From contig OZ020248.1 of NCBI GenBank assembly GCA_963971285.1, forward strand, positions 558,001 to 622,000: a DNA stretch of 64,000 nt. The letters run 5' to 3'. This DNA is from Astropecten irregularis. Taxonomy: Eukaryota > Echinodermata > Asteroidea > Paxillosida > Astropectinidae. Shown here one piece after another: positions 1 to 64,000 of this stretch. The notes beneath the pieces were generated by a model, which did not search any database, was not told the DNA's origin, and saw only the letters and a program-made list of their open reading frames with translations. A program made the translations under genes and the position numbers. Each line of letters opens with the position of its first letter. Positions within the stretch are counted from its first letter, which is position 1.

Positions 1-161
1 CCTTTCGTGAAATGAAATTGAGCCCTGAAATCTGAAAATCTCCCATACTTTTGCACACAGCCTGAGAGAAAACAAATCTGAAATCCAAAAAAAACAAAAT
101 CTGAAATCAGATAAAAATCTAAGAAATCTCGTCCCTGATAAAGATAAAAAAAAATTCAAAC

Positions 162-3100
162 CTATAGCGAAATCTGCGTGGACTTCTTCTTCTATCCCGA
201 GAATTGTGAAAATGGGGGCAGGCGTAACCTTGGCGACAAAGGCGTGGTGGCTTCTTGCACAGATCCGTCTTGTAGTTGGTCAGCACAAAATTAGTGTCTG
301 TAGTTTGAGAAGGGAAAGTGACTTAAGGGCCACGGAAGAAAAATTATAAAAATGGTAGAAAAATTGGGGTGTTTCAAAATGAGCAGCTGTCAACTGAAGA
401 CACTTGGGAGACACACGACGGCTTGAAGGAATATCTGTAAAGGATGGCAGTTCTGAAGATGAAGCATCTGTGAAAAGCTTTCAGCTGAAAGAATTATCCA
501 TTCTTTCCCAAACAGTAGACTCCGTCTTTGGTGATAACACACTTGTATTTTCCAGAAGGGAAATGACTCATAAAGCAATTCATTGAACGTAATGGAATAG
601 AGTTTGCTTTTGTCCAAATTACCGTCATCAAGGGCAAGACTTATTAATAATGTAAATAAATATTTGATTGCATCGGTGGAACAAACAACAATTATGAAAG
701 ATGTCTGCTCTTCAACATGACAAGTACTCTCATCTACAAGGCTACCTGTAATTAGTTTTCCCTCCTAGTAAAATACAGGTGCATCATTCAAATATGTCGT
801 CTTCAGGTGACTGAAAAATCATTTTAAACTTTAAAGCAGTTATTATGTACATTTAAGCTGGCCAGTACCAATCTGAGGGCCTGTTTGTTTCAGGCACGTG
901 ATCATCAGTAATCTTGCAGATTTAAGTTCCATGCAGGGTACGCTAAAATGGGATCCGAAGCAGCAGGATCACTATCGCGTGTCTGACATAAACTAAAATG
1001 CAGGCCTCTAAAAGTTGATTTACGGAATGGAAATATTTATAAATGCTTTGCTTCTGCCGAAAGATCAGCATTTCATTTCCAATGTTCACAGTTGGCAATA
1101 TTATGAAGTGAAGACTGTGTAGTTTGCTCAAAGTAAGAGGAGCTACGTAACTGAACTCGGTATGCCTTGTGTCAGACAAAATGACAGTCACAAACAAGAA
1201 AACATATCGAAACAACGATTAAAATGTGATTGAGGAGAAACAAGTAACAAGTTTTACCTCCCCAGCGCGGGTCATCTATAAATGCTGCTTTGTCCTTTTC
1301 AGATAACACAGACGTGATGGGCGATAAACCCATACCGGTGCCGTTAGAGGGCTTGAAGATGTCCGCCATAATTGGCAGGGGATCCTGCTGAGCCATAACC
1401 TCCCGGATGTCGTAGACTGGTTGTCGTAGATCGTGCGGGCCGTGGGCAAAGGCGCAGTGCGGTCCGTTCTTGACGCAATGTCCACGGGCGTCCGTCTCAT
1501 GGACGCAAGTTCCGGTCTTGTAGTAACGGAGGTGATAGCGGCGTTCAGTGTCCCCAGTTGTACGATGGAGAAATGGGCATCTGTTAAGAAAAAAGAAGGT
1601 CAAATTAACTACGATAGAATTTATATGCTCTTCCACTAAACAGCAGCAACTGTCTTCTGGGTGCTTCAAAGTTTGTGCCTGACCACTGATGGCTTGCTTA
1701 TATAGTCCTCCCTGTATAAGGTTTACTTCCTCACACTTCAATGAGTGGAGTAGTGATTTGTACTTGCTGCACTATCACAGACTTCAACTTGGACTTGCAG
1801 CTCAATTCTCATGAAGCTGGTCGCTAATAACTGCCTGGAACACAGAGTTAATTAATACCTCTAATTATTTCCATGGTGCATCACAGTACCACTAGTGCCT
1901 CCACGATGCTGTCCATGCAAACCTTCCAAATCCTAAAGTACTTTGCGGTAACTCTTTTGTGAGTATGGGGTGGCTCTGAAAAGAGCTGGTTAACTTGACG
2001 TTTCGGTCAGTATACACTGGACGTCTTCAGGAGAATGCTGCAGGTGCGAGGTGGAGACTAGTCTAGTAGTTCTGTTGCAGACCTGGTACAAAGTTCCTGC
2101 TGCTTGGTGTGTTGAATGGACTAGTAATTGGACTAAATCCTATTCATTGATCTATATGCACAGCTAGGAATGGATCTGATCACCACTTGCAATTTACATT
2201 TTACAATGTGCATGGTTTGAGGAGTAACATGTAGATGTATTCAAGCCAAGGGCCAAGGGATAGACCGCCCTCCATGCCGCAATGCCTCTTCACAGATGCT
2301 CTAACTTAAATCCATATGAGCCACAATTGTAGTGTTCTGATTTTTACAACAATCTCTTTAAAGGAATGTATTGCCTTAAAAGGAATTTATTGCAGTTCAT
2401 TACTTGTTTTGACCTTTTTAATTTCTTAATAGTTCATAGTTCATTGAAGTTTCCGCTGCGTGAGGCAGTCTGCCAGTTGGATGGGAGGTAAAACCAAGTA
2501 TGTAAAGAGTTGTGCTGGAAGAAAGAAGCAAATACATACATGTACATTGTACATTGTGTGTACAATCATACACTGTAATCCTACACAAAATGAACCTATT
2601 CTCCCAATGTCATATCAGTACCATTTTCGTGTGTATGAAAATGAAAGATTGCATACAAATAATCGCAAATATTCTCAGTGTACCAAGGTCACTTGTTTAC
2701 TTACAATCTTAAACAAGCAATTAAATGTCTGGTTTCCAAGCACAATGGTCCATTTTGTACCCTTTACATACGACTATACATGTCATTTTATCAAGTATTG
2801 ATCAAATGCATTATACACAACTCACAGACAGTATGCTTTACAGCTGTGCATGGTGGGCATTTACAGGCTAGTTCAATCAGGTCATTGGGCAAGGTGAAGT
2901 GTTCGACCACCAGGACAGCATGGGGTTTGTCGCCAGAAAGACTGAACTGGCTCATAGCAGGATTCCTTAAGGGAATAAGCCAAGTAGGTCAGGGATTGTG
3001 AAATCTTGGACCATATGCAGGGTCAAAAGCTAAGGTCAGGGATTGTGAAATCTTGGACCATATATGCAGGGTTCAGGTACAAGTTGCATTCACTTTCGTC

Positions 3101-6100
3101 ACAGCTTTGTTCATGCAACGTGGGCCCTTTTCTACTGGAACAAAATTTCATGAATCCTTTCATGATTTAATATTCCACAATTTCTTCAGTTAACGACTGT
3201 ATGCTGTGGTTTTGTCCAAGCCTAGCTGTTCCTCTTGTACGGCCGGTTGCCCATTGGTGGTTTCATTTCGAACATTGCATTTAGCACTTCCATCGACTTC
3301 TGGGCTGCCGACTGCGGGTTGAGCCACGTTCTGAGCACATCCGTTACCTTGTAAATTTACTTCGCCGATTGTGTGTCCGGCCCCGTTGCAGTTATACACA
3401 TACTCTCTTTTCGACAGAATTTTGCGTTATCCGACTGCTCAGTTGCTCTGTCGGGGACAAACTTTCATTGCTCACGCTGTTATTCTGGGACAGACATTCT
3501 GCAACCCGGCTACTGGGAATTTTGACTGACTGCTGTATTGACCGCCTCAGTTTCGTGGATTGACTTTCCGTCATCTTCTCCGGGACCTTGCATCATCCGA
3601 CTGCTGGGTTGGTCATCATTTTCTGATTGTCCTTCCGGTTCACTATGCCTCGTCCACGTCGACAAGTTCGCCCGCCAGCCCGATGGCGGGTGACTCAAAC
3701 CACAAGTGGGGGCCGCCAACCACGAGCCAAGCGGGCCAGGCCTACGTCGGTGCCTCCTACGGCACCCGTCTCTACGCCAGCGGTTCCAGTGGCGGCTAAG
3801 CGACGGGCCAGGTCTTCGACGTTGCCCCGGGCGCGATCCTCCGACACCCCGTCAGCGGTCTCCACCTCGTCTTCGAGCGTGAGTTCCGGCCTACCACCAC
3901 CTGATGTCGATGGGCCATCGATTGCACCGGACCAGCCCTGTGTATCATTGTCGCAGCCACCTAGTCTGGATCCTCCTCTTCCCGTCACGCCGGCGAACTC
4001 TAACGTGAACTGTAGTGCCGGCCCGAGCAGTGCTATGGCTAGTACTTGTGGTATTGGGGAGCCAGGTGTACTTTTTCATACAGGTATTTCTAATGTTACT
4101 AATGGTAATGGTACTAGTACTGTTCCTACACGTTGTTTTGGTGATTCCAGTGTATATGGTGGGCAGGGACACAGTTTACCGAATACTTGGGCAAGAGCCT
4201 TGGGTGTTAATTCTTCATTTGGGCCTAGTTATGCTACCAATGCCACACCTACTAGTAGTAGCACTTTTCGAGTTAATAGTAGTAGTTGTAACACTTGCCA
4301 AGTGTCTGAAGCTACGGGCGGTGGTGCCGCGGCGAGCTCGGTGTTTCCTGGGTTTAATGCAGGTACGCTGGGCTCTGCTCCCGGTGGCATTGACGCTGTG
4401 TCTGGTTATAACGCTCAACAATTTCATGGTTTTGACATACCCATGCAGAACGCCAGCGGCGGGTTGGGTAGTACGGCTTTGGCTGGGCTTACCAATCCGC
4501 CCGCTATACCACGGGCTCAATCTGGATCACTGCTGGGGGCCTATGTTCCCCAATCGCTTAAGGACAAAATTTGGGGCAACGCTTACATCGATTTGGCCCT
4601 TTTGTACGTTGATACCCCTGGGTCATTGTTGTCAAAGGCCCATCGTTCCTCTGGTGCTGAGGTTTCTCTGGTAGTGGATGGGGACAAGATGTTCCTGAGG
4701 CCGACCGTGTCCTCCCCATCCCGCCAGAGCAAGCTTGACACCTGGGAGCGATGGGTCTCTGCGTTCCATACATTCATGACGATCTATTTGGTCAAGCATC
4801 CATTTCGCGCCCCGGAACTCTTGAAGTATACCGAGATTGTTCGCATGGCATCGCTACAATTCCCAGGCATGGGCTGGCGTGCTTATGACGAGCAGTTTCG
4901 GTTGCGGCAGGAAATTTATCCTAACCGTTCTTGGGCCGACTTGGATGGGGAACTTTGGCTGACAGTAGCCGCTTCGGCGGTGTCCAGTGGTAGCCCAATG
5001 GTCGGCAGGCAGTCTGCAGGGGGGTCTCGTGCTTTTACCAGGTTGTGTTATGCATTTAATGGCGCTGGGGGTTGCAAGTTCCTTGGGTGCAAATTCATGC
5101 ACCAGTGCTCAAAATGTTCTCGCTCGGGCCATGGAGCCTCCACATGCCATATTGGGGGGCAGCGTTCTCGCCCCGGTTATGCGAAAGGCGGGGGTGCCGC
5201 AAAAGGGGCCCATTCTCAGAATCCGGCATTTTCTCCTCAAGCGCGGTCTGTGGTGGCATCTTCTGCTGCCACAGCATCAAAAGGCAATTTTCGTGCTTCC
5301 AACGCCAATTAAGTTTCATGTTTTGGCCAGTTGGCTGGAGGGTTACAGTAACGTGGGCGATGCGGCTATTCTCCGACACGGTTTTCAGTTTGGTTTTTCC
5401 CTAGGCTTCACAGGCCCACGCACCAAGCGAGATGCTGGCTGCTTAGGATCGGCGGCAGCCATGCCATTGGTTACACTTGATAAAATTGATAAAGAAATCC
5501 AAAAAGGGCGCGTTGCCGGTCCTTTCGCGCAACGCCCCCTTCCTCGTCTACAATGTTCGCCAATTGGGCTGGTGCCTAAGAAAGAGCCTGGCACCTTTCG
5601 ACTCATCCATCACCTTTCCTTCCCTGAGGGAAGCGGTGTTAATGCCTTCATTGATAAAGATAGTTGTAAGGTATCTTATGCTTCATTTGATGTCGGTACG
5701 CGGCTTGCATTGCAGGCCGGTGTTGGCGCGTGGTTAGCGAAAGCTGACATCAAGTCCGCATTCCGGCTTTTGCCGGTGTCTCCTAGGGATTACGAGCTGC
5801 TGGGGTTCCAATTTCAAGGCCAATTCTACTTCGACAAGTGCCTTCCCATGGGTTGTGCTATTTCGTGTGCCCTTTTTGAAAAATTCAGTACTTTTCTAGA
5901 ATTTCGTGTTAAGGCGGTGTCGCCTTCTTGTCTTGTTACACATTATCTTGATGATTTCCTCTTCATCGGGACATCCCGCGAATCTTGTAAGGATTATTTG
6001 GGACGTTTTGAAGGTGTTTGCAATGAGCTCGGGGTGCCTTTGGCGGGGGAAAAGACGGAGGGACCCTCACAGTGCATTTCCTATTTAGGGCTAGAAATTG

Positions 6101-9100
6101 ACACAGTGCAAGGCCAAGTGCGGGTTCCTCGCGTTAAGGTGCAAGCGCTCACGGAACGAATCCAAACAATGTTAAGTAAGCCCAAGGCAACATTGCTCCA
6201 GCTGCAGTCCTTAGTAGGGTCCTTGAACTTTGTCTGCAAAGCGGTTGCGCCAGGGCGTGCATTTTTAAGGCGCATTATTGCTCTCACTGTTGGTCTCAAG
6301 CGGCCACACCACAAAGTCCGCTTAACGCAAGGGGCGAAGCTTGATCTCCTCATGTGGCTTAAGTTTTTGCAGCATTTTAATGGCACTACGCCTTTCCTTT
6401 CTCAGTGGTGGGATACAAATACTGCCCTGGAGTTGTTCACAGATGCATCAGCTTCAATTGGTTATGGTGCTTATTTCCAGGGCAGATGGTTTCAAGGGCG
6501 CTGGTCGGTAGAGTGCTTGGCGTCTTCACCCTCCATAGCACTACTCGAATTTTACCCGGTAGTGGCGGCAATGCGCTGTTGGGCTCCTCTCTTAGCAAAC
6601 AAGAGAGTGCTTTTTCGGTCAGACAATGCTGCTGTCGTTCAGATCATCAATAAGCAATCGTCTCCATGCTTGCGAATTATGCAGTTGGTGCGGGAGCTTG
6701 TCATGCTATGCCTCAAGTATAATATACTTTTTAAGGCTGTTCACATACCAGGTTTGGAGAATGACATTGCCGATGCTTTATCTCGCTTTCAGATCAAGAG
6801 ATTCCATGCGTTAGCCCCGTCGGCTCAGCCCGTCATGACACCTTTGCCTCAACTCCCACAGTTTTAGTTGCAGCGGAGATGGATCGTCTCTTGGGCTTGG
6901 CCTTTGCTAAGAATACGCACAAGGCTTATACGTCAGGTCTTAATGCCTTTTGCCATTTTAAAGGGTGCGAACCCTCCACCTTGTCGGGCATTTCCGCTCA
7001 AAACATTGCGGAATTTATTGCATGGCTGTCACTACACAGGTACGCATCTTCCACGGTGAACACATATGTTGCCGGCGTGGGGTGCTTTTGTAAGCTGAGA
7101 GGTTGGGTCGATCCCACCAATAATTTTATTGTCTCCAAGCTTCGGGATGGTTGCAGGCGGGACGGAACCAGCAAAGATAAACGGCTACCAATTTCAATGG
7201 CCTTGTTGTCTCGCATTGTGACAGCTTTGCCCCATGTTTGTAATTCGCACTGGGACCGTGCTATGTTCAGAGCAGCTATGCTATTGGCCTTTTTTGGTTT
7301 CCTACGCGTGGGTGAGTTTACGGCTGATTCCAGTGCCGCTAATGGTAACACCGCCTTGCAGTGCTCGGACGTCTGCTTCTGTGGTGAGCCTGGCAATCCA
7401 TCAGTGATGTTGGCCATACGCAATTCCAAGACAAATCAATGTGGCCCTCCACAGTGGGTACATGTCGCTAAATTGCATAATTGCGCACTATGTCCGGTCA
7501 CTGCTTTGCACACTTACTTGCAGGCTCGTCTAATTGGGGCTGGTCCTCTTTTCTGTCATGCGCGTGGGTCTCCCCTCACAAGGTATCAGTTCACTGCTGT
7601 GCTTACAGCCGCACTGACGTTTTGCGGGGTGGACAGTGACAGCTATCGCTCCCATTCCTTTCGGATGGGTGCCGCATCCACCGCCTTTGCGTTGGGCGTG
7701 CCGGTGTCAAAGATCAAGCTTTTGGGGCGCTGGCAATCTGATGCGGTCTTTCGCTACATTCGTCCCTTCCCGCCTGTTCTACCATAACCTGTAATTGTAC
7801 CGGGTCAAATTCCTTGTTTACTTTTCTTCACAGGGGTGCATGAGGTTTGGGTAATCGGTGATTCCATCGTGCGTAGAGCAAGCCAGGATTTGAATTTACC
7901 CGCTCTGGTACATTGGAATGGGCAAGGTGGCGCCCGACTTGGTGACATTCATGGTCTGCTTCGAGATTATGCAGGTCCTGACCCATGCCTACTCATTTTG
8001 CATTTGGGTACCAATGATTTAATGGCGCATGACCTTTTCACAATGCGTCAACTCATTACCTCAAGTCTACACTGTTGTAGGGAACGGTTTCCTAAGGCCA
8101 TTATAGTTTGGTCTGACATCCTCCCCAGGATGTTTTACTTTGGGGCAACATCCCAAAAAGCAAAGGAAAGTGTCCGAAAAGCGGTCAATCGGTGGGCCAG
8201 AGGACAGTGTAGACGGCTGGGGGCCAGGGTTCTGCAACACCCCCAATTTAGTTGGTCTGATGCTACCCTGTACAGTTTTGACGGGGTACACCTTTCCAAT
8301 AAAGGGTTGTCTTTGTTCAGGGCTAACCTTCACAATTGCATTGTGGCCCTGCTGTAGCTGCGGCACTCGGTGGGTTTGTGTAATTTTCTTTGGGCGCGCT
8401 TCTCGCGTGTGGCAATTTGTGATGGGAATATTACATCAATCTTTCACTTCGGTGCCGCAGTTTGGTCAAATTGACAGGGCATACACTAATTTATTCCTCG
8501 GCTACTTCAGGTTGTTAAGTGTTCAAAAAGTGCCGAGATTTCCCTCGGACTAGTCCCGACCGCAGCTCCCAGGGGGACGCGAACACTAAATTTAATAGTT
8601 ATGGTATATGCCGGGTGATCTAAATAATGTGTACATGGTTTTATCCAATTTGTGTTTAAAAGAATTTGTATCTTGTAAAATATCCCATTGTTATATCAAA
8701 TGGAATAATGAAGTGTTAAATAGTTTCTGGTTTTAAGTCAAACCAGAGTTTGACAATGGTACCAGGTATGGGGTACAGAGTCTTGGGTACTCTGTACGGT
8801 GTATAATGGTGTTATTCGTATGTGTGTAAATCGGTATGCCCAAGGTGTTGGTATTCCGGTACCAGGTCTGTGGAACAGCGTCTTAGGTACGCTGTTGTCC
8901 CAGCTGGTTTTACCTGAGGTCTAAGGTACCTCAGGTAGTGTGTTAATAATGGTGTTATTCGTATGTGTGTAAACCGGTATGCCCAAGGTGTTGGTATTCC
9001 GGTACCAGGTCTGTGGAACAGCGTCTTAGGTACGCTGTTGTCCCAGCTGGTTTTACCTGAGGTCTAAGGTATCTCAGGTACAGGTGTGTTAATTATGTGC

Positions 9101-12100
9101 TATTCGTGCTATGTTAAAATCGGTATGCCCATGGTTTGGTATTCCGGTAGTTGTGTTTTTCAAGCACTAAAATAAATGCTACGAGCTGTGGCCATAAGCA
9201 TACTTGCTGACGTGTTGGGTGACTTATATTGTGTGTTTGAGTATAAGTCATTTTATCAAGTATTGATCAAATGCATTATACACAACTCACAGACAGTATG
9301 CTTTACAGCTGTGCATGGTGGGCATTTACAGGCTAGTTCAATCAGGTCATTGGGCAAGGTGAAGTGTTCGACCACCAGGACAGCATGGGGTTTGTCGCCA
9401 GAAAGACTGAACTGGCTCATAGCAGGATTCCTTAAGGGAATAAGCCAAGTAGGTCAGGGATTGTGAAATCTTGGACCATATGCAGGGTCAAAAGCTAAGG
9501 TCAGGGATTGTGAAATCTTGGACCATATATGCAGGGTTCAGGTACAAGTTGCATTCACTTTCGTCACAGCTTTGTTCATGCAACGTGGGCCCTTTTCTAC
9601 TGGAACAAAATTTCATCCCACCTCCGCCCCATCTGGTTTTTCCTCCCTCTGTCAAGTTCAATCACGCTGTGGGCAATTTGTGATGGGAATATTACATCAA
9701 TCTTTCACTTCGGTGCCGCAGTTTGGTCAAATTGACAGGGCATACACTAATTTATTCCTCGGCTACTTCAGGTTGTTAAGTGTTCAAAAAGTGCCGAGAT
9801 TTCCCTCGGACTAGTCCCGACCGCAGCTCCCAGGGGGACGCGAACACTAAATTTAATAGTTATGGTATATGCCGGGTGATCTAAATAATGTGTACATGGT
9901 TTTATCCAATTTGTGTTTAAAAGAATTTGTATCTTGTAAAATATCCCATTGTTATATCAAATGGAATAATGAAGTGTTAAATAGTTTCTGGTTTTAAGTC
10001 AAACCAGAGTTTGACAATGGTACCAGGTATGGGGTACAGAGTCTTGGGTACTCTGTACGGTGTATAATGGTGTTATTCGTATGTGTGTAAATCGGTATGC
10101 CCAAGGTGTTGGTATTCCGGTACCAGGTCTGTGGAACAGCGTCTTAGGTACGCTGTTGTCCCAGCTGGTTTTACCTGAGGTCTAAGGTACCTCAGGTAGT
10201 GTGTTAATAATGGTGTTATTCGTATGTGTGTAAACCGGTATGCCCAAGGTGTTGGTATTCCGGTACCAGGTCTGTGGAACAGCGTCTTAGGTACGCTGTT
10301 GTCCCAGCTGGTTTTACCTGAGGTCTAAGGTATCTCAGGTACAGGTGTGTTAATTATGTGCTATTCGTGCTATGTTAAAATCGGTATGCCCATGGTTTGG
10401 TATTCCGGTAGTTGTGTTTTTCAAGCACTAAAATAAATGCTACGAGCTGTGGCCATAAGCATACTTGCTGACGTGTTGGGTGACTTATATTGTGTGTTTG
10501 AGTATAATGTGTGCATGTATACAATAGAACTGGCAGAGTATATCAGCTGCTTCGTAGTATTGACATTATTTGGTATAACTCACATTTTATATGTTGAAGC
10601 CATACACTATACAGGCTTCCAATGCTGAACATTGACATTTGTCCCAAGAAGCAATCAAATCATTTTTTTTTTATTTAGATCATAATCATCATACCATTCA
10701 ATGAAAATTTATTGTTCATCTTTGTAGTCAGATCTCAAAACAGCAATTACCGTGTATAAAATATGGCTTTTGGCATCCCAAATCAAACTTAATTGACATA
10801 GCATGTAATGTATCAAGTCATCCATCATAGAGCTGAACGGTTTGAGTGGTGGGGCACTAGTACATGACATGTTTAGCTTTAGTTCTGACTGGCACCATAA
10901 TAATAGTTATTTGACAACAGAGAGGCCCCAGCACAGGGTTGGAAATCTTACATGTAGTCATGGTAGTTGGGGCAACACTGGTAATGGGAGACTTGAAAAC
11001 CGGTCTTCAAGTCAACAGCGCACGCCCACGTGCACACACAACACGCGCATGCTCACAATTGCGTGCGCGTGCGCTGTTGACTTGAAGACCGGTTCTCAAA
11101 ATTCTCCCATTATGTATTCCATAGGCCTATATCTTTGATCCCCCAAATCCATTTTGATGAAACGTACATATTGTAAGGTAGGCCTAACATTTAGTCAGTT
11201 CCTTTCTTTAATTTCCTTAATTGTCAATCTTCGTCATTGCAAATTAAAGGAAAACTTTTCTCCCACAAAACAAAAAATGAGATACATGTACATGTACTGT
11301 ATTATGTGGACATCAATTCAGACCAATAAGAATAATACATCTTTTTGTACCTGCCAGTCCTGCTACATTGTTCACCTACATGTATACTCTAAAGTCATTT
11401 TGTTTTGGCTGATAAAATTGTACACGTACTCTAAAGCCTATTAAAAGCAACACTGTTTGAAATAAATACCATTTCCCTCTATTCTTTTCCAATGCTTAGC
11501 TATTAAAGTTTATATTGCACTTCCTAAGTTCCTAGCAGCCATTACAAGTTGATATTTCACTACACCTACATGTAGATAGACTTAGACATACAGTATGTGT
11601 GACATCAAATATCCCTATATACACTGTGTTTAAAATAATTTCTTTTTCAAACAGCTATCTGGGGAAATATCTGAGACTGAAATATGTTTGGGTCACGTGA
11701 TGATTTGGGGGAAGACTTGGCAAAGGGCGTAAGGTGACATTACTGGCAAGTGGTTTACTCTAACCAAGGGGAAGTGCAGACATACAACTTATCTGTACAG
11801 GATCAGAAGGTTAATATCAACAAAACTTTAGTACTTGTTACAATTCTGATGATACGCTTATTTAAGACAAGACACACATGAAACCAATACGATTATTACT
11901 TCCTCATCCTAAGTCTGATATTCATCGTCCCCACAAAACTCCACAAAACTCTGGTTTTAATCCGAGTATGAAATGTTGACCTACTTCCAATGAATGCACA
12001 TGAACAAACCAGCATCAAATAATTTCACTTTTGGTTTAGTACCTTTAAAAGCTGAGTTATTTTTGCCACAGGTGAACTAAAATAAACATGTTCTTGGAAG

Positions 12101-15100
12101 AGTAGTTGTTGCCAAATGCCAGCTGACACTAAATATTACATTGCTCAATACCATGCCCACTTTTACTTGTATTATTATATATCGGCCTATGTATCACACT
12201 TTGAAATTGCAATGCATTTCAGGTATACTATAAGTCCCTGCATTTAATTGAGTACAGTTAATTAAAATTTTAAAAAGAATCTTGTTTTTTTTACCAAATT
12301 CTTCTGGATTGATGGTACATTATCAGTTTACACGTATACTGCATGTACAGGTACATGTATGTAGGTTCCTATATCATCAGTGACTCAGCCTTGATATTAT
12401 TAAATTGTATCAAATTGGAAATCTAAACATAAAATGTAAATATGCAAGGATGTCACAATGAAGGACTTTGGAAGATAATTTTTAAAAGGCCTGTCAAAAT
12501 GCTGTCAACTTTTGCCATAAAACAAATGAAACATCAGACACTCAACTATTCAAAAGACTTCTACAGGGTTTTGTATAATTCCTGTTTAAACATTAGGAGT
12601 TCCATTATTGGTGGTTCAACAAATCTCAACAACTTCACTAATTGACATCCAGGCTATTGATAAATCTGACAGCTGCTAAATTCTGCAAGTTGAAAATTCC
12701 AGTCTCAATGGTGCATTTCAATTTCAAGGACAATTCGGCTGAGACACTCTTGCCCAAGGGAAGATACAAGTATTTCACTAAGTTCAGTGAAGTTATGAAG
12801 GATTGGCAAAGCTTGCCTTTTCTGCACATAATAAAAGCCCATTCTGGATGTGTACTGTACACCACATCTTCTTACACACTGCAAAATATGTTCATGACTA
12901 CAAACCTTTAAAATAATTGTAACAAATGTCACTGGATAAACAAAATAACATTCAAAGCAATCAATATTTTATGGTCACAACAAACATGAGCAGAAGCGAT
13001 GGCAATTCAGTATGATTGAAAATGTTCCATGCGGAATGTATGTTTATTTAATGAGAATGTATGCCACGTATTCTCTGTGCACGTATGTTTGCCAAACACA
13101 CTAGTTGACCAGTGAGCACATAAAAAAGGAATAATTTGGTGAAGATTGAGCACATGTTTTTACTATGTGGAGAATGTGACAACCATCAGTCTCATTCTGT
13201 GAAAATACTTAAATATCTTTAAAAAAAAATTCCAGCCTTCTTCAGATTCCCTGACTCTAAAGTAAAATAACATCAAACTAATAAATTCTGCAGCTGGCCT
13301 CGTCTTAATCTTCTTTTTAATATTTAAACGTTCTTATAATATAATCAAAACATTTCCATAAGGAAATGAACTTTTGGTGCGAATTTCATTCAAATTTGAA
13401 GTGGAAATCTAAGGCCTATTTGTATGAGCTTTATGATGATTTAATCATCCATTTAGACAAAGCTCATACAAATAGGCCTTAGAAAATGGGAAGTGAGGAG
13501 TTCATATTCAAATAATTGATTGATTTGGGGATAAGGCATGTATGGACAATTCCATGGTAATGTAATTTACTTGTTAAGTGACTTTGACCTATTCCTTGAT
13601 CAATCATTCTTGACAGACTCCAATTAAAAAAATTACCACTCATGATTCCTTGAAATGCATTCCCCTAAGTATGCAAAAAAGATGTAACCTTACATTCCAA
13701 ATATGTCCCAAAATCATGGAAATGCCCATGATACTTTGACAGAAATTTCCTTAAAAAATAGCCATCCGTTTTCCGTTTAGAGATGGATTTGGGCTTAAGC
13801 AATGATCACAAAACGTTAGTGAAATCGGCCCCTGGAATACAGAATCTCTAAATCAATGTACATTATTATACATAAATGTACCATACATTATTATACATAA
13901 ATGTACCAGTGGTCTACAACCCTGGGAGCCTTCCCTACTCAGATAAACCCTGCAGTCACAGCTCAGGACAGACAACCAAAGATTTATAGATTTCTACATC
14001 ATAGACTGCACACAGTTATAAATCAACGACTAACGGACAACTAACTGACATCAGAATATGTTGTCCTTGGATTTGACCTAGCAAATAATGTATGACTGGA
14101 CTGGGAATTAGACTGGGAACCCCTGGATATATAAACATACCAGCATGATTACCAGTGCTGACATTAGTAGTATACTGTCAAAATACACCACCACTCACAG
14201 AATTATGACATTTTAAATGAGCTATCACAGGGATTCATACAAAATACATTACCGGATGGTTCTAAGCAAATCATATTACAAGTTCATTATGTATTCAGTT
14301 TTAGAAATCAATAGATAAATGATAATCATGCAATTATTTGTACATGTTTGATTAGTAACAACCACTCTTTGGAACCAATCAAGCGACTTACAGTACATGT
14401 ACATACATGCATGCGTACACAGTGCATTATTTTGTTAATGAAATGGCATATTTATGGTTTAATGTAACTTTTTTACCCATTTACATTTCAAAAAGATTCT
14501 TATAATTTTAACCACATTTCTCAGCTACAAGCATGTCTAAAGGAATGTGATAGGCCTAATCCCATCTACATGTATGTTAAAAAGCTCATGTACATAAAAA
14601 CTAACCTGGATAAAATGTACTAGCTACAGTATTGATCTAAATAGGAAAACAAAACACTTTCAAATTTTATTTGGATTTTCAGTCTAACAAGGTTTCCTAC
14701 CTGGCAGTTTCAGTGACATTGGTTTATGATAAGATGAGACATTGGTTTATTATGCTGTGTATCCTCACCAGGAATGCACCGTACCCTTTACGTTTATGAA
14801 ACCGATTTGAAGCTGTTCACTAGGTTTTACATTCATTGACATCAGAGAAAAGGAAACACGCTACGTAACAAAACTGAAATGAATCAGGTTAACGACTGTA
14901 CAGATCATACTTACTTCTATTAGATAATGAAACTTGATATTTATAAAATAGTTATTTCATCAGTGATATCCTAATCCTGTAAATGAGTAACATTCTATTT
15001 CTAGATGATTGCACTGATATGCCTAATGCTGAAGGTAAATTGATGAAACTCTAAGTTTATATTAAGTATCTTTCCAGCACTTCCTCGTCCTTTAAAACTT

Positions 15101-17041
15101 TCTTAAGCCACACAACAAACTTAATATTTTGTGCACATATATGCATATTATGCACATGTATGCACTTCCTAATTTCAAATGTCAAATAATGTAAACTACT
15201 GAGTTTAAGCTAATCGGTTATAAATAATAATCACTTGACATTAAATATGGGAGTTGTGGACAACTGTTTGAAAATTCATTAATTTTATTCCTTGTTGTTT
15301 TAGCTGAGCCTGTGGTGGAAAATATATTTCCTGTCATTTAATATGCAGTAGAATTCAATCAATAAAAAAAAAGAAAATACCGGAAATGTTACAACATGCA
15401 TGGATTCATGCCCCCCCCCCCCCAAAAAAAAAACCCAACAACATTAGGGCCTATTAAAAAAGTTATTGTTACTATGCCCTATTTAACAACAAAAAACCCA
15501 AAACACTAAAACTTTAAATTTTAAATTTTATTTAATCCAAAATTAAATTTCAACAAAAATAAACTAGACAACATGCAGTAACCAACCAATGACACTGACA
15601 GGGGGCATAATTTTACAAATAAGGTCAAAATATGAATTCATCCACAGATTTCCACAACATAAGCGCCAGTTTTATAAAGATTTCCAGATATGTTGAGAAA
15701 ATATAAATCTAGGGCAAACACATCTTTCAAACTTTGAACGATGCTTTGAAAAAGTGCCTGACTCCCCGCACACTTTGGGCAAGACCATTACAATAGATTA
15801 GAGGCTAACCTCTTTCCTGAATTAAGTAAAGAAAATCATTTGATTTTTCACATTTTAATTTTATTTACTTTGAGAATCCATGAAAAATTGTGACGGCCTC
15901 CTCAAAAATATATACACAAATCAAAAGTATAGGTAAAGGCAGGTAGAAAACTGCAATCTGTTATTAAAGTGTTATTTCCCTAAAGACCCCGAAATCAAGT
16001 TTCTACTGAGTACAGACATGACAGACTGCAAAATTAAAAGTGTAACAAATTTCTTTGTATAAAAACCAGAAAATATTTACATAGAAAATATTTATGCAAA
16101 CGGGCTAAATGTGGCAAATACAAAATGATAAACAGTTGTGCAATATTGCTACAATATGTCTCATGGCCAGGGCCCATCATGTTAATTTTGTTGTAGAATT
16201 GTCCCTAGCACTTTTAGCAGCTGTCCCGTGAGTAGATCATACAGCGCGTAGTACGTCCCAATGACTGTTTACATGGTTTACGTGTGCATAAACTACCATG
16301 CAGTTTACGCACGTAAACCATGCATGGTGCATTGATTGGTTATGGCCCAACTTCGGACAAAACACGTCAAAATCCCACCCGAAAATCCACCCAAACACAG
16401 CGCACGTGCCTTCAAAACATACACCAATATTTCACTTGAAATCTAGGGATAACCATGGATCTGTTTCTAACATGAGTCACGCTTCTTAAGGGTCAAGCAC
16501 ACCGCATGGGAAAGCTGACGTCTTTTTGACACATTGTCAACAAGTTCAAACCAATATGGCGACGGTGTGCAATAACAAAATGGTAAACATTCACGGAATC
16601 CTGTACGAGACCCCTACATGCAAACAAACTTTGTTTTTAATCAAAACTTACTCTTCGTCTTCAGGACAGAGGCCCGTCGTCTCGTCAAATTTGGTGCAGT
16701 AGACGTCTGGACTGTAGTTAAACGTCCCGTCCCGTTTTCGCACGGGTCTCCTTCTCCGTTGGTTGAGAAAATGCCAGTGAAAACAGGTGAATGGACGATG
16801 ATTTGGACACTTGTGATGGAGAAACTCTTGGCATTGTTGGGTGCGAAACTCCTTCAGATACCTTCGGAAAACAACAGACAAAAACGGCATGACTTCGTCA
16901 GTTATTCCACCGGATCCAGACCGAGCAGATATCCCAGAGATATGCTCTAACAGGCATGGATACTTACGTGTAGTGGAAAGGTTTTTCTGGTTGAGCATTT
17001 ACCGCTGAAGATGATCCATTTTTTTGCTGCTCAGACGGCAT
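162..17041 (-). CDS. UNK: Unkempt (UNK) CCCH zinc-finger protein, 5' part, truncated at left edge
   Basis: Unkempt is a cytoplasmic RNA-binding protein that binds UAG-containing mRNAs through six CCCH fingers and represses translation. Coding exons on the minus strand are 17041-16968, 16861-16652, 1580-1258 and 297-162; all junctions are GT/AG and the phases join exactly (74, 210, 323 and 136 nt, about 247 codons). The start gives MPSEQQKNGSSSAVNAQPEK, close to the vertebrate N-terminal end. Visible fingers: CCCH1 (C35, C43, C51, then H53/H55), CCCH2 (C80, C90, C96, H100, split between exons 2 and 3), CCCH3 (TGTCVHETD ... HCAFAHGPHD) and CCCH4 (TNYKTDLCKKPPRLCRQGYA). Fingers 5-6 and the C-terminal RING-like region lie beyond position 1. 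Intron 2 (1581-16651) is about 15 kb and carries a retrotransposon in the opposite orientation. Identity is from near-colinear similarity with human UNK as I know it. The gene diverges from TRAF6 to the right. Confidence 0.93.
298..1257 (-). other. UNK intron 3, nothing recognised
   Basis: This 960-bp intron lies between UNK coding exons 3 and 4. I see AT-rich sequence with no conserved reading frame, RNA gene or clear repeat. Short open frames on both strands look random. Confidence 0.6.
1581..2781 (-). other. UNK intron 2, segment upstream (by + coordinates) of the retrotransposon
   Basis: About 1.2 kb of intronic sequence. The words TGAAAAGAGC...GTTAACTTGACGTTTCGGTCAG near 1977-2009 and GACGTCTTCAGGAG near 2022 resemble a degenerate piece of the dispersed GAAACGTC-type hairpin repeats seen elsewhere in the window. 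No gene is recognised. Confidence 0.4.
2782..3151 (+). repeat. Ngaro split direct repeat A1
   Basis: Left terminal repeat, matching 9247-9616 over its whole 370 bp. It starts GTCATTTTATCAAGTATTGA. Inside it a segment of about 36 bp beginning GGTCAGGGATTGTGAAATC is duplicated in tandem (about 2987-3022 and 3033-3070). Divergence from the other copy begins sharply after ...AAAATTTCAT. Confidence 0.93.
3627..5312 (+). CDS. Ngaro gag-like protein
   Basis: A 561-codon frame encoding a presumed nucleocapsid/assembly protein of the retrotransposon. The first 130 residues are rich in Arg, Pro and Ser, and residues about 130-300 are low-complexity Ser/Gly/Thr. A conserved-looking globular part follows (about 300-450, containing the WERWVSAFHTFM region). 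Near the C-terminus is a cysteine-rich stretch (CYAFNGAGGCKFLGCKFMHQ) followed by a canonical CCHC zinc knuckle C494-x2-C497-x4-H502-x4-C507. The knuckle supports nucleic-acid binding. The frame is 0 and overlaps the following RT frame (+1 relative) by several hundred bases, so RT is presumably made by frameshifting or reinitiation. The exact start is uncertain; an in-frame Met at 3645 (MPRPRRQVRP) is an alternative. Confidence 0.85.
   Translation: MSFRFTMPRPRRQVRPPARWRVTQTTSGGRQPRAKRARPTSVPPTAPVSTPAVPVAAKRRARSSTLPRARSSDTPSAVSTSSSSVSSGLPPPDVDGPSIAPDQPCVSLSQPPSLDPPLPVTPANSNVNCSAGPSSAMASTCGIGEPGVLFHTGISNVTNGNGTSTVPTRCFGDSSVYGGQGHSLPNTWARALGVNSSFGPSYATNATPTSSSTFRVNSSSCNTCQVSEATGGGAAASSVFPGFNAGTLGSAPGGIDAVSGYNAQQFHGFDIPMQNASGGLGSTALAGLTNPPAIPRAQSGSLLGAYVPQSLKDKIWGNAYIDLALLYVDTPGSLLSKAHRSSGAEVSLVVDGDKMFLRPTVSSPSRQSKLDTWERWVSAFHTFMTIYLVKHPFRAPELLKYTEIVRMASLQFPGMGWRAYDEQFRLRQEIYPNRSWADLDGELWLTVAASAVSSGSPMVGRQSAGGSRAFTRLCYAFNGAGGCKFLGCKFMHQCSKCSRSGHGASTCHIGGQRSRPGYAKGGGAAKGAHSQNPAFSPQARSVVASSAATASKGNFRASNAN
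4987..6867 (+). CDS. Ngaro reverse transcriptase - RNase H polyprotein
   Basis: A frame of up to 626 codons. The real domain probably begins near residue 90-100; the upstream part overlaps the gag zinc-knuckle region in another frame and may not be translated. RT blocks are clear: SPIGLVPKKEPGTFRLIHHLS, WLAKADIKSAFRLLPVSPRDY, LPMGCAISCALFEKF and the catalytic box YLDD at 320-323. RNase H follows with D486 (LFTDAS), D546 (SDNAAVVQIIN) and D596 (DIADALSR). This order RT-RH without protease or DDE integrase is typical of DIRS/Ngaro elements. The stop at 6865-6867 is 11 bp before the recombinase ATG, suggesting coupled translation from one RNA. Confidence 0.92.
   Translation: MVAQWSAGSLQGGLVLLPGCVMHLMALGVASSLGANSCTSAQNVLARAMEPPHAILGGSVLAPVMRKAGVPQKGPILRIRHFLLKRGLWWHLLLPQHQKAIFVLPTPIKFHVLASWLEGYSNVGDAAILRHGFQFGFSLGFTGPRTKRDAGCLGSAAAMPLVTLDKIDKEIQKGRVAGPFAQRPLPRLQCSPIGLVPKKEPGTFRLIHHLSFPEGSGVNAFIDKDSCKVSYASFDVGTRLALQAGVGAWLAKADIKSAFRLLPVSPRDYELLGFQFQGQFYFDKCLPMGCAISCALFEKFSTFLEFRVKAVSPSCLVTHYLDDFLFIGTSRESCKDYLGRFEGVCNELGVPLAGEKTEGPSQCISYLGLEIDTVQGQVRVPRVKVQALTERIQTMLSKPKATLLQLQSLVGSLNFVCKAVAPGRAFLRRIIALTVGLKRPHHKVRLTQGAKLDLLMWLKFLQHFNGTTPFLSQWWDTNTALELFTDASASIGYGAYFQGRWFQGRWSVECLASSPSIALLEFYPVVAAMRCWAPLLANKRVLFRSDNAAVVQIINKQSSPCLRIMQLVRELVMLCLKYNILFKAVHIPGLENDIADALSRFQIKRFHALAPSAQPVMTPLPQLPQF
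6879..7787 (+). CDS. Ngaro tyrosine recombinase (integrase)
   Basis: A 302-residue phage-integrase-fold recombinase that would insert the circular cDNA. The N-terminal SAM-like core-binding part (about 1-100: FAKNTHKAYTSGLNAF, YASSTVNTYVAGV) is followed by the catalytic part. Expected active-site residues are all present: R143 (FFGFLRVGEFT), a likely K184 (NSKTNQ), H259 and R262 (SHSFRMGAAS), W285 (LLGRWQSD, the position taken by His or Trp in the family) and the nucleophile Y293 (FRYIRP). It is in the same frame as gag and as the downstream hydrolase, from which it is separated by a stop and 48 bp. No truncation is visible. Confidence 0.92.
   Translation: MDRLLGLAFAKNTHKAYTSGLNAFCHFKGCEPSTLSGISAQNIAEFIAWLSLHRYASSTVNTYVAGVGCFCKLRGWVDPTNNFIVSKLRDGCRRDGTSKDKRLPISMALLSRIVTALPHVCNSHWDRAMFRAAMLLAFFGFLRVGEFTADSSAANGNTALQCSDVCFCGEPGNPSVMLAIRNSKTNQCGPPQWVHVAKLHNCALCPVTALHTYLQARLIGAGPLFCHARGSPLTRYQFTAVLTAALTFCGVDSDSYRSHSFRMGAASTAFALGVPVSKIKLLGRWQSDAVFRYIRPFPPVLP
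7836..8357 (+). CDS. Ngaro SGNH/GDSL hydrolase
   Basis: A 173-residue frame with all four SGNH-family blocks: S10 in VIGDSIVRR, glycine block GGARLGD (31-37), N60 in LHLGTND, and D149/H152 in DGVHLSNKG. SGNH hydrolases act on ester bonds of lipids or carbohydrates; similar domains are known from some Ngaro and CR1-type retroelements, where their role is not established. It follows the recombinase in the same frame and ends 53 bp before repeat B1. It could be an independent ORF or a readthrough extension of the recombinase. All catalytic residues are intact, so selection on the ORF is plausible. Confidence 0.88.
   Translation: MHEVWVIGDSIVRRASQDLNLPALVHWNGQGGARLGDIHGLLRDYAGPDPCLLILHLGTNDLMAHDLFTMRQLITSSLHCCRERFPKAIIVWSDILPRMFYFGATSQKAKESVRKAVNRWARGQCRRLGARVLQHPQFSWSDATLYSFDGVHLSNKGLSLFRANLHNCIVALL
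8411..9246 (+). repeat. Ngaro split direct repeat B1
   Basis: An 836-bp repeat matching 9672-10507. It begins GGCAATTTGTGATGGGAATA and ends at ...GAGTATAA, where A2 starts without a gap. Internally it holds two copies of a ~142-bp unit (from about 8807 and 8949) plus a shorter third relative near 9096, together with a series of short hairpins. Confidence 0.93.
8726..9085 (+). other. Hairpin series with a shared seven-base loop inside Ngaro repeat B1
   Basis: Perfect short inverted repeats follow one another. TCTGGTTT/AAACCAGA (8726-8747) has a six-base loop TAAGTC. GTACAGAGT/ACTCTGTAC (8773-8797) has loop CTTGGGT. AACAGCGT/ACGCTGTT (8874-8896) has loop CTTAGGT. TACCTGAGGT/ACCTCAGGTA (8911-8937) has loop CTAAGGT. 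The last two recur about 142 bp downstream (from about 9017 and 9055), the final one with one G-T change. Stems differ but the loop stays close to CTTAGGT, which argues for structure under constraint. The same series is present in B2. Confidence 0.8.
9247..9616 (+). repeat. Ngaro split direct repeat A2
   Basis: Second copy of A, contiguous with B1 and followed by 55 bp of unique sequence (9617-9671) before B2. It matches 2782-3151 in length and, on reading, in sequence. Confidence 0.93.
9672..10507 (+). repeat. Ngaro split direct repeat B2 (right end of element)
   Basis: Second copy of B, ending ...GAGTATAA at 10507; host intron sequence TGTGTGCATG follows. It carries the same ~142-bp internal units and hairpin series as B1. 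Confidence 0.93.
10984..11110. mobile_element. TA-flanked foldback MITE, copy 1
   Basis: A 127-bp element with long terminal inverted repeats: ATGGGAGACTTGAAAACCGG at the left pairs with CCGGTTCTCAAAATTCTCCC-AT at the right, and the arms continue through TCAAGTCAACAGCGCACGC. It is flanked by TA on both sides (10982-10983 and 11111-11112), as for Tc1/mariner-type elements. A relative lies at 32987-33112. Confidence 0.7.
13409..13482. other. Perfect 24-bp inverted repeat (long hairpin)
   Basis: Arms 13409-13432 and 13459-13482 are exact reverse complements around a 26-nt loop that itself contains GATGATTTAATCATC. As RNA it would form a 74-nt stem-loop of pre-microRNA size on either strand. It may equally be a tiny foldback element; no target duplication was found. 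Confidence 0.6.
16272..16322. repeat. Near-perfect inverted repeat around CATGGTTTACGTG
   Basis: CATGGTTTACGTGTGCATAA at the left faces ...TTTACGCACGTAAACCATG at the right across a short loop. It lies in UNK intron 2 about 330 bp from exon 2. Function unknown. Confidence 0.5.
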
Positions 17042-17097
17042 TTTGGATTGTGATGTTGTGATGAAGTAAAAGCCCCCTTTTACCCGCGCGCAATTAC

Positions 17098-17109
17098 TGC
17101 GCATGCTCA
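17098..17109. promoter_or_regulatory. NRF1-like site near UNK start
   Basis: TGCGCATGCTCA matches the palindromic NRF1 consensus YGCGCAYGCGCR with two departures in the second half-site. It lies about 57 bp upstream of the UNK ATG on the minus strand, a usual position for this factor. Confidence 0.35.
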
Positions 17110-18379
17110 GATGTATTACACACTAGCGTTGACGTCATAGCTAATTTGCCTATGTTTTGATGAATCAAATTTTTGTCACGGGATTCCCCAGTACATGCAC
17201 GAAGACGCATCCGCACGTTAATATACGCACCATGTTTGTAAACACACGGCTTACAGAATGTTACTCAGATGCAATCATTGAAACGATACCTCTTTTTTTG
17301 ACAGACGGAAATATTGGAATCAGTGGATTTGTTCTGTTCTACTGGATACAGAAGATTTGTTAATTTTTTTTTTATTCAATTTCAAATAAATTTATATATA
17401 TATATTTTTCCCCAGTTTCCGAAGCTGCTTTCGAAAAATGCCCAAAATGAAATTGAAAGCGATATCAAATAATTATTAATAATACGTGAGTAATGCGTGA
17501 GTTTAACAAAAATAAAATGAAAAGAAAAGGGCAAAACCTAGTCAATTTATGGATGGACAAAGAAATTAATAAATCAACAATGAGATATATTTCCCCAATG
17601 AATGTTGCTAGCTTCTGATATTATTTGTCAGTAATTGTATCTAATTATGCAAACAGCTTTGTTCCAACAGGCTGCATAAAGGCTTCATATTCATCAGAAT
17701 AACTCACAAACCAACTAGCCCTATCTGCTCTTTTGGCACTAAGTAAAAAAACCTATGATTTTGTAGGCAAAGTTTCTGTCAGTGGCCACGCCCCCTCCAA
17801 AATATCCATGACCAAATCTTCGAACAGAAAACGGGACATTGCTATATATCTTGGAATAATTTTGGTGTTTTTTTTTTAGAATAAATAAATCCTCGATTGT
17901 ATCCGCATTTGGATAAAACATTCATAGTGAAAAATTAATGATTGTGAATAGAAACAACTTTGAATAGGGGCGTGGTACCCCATCAGAACATTGAGTTTTA
18001 TTATTTGATGATCATTTTTCAAAAAAAAAAAAAAAGATGTTGAAAGCTTACTAAAATATTCCCATCACCTGGAAAATTGTTGTTGGTTGTTGTTATTTGT
18101 TTGTTTGCTTATACAAAATTAATTGTTAAATCATTTTTATGTTGTCCAAAATAGCTTCGGTTGCGCGCGCCTTGTGTTTTCCGCAGTCATCAAAAGTGCG
18201 CCACCTAGCGATCAACCTCTGTCATCTCACGACACGTGTTCTGCATCATTGACATCGACTGCAGGCGGGTGGTTTAAGACTTGTGAAAAATACCCATCAT
18301 TTTAGAAGGTGTGCGAGGTAATTCAGTGTTTAAAAGCAGTCTAATACAATAATACTCGTAGGTAGCTAGTCAGGTATAT

Positions 18380-18600
18380 CTTGTGCCTTTTTGTTGACAA
18401 TATTTGCTGCAGAAATTCGAGTGTAAACTGTAAGTGTAATGGCAATGCCAAAATGGCTAATGCATGGATGTGTAACAATGAAATAGTGGTAATAACAAAC
18501 CAAAACAGAAATGTTCACAGATTTATGTATAACTTTCACAGGGTATGAAGATGGTGATGTTAGAAACATACTGTTATTGTTAAAATATTTCTGCATGAAA
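18380..18600 (-). repeat. Dispersed repeat (CACCATCTTCATACCCT family), copy 1
   Basis: Read on the minus strand, CACCATCTTCATACCCTGTG ... GTGAACATTTCTGTTTTGG matches segments at about 58740-59090 and 60780-61090 in TMF1 introns. The ends are not resolved. Confidence 0.5.
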
Positions 18601-18815
18601 ATAGTGTATTAATCCAGAAAGAGAAAGAGTGTGATTATTGAAAACAATTATTTACAATTTGTGTATTATTTTCTGTTTTGTTAATTTGCATAATTTTTTT
18701 ATGGCAGTAGGGCCTATGAAATTTCTTTTCTAAAAAAAAGTTATGATAATTTGTTAAAATGAAGACTAATTTTTTGTTTCTGTGTGCTTATATAGTTTCA
18801 GTCTAGAGAACAAAC

Positions 18816-21800
18816 ATGCCTCACGATTTAAGAACAAACAACCGCACAAACCAGGCCGCTACAGGGGACATGCAGACCACTGGTGGCTATGATGCCGAGT
18901 TTGACCCTCCGCTGGACACTAAGTACATCTGTCCGGTTTGCCTGGCCGCGCTGCGAGGCCCCCTACAGACCAAATGCGGCCATCGATTCTGTAAACTCTG
19001 CATGCAGAGAATAATTGGGTAACTTTTATAAGGGTTCTGTCAAAACTTCAGACTTTGTCCCTTCCAAGCCTTGAATTTAACGGAGGCAGCCATGGCCTTC
19101 GTTGCCCTGGTTCTTGGATATTTATTGTTATTAAAACCCTGAAATATCTGTGTAGTTCTGGAATCAGACTTTCATAATTTGGGACTTTAAAGACGAACAA
19201 GTATTCCATTGGAATTAGTAAGGCTTGCAGAGACACTATGTATAACACTCTTTTTCCTCCTGGATGACCAGAGCACACTGATCGAAACGTCGAGAATTTA
19301 CTCTCATCGGTCCTTCTCAGGACCACACACCTTCCAAATAAAGAGTGTTATACATGGTGTCTCCACAAGTCTTACTCAATTCTAGTCTCTCCACCGTGCA
19401 AAACTTCAAATCCTAAATATTCCATTGCAAGAATACTGGGCGATATCTTAAAACCCAAAGGGATTGGGTAAAAAGTTTGGTTTCCCCTGGCAACGGATGA
19501 TGATTTGAAGATGACTTGACTGTTTTTCTTTGTGTTGCAGTACTCGACCACACACCAGATGCCCAGTGGATAAGACGTGGCTGGGCGTCAAATCTGATGT
19601 AGGTAACATTGCAATTTTATTATTCTGCCATTCAAAGCCTGTAGGTATCTGCAGTGTCTTATTGCTAACCATTCCTCTAATGCCAAGGATCTGCATGTCT
19701 ACACGCATGTCACTCCTGTGTTTGATTGTACTAAGTTTTATGGTTTGTGTTTTACATCCAAATGGCAGCAGGCTAGCTAGAACTCTTCAAATCGCCCAGC
19801 TTGGCTGCCAAAATATTGTGCCATCAAAGGATATTCTAATGCAGTTAATTCTTTAACTTAATAGTTTTTTTAACCACATTATTTTGGAGCATTAAAAAAA
19901 TCACCTTAAGGTGATTAAAGTTGCCTGATGAAGGCTAGCAGTTCCAGCAGCTGCAATGTTGTTACCAACAACACGACATCACATGACTAATTTTATTACC
20001 CTTTTTTATGATTAAACATTATATGACTAAAAGTTAGAGTTGTGCAAAAATCTGGAATAGCATTTTAGAAACTGTCAGTGATAATGGTGTAAGGCTTATG
20101 GTCCAGTCTGTCAGTGAAAAGGAGGAGAACTGAACATGCAGCTTTCCTTATATTTTAACCTAATTCTTTGCAGATTTTTGAAGACGTGGCATTTGAGAGA
20201 GAAATTCTGTCCATGACAGTCAAGTGCAGCAATGCTGACAGTGGCTGTGTGTGGAGAGGTGACCTACGACATCTACAGGTATATTTGTTAACTTGGAATC
20301 CAGTATAAACAATAACAAAATATTCATGCTGTAAATTTGAAGTGAACTAATTTCATATCATATTGAAACTTAGCAAATGAACCTGTACAAAACCTCAAAT
20401 TTAATAAAAACCCAGTGAACTTCCCCTCCCATTTCTATTGTGGGTATCTGTGTTGTCTATCAGAGGCCTATTTTTTTCACGGGGGGAAGGCATGGGGGGG
20501 GGGGGGTGTCGCAACGCTACAACTCCAAAAAATAATTAAAAAGTTTAGAAAAGAAAATGATGACGTCATCGCAATCGGGATTTCCGATTTTTTTTTCAAA
20601 CTTGCTCTCACACCCCTGATCAAAATAGTATATCAACATGGGTTTATCAACTGGTACATAGCAATCTATTGTTGTATCTAAAGTTGTACACCTGTCTCAA
20701 TGTTTGATTACAGGCCCACTGTGACACCTGTCCTTGTGCTAAGCTTGTTTGTCCTAACGGCTGCGAGGAGCTCTACTTGAGAGGCAAGAGTGAGGAGCAT
20801 TTAAGGGTTTGCTCGATGCAAGTATTGGAATGCATCCATTGCAATGAGACAATCATCAGAAGAGATGAAGTCGTACGTTTCTTTTTTTTCTAATTCTTTT
20901 AAAAATTTCAGGAAGTTGAAAGTGTGCATAGGCCTTATAGGTGCATTATGGCATTGGTCACTGTGTGGGAGATAAAGCGATGATGTAACAGTGGGAATAA
21001 AACATGGCTAGGGTCAAGCAATGACCTGGAGCATTTTCTCAAAGCTTGGCTCCAGCACAGGCTCCGTCTCCATCTCCAGCTCCAGCTCCAGCTCCATTTC
21101 GTAAATCCATTCTAAAATTACAGGTATCAACAATTCAAAATGGCTGTGGTTCGGAAGTAGATTCTTTGGTTTGAAAAAGAAAACACAGCTTCAGCTTCAA
21201 TGAAAAACCACAACCTATATTTTCATCATATTTTCACAAAGCTGGAGCCTGACCCGGAGCCAAACTTTGCAAAGGGCCCCTGGTGGGATAAAGAGCTATC
21301 TTCTATTGACCTCTCTGTCGAAGAGCATCACATCCTTAACGTTTGCCACAGCAAAATTGTGTTATCAACCATGGTGTTAATCACCACAACCAATAGCTCA
21401 TGACCACTGCTTAATGAAGATGTTACTTCGGACTGAAGACATAATTGGCCTGAGCATTACAATTGCCATAATTTTATGATACCTTTGCTTCAGTTTTCCG
21501 AATGAATCACTTCCTGGACTTGAAAACCATTTGAGAAGTGTATGTATACTATCTAGAGTAAATTCTTATTTTGTATTTTGAATATTTTGTTTCCAATACT
21601 GGACCAGAGGCATCAGATGTTGGCGTGCCCTAGATTTCCGATTCAGTGTCCTGAATGTGGCAATGGAGGAATTATCAGAGAAGAGGTAGGCTAAGAAGCA
21701 ACTTAACACTCTCTTCAATGCTAAGTTCAAGCCTTGTCATGGGCACCAGTGTAATGACTGGGTCCAGCCCCAAGGCAATATCAACTGGGGTATCACCAAG

Positions 21801-23672
21801 GCAATGCCCGAGGGCACCAAAGCAATGATCAAGGGGACCAGGGCGATTTTGTTCAGTTGGCACTAGGAAGCTCATGCCCTGGGCACCAAGGCCAAGGGCA
21901 CCAAGGCAATAACCAAAGGTACCAAGGCGATTACTATAGGGTACCAAGGCAATAACCAAAGGCACCAAGGCGATTACTATAGGGCACCAAGGCAATAACC
22001 AAAGGTACCAAGGCGATTACTATAGGGCACCAAGGCAATAACCAAAGGCACCAAGGCGATTACTATAGGGCACCAAGGCAATAACCAAAGGTACCAAGGT
22101 GATTACTATAGGGCACCAAGGCAATAACATGGGGCACAAAGGCAATGACCAGGGACACCAATGTGATATTTTAGTTGCCACTGTACGTGAAGTTCAAGCC
22201 CTGGGCATCTTTGATACCAATTGTCATCACTCCGCCAACTTTAATACAACATTGAAATTTTTCTTTGTGTCTTTTTCTCCTTGCATGTAATTCATTGTGA
22301 AGATGTCCAAGCATACAGACTTAATACAAGGCGAATGTCCTGCTACCGTCGTGCCATGTACATACCAAGAAATAGGATGCGATGCTAAGGTAAGAATTCT
22401 TACGATTGCATTATTTCCTTCTGAATGGGAAAAGACACATCTGTGAAAGTTTTAACTTCCTAAGGTGCGTAAAAAATAGCCTGAAAAACCTGCCCTAGTG
22501 AGCACCATCCAAGCAACTCGAAGCCCCCCTTTTTCAGTTAGATACTCACATTGTACACTTCAACCTTTTTTTTGGTACAGATTAAGCGCAGTGAATTATC
22601 AGCCCACCACAAGGGGGCCACGGCCGACCACATGAAGCTCCTCATGACCCAGGTCACTACCCAGAAGGCCTTGCTGCAAACGCAAAGCATCTCTCAGACT
22701 GAGAGCAGCAGAACGTGCCATCGGCTCTTGTCTCAAATGGAGGAGATGAAAAGGTAAATGATTTCTTCCGTTTGGACGTTTTTCCTTGGGGGTGGGGGGT
22801 GGGGGGCCTGACAACGACAAATCAGATTGTAAAAAAGTCAGATTGTAATTACGGTAATCCTTGACAATTTAATGGTCTTCTGAACAATATCTTACAGTGA
22901 ACTATATATCTTTTGTAATAACAAATGATGAATATTAAATATTAATTTTATATTCATGATTAATTGCGGTACCAGCCGCGATATTGGATTCGATTTACCC
23001 CGCTGACCCCAGCTAGCTCTGTGGCCTAGCGGTATGGCATCTGCACTTATTAAGTAGGAGGTCGTGGGTTCGAATCTCACCCATATTCATTCTCTCAGCA
23101 CCAACTTCTAATATCCATGATTTTCAATATTTACCAACAGAAGTCTCATTGAGAAAGACCGGCTCCTAAACCAGCAAGTTGAAAGGATCAGCTACTTGGA
23201 GAACACCAACCACAGCGGACGTCTGCACTGGAAAATTGACCTCGATGCTCACAGCAAAGGCAGCAGTACCACAACGCGGTTTCTCAGTCCGCCATTCTAC
23301 ACCAGCCGGCCCGGCTACAAGCTGCGAGCCTGTCTGGAGATCGACGGCCATGCCACACGCAACACCACTTTCACTTCGCTGTTCATTGTGCTGCGGCCTG
23401 GTGAATTCGACGACAGGTTACACTTCCCGTTTAACGCCAAATGCGGTGTGACGTTGTTTGACCAGTGCGAGAATCCGCACGGTCGCTCGGACTTTGTGAC
23501 CTCAATCACCTGCAGTAACATGCCCCGTGCTCACGAGGGGGACATTCGGGACCAGTTCAGGGGTCGTCTTAGGTTCATGCAGACTGATGATTTGATTAAC
23601 GGTTGTTTCTGCAGTGGGGGTATGCTCTTCATGCAGATTGATGTTGATGTGTCTCGCTCACTCAAAATCTGA
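18816..23672 (+). CDS. TRAF6: TRAF6, complete, eight coding exons, 464 aa
   Basis: TRAF6 is a RING-type E3 adaptor that builds K63-linked ubiquitin chains downstream of IL-1/Toll-like receptors and some TNF receptors. Coding exons: 18816-19018, 19541-19598, 20174-20278, 20714-20872, 21608-21685, 22303-22389, 22581-22753, 23141-23672; phases join throughout (1395 nt with stop). The RING has C39, C42, C54, H56, C59, C62, C75 and D78, including the CPVD ending seen in TRAF6. Cys/His-rich TRAF zinc fingers follow (exons 3-7, e.g. [31 protein letters not shown]). A coiled coil spans roughly 255-310 and a C-terminal MATH/TRAF-C domain about 314-458 ([18 protein letters not shown]). The lead sequence [19 protein letters not shown] is nearly the vertebrate TRAF6 sequence, which makes this assignment firmer than other TRAFs. 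Slightly shorter than human (522 aa), with a shorter tail after the MATH domain. Confidence 0.94.
19212..19382. mobile_element. Foldback element with GAAACGTC hairpin, copy 1 (TRAF6 intron 1)
   Basis: Terminal inverted repeats of about 42 bp (19212-19253 against 19340-19382; inner words GTATAACACTCTTT and AAAGAGTGTTATAC) enclose a core with GACCAGAGCACACTGATCGAAACGTC and a GGTCCTTCTCAGGACC hairpin. Related copies: 38220-38372 and 57147-57389. Confidence 0.65.
21031..21280. mobile_element. GGCTCC-bearing foldback MITE, copy 1 (TRAF6 intron 4)
   Basis: The left end (...CTCAAAGCTTGGCTCC) is an imperfect inverted repeat of the right end (GGAGCCAAACTTTGCAAAGG). The body has a short GGCTCC/CAGCTC run, then CATTTCGTAAATCCATTCTA and a segment ending in a TATATTTTCATCATAT-like word, shared with copies at 40962-41310 and 46698-46988. 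Confidence 0.65.
21741..22170 (+). repeat. 21-bp minisatellite in TRAF6 intron 5
   Basis: About 20 imperfect copies of a 21-bp unit of the form GGGCACCAAGGCAATGACCAA, partly in a 42-bp higher-order register in which CAAGGCAATAACC alternates with CAAGGCGATTACTATAG. The reverse complement of the unit is the repeat at 36842-37160 in TOP3A. Because 21 is a multiple of 3, the array opens long spurious frames. Confidence 0.85.
23012..23085 (+). repeat. tRNA-derived SINE-like fragment in TRAF6 intron 7
   Basis: Contains a tRNA-type A-box region (TGGCCTAGCGGTATGG) and a B-box (GGGTTCGAATC) at normal spacing, but no pairing acceptor stem, so a tRNA-like SINE head rather than a gene. Confidence 0.5.
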
Positions 23673-24347
23673 AATGTATCCGTTGCAATATGTCACTGTG
23701 CAAACAAAGGGACCACAATTGTGATAGATAAAACCCTTTAATAGTGACACGTCAAATTAATGAAGTACCGGTATATTTTTTATACATTTCACGTTGTTCC
23801 AAACATTTTAAGCGAGCACCTATAAGGTAGCTGGTTTTCTGTGGGTGCGGGTATTTTGAATACAGTGCTGTAAAAACAAAAATATATTTTGTTTGTTTTG
23901 AGAATTGTTATGGAATAATTATAATAAACAAAATTATGAAGAAAACAGCTTCTAGAATCTGTGACAGCAAATGCCCTTATATTTCAATATTTGAACCACT
24001 CGACCAATCACAAATTTATGGCATGTAGTTTTAACTTAAGAGGAGAAAATTTTTATTATTATTTATTATCTTAAATGTGACTACTTTGTGAATTCTGTTG
24101 TAAATGTCATTGTAAAACTAAATTATCATGTTATGTATTTATTTTGGCATATATTGTCTGAACCTTTTTAAGTCGTGAAGTTGTGACAGTAAAGAAATCG
24201 TATTTGTAGTAAACTCTTGTTTTTCAAGTAAAAAGATGTATTTTTCTATATTTATTTTGAATATTCCATAATTTTATAATTCAAATTTCATACTTGTGTT
24301 AAATGTTAATTTTTTATTTATTGAAATTAAATGTGATGTGTTGATAA

Positions 24348-24353
24348 AATAAA
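24348..24353 (+). terminator. TRAF6: Candidate TRAF6 polyadenylation signal
   Basis: AATAAA 676 bp after the TRAF6 stop in AT-rich 3'UTR-like sequence; another AATAAA lies at 23923-23928. Which one is used cannot be decided here. Confidence 0.4.
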
Positions 24354-24596
24354 ACATGTTTTTAATATAACTCTTTTGAAAATGGTGTTTGTCACTTCAA
24401 TACAGGATTTATCAATTGCCGGAAAAAAAGTCAAGTAAAGTTATGAATTTTGCCGGAAAACAAAACTTCATTGAATTAGTATGTATATACATATAGGTCT
24501 TTCACACTTTTGGGTTGTGGAATGAAATAAGTTTAGGACAAGGAATGGACTAATTAAAGAATTAGATTCTCTCGGCCTTTTACTAGCTCATCCATC

Positions 24597-24790
24597 CAGT
24601 GGCGTCGCCAAGGGGGGGCCAGGGGGGGCACGTGCCCCCCCTGGAAAACCTCGTGCCCCCACTCGTGCCCCCCCCATTTGAGATTTGGGTTGGCTAAAAA
24701 AAATATAATATATATTATTGTAGTGCCCCCCCAACAATTGCTAGTGCCCCCCTTGTGCCCCCCAGACTCAAAAGTCTGGTGACGCCACTG
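24597..24790 (-). mobile_element. hAT-type MITE with perfect 8-bp target duplication, copy 1
   Basis: A 194-bp element with terminal inverted repeats CAGTGGCGTCGCCA / TGGTGACGCCACTG and very G/C-skewed ends. The 8-bp duplication CATCCATC occupies 24589-24596 and 24791-24798. CAGTGGCG termini with 8-bp duplications are typical of hAT elements. It lies between the TRAF6 3'UTR and the H3.3 promoter. Confidence 0.9.
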
Positions 24791-24798
24791 CATCCATC

Positions 24799-25620
24799 TA
24801 TCCTTCATAATAAATACACATACACTGTGGAGCTAGGAATCCCCATGCTATAACCAACCCTACCTCCAAAGTCAATATTAGGCCCACTACTCTGGCCATC
24901 CCCTATTTATTTCCTTTTAAAGCATTAATGAAAAACTTGGACAAAGAGAAATATAATTTTTCTTGAAACAACAACTACTGTATTATTATTAGAGTCAAAT
25001 AAACATAATTAATCCTCTGCTGGGAATATGTAGTTTATTGGTTTATGAGCTAACTCAAACTGATTTATTTCCAAAATACAAAAAAAACATGATCTGAAAT
25101 ATAGGGGGCCTACACCAACTTTTAAATGAAAATGACATCTTTGAAAAGAAAAATTTTTAAACATGAAAATAACTGAAATTTTACCCAACAATAAATGTTT
25201 TAGTATCTGTTGGAATTATTACATAATTCGTTTCGGGGTGAACCATAAACCAACCAATCAAATGAAACGAATCTCGCACTCTCACCACCCCAAGCTTCCC
25301 CTTCGTGAAGACGCAGTGTATTTTGATTGGATGATAGTTTGACTCCAAAAACGTCATGAATAATTGAATAATGAATAATGTTAATGCAGCGGCAAGAAAA
25401 TGAGTCCAGTATTTTGCAATTTTTATGACATACACCCACACCGAGAATCTAATTTTGATATTTGGACACTACATGGTAACATATCTTGAAATTCTCATCT
25501 GCATTTAACTCAAATTGTCCAAAAATCATCAAATAAACGCTAAAAACCGAGAGAGAATTATAACGTGTTAACTCCCATAGACAAAATTGTGGCAAAATCA
25601 GGATCCAGTGTATCGACAAT
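24799..25620. other. Spacer between TRAF6 and H3.3, nothing recognised
   Basis: AT-rich, without conserved coding potential. CCAAT words become frequent from about 25245 onward, approaching the H3.3 promoter. Confidence 0.5.
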
Positions 25621-25888
25621 CGTCCAATCAGAATCGAGAAATAAACACCAATCCGCCGTTAGCAGATCTTCCCTACTGACCAATGGGAAGCGATTCCATC
25701 AAGCAATCAACGAGTCCGTTGCATTTACCTAATTAATTCAGCCCGTTTGACCAATCAGGATGTACGACTCATGGCGTTTCGGTCCTTCATTGATAAAAAT
25801 AGAAAGCCTGCAATTTTGCACATGCTGATGGCACATTGTTGTTGAACGGGAAACGAGAACGACCGAGAGCAAGACGAAAAGAAAACAG
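25621..25888 (+). promoter_or_regulatory. H3-3: H3.3 promoter and noncoding first exon
   Basis: Four CCAAT boxes lie close together (25624, 25648, 25680 and 25750), followed by a TATA-like GATAAAAATAG at about 25792. The purine-rich segment after it ends ...GAAAACAG|GTGAAG, a donor at 25889, which fits a noncoding first exon. It would splice to the acceptor ...TTGCTTGACAG before 26633, nine bases upstream of the ATG. H3.3 genes in animals commonly have such an untranslated first exon. The transcription start is inferred. Confidence 0.55.
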
Positions 25889-26635
25889 GTGAAGATCGCT
25901 GTATTTCCTATGAAATCTTGTGTGAATATTAAAAGAAATTTGTAAAACTACCTTGCTAGATTGTGTGGGATTGGAGCTGGGGGTAATTGTCAATTCCAGT
26001 TGTTTTATTCTTGTGAATTTTGTCTAGACTAGTGCTGGTAAAATGAATGTAAAATTTGAATCAAGTCTAACGTCAACGAACGTATGTCACTCGTGAACGT
26101 TAGGCGCGCTTATCGGTTTGTGACACAATGACACGACACGTCTAGCTGATAGTGATAACGTTGGCGGTTGGAGTTTGCCTGTGTTGAATGCGTCATTTTT
26201 TAGCCATAGACATCGGCCTAGCCTCATTTATTGATTCACAATGCATTAATGTCAGTTGTAACCAATCTTGGCTTAGTGCAGTACGTAGGCCCTACTGAGA
26301 AAATGAGAGTGAGACAGAGTTGGAGAGTGTGACCCCCCCCCCTCAGTTATAAAGCCCCAGCATTTGTTTGATCATGGCGGTATCAAATAAAGGAATAGAT
26401 AAGGTTGGATGGAAAAAACCTTGTTCAGTTCACATACAATTATCATGGTTATTGTTGTTTGTGTGTACAGACCCAGTGTTGCGCAATTCACAGTCCCGTT
26501 CGTCCATCATCTGATCATGTCCATCCATCCCAATTCCGGGCATGCTTACTGTGTCTGGTTTTGTGCATTGCACAACAAGTCATCACATTTTGTCTTTAAT
26601 TCATTAAACATTTTATACTTCTTGCTTGACAGTGA

Positions 26636-27175
<540 letters not shown>

Positions 27176-28985
27176 AGGACCTGGAAATGAAAACTTAGTG
27201 GAAAGAATGCATCACCTTGACACCATTTAAAACACGGGTGGACACTGGACAGAGCCTCAAACATTGTTTCACAATGCTTTTAACGTTAAACATTTTGCAG
27301 GTGGCTTCAAATTCTTCTGTTGCAATTTTCATGCTTAGAAATGTGGGAAAGAGTTCTGCTGACGGACAACACTAGTTTACCACATCTAAACCCTCCCCCA
27401 ATTTTCCTACCATTTATTACCTCACACTAAACACCCCCACCCGCCCCCGCCAAACAATGGTCCCTCCTGAACATAAATATTCAACAGCTCCAGTGCCCTT
27501 TGCCCTCTGTCATGCGCACCACACATAAGTTCACAGATAGAAAATGGCTGCTCCCGTTGTGCGCTACTGATCCGAAGTGTGAGTCCAAAATACCCCGTAA
27601 AACTCACTTTCCAGATGTGCTACCCAGCTTTCCACTCCTGAGATTGAAGTTGGTCCTAACTTGTATCCAGTAAGTTAACTTTTAGAGGATATAACTTTGT
27701 TTCCGTCATGGCCGTCAGCGGAATTCTTGCCGGATCAATTTATGTTACCAAATATGCCTGAACTACTTACATTGGTATCTTTTATGAATATGCATTGATT
27801 TTTGCTGTTGCTAATCCTGTGAAAATTTGGCAAATTAAGGTAATTCAAGATGGAGTCTGCCAAATGGAAGAATTTCACCCAAGTTCATTTCACTACTTAA
27901 CCTGTTTTCACTCTGAACTTCTTGAGAATTAATCGTTATTCATTTTTTGCTGGCTTTGTCAGCCCCTTGAGTTTTAGTGGCAGCATGTAGATGCATTCTT
28001 TTCTCTATCTCCTTAAAGTTGTGCAAATCAGATCAATTTTTATTTGTCGCTATTGATAAGACCTCCCTGATGATGGTCATTGGATGTGTCTCAGAATTCA
28101 TTTGTAAATATTTGTCCCCTCTGGTATTTTGGAGGTTCTTGGTACTATTTTCCAGAACATATTTTACTATTATAATTACTCTTTAATATATCCATTCAAA
28201 ACCAGGTCTGCTTGATAAGATGGGAAGGATTTTGTTACTCTACAAACATTCATCAACCAATTAGTGTTTTTGTAAAAAAAAAAGAAATTGTCTTTTTTTG
28301 TCATGTGGTAATCTTAATTCCCTTTCTATATTTTACCAAGGTATACTGCATTTTTAAATCCTGTGCACACGAGTGATAAAGGCCGGTGCCTGGAATGAGA
28401 TAACACTTGACCATACTTCTGTTTTTGATATCCTGTAAAATTAATAATCAATGCCATTTGGGACTGAAGAGGTAACTGTAACCCCAAGGTAATTCTCATT
28501 CTGGGTAAAAAAAATAAGGAGAAACATTCCCGATTATTCTCATTGCTGTTGAATTTGAGCTTGAAATATGCCTACTGGTTTCTCATTGTTTGTGGTTTTT
28601 AAACTGAACAAGAACATTTTTCAGAAAATCAACCCATTTTTTAAGATATAATATTTTTTCTTATTTATATTTTGAAACTTCAGAACAAGTCAATTACTTT
28701 TATGCCCCATGTTTCTTTTTAAGTGATACACGTACTGTCAAGTTGATATCCAACATAAAGTGCCGCCTCTGTACTCGGAACTCCTCACTTTCAGTGGGTT
28801 TGGAAACTGCTTATCATGAAGCTTTTTCCGAGACAAGAAGTGATTTGTTATGTTGGATTGATATTTCGCCCCATTTTCTGTGTTGTATATAAATGTAATT
28901 AGGATAGGTGACATCTCATGTTTTTCACAAGATGGTAAAATGTTTTAGAAGTCCACTTGAGAATAAACTTGAACATCATCACTAA
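27176..28985 (+). other. H3-3: H3.3 3'UTR, ending near AATAAA at 28962
   Basis: About 1.8 kb of AT-rich noncoding sequence after the H3.3 stop, with AATAAA at 28962-28967 followed by a T-rich stretch (GTGTTTTTTTTTATTTT). A long AU-rich 3'UTR is usual for H3.3 mRNAs. The extent is inferred from the signal only. Confidence 0.5.
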
Positions 28986-29468
28986 TCAATGAAGTTGTGT
29001 TTTTTTTTATTTTAATGTATGTACATGTTGAATTGATTAACATTATTTTCATTTAGTTTTACAAAAAAGTAGTTAAGTACATGTACTTGTAGTTGTAGGT
29101 TCGGCAATTATTAGCCTTTTCGAAGTACGGCGGACACAATAGGAGGCCGCTGTTTGAAGTGGGTAATTTGAGTCTAAGGATTTTACCCAAACCAAACTGC
29201 GCCCTCCTATCTATTATGTCAGGCATGCAACTTTTCCTCAGATCAGCCGATTTCCTCTTTTTTCACTTCAATTTTATGCCATTGAAAATAGAAAAACACT
29301 GCACAAAATATGGTAAATATTGAAATTTCCTCGTTCTGGGGTAAATCTGAGTTGCTTGCTTGTGTGTCCGCCATACTTCTAAAAGGTTAATGGTCACACG
29401 TGCCACTTTTTGTTGATTCACCACCCATTAAAATGAAGCATGGTTCATCGTGCATTTCACAATACATG

Positions 29469-29610
29469 TAGTGTGCCACCATGAGTTTGCAATGCATTGA
29501 CCAATGTGTCGACAAACAGCGCATCCTTCCACATGTGAGTTTGTTGACAAACATTAATACCTCTCATTGTGACTGACCAATGCATTGAGAAATCATGGTG
29601 GCGCACTATA
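29469..29610. repeat. Foldback element, arms about 32 bp
   Basis: TAGTGTGCCACCATGA...GCAATGCATTG (29469-29499) is the inverted counterpart of CAATGCATTGAGAAATCATGG...GCACTATA (29578-29610), with secondary inverted words GTCGACAAAC / GTTTGTTGACAAAC between. A small MITE-like palindrome in the spacer between H3.3 and UQCC4. Confidence 0.55.
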
Positions 29611-31107
29611 GTGAATTGCTCGACAAACAATAACAATTTATAGTGTACTCTCACTAAATTGTCATTTCTTCAGCACAAAATGAACTTGGAAAAACACTTT
29701 TCATTACATTTACCGGGGTAACCCTATTGATTTCATACTAGAGACCTTCAAAAGATCTTATTCACTGCAATGTACAGGTAAATTGGGCTGCGTGGGAAAC
29801 CAATTGTCCAGAATCCAGATCTAGGTCGTGCTGCTGAAAAGCACACTCACTAGACAGCCGGCCATGCCATAACCCTCAAAGCCCATTTCATACACAACTT
29901 GGGACATACTGTACTTGTCAAACTTTACTGTAATAGGGCTGTAAGTTTACGAATAATTTTGTAACCGGTTACCCGTCTGTTTTTCGGTTATGGTTACGAT
30001 TACCAGTAAAACAAAGAAAACAAAGAAAAACAAAGAAATAGTAAGTTTGTGTCTTTTAGGAACTTGGTTGACAACATTCTTTTGTCAAAACATTTTGCAG
30101 TAGAAGACATAGCAAAATGTCTGGCCTTTGCTTTGCATCAGCCTGCTGGTCCAATTTTCAAAAGATTGTGGTAATTTGTGCTCACCGGCCCTAACTTGAC
30201 AGTTTTTTCTTTGTGAACTCTAGAAGTGTCTATGTTTCAAAAAGAAGAGGCCATTAAAAAGAAACTTTTCGATTAACCTAACTGGGAAAATGTACCCGGG
30301 TACCCTTTCGAACGGTCGGTTAACCGGATACAAACTGCAGCCTTATACAGTATGGACAAGTTTAACAATAGAGGTTATGTCTGTTGAAAACAAAACACAA
30401 GGGGCTTTTCCAATATAATATAAAATGATATAAATGCTTCATCAGAACCTAAAACACAGCAAGACATCTGGTAAAGCTAGATCTTACATTTTACATACTC
30501 GTAAAGAGTGCACCTTTAATCTTAAGTCACATGACTTAATTATTATGTTTGTGTCACAAAGAAATGACATTTCTAACATTGATATTTGAGAAACCACTTG
30601 TTTGACCGGAAGTAGAGGTCACAGAGGCCAAGCAATGTGTCACAAAGAAAGACCTTCCCTAACTTTGACATTTGTAGCCAAAGAAGCAAGATCCCAGCTC
30701 TTACCACTTTTGAATGATTTTTGAAAAAAAAAACGAAGCTAAAAAAGCCAGAAAAGGAATAACAGGTGTACGGATTCGGGATACTGGTAGAGTATATCGT
30801 CATGTTATCCCACAATTGGTACATACAAGATTAAAATCCAGTTTGTACTTGTATAACAGCTGCAAGGATCACAACAGCCGCAGGGAACTAAAAGTATAAA
30901 AGCATTCACAATTTCATTTTTGTTATGCTAAAGTTAAAGTTGCCATGCATGATGAATCATACGATAAATGTTACTTCACAGTAAAACCTTGCTCCTTGGG
31001 ACTTTGCAGGAACCTTGTAATGACAGGAACCTTGTGTCATCAGGAATACAAACAGAGCATTGGTGCTTAAAAATGTTCCTTGTTATAAGCAGAATGTTGT
31101 TTGAACA
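29611..31107. other. Spacer between H3.3 and UQCC4, nothing recognised
   Basis: AT-rich spacer with no conserved frame, RNA gene or resolved repeat on reading. Confidence 0.45.
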
Positions 31108-32305
31108 GGGGTCGATTTCACCAAACTCTTCGTAACTTACTATCAATCGTAGGACTTTTGATGCATTGAAGCCTTACGAAGTTACGTGGGACATACCAGG
31201 GATGCCAGACTTCCGGCAATTGCCGGAATTCCGGCTTTTTCATATTTTCGGAAAAAGCCTCCGGCCGTCGGCATTTGTGGTTCGGAGCGACAATAAACAC
31301 TTGCCAAATTACCGAAACTACCAATGACACAGCGCTTTCTTTTTTCAGTTTACATTTTCCGAAAACCATGCTGAAAAACAAACACTAAATACTGCATAAA
31401 TCAGTGAAATCTCAGAAATATACCGATAAAAGTGAAAGAAAATGCCACCTTTTCTGCCGTAAAGCGCTGAAACACCGCACTGGGGCGTAAAACATACAAA
31501 GCGCATACGGTTGACAGAGCCCACACAACGGCAGACATATCTCGATCGCACGGTGACTACACAGCGACCACGCGGTGTGCTGTGTGCTGTGCACGATGCA
31601 TGGTTTGTTGCGGTCGGAATTAATAGACTTGTCTTGGTCCTTGCATTACTTTTTTACGTACGCTGAATGGGTTGTGATGGTGTATTAGTCATAAGAGGGC
31701 GCACTACAAACAGCGATCGAACGTCTTGGATCAAGACTACGTATGTACAAAATGGCTGACCATGCGGTCTGGTGAAATCGAAGTCGAAACGATCGCGCGG
31801 CGTACGTCAAAATGTAGCCAGCGTTTTCGTGGAAATTATACCGGTAACTAGGGTTAATACTATTAGGTGTAGGGCCTATTTATTATTTCGTTTGTTCGGT
31901 CATTTTTTTTGATCGATCGTTTTGTAATTTGAATGGCTGGTGATCTTTGGAGTAAAGTTGTAACGTTCCTTATCTGCGTTTGTGAATTTCTGTTGCCGTT
32001 CGGCCGCTATTTTTTTTTTTTTTTTTAGAAAAATTTAGGGCCTACGGTCTCACGGTTTTGTTGGTTTTTAGCTTGACATGGATTAGTGTTCATTATGTGT
32101 ATATCATAGGCGCTTTTTTTACGTCCGGTGCGCGCGTGTCATGCGTGCCTGCATATATATTCGCCTACTTTATCCATTCCCAAAAAAATTCCGGCCCTGG
32201 ACTGATAACCCACTGGCATCCCTGGACATACCCCCTACGATGGGTTATCCTTCATAACTTAAGTTACGATCGATCACAGGGCTTCGCCTTCGTGAAATTG
32301 ACCCC
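31108..32305. mobile_element. MITE with GGGGTCGATTTCAC ends, split by a nested insertion
   Basis: Left end GGGGTCGATTTCACCAAA (31108) and right end TTCGTGAAATTGACCCC (to 32305) are inverted repeats. Joined across the insertion at 31198-32223, the element would be about 163 bp after removal of one duplication copy's worth of flank, close to the intact 140-bp relative at 45421-45560. A degenerate relative lies near 55013-55255. Confidence 0.75.
31198..32223. mobile_element. 1.03-kb non-autonomous DNA transposon nested in the MITE
   Basis: Ends AGGGATGCCAG / CTGGCATCCCT are inverted repeats, and inner sequence CTTCCGG...CCGGAATTCC at the left is matched by AAAAATTCCGGCCCTGG at the right. GGACATACC is present at 31189-31197 and 32224-32232, a perfect 9-bp duplication (7 bp if the ends are read as CAGGG...CCCTG). 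No transposase frame is present. The superfamily is uncertain; 9 bp would suit Mutator or Merlin. Confidence 0.8.
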
Positions 32306-32351
32306 AGTGCTCTTATTAACGAGGTTATGCTGTGAAAAAAACCCAAGCAAA

Positions 32352-32357
32352 TTTATT
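32352..32357 (-). terminator. UQCC4 polyadenylation signal overlapping the stop codon
   Basis: On the minus strand the end reads GAG GAG GAA TAA ATT, so AATAAA includes the stop codon. A GT/T-rich stretch (GCTTGGGTTTTTTT) follows 8-20 bases later, as expected of a downstream element. The 3'UTR may be only 20-30 nt. Confidence 0.5.
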
Positions 32358-33860
32358 CCTCCTCTTTTGTTGTATCATCTGGATCTTCTTGTAATGATGC
32401 AGTAGGGGTAGCTGTTTCAGTCTTAACTGGTTCTGGGAACAGACCGGGCAGGCGTTCGTGAAGATGAACCTCCAGCTGTCTGTCAATCTCAGTCTCCTTG
32501 CGAAAGAACACCCAAGCCATGAAGATGGTCAATCCAATACTGATGGGCGCCACCTTGTACCATGGTCGTTTCTTGTGCCTCCCATAACTGTTATGGACTG
32601 GCCAGTTTAGCGCCTTGCTAGATGTGTACGAGATAGGGACGTCATCATCATCTCCAACTCCTCCTTTGGTCGATGACGGCGTTTTGCTCGGCGTCTCCGA
32701 GGAGGAACATCTGTGCCAGCAGAGCTGAGGAAGCACTGTTGAGGTTTGGTGAGGTATTGTAGGCGTACATCTGTAAATCAAGAATAAGATTGTTTGGGAA
32801 GTTTTTTAGTAAAAGCTGCTTTAATGATGCGATAATTTTCAGTTTTCAATGTGACTGAGATGGTAACATTAAAATCTCAACATCCATTCTGTAAAATTGC
32901 ATCTGTCACTTGTATTATAGTGTAGCGCCTTCTCGAGTTCAGTGTACTACACTCAATATTACATAGTACATGTATAATTACTTTTAATGGGAGACTTTTG
33001 AGAAGTCTCATTTTGCTATCTCTGAGCATGCGTGGCCAATTGTGAGCATGCGTGCGTTGCTGTGCGTGTGGGTGCGCTGTTGATTGAAGACCGATGCTCC
33101 AAAGTCTCTCATTAGTTGCAATGATCATCATTCTTGGTCTACATGGAACTTTGTTTACATGGTCCACATTGACCAAGTGTTCTGTTCATCACAACCATAT
33201 CATGGATGATGGAGGATTTTACCTGTATTCTTCCATGATAATATATGTACATGTAATATGTATACATATATATTGTTAAGACATTTGACAAATAATTTGT
33301 AAACAATCATCAAATCTGCAAAAATAAGGCATACTATGAAAAGGTACAATTGTACTTAAAGCGATTGTAAATTTCCGGACCCTCCTGTGTTTTCATCATT
33401 ATTCACAGCATGCACAACGGAACGTATTTAAGGTCGTTTCGGTGTGATAAAAACACAGGATCATACTTCATAGACATAGTAATACTAATACTAATAGAGT
33501 GTCCCAAAGTTTACAATTGCCGTAGTTTGTACGAAATTCTAGAGCGCTAGCTATTTCTATATAAATTCAACAGCGCTGTACAATAAGTTTAAAACATAAA
33601 ATGGTAATGCACATAGACTCGGGTAGAAATACCTCAACACAGCAATAATCATGGATGCACAACTGAATACCCAGCTCCATGCACTCACACCACGTACACT
33701 ACACTGCACAGAACACTTTGACTTGTCTTTGACTGTTCGAGTTTTGACTTTACATTATGATTATAATTAAAACTTCAATAAATAGTTACCTGCTTCGATT
33801 CAACCAGCATCGTGACTGGGGAAACAACCTAACTGCACGACTCAAACCCTGTGATGTCAT
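32353..33860 (-). CDS. UQCC4: Mitochondrial complex III assembly factor UQCC4/CCSMST1-like, 162 aa
   Basis: Two exons on the minus strand, 33860-33790 and 32770-32353, joined in phase (71 + 418 nt). The N-terminal end is basic and without acidic residues (MTSQGLSRAVRLF...RCWLNRSR), a mitochondrial presequence type. The conserved core follows: an acidic stretch, PISYTSSKALNWPVHNSYGR, then KRPWYKV and one membrane segment (about 97-113, APISIGLTIFMAWVFF) followed by RKETEIDRQLE. This order (F/Y-T-S-S-K-A, W-V-H, R-P-W-x-K-V, one TM helix, K-E-T-E) is what I recall for the CCSMST1 family, named UQCC4 for its role in cytochrome bc1 assembly at the inner membrane. Identity rests on memory of the family, so it is less certain than the neighbours. 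It is divergent from TOP3A. Confidence 0.75.
32987..33112. mobile_element. TA-flanked foldback MITE, copy 2 (UQCC4 intron)
   Basis: Ends ATGGGAGACTTTTGAGAA and CCAAAGTCTCTCAT are inverted, flanked by TA at 32985-32986 and 33113-33114. The inner TGTGCGTGTGGGTGCGCTGTTGA... matches copy 1 at 10984-11110. It lies in the only UQCC4 intron. Confidence 0.65.
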
Positions 33861-34426
33861 GATGAATTCTAATTAAATTGCACTGAAATTAATAAATTTT
33901 CCTAGATTGTTTCAGACGTAACATACACCTAGTTATGTCATGTATGTAATGGACTAGCGCTATATAATCTTTGTACTCAATGCGGCACATGCAGTTATAC
34001 AATTTTTAGACTTGACTGCCAGTCGCTAAGCGGATATTTTGTCGGTCAACTGGTAACTTCAAGTTAATTGTAACAGAATATCGTCCCTAAAAAGATGATG
34101 GAACTGCAAAAAGTCACAACTTGAAATATGTAAATAGGGACAACTACTTATTACGATTAGACAGTTCTTTTATATAATTATCGCAAAAGTAATTACTCTG
34201 TGACAATGAAGATGGACTAGAACAACTTTATTACAAAATTTTGGCTAAAAACAGCGCCCTCTATGTTATTGGATCAATTCACGTGAAAAAAATGGCGGTC
34301 TGCTTGAGCAGAAAAAATCTCTGTCTGAAAATTCCTAAGTTATAAATTTCACGATGCGAGAACGACAAGAGCTGCAAACTCAGTGCCAAGCAACGGCCTT
34401 AGAGTACAGTCATAGGTGATACGTAA
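33861..34426. promoter_or_regulatory. Divergent promoter of UQCC4 and TOP3A
   Basis: Only 566 bp separate the two start codons. Within it: an inverted CCAAT word (TATTGGATC at about 34267), a TCACGTGA E-box at 34279-34286 and AAAATGGCGGTC at about 34289, a YY1-like word. All lie 130-160 bp before the TOP3A start. An in-frame TAA directly precedes the TOP3A ATG at 34427. Confidence 0.45.
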
Positions 34427-49191
<14,765 letters not shown>

Positions 49192-49749
49192 GAGCATCCT
49201 GACACATCCACAATACTCTGAGTCAGCTGAGAGAGTTTCAGTGGGACCTCCGCCCCGGCCCCGTATGCCCAATCGACCTCGATCTTCTCAAGTCTCACTC
49301 CTTGGAGGTACAGCTCGGACAAATTTGCATTGATTACTGGGTATGGTTAAGAGGATGACTTCCTGGTAATACATTATTAAACCCAGGATCAAGAATTGTC
49401 AGGAACTGAAGTGATGGGATGGGAGGCGGAGAGAATATGAAGATGGTGACTATTTCGTGGGAATAGGCCTCAAGGTAGATGAGTTCCATCGCAGGTTTAG
49501 TCGGGGGGAAAACTGCAGTTCTGAGTTTCTTTGCTAGTACACTCAGACTGCTTCAGACTTGTGAACTGCAATGCGAAGCAAAATTTGACGTCGTACATTC
49601 ACACCAGTCAAAATTTGCTCAACAACTTGCAAACTCTAGTTTTGTTTTGCTTTGCCTCAAGGCAATTTTCCACACATGCTGGCTCATTTTTAAAGCAAAA
49701 TGATAAGCAAGTGTGTTAAAAACAAATAGATGCATTACACTTGTTTGGG
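49192..49749 (+). other. TOP3A 3'UTR and downstream spacer
   Basis: No canonical AATAAA is seen close to the stop; one occurs at 50702-50707 inside the following repeat region. The mRNA end is therefore not placed. Confidence 0.35.
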
Positions 49750-50929
49750 CAAGAAGATTGAATTTTTTTTTTACAAATTTCCTTGACGGAACAAATTCGA
49801 AAAATATAAAGATTTACGATATCCAGAGCTTCACTCCATTGGCTAATTAAAATGCTGTGTCAGCCTTGGATTGGGGTTTGTCTTTAAATTGGCTATGATT
49901 ACTCTGTGATGGGCATAACCAGTCACGCTATCAAATGAAAGCTTGTGACTTTATTCACTTTATAAGAAAACAAACCATTTGATATCAAAACCTGGTTTTG
50001 TTTTTATTGTTGGGGTGGTTTATAATTAATGCATCTTTAAGAAAAAAATCAAAGAGTTTGTATTTAGATGCAGACGGTTTTATTGTGTCATTTGTTATAT
50101 CATTGGCATTTATAGTGAATATAAGGCCGAAAAAAAAAGTTGTTGTGTTGCCCTCAGCGACCGACCGTAAAATGCCAAAACTTTGGGTCGTTTTTTTTTT
50201 TTTTTTTTTCTCCGAGTCCTAAAGTATAGAAACTCATCATTTTTGACAGAAAATGTCAGATTTAGCAGTAAAAAAGCGTGTCTCCTCAAAACGACCTGAG
50301 ACCGTTGATTTATAAGCCCTGGTGACCATACATCCTGTATTTATTCTTAAATGTTTGAAAGTCGGCCAATTTTTTTTAAATTTTTCCACTTGAGGGCAAC
50401 ACAACAATTTTTATTTTCGCCCTATTGATAAGCAAGTATGATGCATCACATCTTGTTCCATCGTATGTTCTGCTCAAATGTGAAAAAAATGAAAATTTGC
50501 ATTGACGATCTTAACTTGCACTCCTGTGTGAATATATTTTCTGGAAGAGATATATCTGAAACAAGCAGAGAAATCAACTCATTGTCTCGACTTCTCTACT
50601 TTGGCCAAGTCAACAGACAAAATAAAATTGATGTTGGAATAATTTTTGTCAAATATTTTTAGTACATCACTGTATACTAATGTTTATAACCAACATTTTA
50701 TAATAAAGTTGTATCATTGGATTATGCTAACAAATTAATGTCCCATTCCATTTTGTGCTGTTTTATGTGTTTGTTTGTTGAAGCGGTGTCTGTTTGTTGC
50801 ATGTTCGTTGACTTACATGCTTGCTTGCTTGTTTTTCATTCTTTGCTTTGTTGAATTTTGGTGGTTTTTTTTTTTTTGGGGGGGGGGGGGGTGTTTCTAA
50901 GTTGTTTATTCATTGTCATTGCAAAGTGA

Positions 50930-51000
50930 ACAAAGAAAAATTGACTGGAGTAGGATTTGAACCTGTGACCCCCGGAATACTGTACCTGTAGCCATGAAAG
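50930..51000 (-). repeat. tRNA-SINE tail
   Basis: Minus strand: GGGGGTCACAGGTTCAAATCC-TACTCCAGTC then AATTTTTCTTTGTTCAC, the B-box and tail of the local SINE family. Confidence 0.55.
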
Positions 51001-51260
51001 CACTCACATACTGCTGTATCCCAAGATATGTGCTACATTAGAAATGAAAGTTGGAAACAAAGAAAATTTATTCAAATGCGGCTCCTTTTCTTTGTTCTAA
51101 TTCCAGTCAGTTTCCATAGTGGTTTATTTGATAATTTGTTATTAATTATTGTTTTTAAGGAAAGAAAAAGAATTGTTGCACTGTATGAAGTATGATAGTC
51201 ATATTATAATTGTTTTCCGGCCAGAATAATTTTTTTAAAAATGCAAAAAGTGCCAGACAC

Positions 51261-51361
51261 TTCCCCAGGTGAGGTTCGAACTCACAACCTTTGCATATCT
51301 TTGCAGCAACGTAAGTCACTGTTTATAAGTACAACGCGCTAACCGATTGTGCTACTGGGGA
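51261..51361 (-). tRNA. tRNA-Ile(UAU)-like gene with 27-nt intron, copy 1
   Basis: Minus-strand cloverleaf: acceptor TCCCCAG/CTGGGGA (7 of 7), D arm GCAC...GCGC (one A-C mismatch), anticodon stem TTGTA/TGCAA, loop CTTATAA with anticodon TAT at 51327-51325, T arm GTGAG TTCGAAC CTCAC, discriminator A. Removing 51297-51323 leaves a 74-nt tRNA; the intron sits after position 37, as in vertebrate intron-containing tRNA-Ile(UAU). A TTTTT pol III terminator follows about 12 nt downstream. Odd points: a U1-A72 end pair and the D-stem mismatch. Confidence 0.8.
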
Positions 51362-52158
51362 CGGCCAAAGAATCTGTGAAAGTTGTGTTCCACAAGTTTC
51401 AGGATTAAGATTGAAACAAAATTACAAATTTGCCTGATGGCACAAATTTAGTAAGTTTATGTGCTTGCAAAATGAAACATGTAAAGATTTTTGATGTCCA
51501 CAGATTTAGATATTAACAGTGCACTGACTTAAGTATTTGTCTTTTGATATAACAATTACTGTGATGGGCATTATCAGCCATGGTATCAAATGAAAGCTTG
51601 TGAATTTCTTCACTTATAAGAAAACAAACCATTTGATATCTAAACCTTTTTTTCATTATTTGTTTTACTGTTGGAGACTTGGAGTTGTTTATAATGAGGC
51701 AATGCATTGATAAACTTTTCATCAAAAGAAAAACAAATCAAAGAATTTGTTTATGGATGCAGAGTTTCACATTTTTTTTCGGGGGGGGGGGGGGAGGTGT
51801 TTGTTTGTTTGTTTGTTAGTTGAGGTTCGGGAGGGGTGTTGGGGTGTTTGTTTGTTTGTCTGCATGCTTGTTGGCTTCCATGCTTGCTTCCATATGCTTT
51901 CCACAATTTTTTTTTTTTTGAGGTCTAAGTCTATTTATTTATTGAAAAGTGGGAACAAAGACAATTTTATTTACATGCGTGCCGCTCCTTTTCTGTGTTG
52001 TAATTCGAGTCAGCTTCTATTGTGGTTTATTTGATAATATGTTTATTAATTATTATTTTTAAAGGAAAGGAAAAAGAATTATAAAGTATAAAAGTCATGT
52101 TGTGATTGTATTTTAGTCGGAATAAATTTTTGGTCAAAGTGCAAAAAGTGCCAGACAC

Positions 52159-52259
52159 TTCCCCAGGTGAGGTTCGAACTCACAACCTTTGCATATCTTT
52201 GCAGCAATGTAAGTCACTGTTTATAAGTACAATGCGCTAACCGATTGTGCTACTGGGGA
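52159..52259 (-). tRNA. tRNA-Ile(UAU)-like gene with intron, copy 2
   Basis: Same 101-bp structure as copy 1, with A instead of G after the D stem (GCGCATTGTAC) and one intron change. TTTTT follows downstream on the minus strand. Confidence 0.8.
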
Positions 52260-53035
52260 CGGCTGAAATAACTTTACACATGTTGCTGCAAGAAGATTGG
52301 AAAAAAACCACCAAATTTCCTTGACGGCACAAATTGAGTAAGCTTATATGCTTGCAAAATGAAAAATATAGAGATTGTCAATGTCAACAGCTATTGTATG
52401 CATTTCATTGACTAATAAAAAAGCTATGCCAGCCTTGGATTAGTATTTGTCTTTAAATTGGGTATCATTTTTCTGTGATGGGCACTGTATCTGCCAAGGT
52501 AACAAATGAAAGCTTGTTTTTGAAAGCTTTATAAGAAAAGCCATTTCAGTGATAGCTAAACCTGTTTTTTATTTTTGTTTTTACTGTTGGGGCTATTTTT
52601 AATCAGGAAATTAAGTATCTTTAAACTTTTCATCAAAACAAAAACATATTATAGAATTTGTTTTACAGTGTTTTGGGTTTGTTGGGTTTTTGTTTGTTTG
52701 TTTGTTTGTCTCCATATTTGTTGGCTTCCATGCTAATTGCTTCCATGCTAATTGCTTCCATGCTTCCAGTTTTCACTATTTGTTTTGTTTTTTAGATGTC
52801 TAAGTTGTATATTTATTTATTGCAAAATGGGAACAAAGCGAATCTATTTTGCATTGTTTTCTTTGTTCTAATTCCAGTCAGTTTCTATTGTGATCCATTT
52901 GATAAAATGTTTATTAATTATTATTTTTAATGAAAGGAAAAGGAATTGTCTAACTGTTTTCTGTTTAATAGTCATATATATTTATTTGTCGGTCAGAATT
53001 ATTATTTTTTTCAAAAAGCAAAAAGTGCCATACAC

Positions 53036-53136
53036 TTCCCCAGGTGAGGTTCGAACTCACAACCTTTGCATATCTTTGCAGCAATGTAAGTCACTGTTTA
53101 TAAGTACAACGCGCTAACCGATTGTGCTACTGGGGA
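53036..53136 (-). tRNA. tRNA-Ile(UAU)-like gene with intron, copy 3
   Basis: Same 101-bp structure; exon sequence as copy 1, intron as copy 2. TTTTT terminator present downstream. Confidence 0.8.
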
Positions 53137-53880
53137 CGGCTGAAGTAACTTTCCACTTTTCGAAAGAAGATTGAAAAAGATTCAAATTTCCTTGACAGCA
53201 CAAATTGAATAAGTTTGGCTTGCAAAATGCAAAATATAAATCTTTTTAATGGCAAGAGCCATAGATATTAGTACTCCATTTAATATTAGTCTGTAAATTG
53301 GGTAACATTTGGTGATGGAAATTATACCAGCCAAGGTATCAAATGAAAGCTTAAATGACTTTCTATTTATAAGAAAACAAGTCAGTTTTTCATGTTTTTT
53401 TTTTTTTTGGTGGGGGGAGTTGTTTATAGCCAGACAATGCATGGTTAAACTGTAAACAAAAGGGAAAACATTCATATAATTACTTTGTTTTTGGAAGCAG
53501 AGTTTTATGATGTCTATAATTGCTCTACATCGATGCAGTAAATAATATGTAATGATCACTTGCTGAAACAGAGTGTGACATCACATTATATTTCATCTCA
53601 TTTTCTGCATGAATGTGAAACAAATAGAAAATTGAGGATTTGCATGGTATGGATGCAAATTAAGGATCTTAACTTGCACTGTACCAGCTGTGTGAATAAC
53701 TCATTGATTTTCTGGAAAGGAGATGGTTCTGAAAAAAGCAGAGGATAAAAAATGTTATGTTCATTATTTTTTTTAGGAAAGGAAAACGAATTGTTGCACT
53801 CTTCTTAGTATAATCGTCATGTTGTGATTGTATTGTAGTCGGAATAAATTTTTGGTCGAAGTGTAAAAAGTGCCAGACAC

Positions 53881-53981
53881 TTCCCCAGGTGAGGTTCGAA
53901 CTCACAACCTTTGCATATCTTTGCAGCAACGCAAGTCACTGTTTATAAGTACAACGCGCTAACCGATTGTGCTACTGGGGA
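53881..53981 (-). tRNA. tRNA-Ile(UAU)-like gene with intron, copy 4
   Basis: Same 101-bp structure; exon sequence as copy 1, intron differs by one base (CTTGCG for CTTACG). TTTTT terminator present downstream. It is the last unit before the TMF1 upstream region. Confidence 0.8.
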
Positions 53982-54000
53982 CGGCCGAAGGAATTTGTGA

Positions 54001-54582
54001 AATCCAAAAAGGATAATAACTGTAAGAACTTTTCTAAAGTTGGCATATTTTTCTGGCGTTAAACACACGATATCGATTAGTTACTACTTCTCATATCACA
54101 ATGGTGTATGTTTTTGGTTAGTAAAGTACGCGAAATTTAGCTTTTATACATTTCAGTGGTGAAAATGTATATCAGACTATTTTTCCCAATGAAATAACAA
54201 GCATACAAATGAAGTTAACTGAGTCCAGATACCAGACTACTGACCGACCTGGGAGGAACCATTCGGTAAAAAAGGGATGAATAAATATTTTCACTCGTAA
54301 AATGTTTGGAATAACGTAGGATGACGGAGTAATAATTATCGTGCAAGTTTAATCCGTATAATCATTTAATTGACTAAAAGAAAAAAAACCATCAAAGGCA
54401 TGGGATTTTTTACGTGAGAAATTTTTTTGCCCATTCCATTATTAAAACATACCTCGGTATGTTTTGCCAAATTTACATGATTAATCACGCAGCGGTCGTG
54501 TTGTGAGGACGTGTAACGTTTTACATTAATGTTTTGAGGAAAATGACGAATTCTACGCATTTAGACTGAGACAGCGACCAAA
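54001..54582 (+). promoter_or_regulatory. TMF1 upstream region
   Basis: 580 bp between the tRNA array and the TMF1 ATG. GC content rises only near 54488-54525 (ACGCAGCGGTCGTG, GAGGACGTGTAACG). No certain element was identified. Confidence 0.3.
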
Positions 54583-57500
54583 ATGAGTTGGTTTGAAGGA
54601 GGAGGGTTGAGCAGTTTTGCCAAGACGGCCCTGTCATCAGCACAGAAGTCCATAGACCGAGTGTTAGACATTCAAGGTGATGAAAATGACGCCAATTCTG
54701 GCCAGTCGAGTCTTGCTGCAGGCGGCACTGTGAAGGCGGGCAGGGCTGGGGCAGCGGAGTCGCAGAGGTCGTCTCGGCGGGCAGATAAACCCTCTGCCCC
54801 CGCCAGAAGAACTCGCAAAAGTGGTAAGTCGTTGAACTTTATATATTCATTTTGGTTTCATTTATTTGGTGTATTGGGCACAGTTTCATATTTGGAATGA
54901 CATTCATTTTTACAACTCGCACAAGAAGTGGGCAGGGCACTTGTTTTGCAGTCATTGACAGTTTTCAGTTTCACTAACTCAGTAACTGGATCTGCTGCAG
55001 TGCTCTGACTGAGGGTAATTTTCACCAAACTCATCATACTCATACTAGGCCTACCTTACGGGGTTAGTGTCGTTTACGCCACCCATATTGTTTTCAGTTT
55101 TATTTAGCTTCTTCTGTTCCAAAATGAGATTTGTTACTTAAAGCAAATTTATTCATGGGTCCTGTAAACCCTAAAATGAACATATAGGATAAGGTGGCTT
55201 ATAAAATCCTTATTCTTAATAACAATCAGTCACAGGGCTTTGTAAAATTGACCCCTGGATCGTTGCACACTACTTAGGGGTTAGGTGTCCTAAACCACAA
55301 ATCATTGATAAAAATATCAGTGTAATAATGCTGGAATCAAAATGAAACAAGAAAAACATTATTTTCTGAGAGAATTTGTAAACAATTCTGCCATCATCCT
55401 TCACTTCAACCGAAAAGGTACTTGAAGTTGAATCCGGATTTTCATTTCTGAGACCCAAAGACTGATTGGGAAATTTTGAGCAGGAAAATTATGAGTTAAG
55501 AAGCAACACAAAGATCGACATTTGCTTCACAGCCATGACAGGCTCAATAAACTACCAAAGTTGCCCAAACTATGGCAAAAGTTGTTTGATTCTCTCTCTA
55601 AAACAGCATTCAAAATTCTAGAATCAAGATACAGTCATGTATCCAAAGGAGCTTTAGAAGTTAGTAGAAGTAGTTTAAGAAGTTTAGAAGTAGTTACAAG
55701 AAAAAAATTCTTTTGCAGGAATAATCAATGGCAATAGGCTTATGAGTACCTAATGTTTTCCCATTTTCACTTTTTCCATCTAAAAGAAAACCTGTCGCCC
55801 ACATCACCGGCAAGTGACGACAGCTTCTTCAGTGCATTCCTGAATAGTCCCAGCCCATCCAAGCCGGCAAGCACAAGGACCAAGCCCCCAAGATCACCGG
55901 GAAAGGTCACAACGGTCCAAAAGGCTCAGCCTCAGGCAACAGAAGATGAAGCAGCACCGCATGAAAGGGTTGATGAGGTCAGAGAGGTGGATAAACAACC
56001 AGGCAGAGAGGAGGTTGATGTTGCTGTTGCTGTCGATCTTGTTGTTGCGGAGCCCGAAGAGGGTGAGTCCAAGGACGGTGGAAATGACAACGAACCTCAG
56101 ACCGAAGCTATTGAAGACAAACAGACTTTGACTGAAGAGGAAGCGAAGAGTTTCCCCAGCCAGTCACTGGGTCCTCTGGAAATATCCATCACTGATGCTG
56201 GTTCAATGACTGGGTCCACGTCCTCCTTTGTCCCTATCTCAAAGGAGGACGTGGAGGATTATCATGCTCAAGTTTCGCCGCACTCTGACGATCTCATGAG
56301 CATCTCTCAGACTGAACTCCGACGTCGACATGACTCGGATCCAGGATCAGGCAAGGATGCCGAGCCAGCCGAGGTGGTCCCCAAGAAGGACTTTGTCAAC
56401 AAGAACAGGGAGGGCTCACCGTCTGATGCAAAATCAGAACACTCTGTAGAGACCAACCCGGATAGTCACGCCACTTCCAGCAGCAGTGACTTTGTCGTAA
56501 TCAATGAGTTTGCCGGCAGCGAGCAGTCGTCACTCAGTAACTTCGACACCAGAGAGTCCCCAGATAACCAGTCCCCAAAGCATTTCTCTTCCTCCTCGAA
56601 TGGGAAGAGAAGTCCAGACAGTGATTTCAGTATCATCTCGGAAGGGCGGTTTCACGATGTGACCGATGTCAGTCACCAGATCCCTTCCCTCTTGGATGAG
56701 ATGACTTTCAACAACCGTCGGGACTCGGCCACGTACTCGGCAGACGTGGAATCAGACCCGGACCAAGACGACCAAGAAGCCTCGGCATTTAACTCCTCTT
56801 TCAAGTCCCTGGGAGGTAGCACTGATGACTTCCGGGAAGTCAACAACAGAACGCCGACCCAAGAGCATGAAGAGGAAAGGCAGGATGTCGTCCTAACGGA
56901 GCCCAAGGTGGAAGGTGTGATTGGTGTTGGTGACACTGCAAGCACTGTCGTGGAAAAGCAACCATCAGTGGGTAAGTTGGTTGCACTATTTGATTGCTTT
57001 AATTCTTTTAGTACCACAAAGTTATTCCCAACTTACCAGTCTCAGTAAACACCAACAGTTTATTTTGTAAGATGGATTGTTGAATTGAGGAACTAAAACG
57101 CCTTATCATGGTGTTGGGATTTGAGTGGTCATCTAGACAGCTACTAGAATTGGGTAAGGCTCGCAGAGACACCATGTATGACACTCTTTTTGGAAGGTTT
57201 GTGGTCCTGAGAAGGACCGATGAGACGTTTCGACCAGTGTGCTCTGGTCGTCCTCTCTCCTGAGGATGACCAGAGCACACTGGTCGAAACGTTGAGATAT
57301 TTATTCATATCTGTCCTTCGTACATGTAGGAACACACACCTTCCAAAATGAGTGTTATACATGGTGTTTCCGCAAGTCTTACCCAATTAGTCTCTCCACC
57401 ATGCAAACTTCAAATCCTACGTGTACTTGTCAACCACTAATTGAAATGCCTTTATTACATGTACACGTGTATTTGCTTTGGAAGAATGAGCTTTGTCAGT

Positions 57501-60500
57501 CACATGATAAACTGCTGGTTTCCGCAATCCCATGGGCACGGGGTGGAAACAAAGATTTCAAACAGAAACAAAAAAAGCCCTTGCTGTTGAATAAAAACTA
57601 AAAACACTCATTATTAAACAATTTAAGAATTAAGTTGATGAAGATACAAAATCAGATTCGAAATATTCTGCTCAAAGGAATTCAAGTGTGTAATAGAATC
57701 ATGATTCAGAGTTGAAAAGAGCACACTTTAAAGGAAAGTGAAATGGAGGAACATTAAATGATGACCTCATACAGATCTATCATAGAAACATTTAAAAGTA
57801 AATTGGGAGCTTTCAGCCAGGCTCTTTTCCAGTCATTTGGTCAATATTTCATGGGAATGAACAAGGAAGTACTCTTAAACTTAATTAATAATTTATAGAT
57901 GGCGAATATGATTATAAAAATCAATTTTAAAAACATGTGATTTTCCATTTAATTATTGTGCCATTTTTGACTTTCAACAGCAAAATGGGATACATACATG
58001 TGATCAATTGTCATTTGTCTGAAATCAGGGAAATGTTCTGTACCCAACAACTGAATTGACATTTACAGCATAGAATTTGCTCATTTGAAATGAAAGCAAA
58101 CATTTTTATTTACATATGCTAAATTTAATGTTTTGGGAATGGGAGTGGCCATACATTGTAGTCAGGTGTTTTTATGCTGGAGCTGGAGGTTTTGTACAGT
58201 GTTTTTCCACTTCATTGAATCTTCTTTGTGCATCAAGGACACACAGCTAGGTGTCTAGGGTTGTCTGGGGTACTTTGGAATACCTGCACCTGCCTGGTGC
58301 CTTCTTGGCTACCATGATTCACCTGCAATTTCAATTCAAAGTCATTGTCCTTCCCCTTGACTCAACTAACCATGTTCTTCGGAAATAATAGTGATGTTGA
58401 TTTTGGACTTGTTATGTTGTTATCAATTATGTTTTTTTTTTTTGCCAGTTATTATCCTGTACATAGCTTACCCAGGTACCAAACAATCAGTTACATGTAC
58501 AACCAGTTTCAGTTCAAATACATACACTTACTGGTACATGATGTACATGTACATAATACCAACAACAAACTTCTAAGAGAATCTCTTAAGAAGACTGGGA
58601 ATGAAGGGTCATGTACAGTGTATGTCATTTGTGAAGAATTTCAAACTAAAACTTTGGTCTACATGTACATGGGGAAAGGAAAAATAGATTTGAGGTCCAC
58701 ATAACTTTAGCAGTGTACTTCTGTCTTGAATTTTAAAGGTAGTATCATACTTTGGTTTTTATCAAAGAAATACAGACTCATGGGCACAAATATTAAAACA
58801 GATAGGGGCCTACAGTAACAGTCCTCTGTGAAAATTTCAGTCCCATACGGTGCACACTTTTTGAGAAAACGGTGAAAAACAGCCATTGTATTTCTTAAGT
58901 CTTTTCTCTTTTATTTTTGATCTTTTAAAAGATCAAAAAGATTTTCGGTCGTTGTTTTACTAATTTCTGGATGGATAAATACATCATTTAGGTGGAAACA
59001 TTTTAACGGTATATTTCTACCACCACCATCTTTATACCCTGTAAGTAATACGTAAATCTGTGAACATTTCTGTTTTGGGTTCTTACCAAAGTATGATACA
59101 ACCTTTATTAAAGTATAAATCACACCATCATAGTACAGTATACAGAAATACAGAATACAACATGTACCGTACAGTACATGTATAGTAAGTCTGCACAACT
59201 TCCTACTTACATGTAGCTGTGAACAATTTGGATGTTCACTTAACTGGAACGGGCCCTGATATTATGTATTTTGTACTGTACTGTGCATGTGCATTGAACC
59301 ATGGAGGTTTACATCCATGATTGAACCCATAGTATGAATAATTGACAATGATTTGGTTTTGTTGTGTTGGAGTTCATGGGTCCCCTCCCTTGGTCATATA
59401 CATGTTGACAACACACATTTTGGCAATATTCCAGCTTTTATATTTTCTACCTTGTAGATCATGAATATTACCTTGTAGATATCAAACTATTGACACATCG
59501 TTGAGAAATATACATATACGTATGCATGTACATTGTATACATTGTACAATTAAATTTGTTATTTCAAAAAAACGGGGAAAATCTAAACTATTTGATTTAG
59601 GCTCCTATAGCTTGTTTCTTCTACAAAATATGCATTTTATTAATTATTGAGCGTTGTTGTGGTTTTTTTTTTTAGATTCAAATAGAAAGTTGCATGAATA
59701 GACCCACATTATTTCAAACTTTTCATAAGATTATGAGCTTATACCATTTAAGCTTATGAGCTTATATACCTTATTCATATTAAACCTTTAAGCATGTAAA
59801 CCTTAAAAGGCTTAAATCAAGTGTGTTTAAATATTAGTACTGATTATGATTATACTCAACAGGTTTGGGATTTCTTACAGCCAGATTTGGCCAGATTTGG
59901 GTCCAAAAAGCCCCTTTTCATGATCCAATGTTTTGTAAAATTTACTCAATTATTCATTGTGTGTTTAACACATTTTTAAAAATAATTGAGCTACCCGGCC
60001 CTTACATTGGTTAGGTAGTGACCCATAAATGCCAATTACACTGTGCCTCATCCAAGTCAGAACTTAGGAAATATAATGCCCATGAGTCACTAGGGCCTGA
60101 TCTTTTTATCATATCAGAGGTTTTTCCGCAGCCCTTGAAAAGAGGCCCCACTGGCATGGTTGAGAAAATCTAGTATCGAAATGTCAGTTCATGCAAAATC
60201 AGGGAATTACTAGGGACGGCAGAACAGTTGCCTATGTTGTCTATTGTTGTACGGTTCATTTTTAATAACTAAGCAGAACCTTTTGAAATATTGACCGATT
60301 GGTAACAGAATTATTCACAGACGAAAGATTTGTCCATCCCAGCTGTTAAACATTGATCCTTTTATATTTATGCAAACATCTCTTATAATGTAAAAATTGT
60401 CAAATTTAACAATTTACATACATGTACTTCAAATATCCTGATCAATATTACTTTTTGTTTACTTCAAACACGAACAGCTGACAACATTTCCACGGCTGGG

Positions 60501-63500
60501 CCTGAAAGTTCACTGAGCAACAACCCCGAACCGAGCCAGAATCCTTTGCAGACAGAAACATTATTAAAGGTGGGTATGCCCAACAATCGGCCCTGTTTTC
60601 AGGTTTGGGCATTTAAAGGGAAATGGGGGCAACACATCACAAGTTCAACTTTGTTTATTGAGAGGGTCTTGTAGATGATTTTGATGCTGATGACTTTTAT
60701 TGATTGGGAGGGGGAGGCTGCTTGTCAGAGGGGGAGGGATGGAGCCTAGTCCCTTCCTGGGTCCTGGGCCCCTTAAACTTTTTTTAAAGGGCATGTGCAA
60801 TTCACACTTTGTCTAATCCAGCATGTACATGAAATAATAAGCCTGTGAAAATTTGAGCTCAATCGGACATCGGAGTCCTGAGAAAATAGTGAAAATCCGA
60901 CTAAATTTGTCTTATAAAACATAAAGAAGGATTATTTTATCTTGCCATGATCAGAAATGTTTTTAATGTTTGGTTTTACTCTTTCTGGATAAATAAACCA
61001 TTTCAGGCGGAAATATTTTAACAATAATGTTTCTACCACCACCATCTTCATACCCTAATAATGTGAACATTTCTGTTTTGGTCAATGTTGTACATGTACG
61101 CATGCCCTTTTTTAATGATGGGCCTGCCGATAGTGCAACTTTTTTTTTAATTGCCAGTGTATTAGTTGGTGCTGGTTTGGTCAGCTGGTCAAATGGTCAT
61201 TTGTTGTTTGGTCAGTGGGCTACAGTGTATGTTGTTTTGAGGTTTGTTCTGTAAAGGTGGTTGGTAGATTTTGTTTTCAATGTTGTTGTTGTTTGCGGAT
61301 GTCTGACAAAACGCATCTAGGCATGAAATATTCAATCCAATTCAATATTTTACAAAACTCTTGTTTCCATTTATTCCATGTGTGTGATATTTTTAGTTCT
61401 TCTGGAATGTTTCCCCGCCATATGGCGGGAAATCAATTTGTTTTCCACGACCAGCTGGTCGGAGATTATGTTAATTTGACAGGGAAACAAATGATTTCTA
61501 TTTATTTTTGTTGTGCATTGAATACACTGTTGTTGTAATTATTTGTTTTTCTGTTATAACACAATGGTTTATTCAGCTTTTAGCTCGATATGCAAACTGT
61601 AGTCAAGAGTACTTTAATTTAGTTAGCCAGTCAGCCTTGCTCTTGAAAGCCAGTTCCAGCTAGTTAAAAAAAACAAATCCCAGCCCTCCATTTATAAAAT
61701 TCTAATGTGATTTTGTATCTGATTTAATTTCATGTTTATGTGGTTAAGCTAATGCAAATTGGGGTGTTGTTGCTTGTTAAATAGCCGACTCAAGGGAAGA
61801 AAAAGAAGGTACTAGCCTTGTTGCACTTAGCACGTTTATGAGATCAAAACAAAATTGCAGAGTATGTAAGTTTTAAGTTTTAAGGAAAGCTTTGTTTGAG
61901 ATTTTCGTTATGTTTTTAACTGGTTGATTTAATGAAAAATGAAGACCAAAGTAATTTGAAGATTAATGTAATAAATGATACACCTGTCATGCCTGTACAT
62001 GAAGAGATGGAATTTTATGTCACGTCATAGATGAAAATATTCATCATTTCGACTTGTTTTGAATTCACCCACTGTCCAAAATTAATTCATATCCAAATGG
62101 ATTTTGTCTTCTGTTTTTTTTAGGGGAAATTTATTAAAGGGTTAAACGTTCTTTGCATTTTCCCACCAGAAACTGGCGAACATGGCGCAGGTTCTGCAGG
62201 CCAGAGAAGCACAAACCATGTCCCTTAGTACCAGGAATGCAGACCTACAAGAGACTGTCAACATCCTGAAAAGGTATAGAGTCAAATCCCTGAATGAACC
62301 CGTTCCCATCCCTGAAATGACATCATGAGGGGTCATGATCATGTTGCTACCTTCATGATGGGTGACCTCTTTAGGACAACATTTTCTCCTCACCAAACAT
62401 ACCAAAGCAACACTTGAACGTCTATCATGCTTTTTTATTTGCTGGTACATCTCTAGCCTGTAGTTGATGTCCTTGTTGATCAGTGTTCTAGCCACGCCTG
62501 TCAGCACTGGTCGGGGACAGCCAGCACTCAGCCTTTCCGACCGGCACTGAGATGAAAAACCATGTTACCAACTGGCACAAAAAATCTTAAAAAGTCACAG
62601 AAAATGCACAAGTTACAACATAAATGTTGTGTTTTTTCACTGAAAGAGCAGTAAGATTTTGACTTGGAGACAAATTCGGAAAGATAAATTGGCCAGATCC
62701 CCAATAACAAAACAGAATATTGCTGACACGCTCAAGTACGTACGGACTTGCATGTATTATCTCCTGTACCCCGGCCATGAGGGGCGAGAGCTCTGCTTGC
62801 TACACTTCATAATAAGTAAATTTAGCCGGCACTCAAAATGGGCTAGCTATGACACTGTTGTTGATAATCCTTGCTTGAAATGAATGAACAAATGAAAGAA
62901 CTGCAATCTAACCCACCAATTGGTATTTGCTAATTGGTATTTGCTTGCTGGCAAATACCTACTCTTAATAGGAAAGTGCCTGTTTTGGGGGATTGTGGAC
63001 AAGTGGGGCCAAAAACTATAAGGAAAGGAAATTAACTTTTTGCAAAGAGACCTACCTAAATATACGTTTGTGGTGTCCTCTTCAATATTTGCATTGTTAA
63101 ATTTGTGGAAAGAGGGCAGGGCGTTGATTTTTGAGGAAAATTATTTGTTGTAAAAACGGTGATGGAGATGCGACATTTCAATATACGGCCCGCACAGACG
63201 GCTGGTTTCTGTTCTCATTTTGAAAACTCTTGATCTGTTGGGTGTGGTTACCAGACTATTCAGGTGTCACACGACTAACAGGCTGTTTTCAAGTTCCCAA
63301 CAACCAGGTTAGAAAATGATATTTTTACATTGAAATATTGCAGACGTTTCTTCAATCTAGGAATTAAAGGACTTGGAAGCATTTGCTGAAAGTCATAAAT
63401 ATCGTTTTGGAGCAGTAGCAGCTTTTATAAAGTTGTTTTCCTCTCCGTTATAGTTTGAAGATCCACTTGTCCACAATCCCCCTGTTTGGAAACCTTTTAT

Positions 63501-63773
63501 TCATGACTAACTTAATATCTGAATATATCTCAAAGGAATATGATATATCTTAAACACTTTCCCATCTCATCAAACCCTAAACCATCTGGTTGTTTGCAGT
63601 CAACTTCAGCAGTCTGAGGAAGCTCGGGAGGCTGAGATGACGGACTTGAATCATCTGACGGAGGAATTCACGCAGCGCATCTCCTCCATGGAGAAGAAGC
63701 TACAAGGATCACAGAAGGAGCGAGACAGTCTGAAGAAAGAGGTGCAGAAACTGAGCAAAGAGCTCACTAGCAG
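54583..63773 (+). CDS. TMF1: TMF1 (TATA element modulatory factor / ARA160), 5' part, truncated at right edge
   Basis: TMF1 is a Golgi coiled-coil protein that binds Rab6 and tethers retrograde vesicles; it was first described as a TATA-element and androgen-receptor cofactor. Coding exons: 54583-54823, 55787-56971, 60478-60569, 62170-62273, 63600-63773 (1796 nt, about 598 residues); phases agree. The N-terminal MSWFEGGGLSSFAKTALSSA and QKSIDRVLDIQ are the family signature, followed by DDSFFSAFLNSPSPSKP. Exon 2 encodes a long acidic, Ser/Glu-rich low-complexity region. The coiled coil begins in exon 4 (MAQVLQAREAQTMSLSTRN) and continues in exon 5 (LTEEFTQRISSMEKKLQGSQ). Human TMF1 is 1093 aa, so roughly half is missing to the right, including the C-terminal Rab6-binding part. 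The start has a good context (CCAAAATGA). Confidence 0.93.
55013..55255. repeat. Degenerate MITE, GGGGTCGATTTCAC family (TMF1 intron 1)
   Basis: GAGGGTAATTTTCACCAAAC at the left and TTTGTAAAATTGACCCCTGG at the right are inverted and resemble the ends of the elements at 45421 and 31108; the interior is longer and diverged. Confidence 0.45.
57147..57389. mobile_element. Large foldback with hammerhead-like hairpin, copy 3 (TMF1 intron 2)
   Basis: Two arms of roughly 100-130 bp are inverted around about 57258: the outer GAATTGGGTAAGGC faces CTTACCCAATT, and the inner 57223-57254 faces 57262-57293 nearly perfectly. Each arm contains the GACCAGAGCACACTGGTCGA-AACG hairpin. The plus-strand arm contains CTGAGGA (57260-57266), then GACCAG/CTGGTC stems and GAAA (57286-57289). 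Confidence 0.7.
58740..59090 (+). repeat. Dispersed repeat (CACCATCTTCATACCCT family), copy 2
   Basis: Contains GTGAAAATTTCAGTCCCAT, TTTGAGAAAACGGTGAAAA, CCACCACCATCTTTATACCC and GTGAACATTTCTGTTTTGG, colinear with copy 3 at about 60780-61090 in the next intron. Confidence 0.6.
60780..61090 (+). repeat. Dispersed repeat (CACCATCTTCATACCCT family), copy 3
   Basis: Contains GTGAAAATTTGAGCTCAATC, CTGAGAAAATAGTGAAAA, CCACCACCATCTTCATACCC and GTGAACATTTCTGTTTTGG. It lies in TMF1 intron 3. Confidence 0.6.
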
Positions 63774-63854
63774 GTACGAGGACATTACAGGCTGGAGTGT
63801 GGAATTAGAACATTTCTTAGTATTGCAGGATTTTGAAGAACACATGACTAGGAC

Positions 63855-64000
63855 TAGGCACTGTAACTTCACATGGGGCTTGATGGCCCAACTTGGTCCA
63901 AGTCCTAAGAATGTGCCATAGGGATACTGCAGAGTGTGGTATTTTGAAGGACACAGGACTGTAGAGCCTACACTGTAACCTCATATGGGACTTGGTTGAC
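63855..64000 (-). repeat. Inverted copy of the 107-bp repeat, running off the window (TMF1 intron 5)
   Basis: CACATGGGGCTTGATGGCCC, AACTTGGTCCAAGTCC and GTGCCATAGGGATACTGC are the reverse complement of the TOP3A intron 19 unit. A second unit starts at about 63972 (112 bp later) and continues past the end. Confidence 0.7.

Follow-up and report, generated by a model that had tools for sequence, protein, structure and literature searches.

Introduction

The published replication model of Ngaro retrotransposons includes a circle intermediate. We know of no laboratory demonstration that a Ngaro element moves, and the model rests on anatomy. The closest known systems include the vertebrate Ngaro elements of the DrNgaro1 type. 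In kinetoplastids, the split direct repeats of the VIPER element follow the same order; it is likened to the present element by description and belongs to a different lineage (PMC6681497, available part). The circle model is touched on there, and repeats that are 100% identical are taken there to indicate recent activity (PMC6681497).

The window analysed here, a stretch of 64,000 nt from Astropecten irregularis, contains an element which is very probably a full-length, recently inserted Ngaro retrotransposon of the order DIRS (Table 1). The type of element is already known. The new detail is a signal in the spacer between A2 and B2.

Table 1 Features of the Ngaro element in the window
Feature	Position	Strand	Remarks
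Whole Ngaro element	2782..10507	+	Astropecten irregularis, 64,000-nt window
A1, left terminal repeat	2782..3151	+	identical to A2 at 370/370 bases
Gag-like frame	3645..5312	+	from ATG; open from 3627; gag by position only
RT/RNase H frame	4969..6867	+	RVT_1, E 2.6e-16; YLDD in translation
Tyrosine recombinase frame	6765..7787	+	first ATG 6879; stop TAA 7785-7787; Phage_integrase, E 4.9e-5
SGNH/GDSL hydrolase frame	7788..8357	+	Lipase_GDSL_2, E 1.9e-10; in the recombinase's own frame; no ATG before GDS
P motif (tentative)	8389..8410	+	GC-rich, possibly hairpin-forming; just before B1
B1	8411..9246	+	identical to B2 at 836/836 bases
A2	9247..9616	+	adjoins B1; the B1/A2 junction equals the joined element ends
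Q tract, CCCACCTCCGCCCC	9617..9630	+	four C runs; other strand G-rich
Unique spacer between A2 and B2	9617..9671	+	55 bp; base-by-base comparison; spacers in other families
B2, right terminal repeat	9672..10507	+	identical to B1 at 836/836 bases
AATAAA, likely poly(A) signal	10432..10437	+	starts 76 bp before element end; also in B1

Anatomy and class of the element

The repeats were compared base by base. The maximal exact matches begin at 2782/9247 (370 bp) and 8411/9672 (836 bp), with the same limits as in the initial annotation, and the alignment it had proposed as a check gives zero differences between the copies. An identity of 1206 bases without a mismatch is far beyond chance. With B1 running up to 9246 and A2 from 9247 on, the two abut without a gap as had been claimed, and the junction sequence equals the element end joined to the element start (20 + 20 bases compared). 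Self-comparison also revealed an internal duplication in A1 with a 47-bp period (2986-3023 / 3033-3072).

The order A1-ORFs-B1-A2-B2 is that of Ngaro elements, and the coding capacity agrees with it. Frame limits were taken from stop to stop from the list of open reading frames, and the four frames were searched against Pfam with matches up to E 1. RT is clearly recognized; RNase H matches weakly (E 0.041 and 0.055), and its acidic residues look present by eye. In place of a DDE integrase, the element encodes a tyrosine recombinase of the R-K-HxxR-W-Y type. Its Phage_integrase match lies below the curated cut-off of that model, and a search against PDB sequences gave no more than two weak matches, at E 0.022 and E 0.027. 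Nevertheless, the residues R, K, HSFR, W and Y are invariant in six families, and Cre is the best match of the predicted structural model (Foldseek E 8.4e-11, probability 1.00, TM about 0.5). The recombinase is followed by an SGNH hydrolase, as reported for some animal Ngaro elements, whose motifs GDS, GTND and DGVH were read by eye in the translation. We take YLDD, R/K/HSFR/W/Y and GDS/GTND/DGVH to be the catalytic motifs of the element's proteins. The gag-like frame gave no meaningful Pfam match. No relatives of the RT were found in viral contigs, and the search for known RNA families and ribozymes within the element gave one match at chance level (E 4.9).

It is extremely unlikely that the element is a DIRS1-like, PAT-like or LTR retrotransposon instead, although RT/RNase H is common to these groups and Ngaro. 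Split direct repeats are also described in PAT elements, and DIRS1-like elements likewise have a tyrosine recombinase and, in the model, a circle intermediate and no target duplication (PMC3266345, available part). However, the DIRS1-like elements described there possess inverted terminal repeats and a methyltransferase domain. Self-comparison of both strands at E 1e-3 or better found direct repeats only inside the element, without inverted terminal repeats, and the Pfam matches of the four frames include neither a methyltransferase nor a DDE integrase. The combination of two end LTRs and a DDE integrase, typical of LTR retrotransposons, was likewise not found by self-comparison and Pfam. The hydrolase behind the recombinase also argues for Ngaro, as it occurs in amphibian members (PMC9210276, available part).

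The insertion behaviour agrees with this assignment. Two relatives, L031 and L047, have exact empty sites in satellite flanks, which demonstrates insertion without target duplication. At the ends of the window copy, the flanking sequences are free of repeats; no unoccupied paralogue of its joined flanks was found in the genome, where each flank matches itself only.

The initial annotation listed four uninterrupted frames with all catalytic residues. The frames are indeed open, and the motifs of RT, recombinase and hydrolase can be read, with the reservation made above for RNase H. The hydrolase frame follows directly behind the in-frame TAA of the recombinase without an ATG upstream of GDS; therefore, four open frames do not mean four independently translatable genes. 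A tentative lead is a putative intron at this junction. A GT-AG intron would join recombinase and hydrolase in frame in the families L047, L048, L049 and L051 (two candidates each in L048 and L051), and a GC-AG intron, found by eye, would do so in L050. For the window copy, inspection by eye points to an AT-AC intron or stop readthrough as the sole ways to an in-frame join, and the AC end of the AT-AC candidate is not kept in two defective relatives.

Age of the insertion and homogenisation of the repeats

The genome search proposed in the initial annotation found a second full-length copy at C11:4564115-4571840, 4 Mb away on the same contig as the window copy at C11:560782-568507. The two are distinguished by 5 of 7726 bases; no frame is broken by these differences, and all of them lie outside A and B. 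The flanks of the second copy are unrelated to those of the window copy and begin exactly at the element ends. The element is called young on account of its identical repeats and this second copy. A recent insertion of the window element is thus supported, and the Ngaro assignment and the intactness hold as well.

Identical repeats in what would still be a Ngaro element could also stem from a collapsed assembly or from gene conversion among copies, and the presence of two near-identical copies on one contig invites this explanation. It is very unlikely, as the two copies have five differing sites and wholly different flanks. Genome-wide homogenisation is not seen either: elsewhere in the genome, A and B differ by several per cent among copies.

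The annotation had named two observations that would speak against recent activity. One, several differences between the repeat copies, is contradicted by their identity. The other, frame-breaking changes in most copies, depends on what is counted. Of the family's three RT-bearing copies, two are open and the third contains two stops and breaks off within B1, but the other places are partial or non-autonomous, so that most places are defective overall. This count argues against the family being large and active, but it does not argue against the window copy having moved recently. We infer that the element may still be active.

The homogenisation of the repeats that the annotation expected from the literature is borne out by a related copy on contig C21. 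All 12 differences in A between the window copy and this one (positions 82-344 of 370) are common to A1 and A2, and within the C21 copy a single-base indel is all that sets B1 apart from B2. Repeats are 99.6-100% identical in several Ngaro families of this genome.

Conserved signals at the limits of the repeats

The initial annotation mentioned the 55-bp segment between A2 and B2 as a further structural detail. The segment is present, but it is more than a detail, since it carries a signal conserved across families. Spacers between A2 and B2 also occur in other Ngaro families of this genome. Among the eight families read, in two of which the A2 end is not independently fixed, all have a tract of four C runs in the spacer, and seven contain CCACCTCC within 30 bp of its start. 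The five spacers with an alignment-fixed A2 end have an 8-mer in common; shared words reach a length of no more than 3 after A1, 4 before B2 and 4 before B1 (5 without L044). In shuffle tests, which overstate independence because the families share ancestry, none of 2000 shuffles of the spacers shared a 6-mer, and none of 2000 joint shuffles reproduced the AATAAA near the B end seen in five families. Two further families also have it, and in all seven its distance from the end of B is 74-109 bp.

In the window family and in L044, L047, L051 and L053, Q directly borders the duplicated block, and it is missing at the matching end of A1. In L050, it starts 24 bp past the A2 end. The exact 14-base Q is within reach in only 14 of 95 RT places. 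A pattern search gave 1980 places, of which the first 100, all on contig C1, were covered. Judged from sequence conservation, the spacer carries a signal and is not incidental; this signal may guide the copying of the element.

The P signal before B1 is weaker than the Q signal. An ungapped scan allowing up to 8 mismatches found P in the window, L047, L049 and L050 families and not in L044/L045, L048 and L051. With gaps, L048 and L051 also align, and the resulting alignment of seven sequences from six families, with L044 left out, has 18 invariant columns, 6 of them inside B1. Predicted folds are mixed, and in some families the best one lacks a hairpin next to B1. RNA pairing of P with Q, which would loop out the B1-A2 block, is not supported overall. 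In four of six families, 53-76% of 300 shuffles of P formed an equally good duplex; the duplex was better than shuffles in L044 (3.7%) and L051 (2%), and a family's own P-Q pairs are in general no better than cross-family pairs.

A probable replication cycle and its proposed signals

Transcription would probably start somewhere in A1, cross the open frames and continue over B1, A2 and the spacer. The conserved AATAAA and the single-copy spacer place the presumed RNA end in the tail of B2. During reverse transcription, the outer head of A1 and the outer tail of B2 would be regenerated by copying of the internal B1-A2 block. In line with the published model, a circle closed with a B/A junction would then form; that B1/A2 matches such a junction is observed. 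The tyrosine recombinase would recombine the B/A junction with a short AT-rich target, with no target bases duplicated or lost. This outcome is seen in two relatives, and the enzyme would be its cause. The limits of the copied block may be set by signals present at the internal copy only, with P ahead of B1 and the C-rich tract Q behind A2, much as strong-stop DNA is bounded by priming sites in an LTR element.

We tentatively propose, as a rather speculative reading, that Ngaro copying follows an LTR-like strong-stop logic. The B1-A2 block would be the equivalent of an LTR, with P as plus-strand start and Q as a quadruplex-prone stop or priming tract, and the block would be moved to both ends. 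This would account for B2 matching B1 right from the first base and A1 matching A2 up to the last, for the spacer staying unique, and for the RNA having to end in B2. Misrouting of this step, or recombination at B/A junctions, would yield A-spacer-B circles, which would show up as solo forms and tandem arrays. Q lacks the TGG with which, we assume, an ordinary tRNA primer site starts.

Somewhat short of an even chance is the alternative that Q and the spacer function in transcription or packaging and not in reverse transcription, as a GC-box/KLF-like promoter site, a pause site or a packaging signal. We take Q to resemble GC-box sequences, and on its reverse strand, which is G-rich, four short runs of G could form a quadruplex. 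Yet a boundary role fits better than a promoter, given the position of Q at the block limit in the five families and its absence at the A1 end.

Solo A-spacer-B, A-ORFs-B and tandem A-spacer-B arrays are all present in the genome. It is fairly probable that ordinary homologous recombination, acting on the direct repeats once the element has inserted, is their only source: A1 with A2 would give A-spacer-B, B1 with B2 A-ORFs-B, and unequal exchange between B1 and B2 the arrays. For the isolated AB repeats of Cafeteria, recombination of the 5' and 3' repeats was suggested (PMC8547959, available part). Arrays of near-identical units could, however, equally result from template switching or from insertion of A-spacer-B circles.

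One genome with several families of almost identical repeats makes the anatomy comparable across families. The comparison shows that the two A and the two B copies evolve jointly and that insertion is exact and leaves the target unduplicated; it also reveals conserved signals, one for poly(A) near the end of B and one at the A2/spacer border. The replication model thereby becomes a set of mappable ends: the RNA 5' and 3' ends, the strong-stop ends and the circle junction.

Comparison with known systems

The Ngaro elements of Cafeteria burkhardae have the same repeat order, and their isolated AB repeats, a form that also occurs in the present genome, are likened there to solo LTRs. The word hydrolase is absent from the main text of that source, and its available part makes no mention of tandem A-spacer-B arrays (PMC8547959). 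Descriptions of vertebrate Ngaro in the available part of PMC9210276 mention neither a C-rich spacer tract nor a possible intron before the hydrolase. Otherwise, the Xenopus element DIRS-53_XT has the same repeat order, with RT/RNase H, recombinase and then an SGNH hydrolase (PMC9210276). In the comparison of described anatomy, no difference in kind was found between the starfish element and the vertebrate Ngaro elements.

Anatomy and coding capacity

The element at window 2782..10507 was initially annotated as an intact Ngaro retrotransposon with split direct repeats (A1, frames, B1, A2, spacer, B2), and base-by-base comparison bears this out. A1 and A2 are identical at 370/370 bases and B1 and B2 at 836/836; B1 directly abuts A2, and A2 and B2 lie 55 bp apart. 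Joining the element's end to its start gives the same sequence as the B1-A2 junction. Self-comparison on both strands (E 1e-3) revealed no inverted terminal repeats. The frames, also described as uninterrupted, are indeed open in the ORF listing and match RVT_1, Phage_integrase (below the cut-off, in the recombinase frame) and GDSL hydrolase.

An alignment of six families shows no variation at recombinase residues R143, K184, H259xxR262, W285 and Y293 (the ATG at 6879 being residue 1), which correspond to the catalytic residues of tyrosine recombinases. The best structural match of the AlphaFold model (six sequences, mean pLDDT 76.7, pTM 0.61) is Cre recombinase (E 8.4e-11, probability 1.00). 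A TM of about 0.5 with an rmsd of about 11 shows that the two domains are placed otherwise than in Cre. The hydrolase frame has no ATG upstream of GDS in the window (7785-7866 region) or in L047-L051, loci standing for other Ngaro families of this genome, and stops or frame changes part it from the recombinase frame. Judging from sequence, a short intron or readthrough would achieve the join. Intron candidates at this junction are of the GT-AG type in four families; reading by eye gave a GC-AG candidate in L050, and the window offers only AT-AC.

A GC-rich segment before B1 (P, TTGGGGCGCGC...GCGTGTGGCA) was aligned in seven sequences from six families, giving 18 invariant columns, 6 of them within B1, with the C21 row offset. 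Scanning without gaps and allowing up to 8 mismatches recovered P in the families of the window, L047, L049 and L050; L044, L045, L048 and L051 gave no match. Short hairpins are predicted beside B1 in several families, without being the best fold in all. P is a tentative motif.

Age and joint renewal of the repeats

Zero differences in 1206 repeated bases set a 95% upper bound of about 0.25% on divergence (rule of three). In keeping with the recent activity put forward in the initial annotation, a search of the genome (475.7 Mb, 168 contigs; the window is C11:558001-622000) uncovered a second full-length copy, likewise 7726 bp long, that differs by 5 substitutions: gag has four of them (three residue-changing) and the recombinase one, which is silent. 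Its flanks are unrelated to those of the window copy and begin exactly at the element ends, which indicates an independent insertion and rules out segmental duplication. The remaining family places examined by sequence are older or defective. In two of them, on C21 and at C14:10787324, a common interior of roughly 3.9 kb takes the place of gag, RT and the bulk of the recombinase, of which the last 35-38 residues are retained, as is the hydrolase region. This type is a non-autonomous companion of the family. An RT protein search (97/620 candidates scored) gave at least 100 matches, window family included, many without stops; among the matches listed, those outside the family are 47-69% identical.

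Between the window and C21 copies, A differs at 12 places (two of them indels) from position 82 to 344 of 370, and all 12 are common to A1 and A2 within each copy. B differs at many places between the copies, including a long insertion; B1 matches B2 at every base in the window, and the two are one single-base indel apart in C21. In this one pair of copies, A and B thus appear to be homogenised during copying, either along their whole length or along the greater part of it, as expected from the published model (PMC6681497).

Insertion sites and related repeats

The C21 copy sits in a satellite with 86-88-bp units, where the empty site ACAAAATAA/TGCAGG occurs in 16/18 other units listed and a one-base variant in 2. 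L047 sits in another satellite, two units of which match its joined flanks, TTTAC/CTACTTG. In both insertions, target bases were neither duplicated nor lost at the element start and end. The target end is similar to TATAA, with which the element itself ends. The insertion point of the window copy is TATACAT/TGTGTG, for which no empty site was found in the genome.

Arrays of A's 47-bp unit (L035, L036) give dozens of overlapping matches each and have B fragments close by; this minisatellite seems to have grown out of the Ngaro repeat. Another repeat, dispersed and 4 kb or more in length (L039-L043), with long matches 92-96% alike between copies, has 207 bp (86-88%) and 57 bp (98%) in common with A.

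Structural forms

Besides standard elements, solo A-spacer-B units, A-ORFs-B elements and tandem arrays occur. Classes were assigned from coordinates; the letters themselves were read in L050, L051 and a portion of the L053 array of five units. The scored candidates numbered 40/101 for L050, where a part that seems absent may simply not have been scored, 37/37 for L051 and 40/57 for L053, in whose arrays the units have a listed identity of 100%. All these classes are accounted for by recombination between direct repeats; circles or template switching may also be their source.

Coordinates of copies, structural forms and neighbouring features
Feature	Family or locus	Location	Remarks
Second full-length copy	Window	C11:4564115-4571840	Minus strand
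RT-bearing defective copy	Window	C14:11226852 onwards	1 TGA and 1 TAA within RT match; cut off in B1
Defective copy	L031	C21:9188673-9196450	Ends kept; no RT or long element frames
Defective copy	L033	C14:10787324-10793369	No RT or long element frames
Solo A-spacer-B	Window	C14:10298042-10299350	
A and last 90 bp of B	Window	C9:17425625-17426085	
Solo, six	L050	C4:8566, C1:13535851, C30:3396653, C30:3861893, C12:2865529, C22:15338021	
A-ORFs-B, two	L050	C8:13519370-13525921, C1:12411609-12418105	
Array, three A-spacer-B units	L050	C1:12766634-12770899	Behind B1 with A1 and RT; units near-identical
Solo, three	L051	C19:7655785, C29:7051757, C11:18468340	
A-ORFs-B, four	L051	C1:12897121, C18:14456542, C8:19134142, C10:4811866	
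Solo, one	L053	C1:13950333	
Array, five units	L053	C1:11139600-11146062	Behind full element
Array, three units	L053	C23:4596132-4600439	Without RT
Arrays of 47-bp unit	L035, L036	G000:C12:9265067-9267602, 9307029-9308847	
Imperfect palindrome, 131 bp	Window	10982-11112	78%; just right of element
Two adjoining tandem arrays	Window	35883-37197	109-bp and 21-bp periods (match offsets); second resembles, in reverse, array at 21892-22161
Host gene exon	Window	41421-42056	Resembles type IA topoisomerase (Topoisom_bac 5.3e-17); presumably TOP3

The spacer and its C-rich tract

The spacer is a general feature of the Ngaro families in this genome. With the same layout, it measures 77 bp in L044, 65 in L047, 85 in L050 and 68 in L051; in L053 it is 207 bp (from coordinates, letters then read), and in L048, where the A1 copy is absent from the locus, 29 bp if A2 ends at the C-rich tract Q. 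The 8-mer CCACCTCC is common to the first 60 bases after A2 in the window, L044, L047, L050 and L051, the five families in which aligning A1 fixed the A2 end. In shuffles of these five sequences, a 6-mer was shared in 0/2000 and a 5-mer in 43. The longest word common to the same families is 3 after A1, 4 before B2 and 4 before B1.

Moreover, CCACCTCC is present in L048 and L053. In L053, Q begins at query base 327, and three A1 matches stop just before it, at 325 or 326. The eighth family, L052, in which the A2 end is not fixed, lacks CCACCTCC and has CCCACCCACCCTCC as the sole tract of four C runs in 2200 bases read. L049, whose locus as read contains a single B and lacks another A, was left out. 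The four-C-run pattern is confined to Q in C21, L044, L045, L048 and L050 and has one or two further places in the window, L047 and L051. Genome-wide, CCCACCTCCRCCCC counts 77, against 35 for the reversed pattern. It lies 3.87-4.52 kb downstream of RT on the same strand in 14 of 95 RT places (the listed 100 minus the last 5 rows); 81 are without it, one of which has an other-strand occurrence within 9 kb. Some places lack it because their families carry other Q variants.

Probable RNA ends and a proposed copying route

In 7/7 families, B carries an AATAAA that starts 74-109 bp from its end (window 76; L044 109 and 99; L047 80; L050 74; L051 102; L048 84; L053 88). Joint shuffles of the first five families placed it within the final 115 bp in every one of them in 0/2000 cases, and no AATAAA occurs within A in five families checked. 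A standard element has a single spacer, so the RNA must extend past it; together with these signals, this makes the B2 tail its probable end. The missing tail must then be supplied by B1, and, as B1 carries the same AATAAA, transcription must read through that signal.

Repeat and junction identity, joint repeat evolution, exact insertion in relatives and the conserved AATAAA and Q are observed. In the proposed route, transcripts would end as described, reverse transcription would run across B1-A2, a circle would be the intermediate and the recombinase would act in insertion; P and Q may limit the copied block. The portions of the Ngaro literature consulted (PMC8547959, PMC9210276, PMC3783388, PMC2632668, PMC6681497, PMC3266345) mention neither a spacer signal nor tandem A-spacer-B arrays, and the founding papers, by Goodwin and Poulter, fall outside that set. 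The window element itself is a further example of Ngaro, an already known kind.
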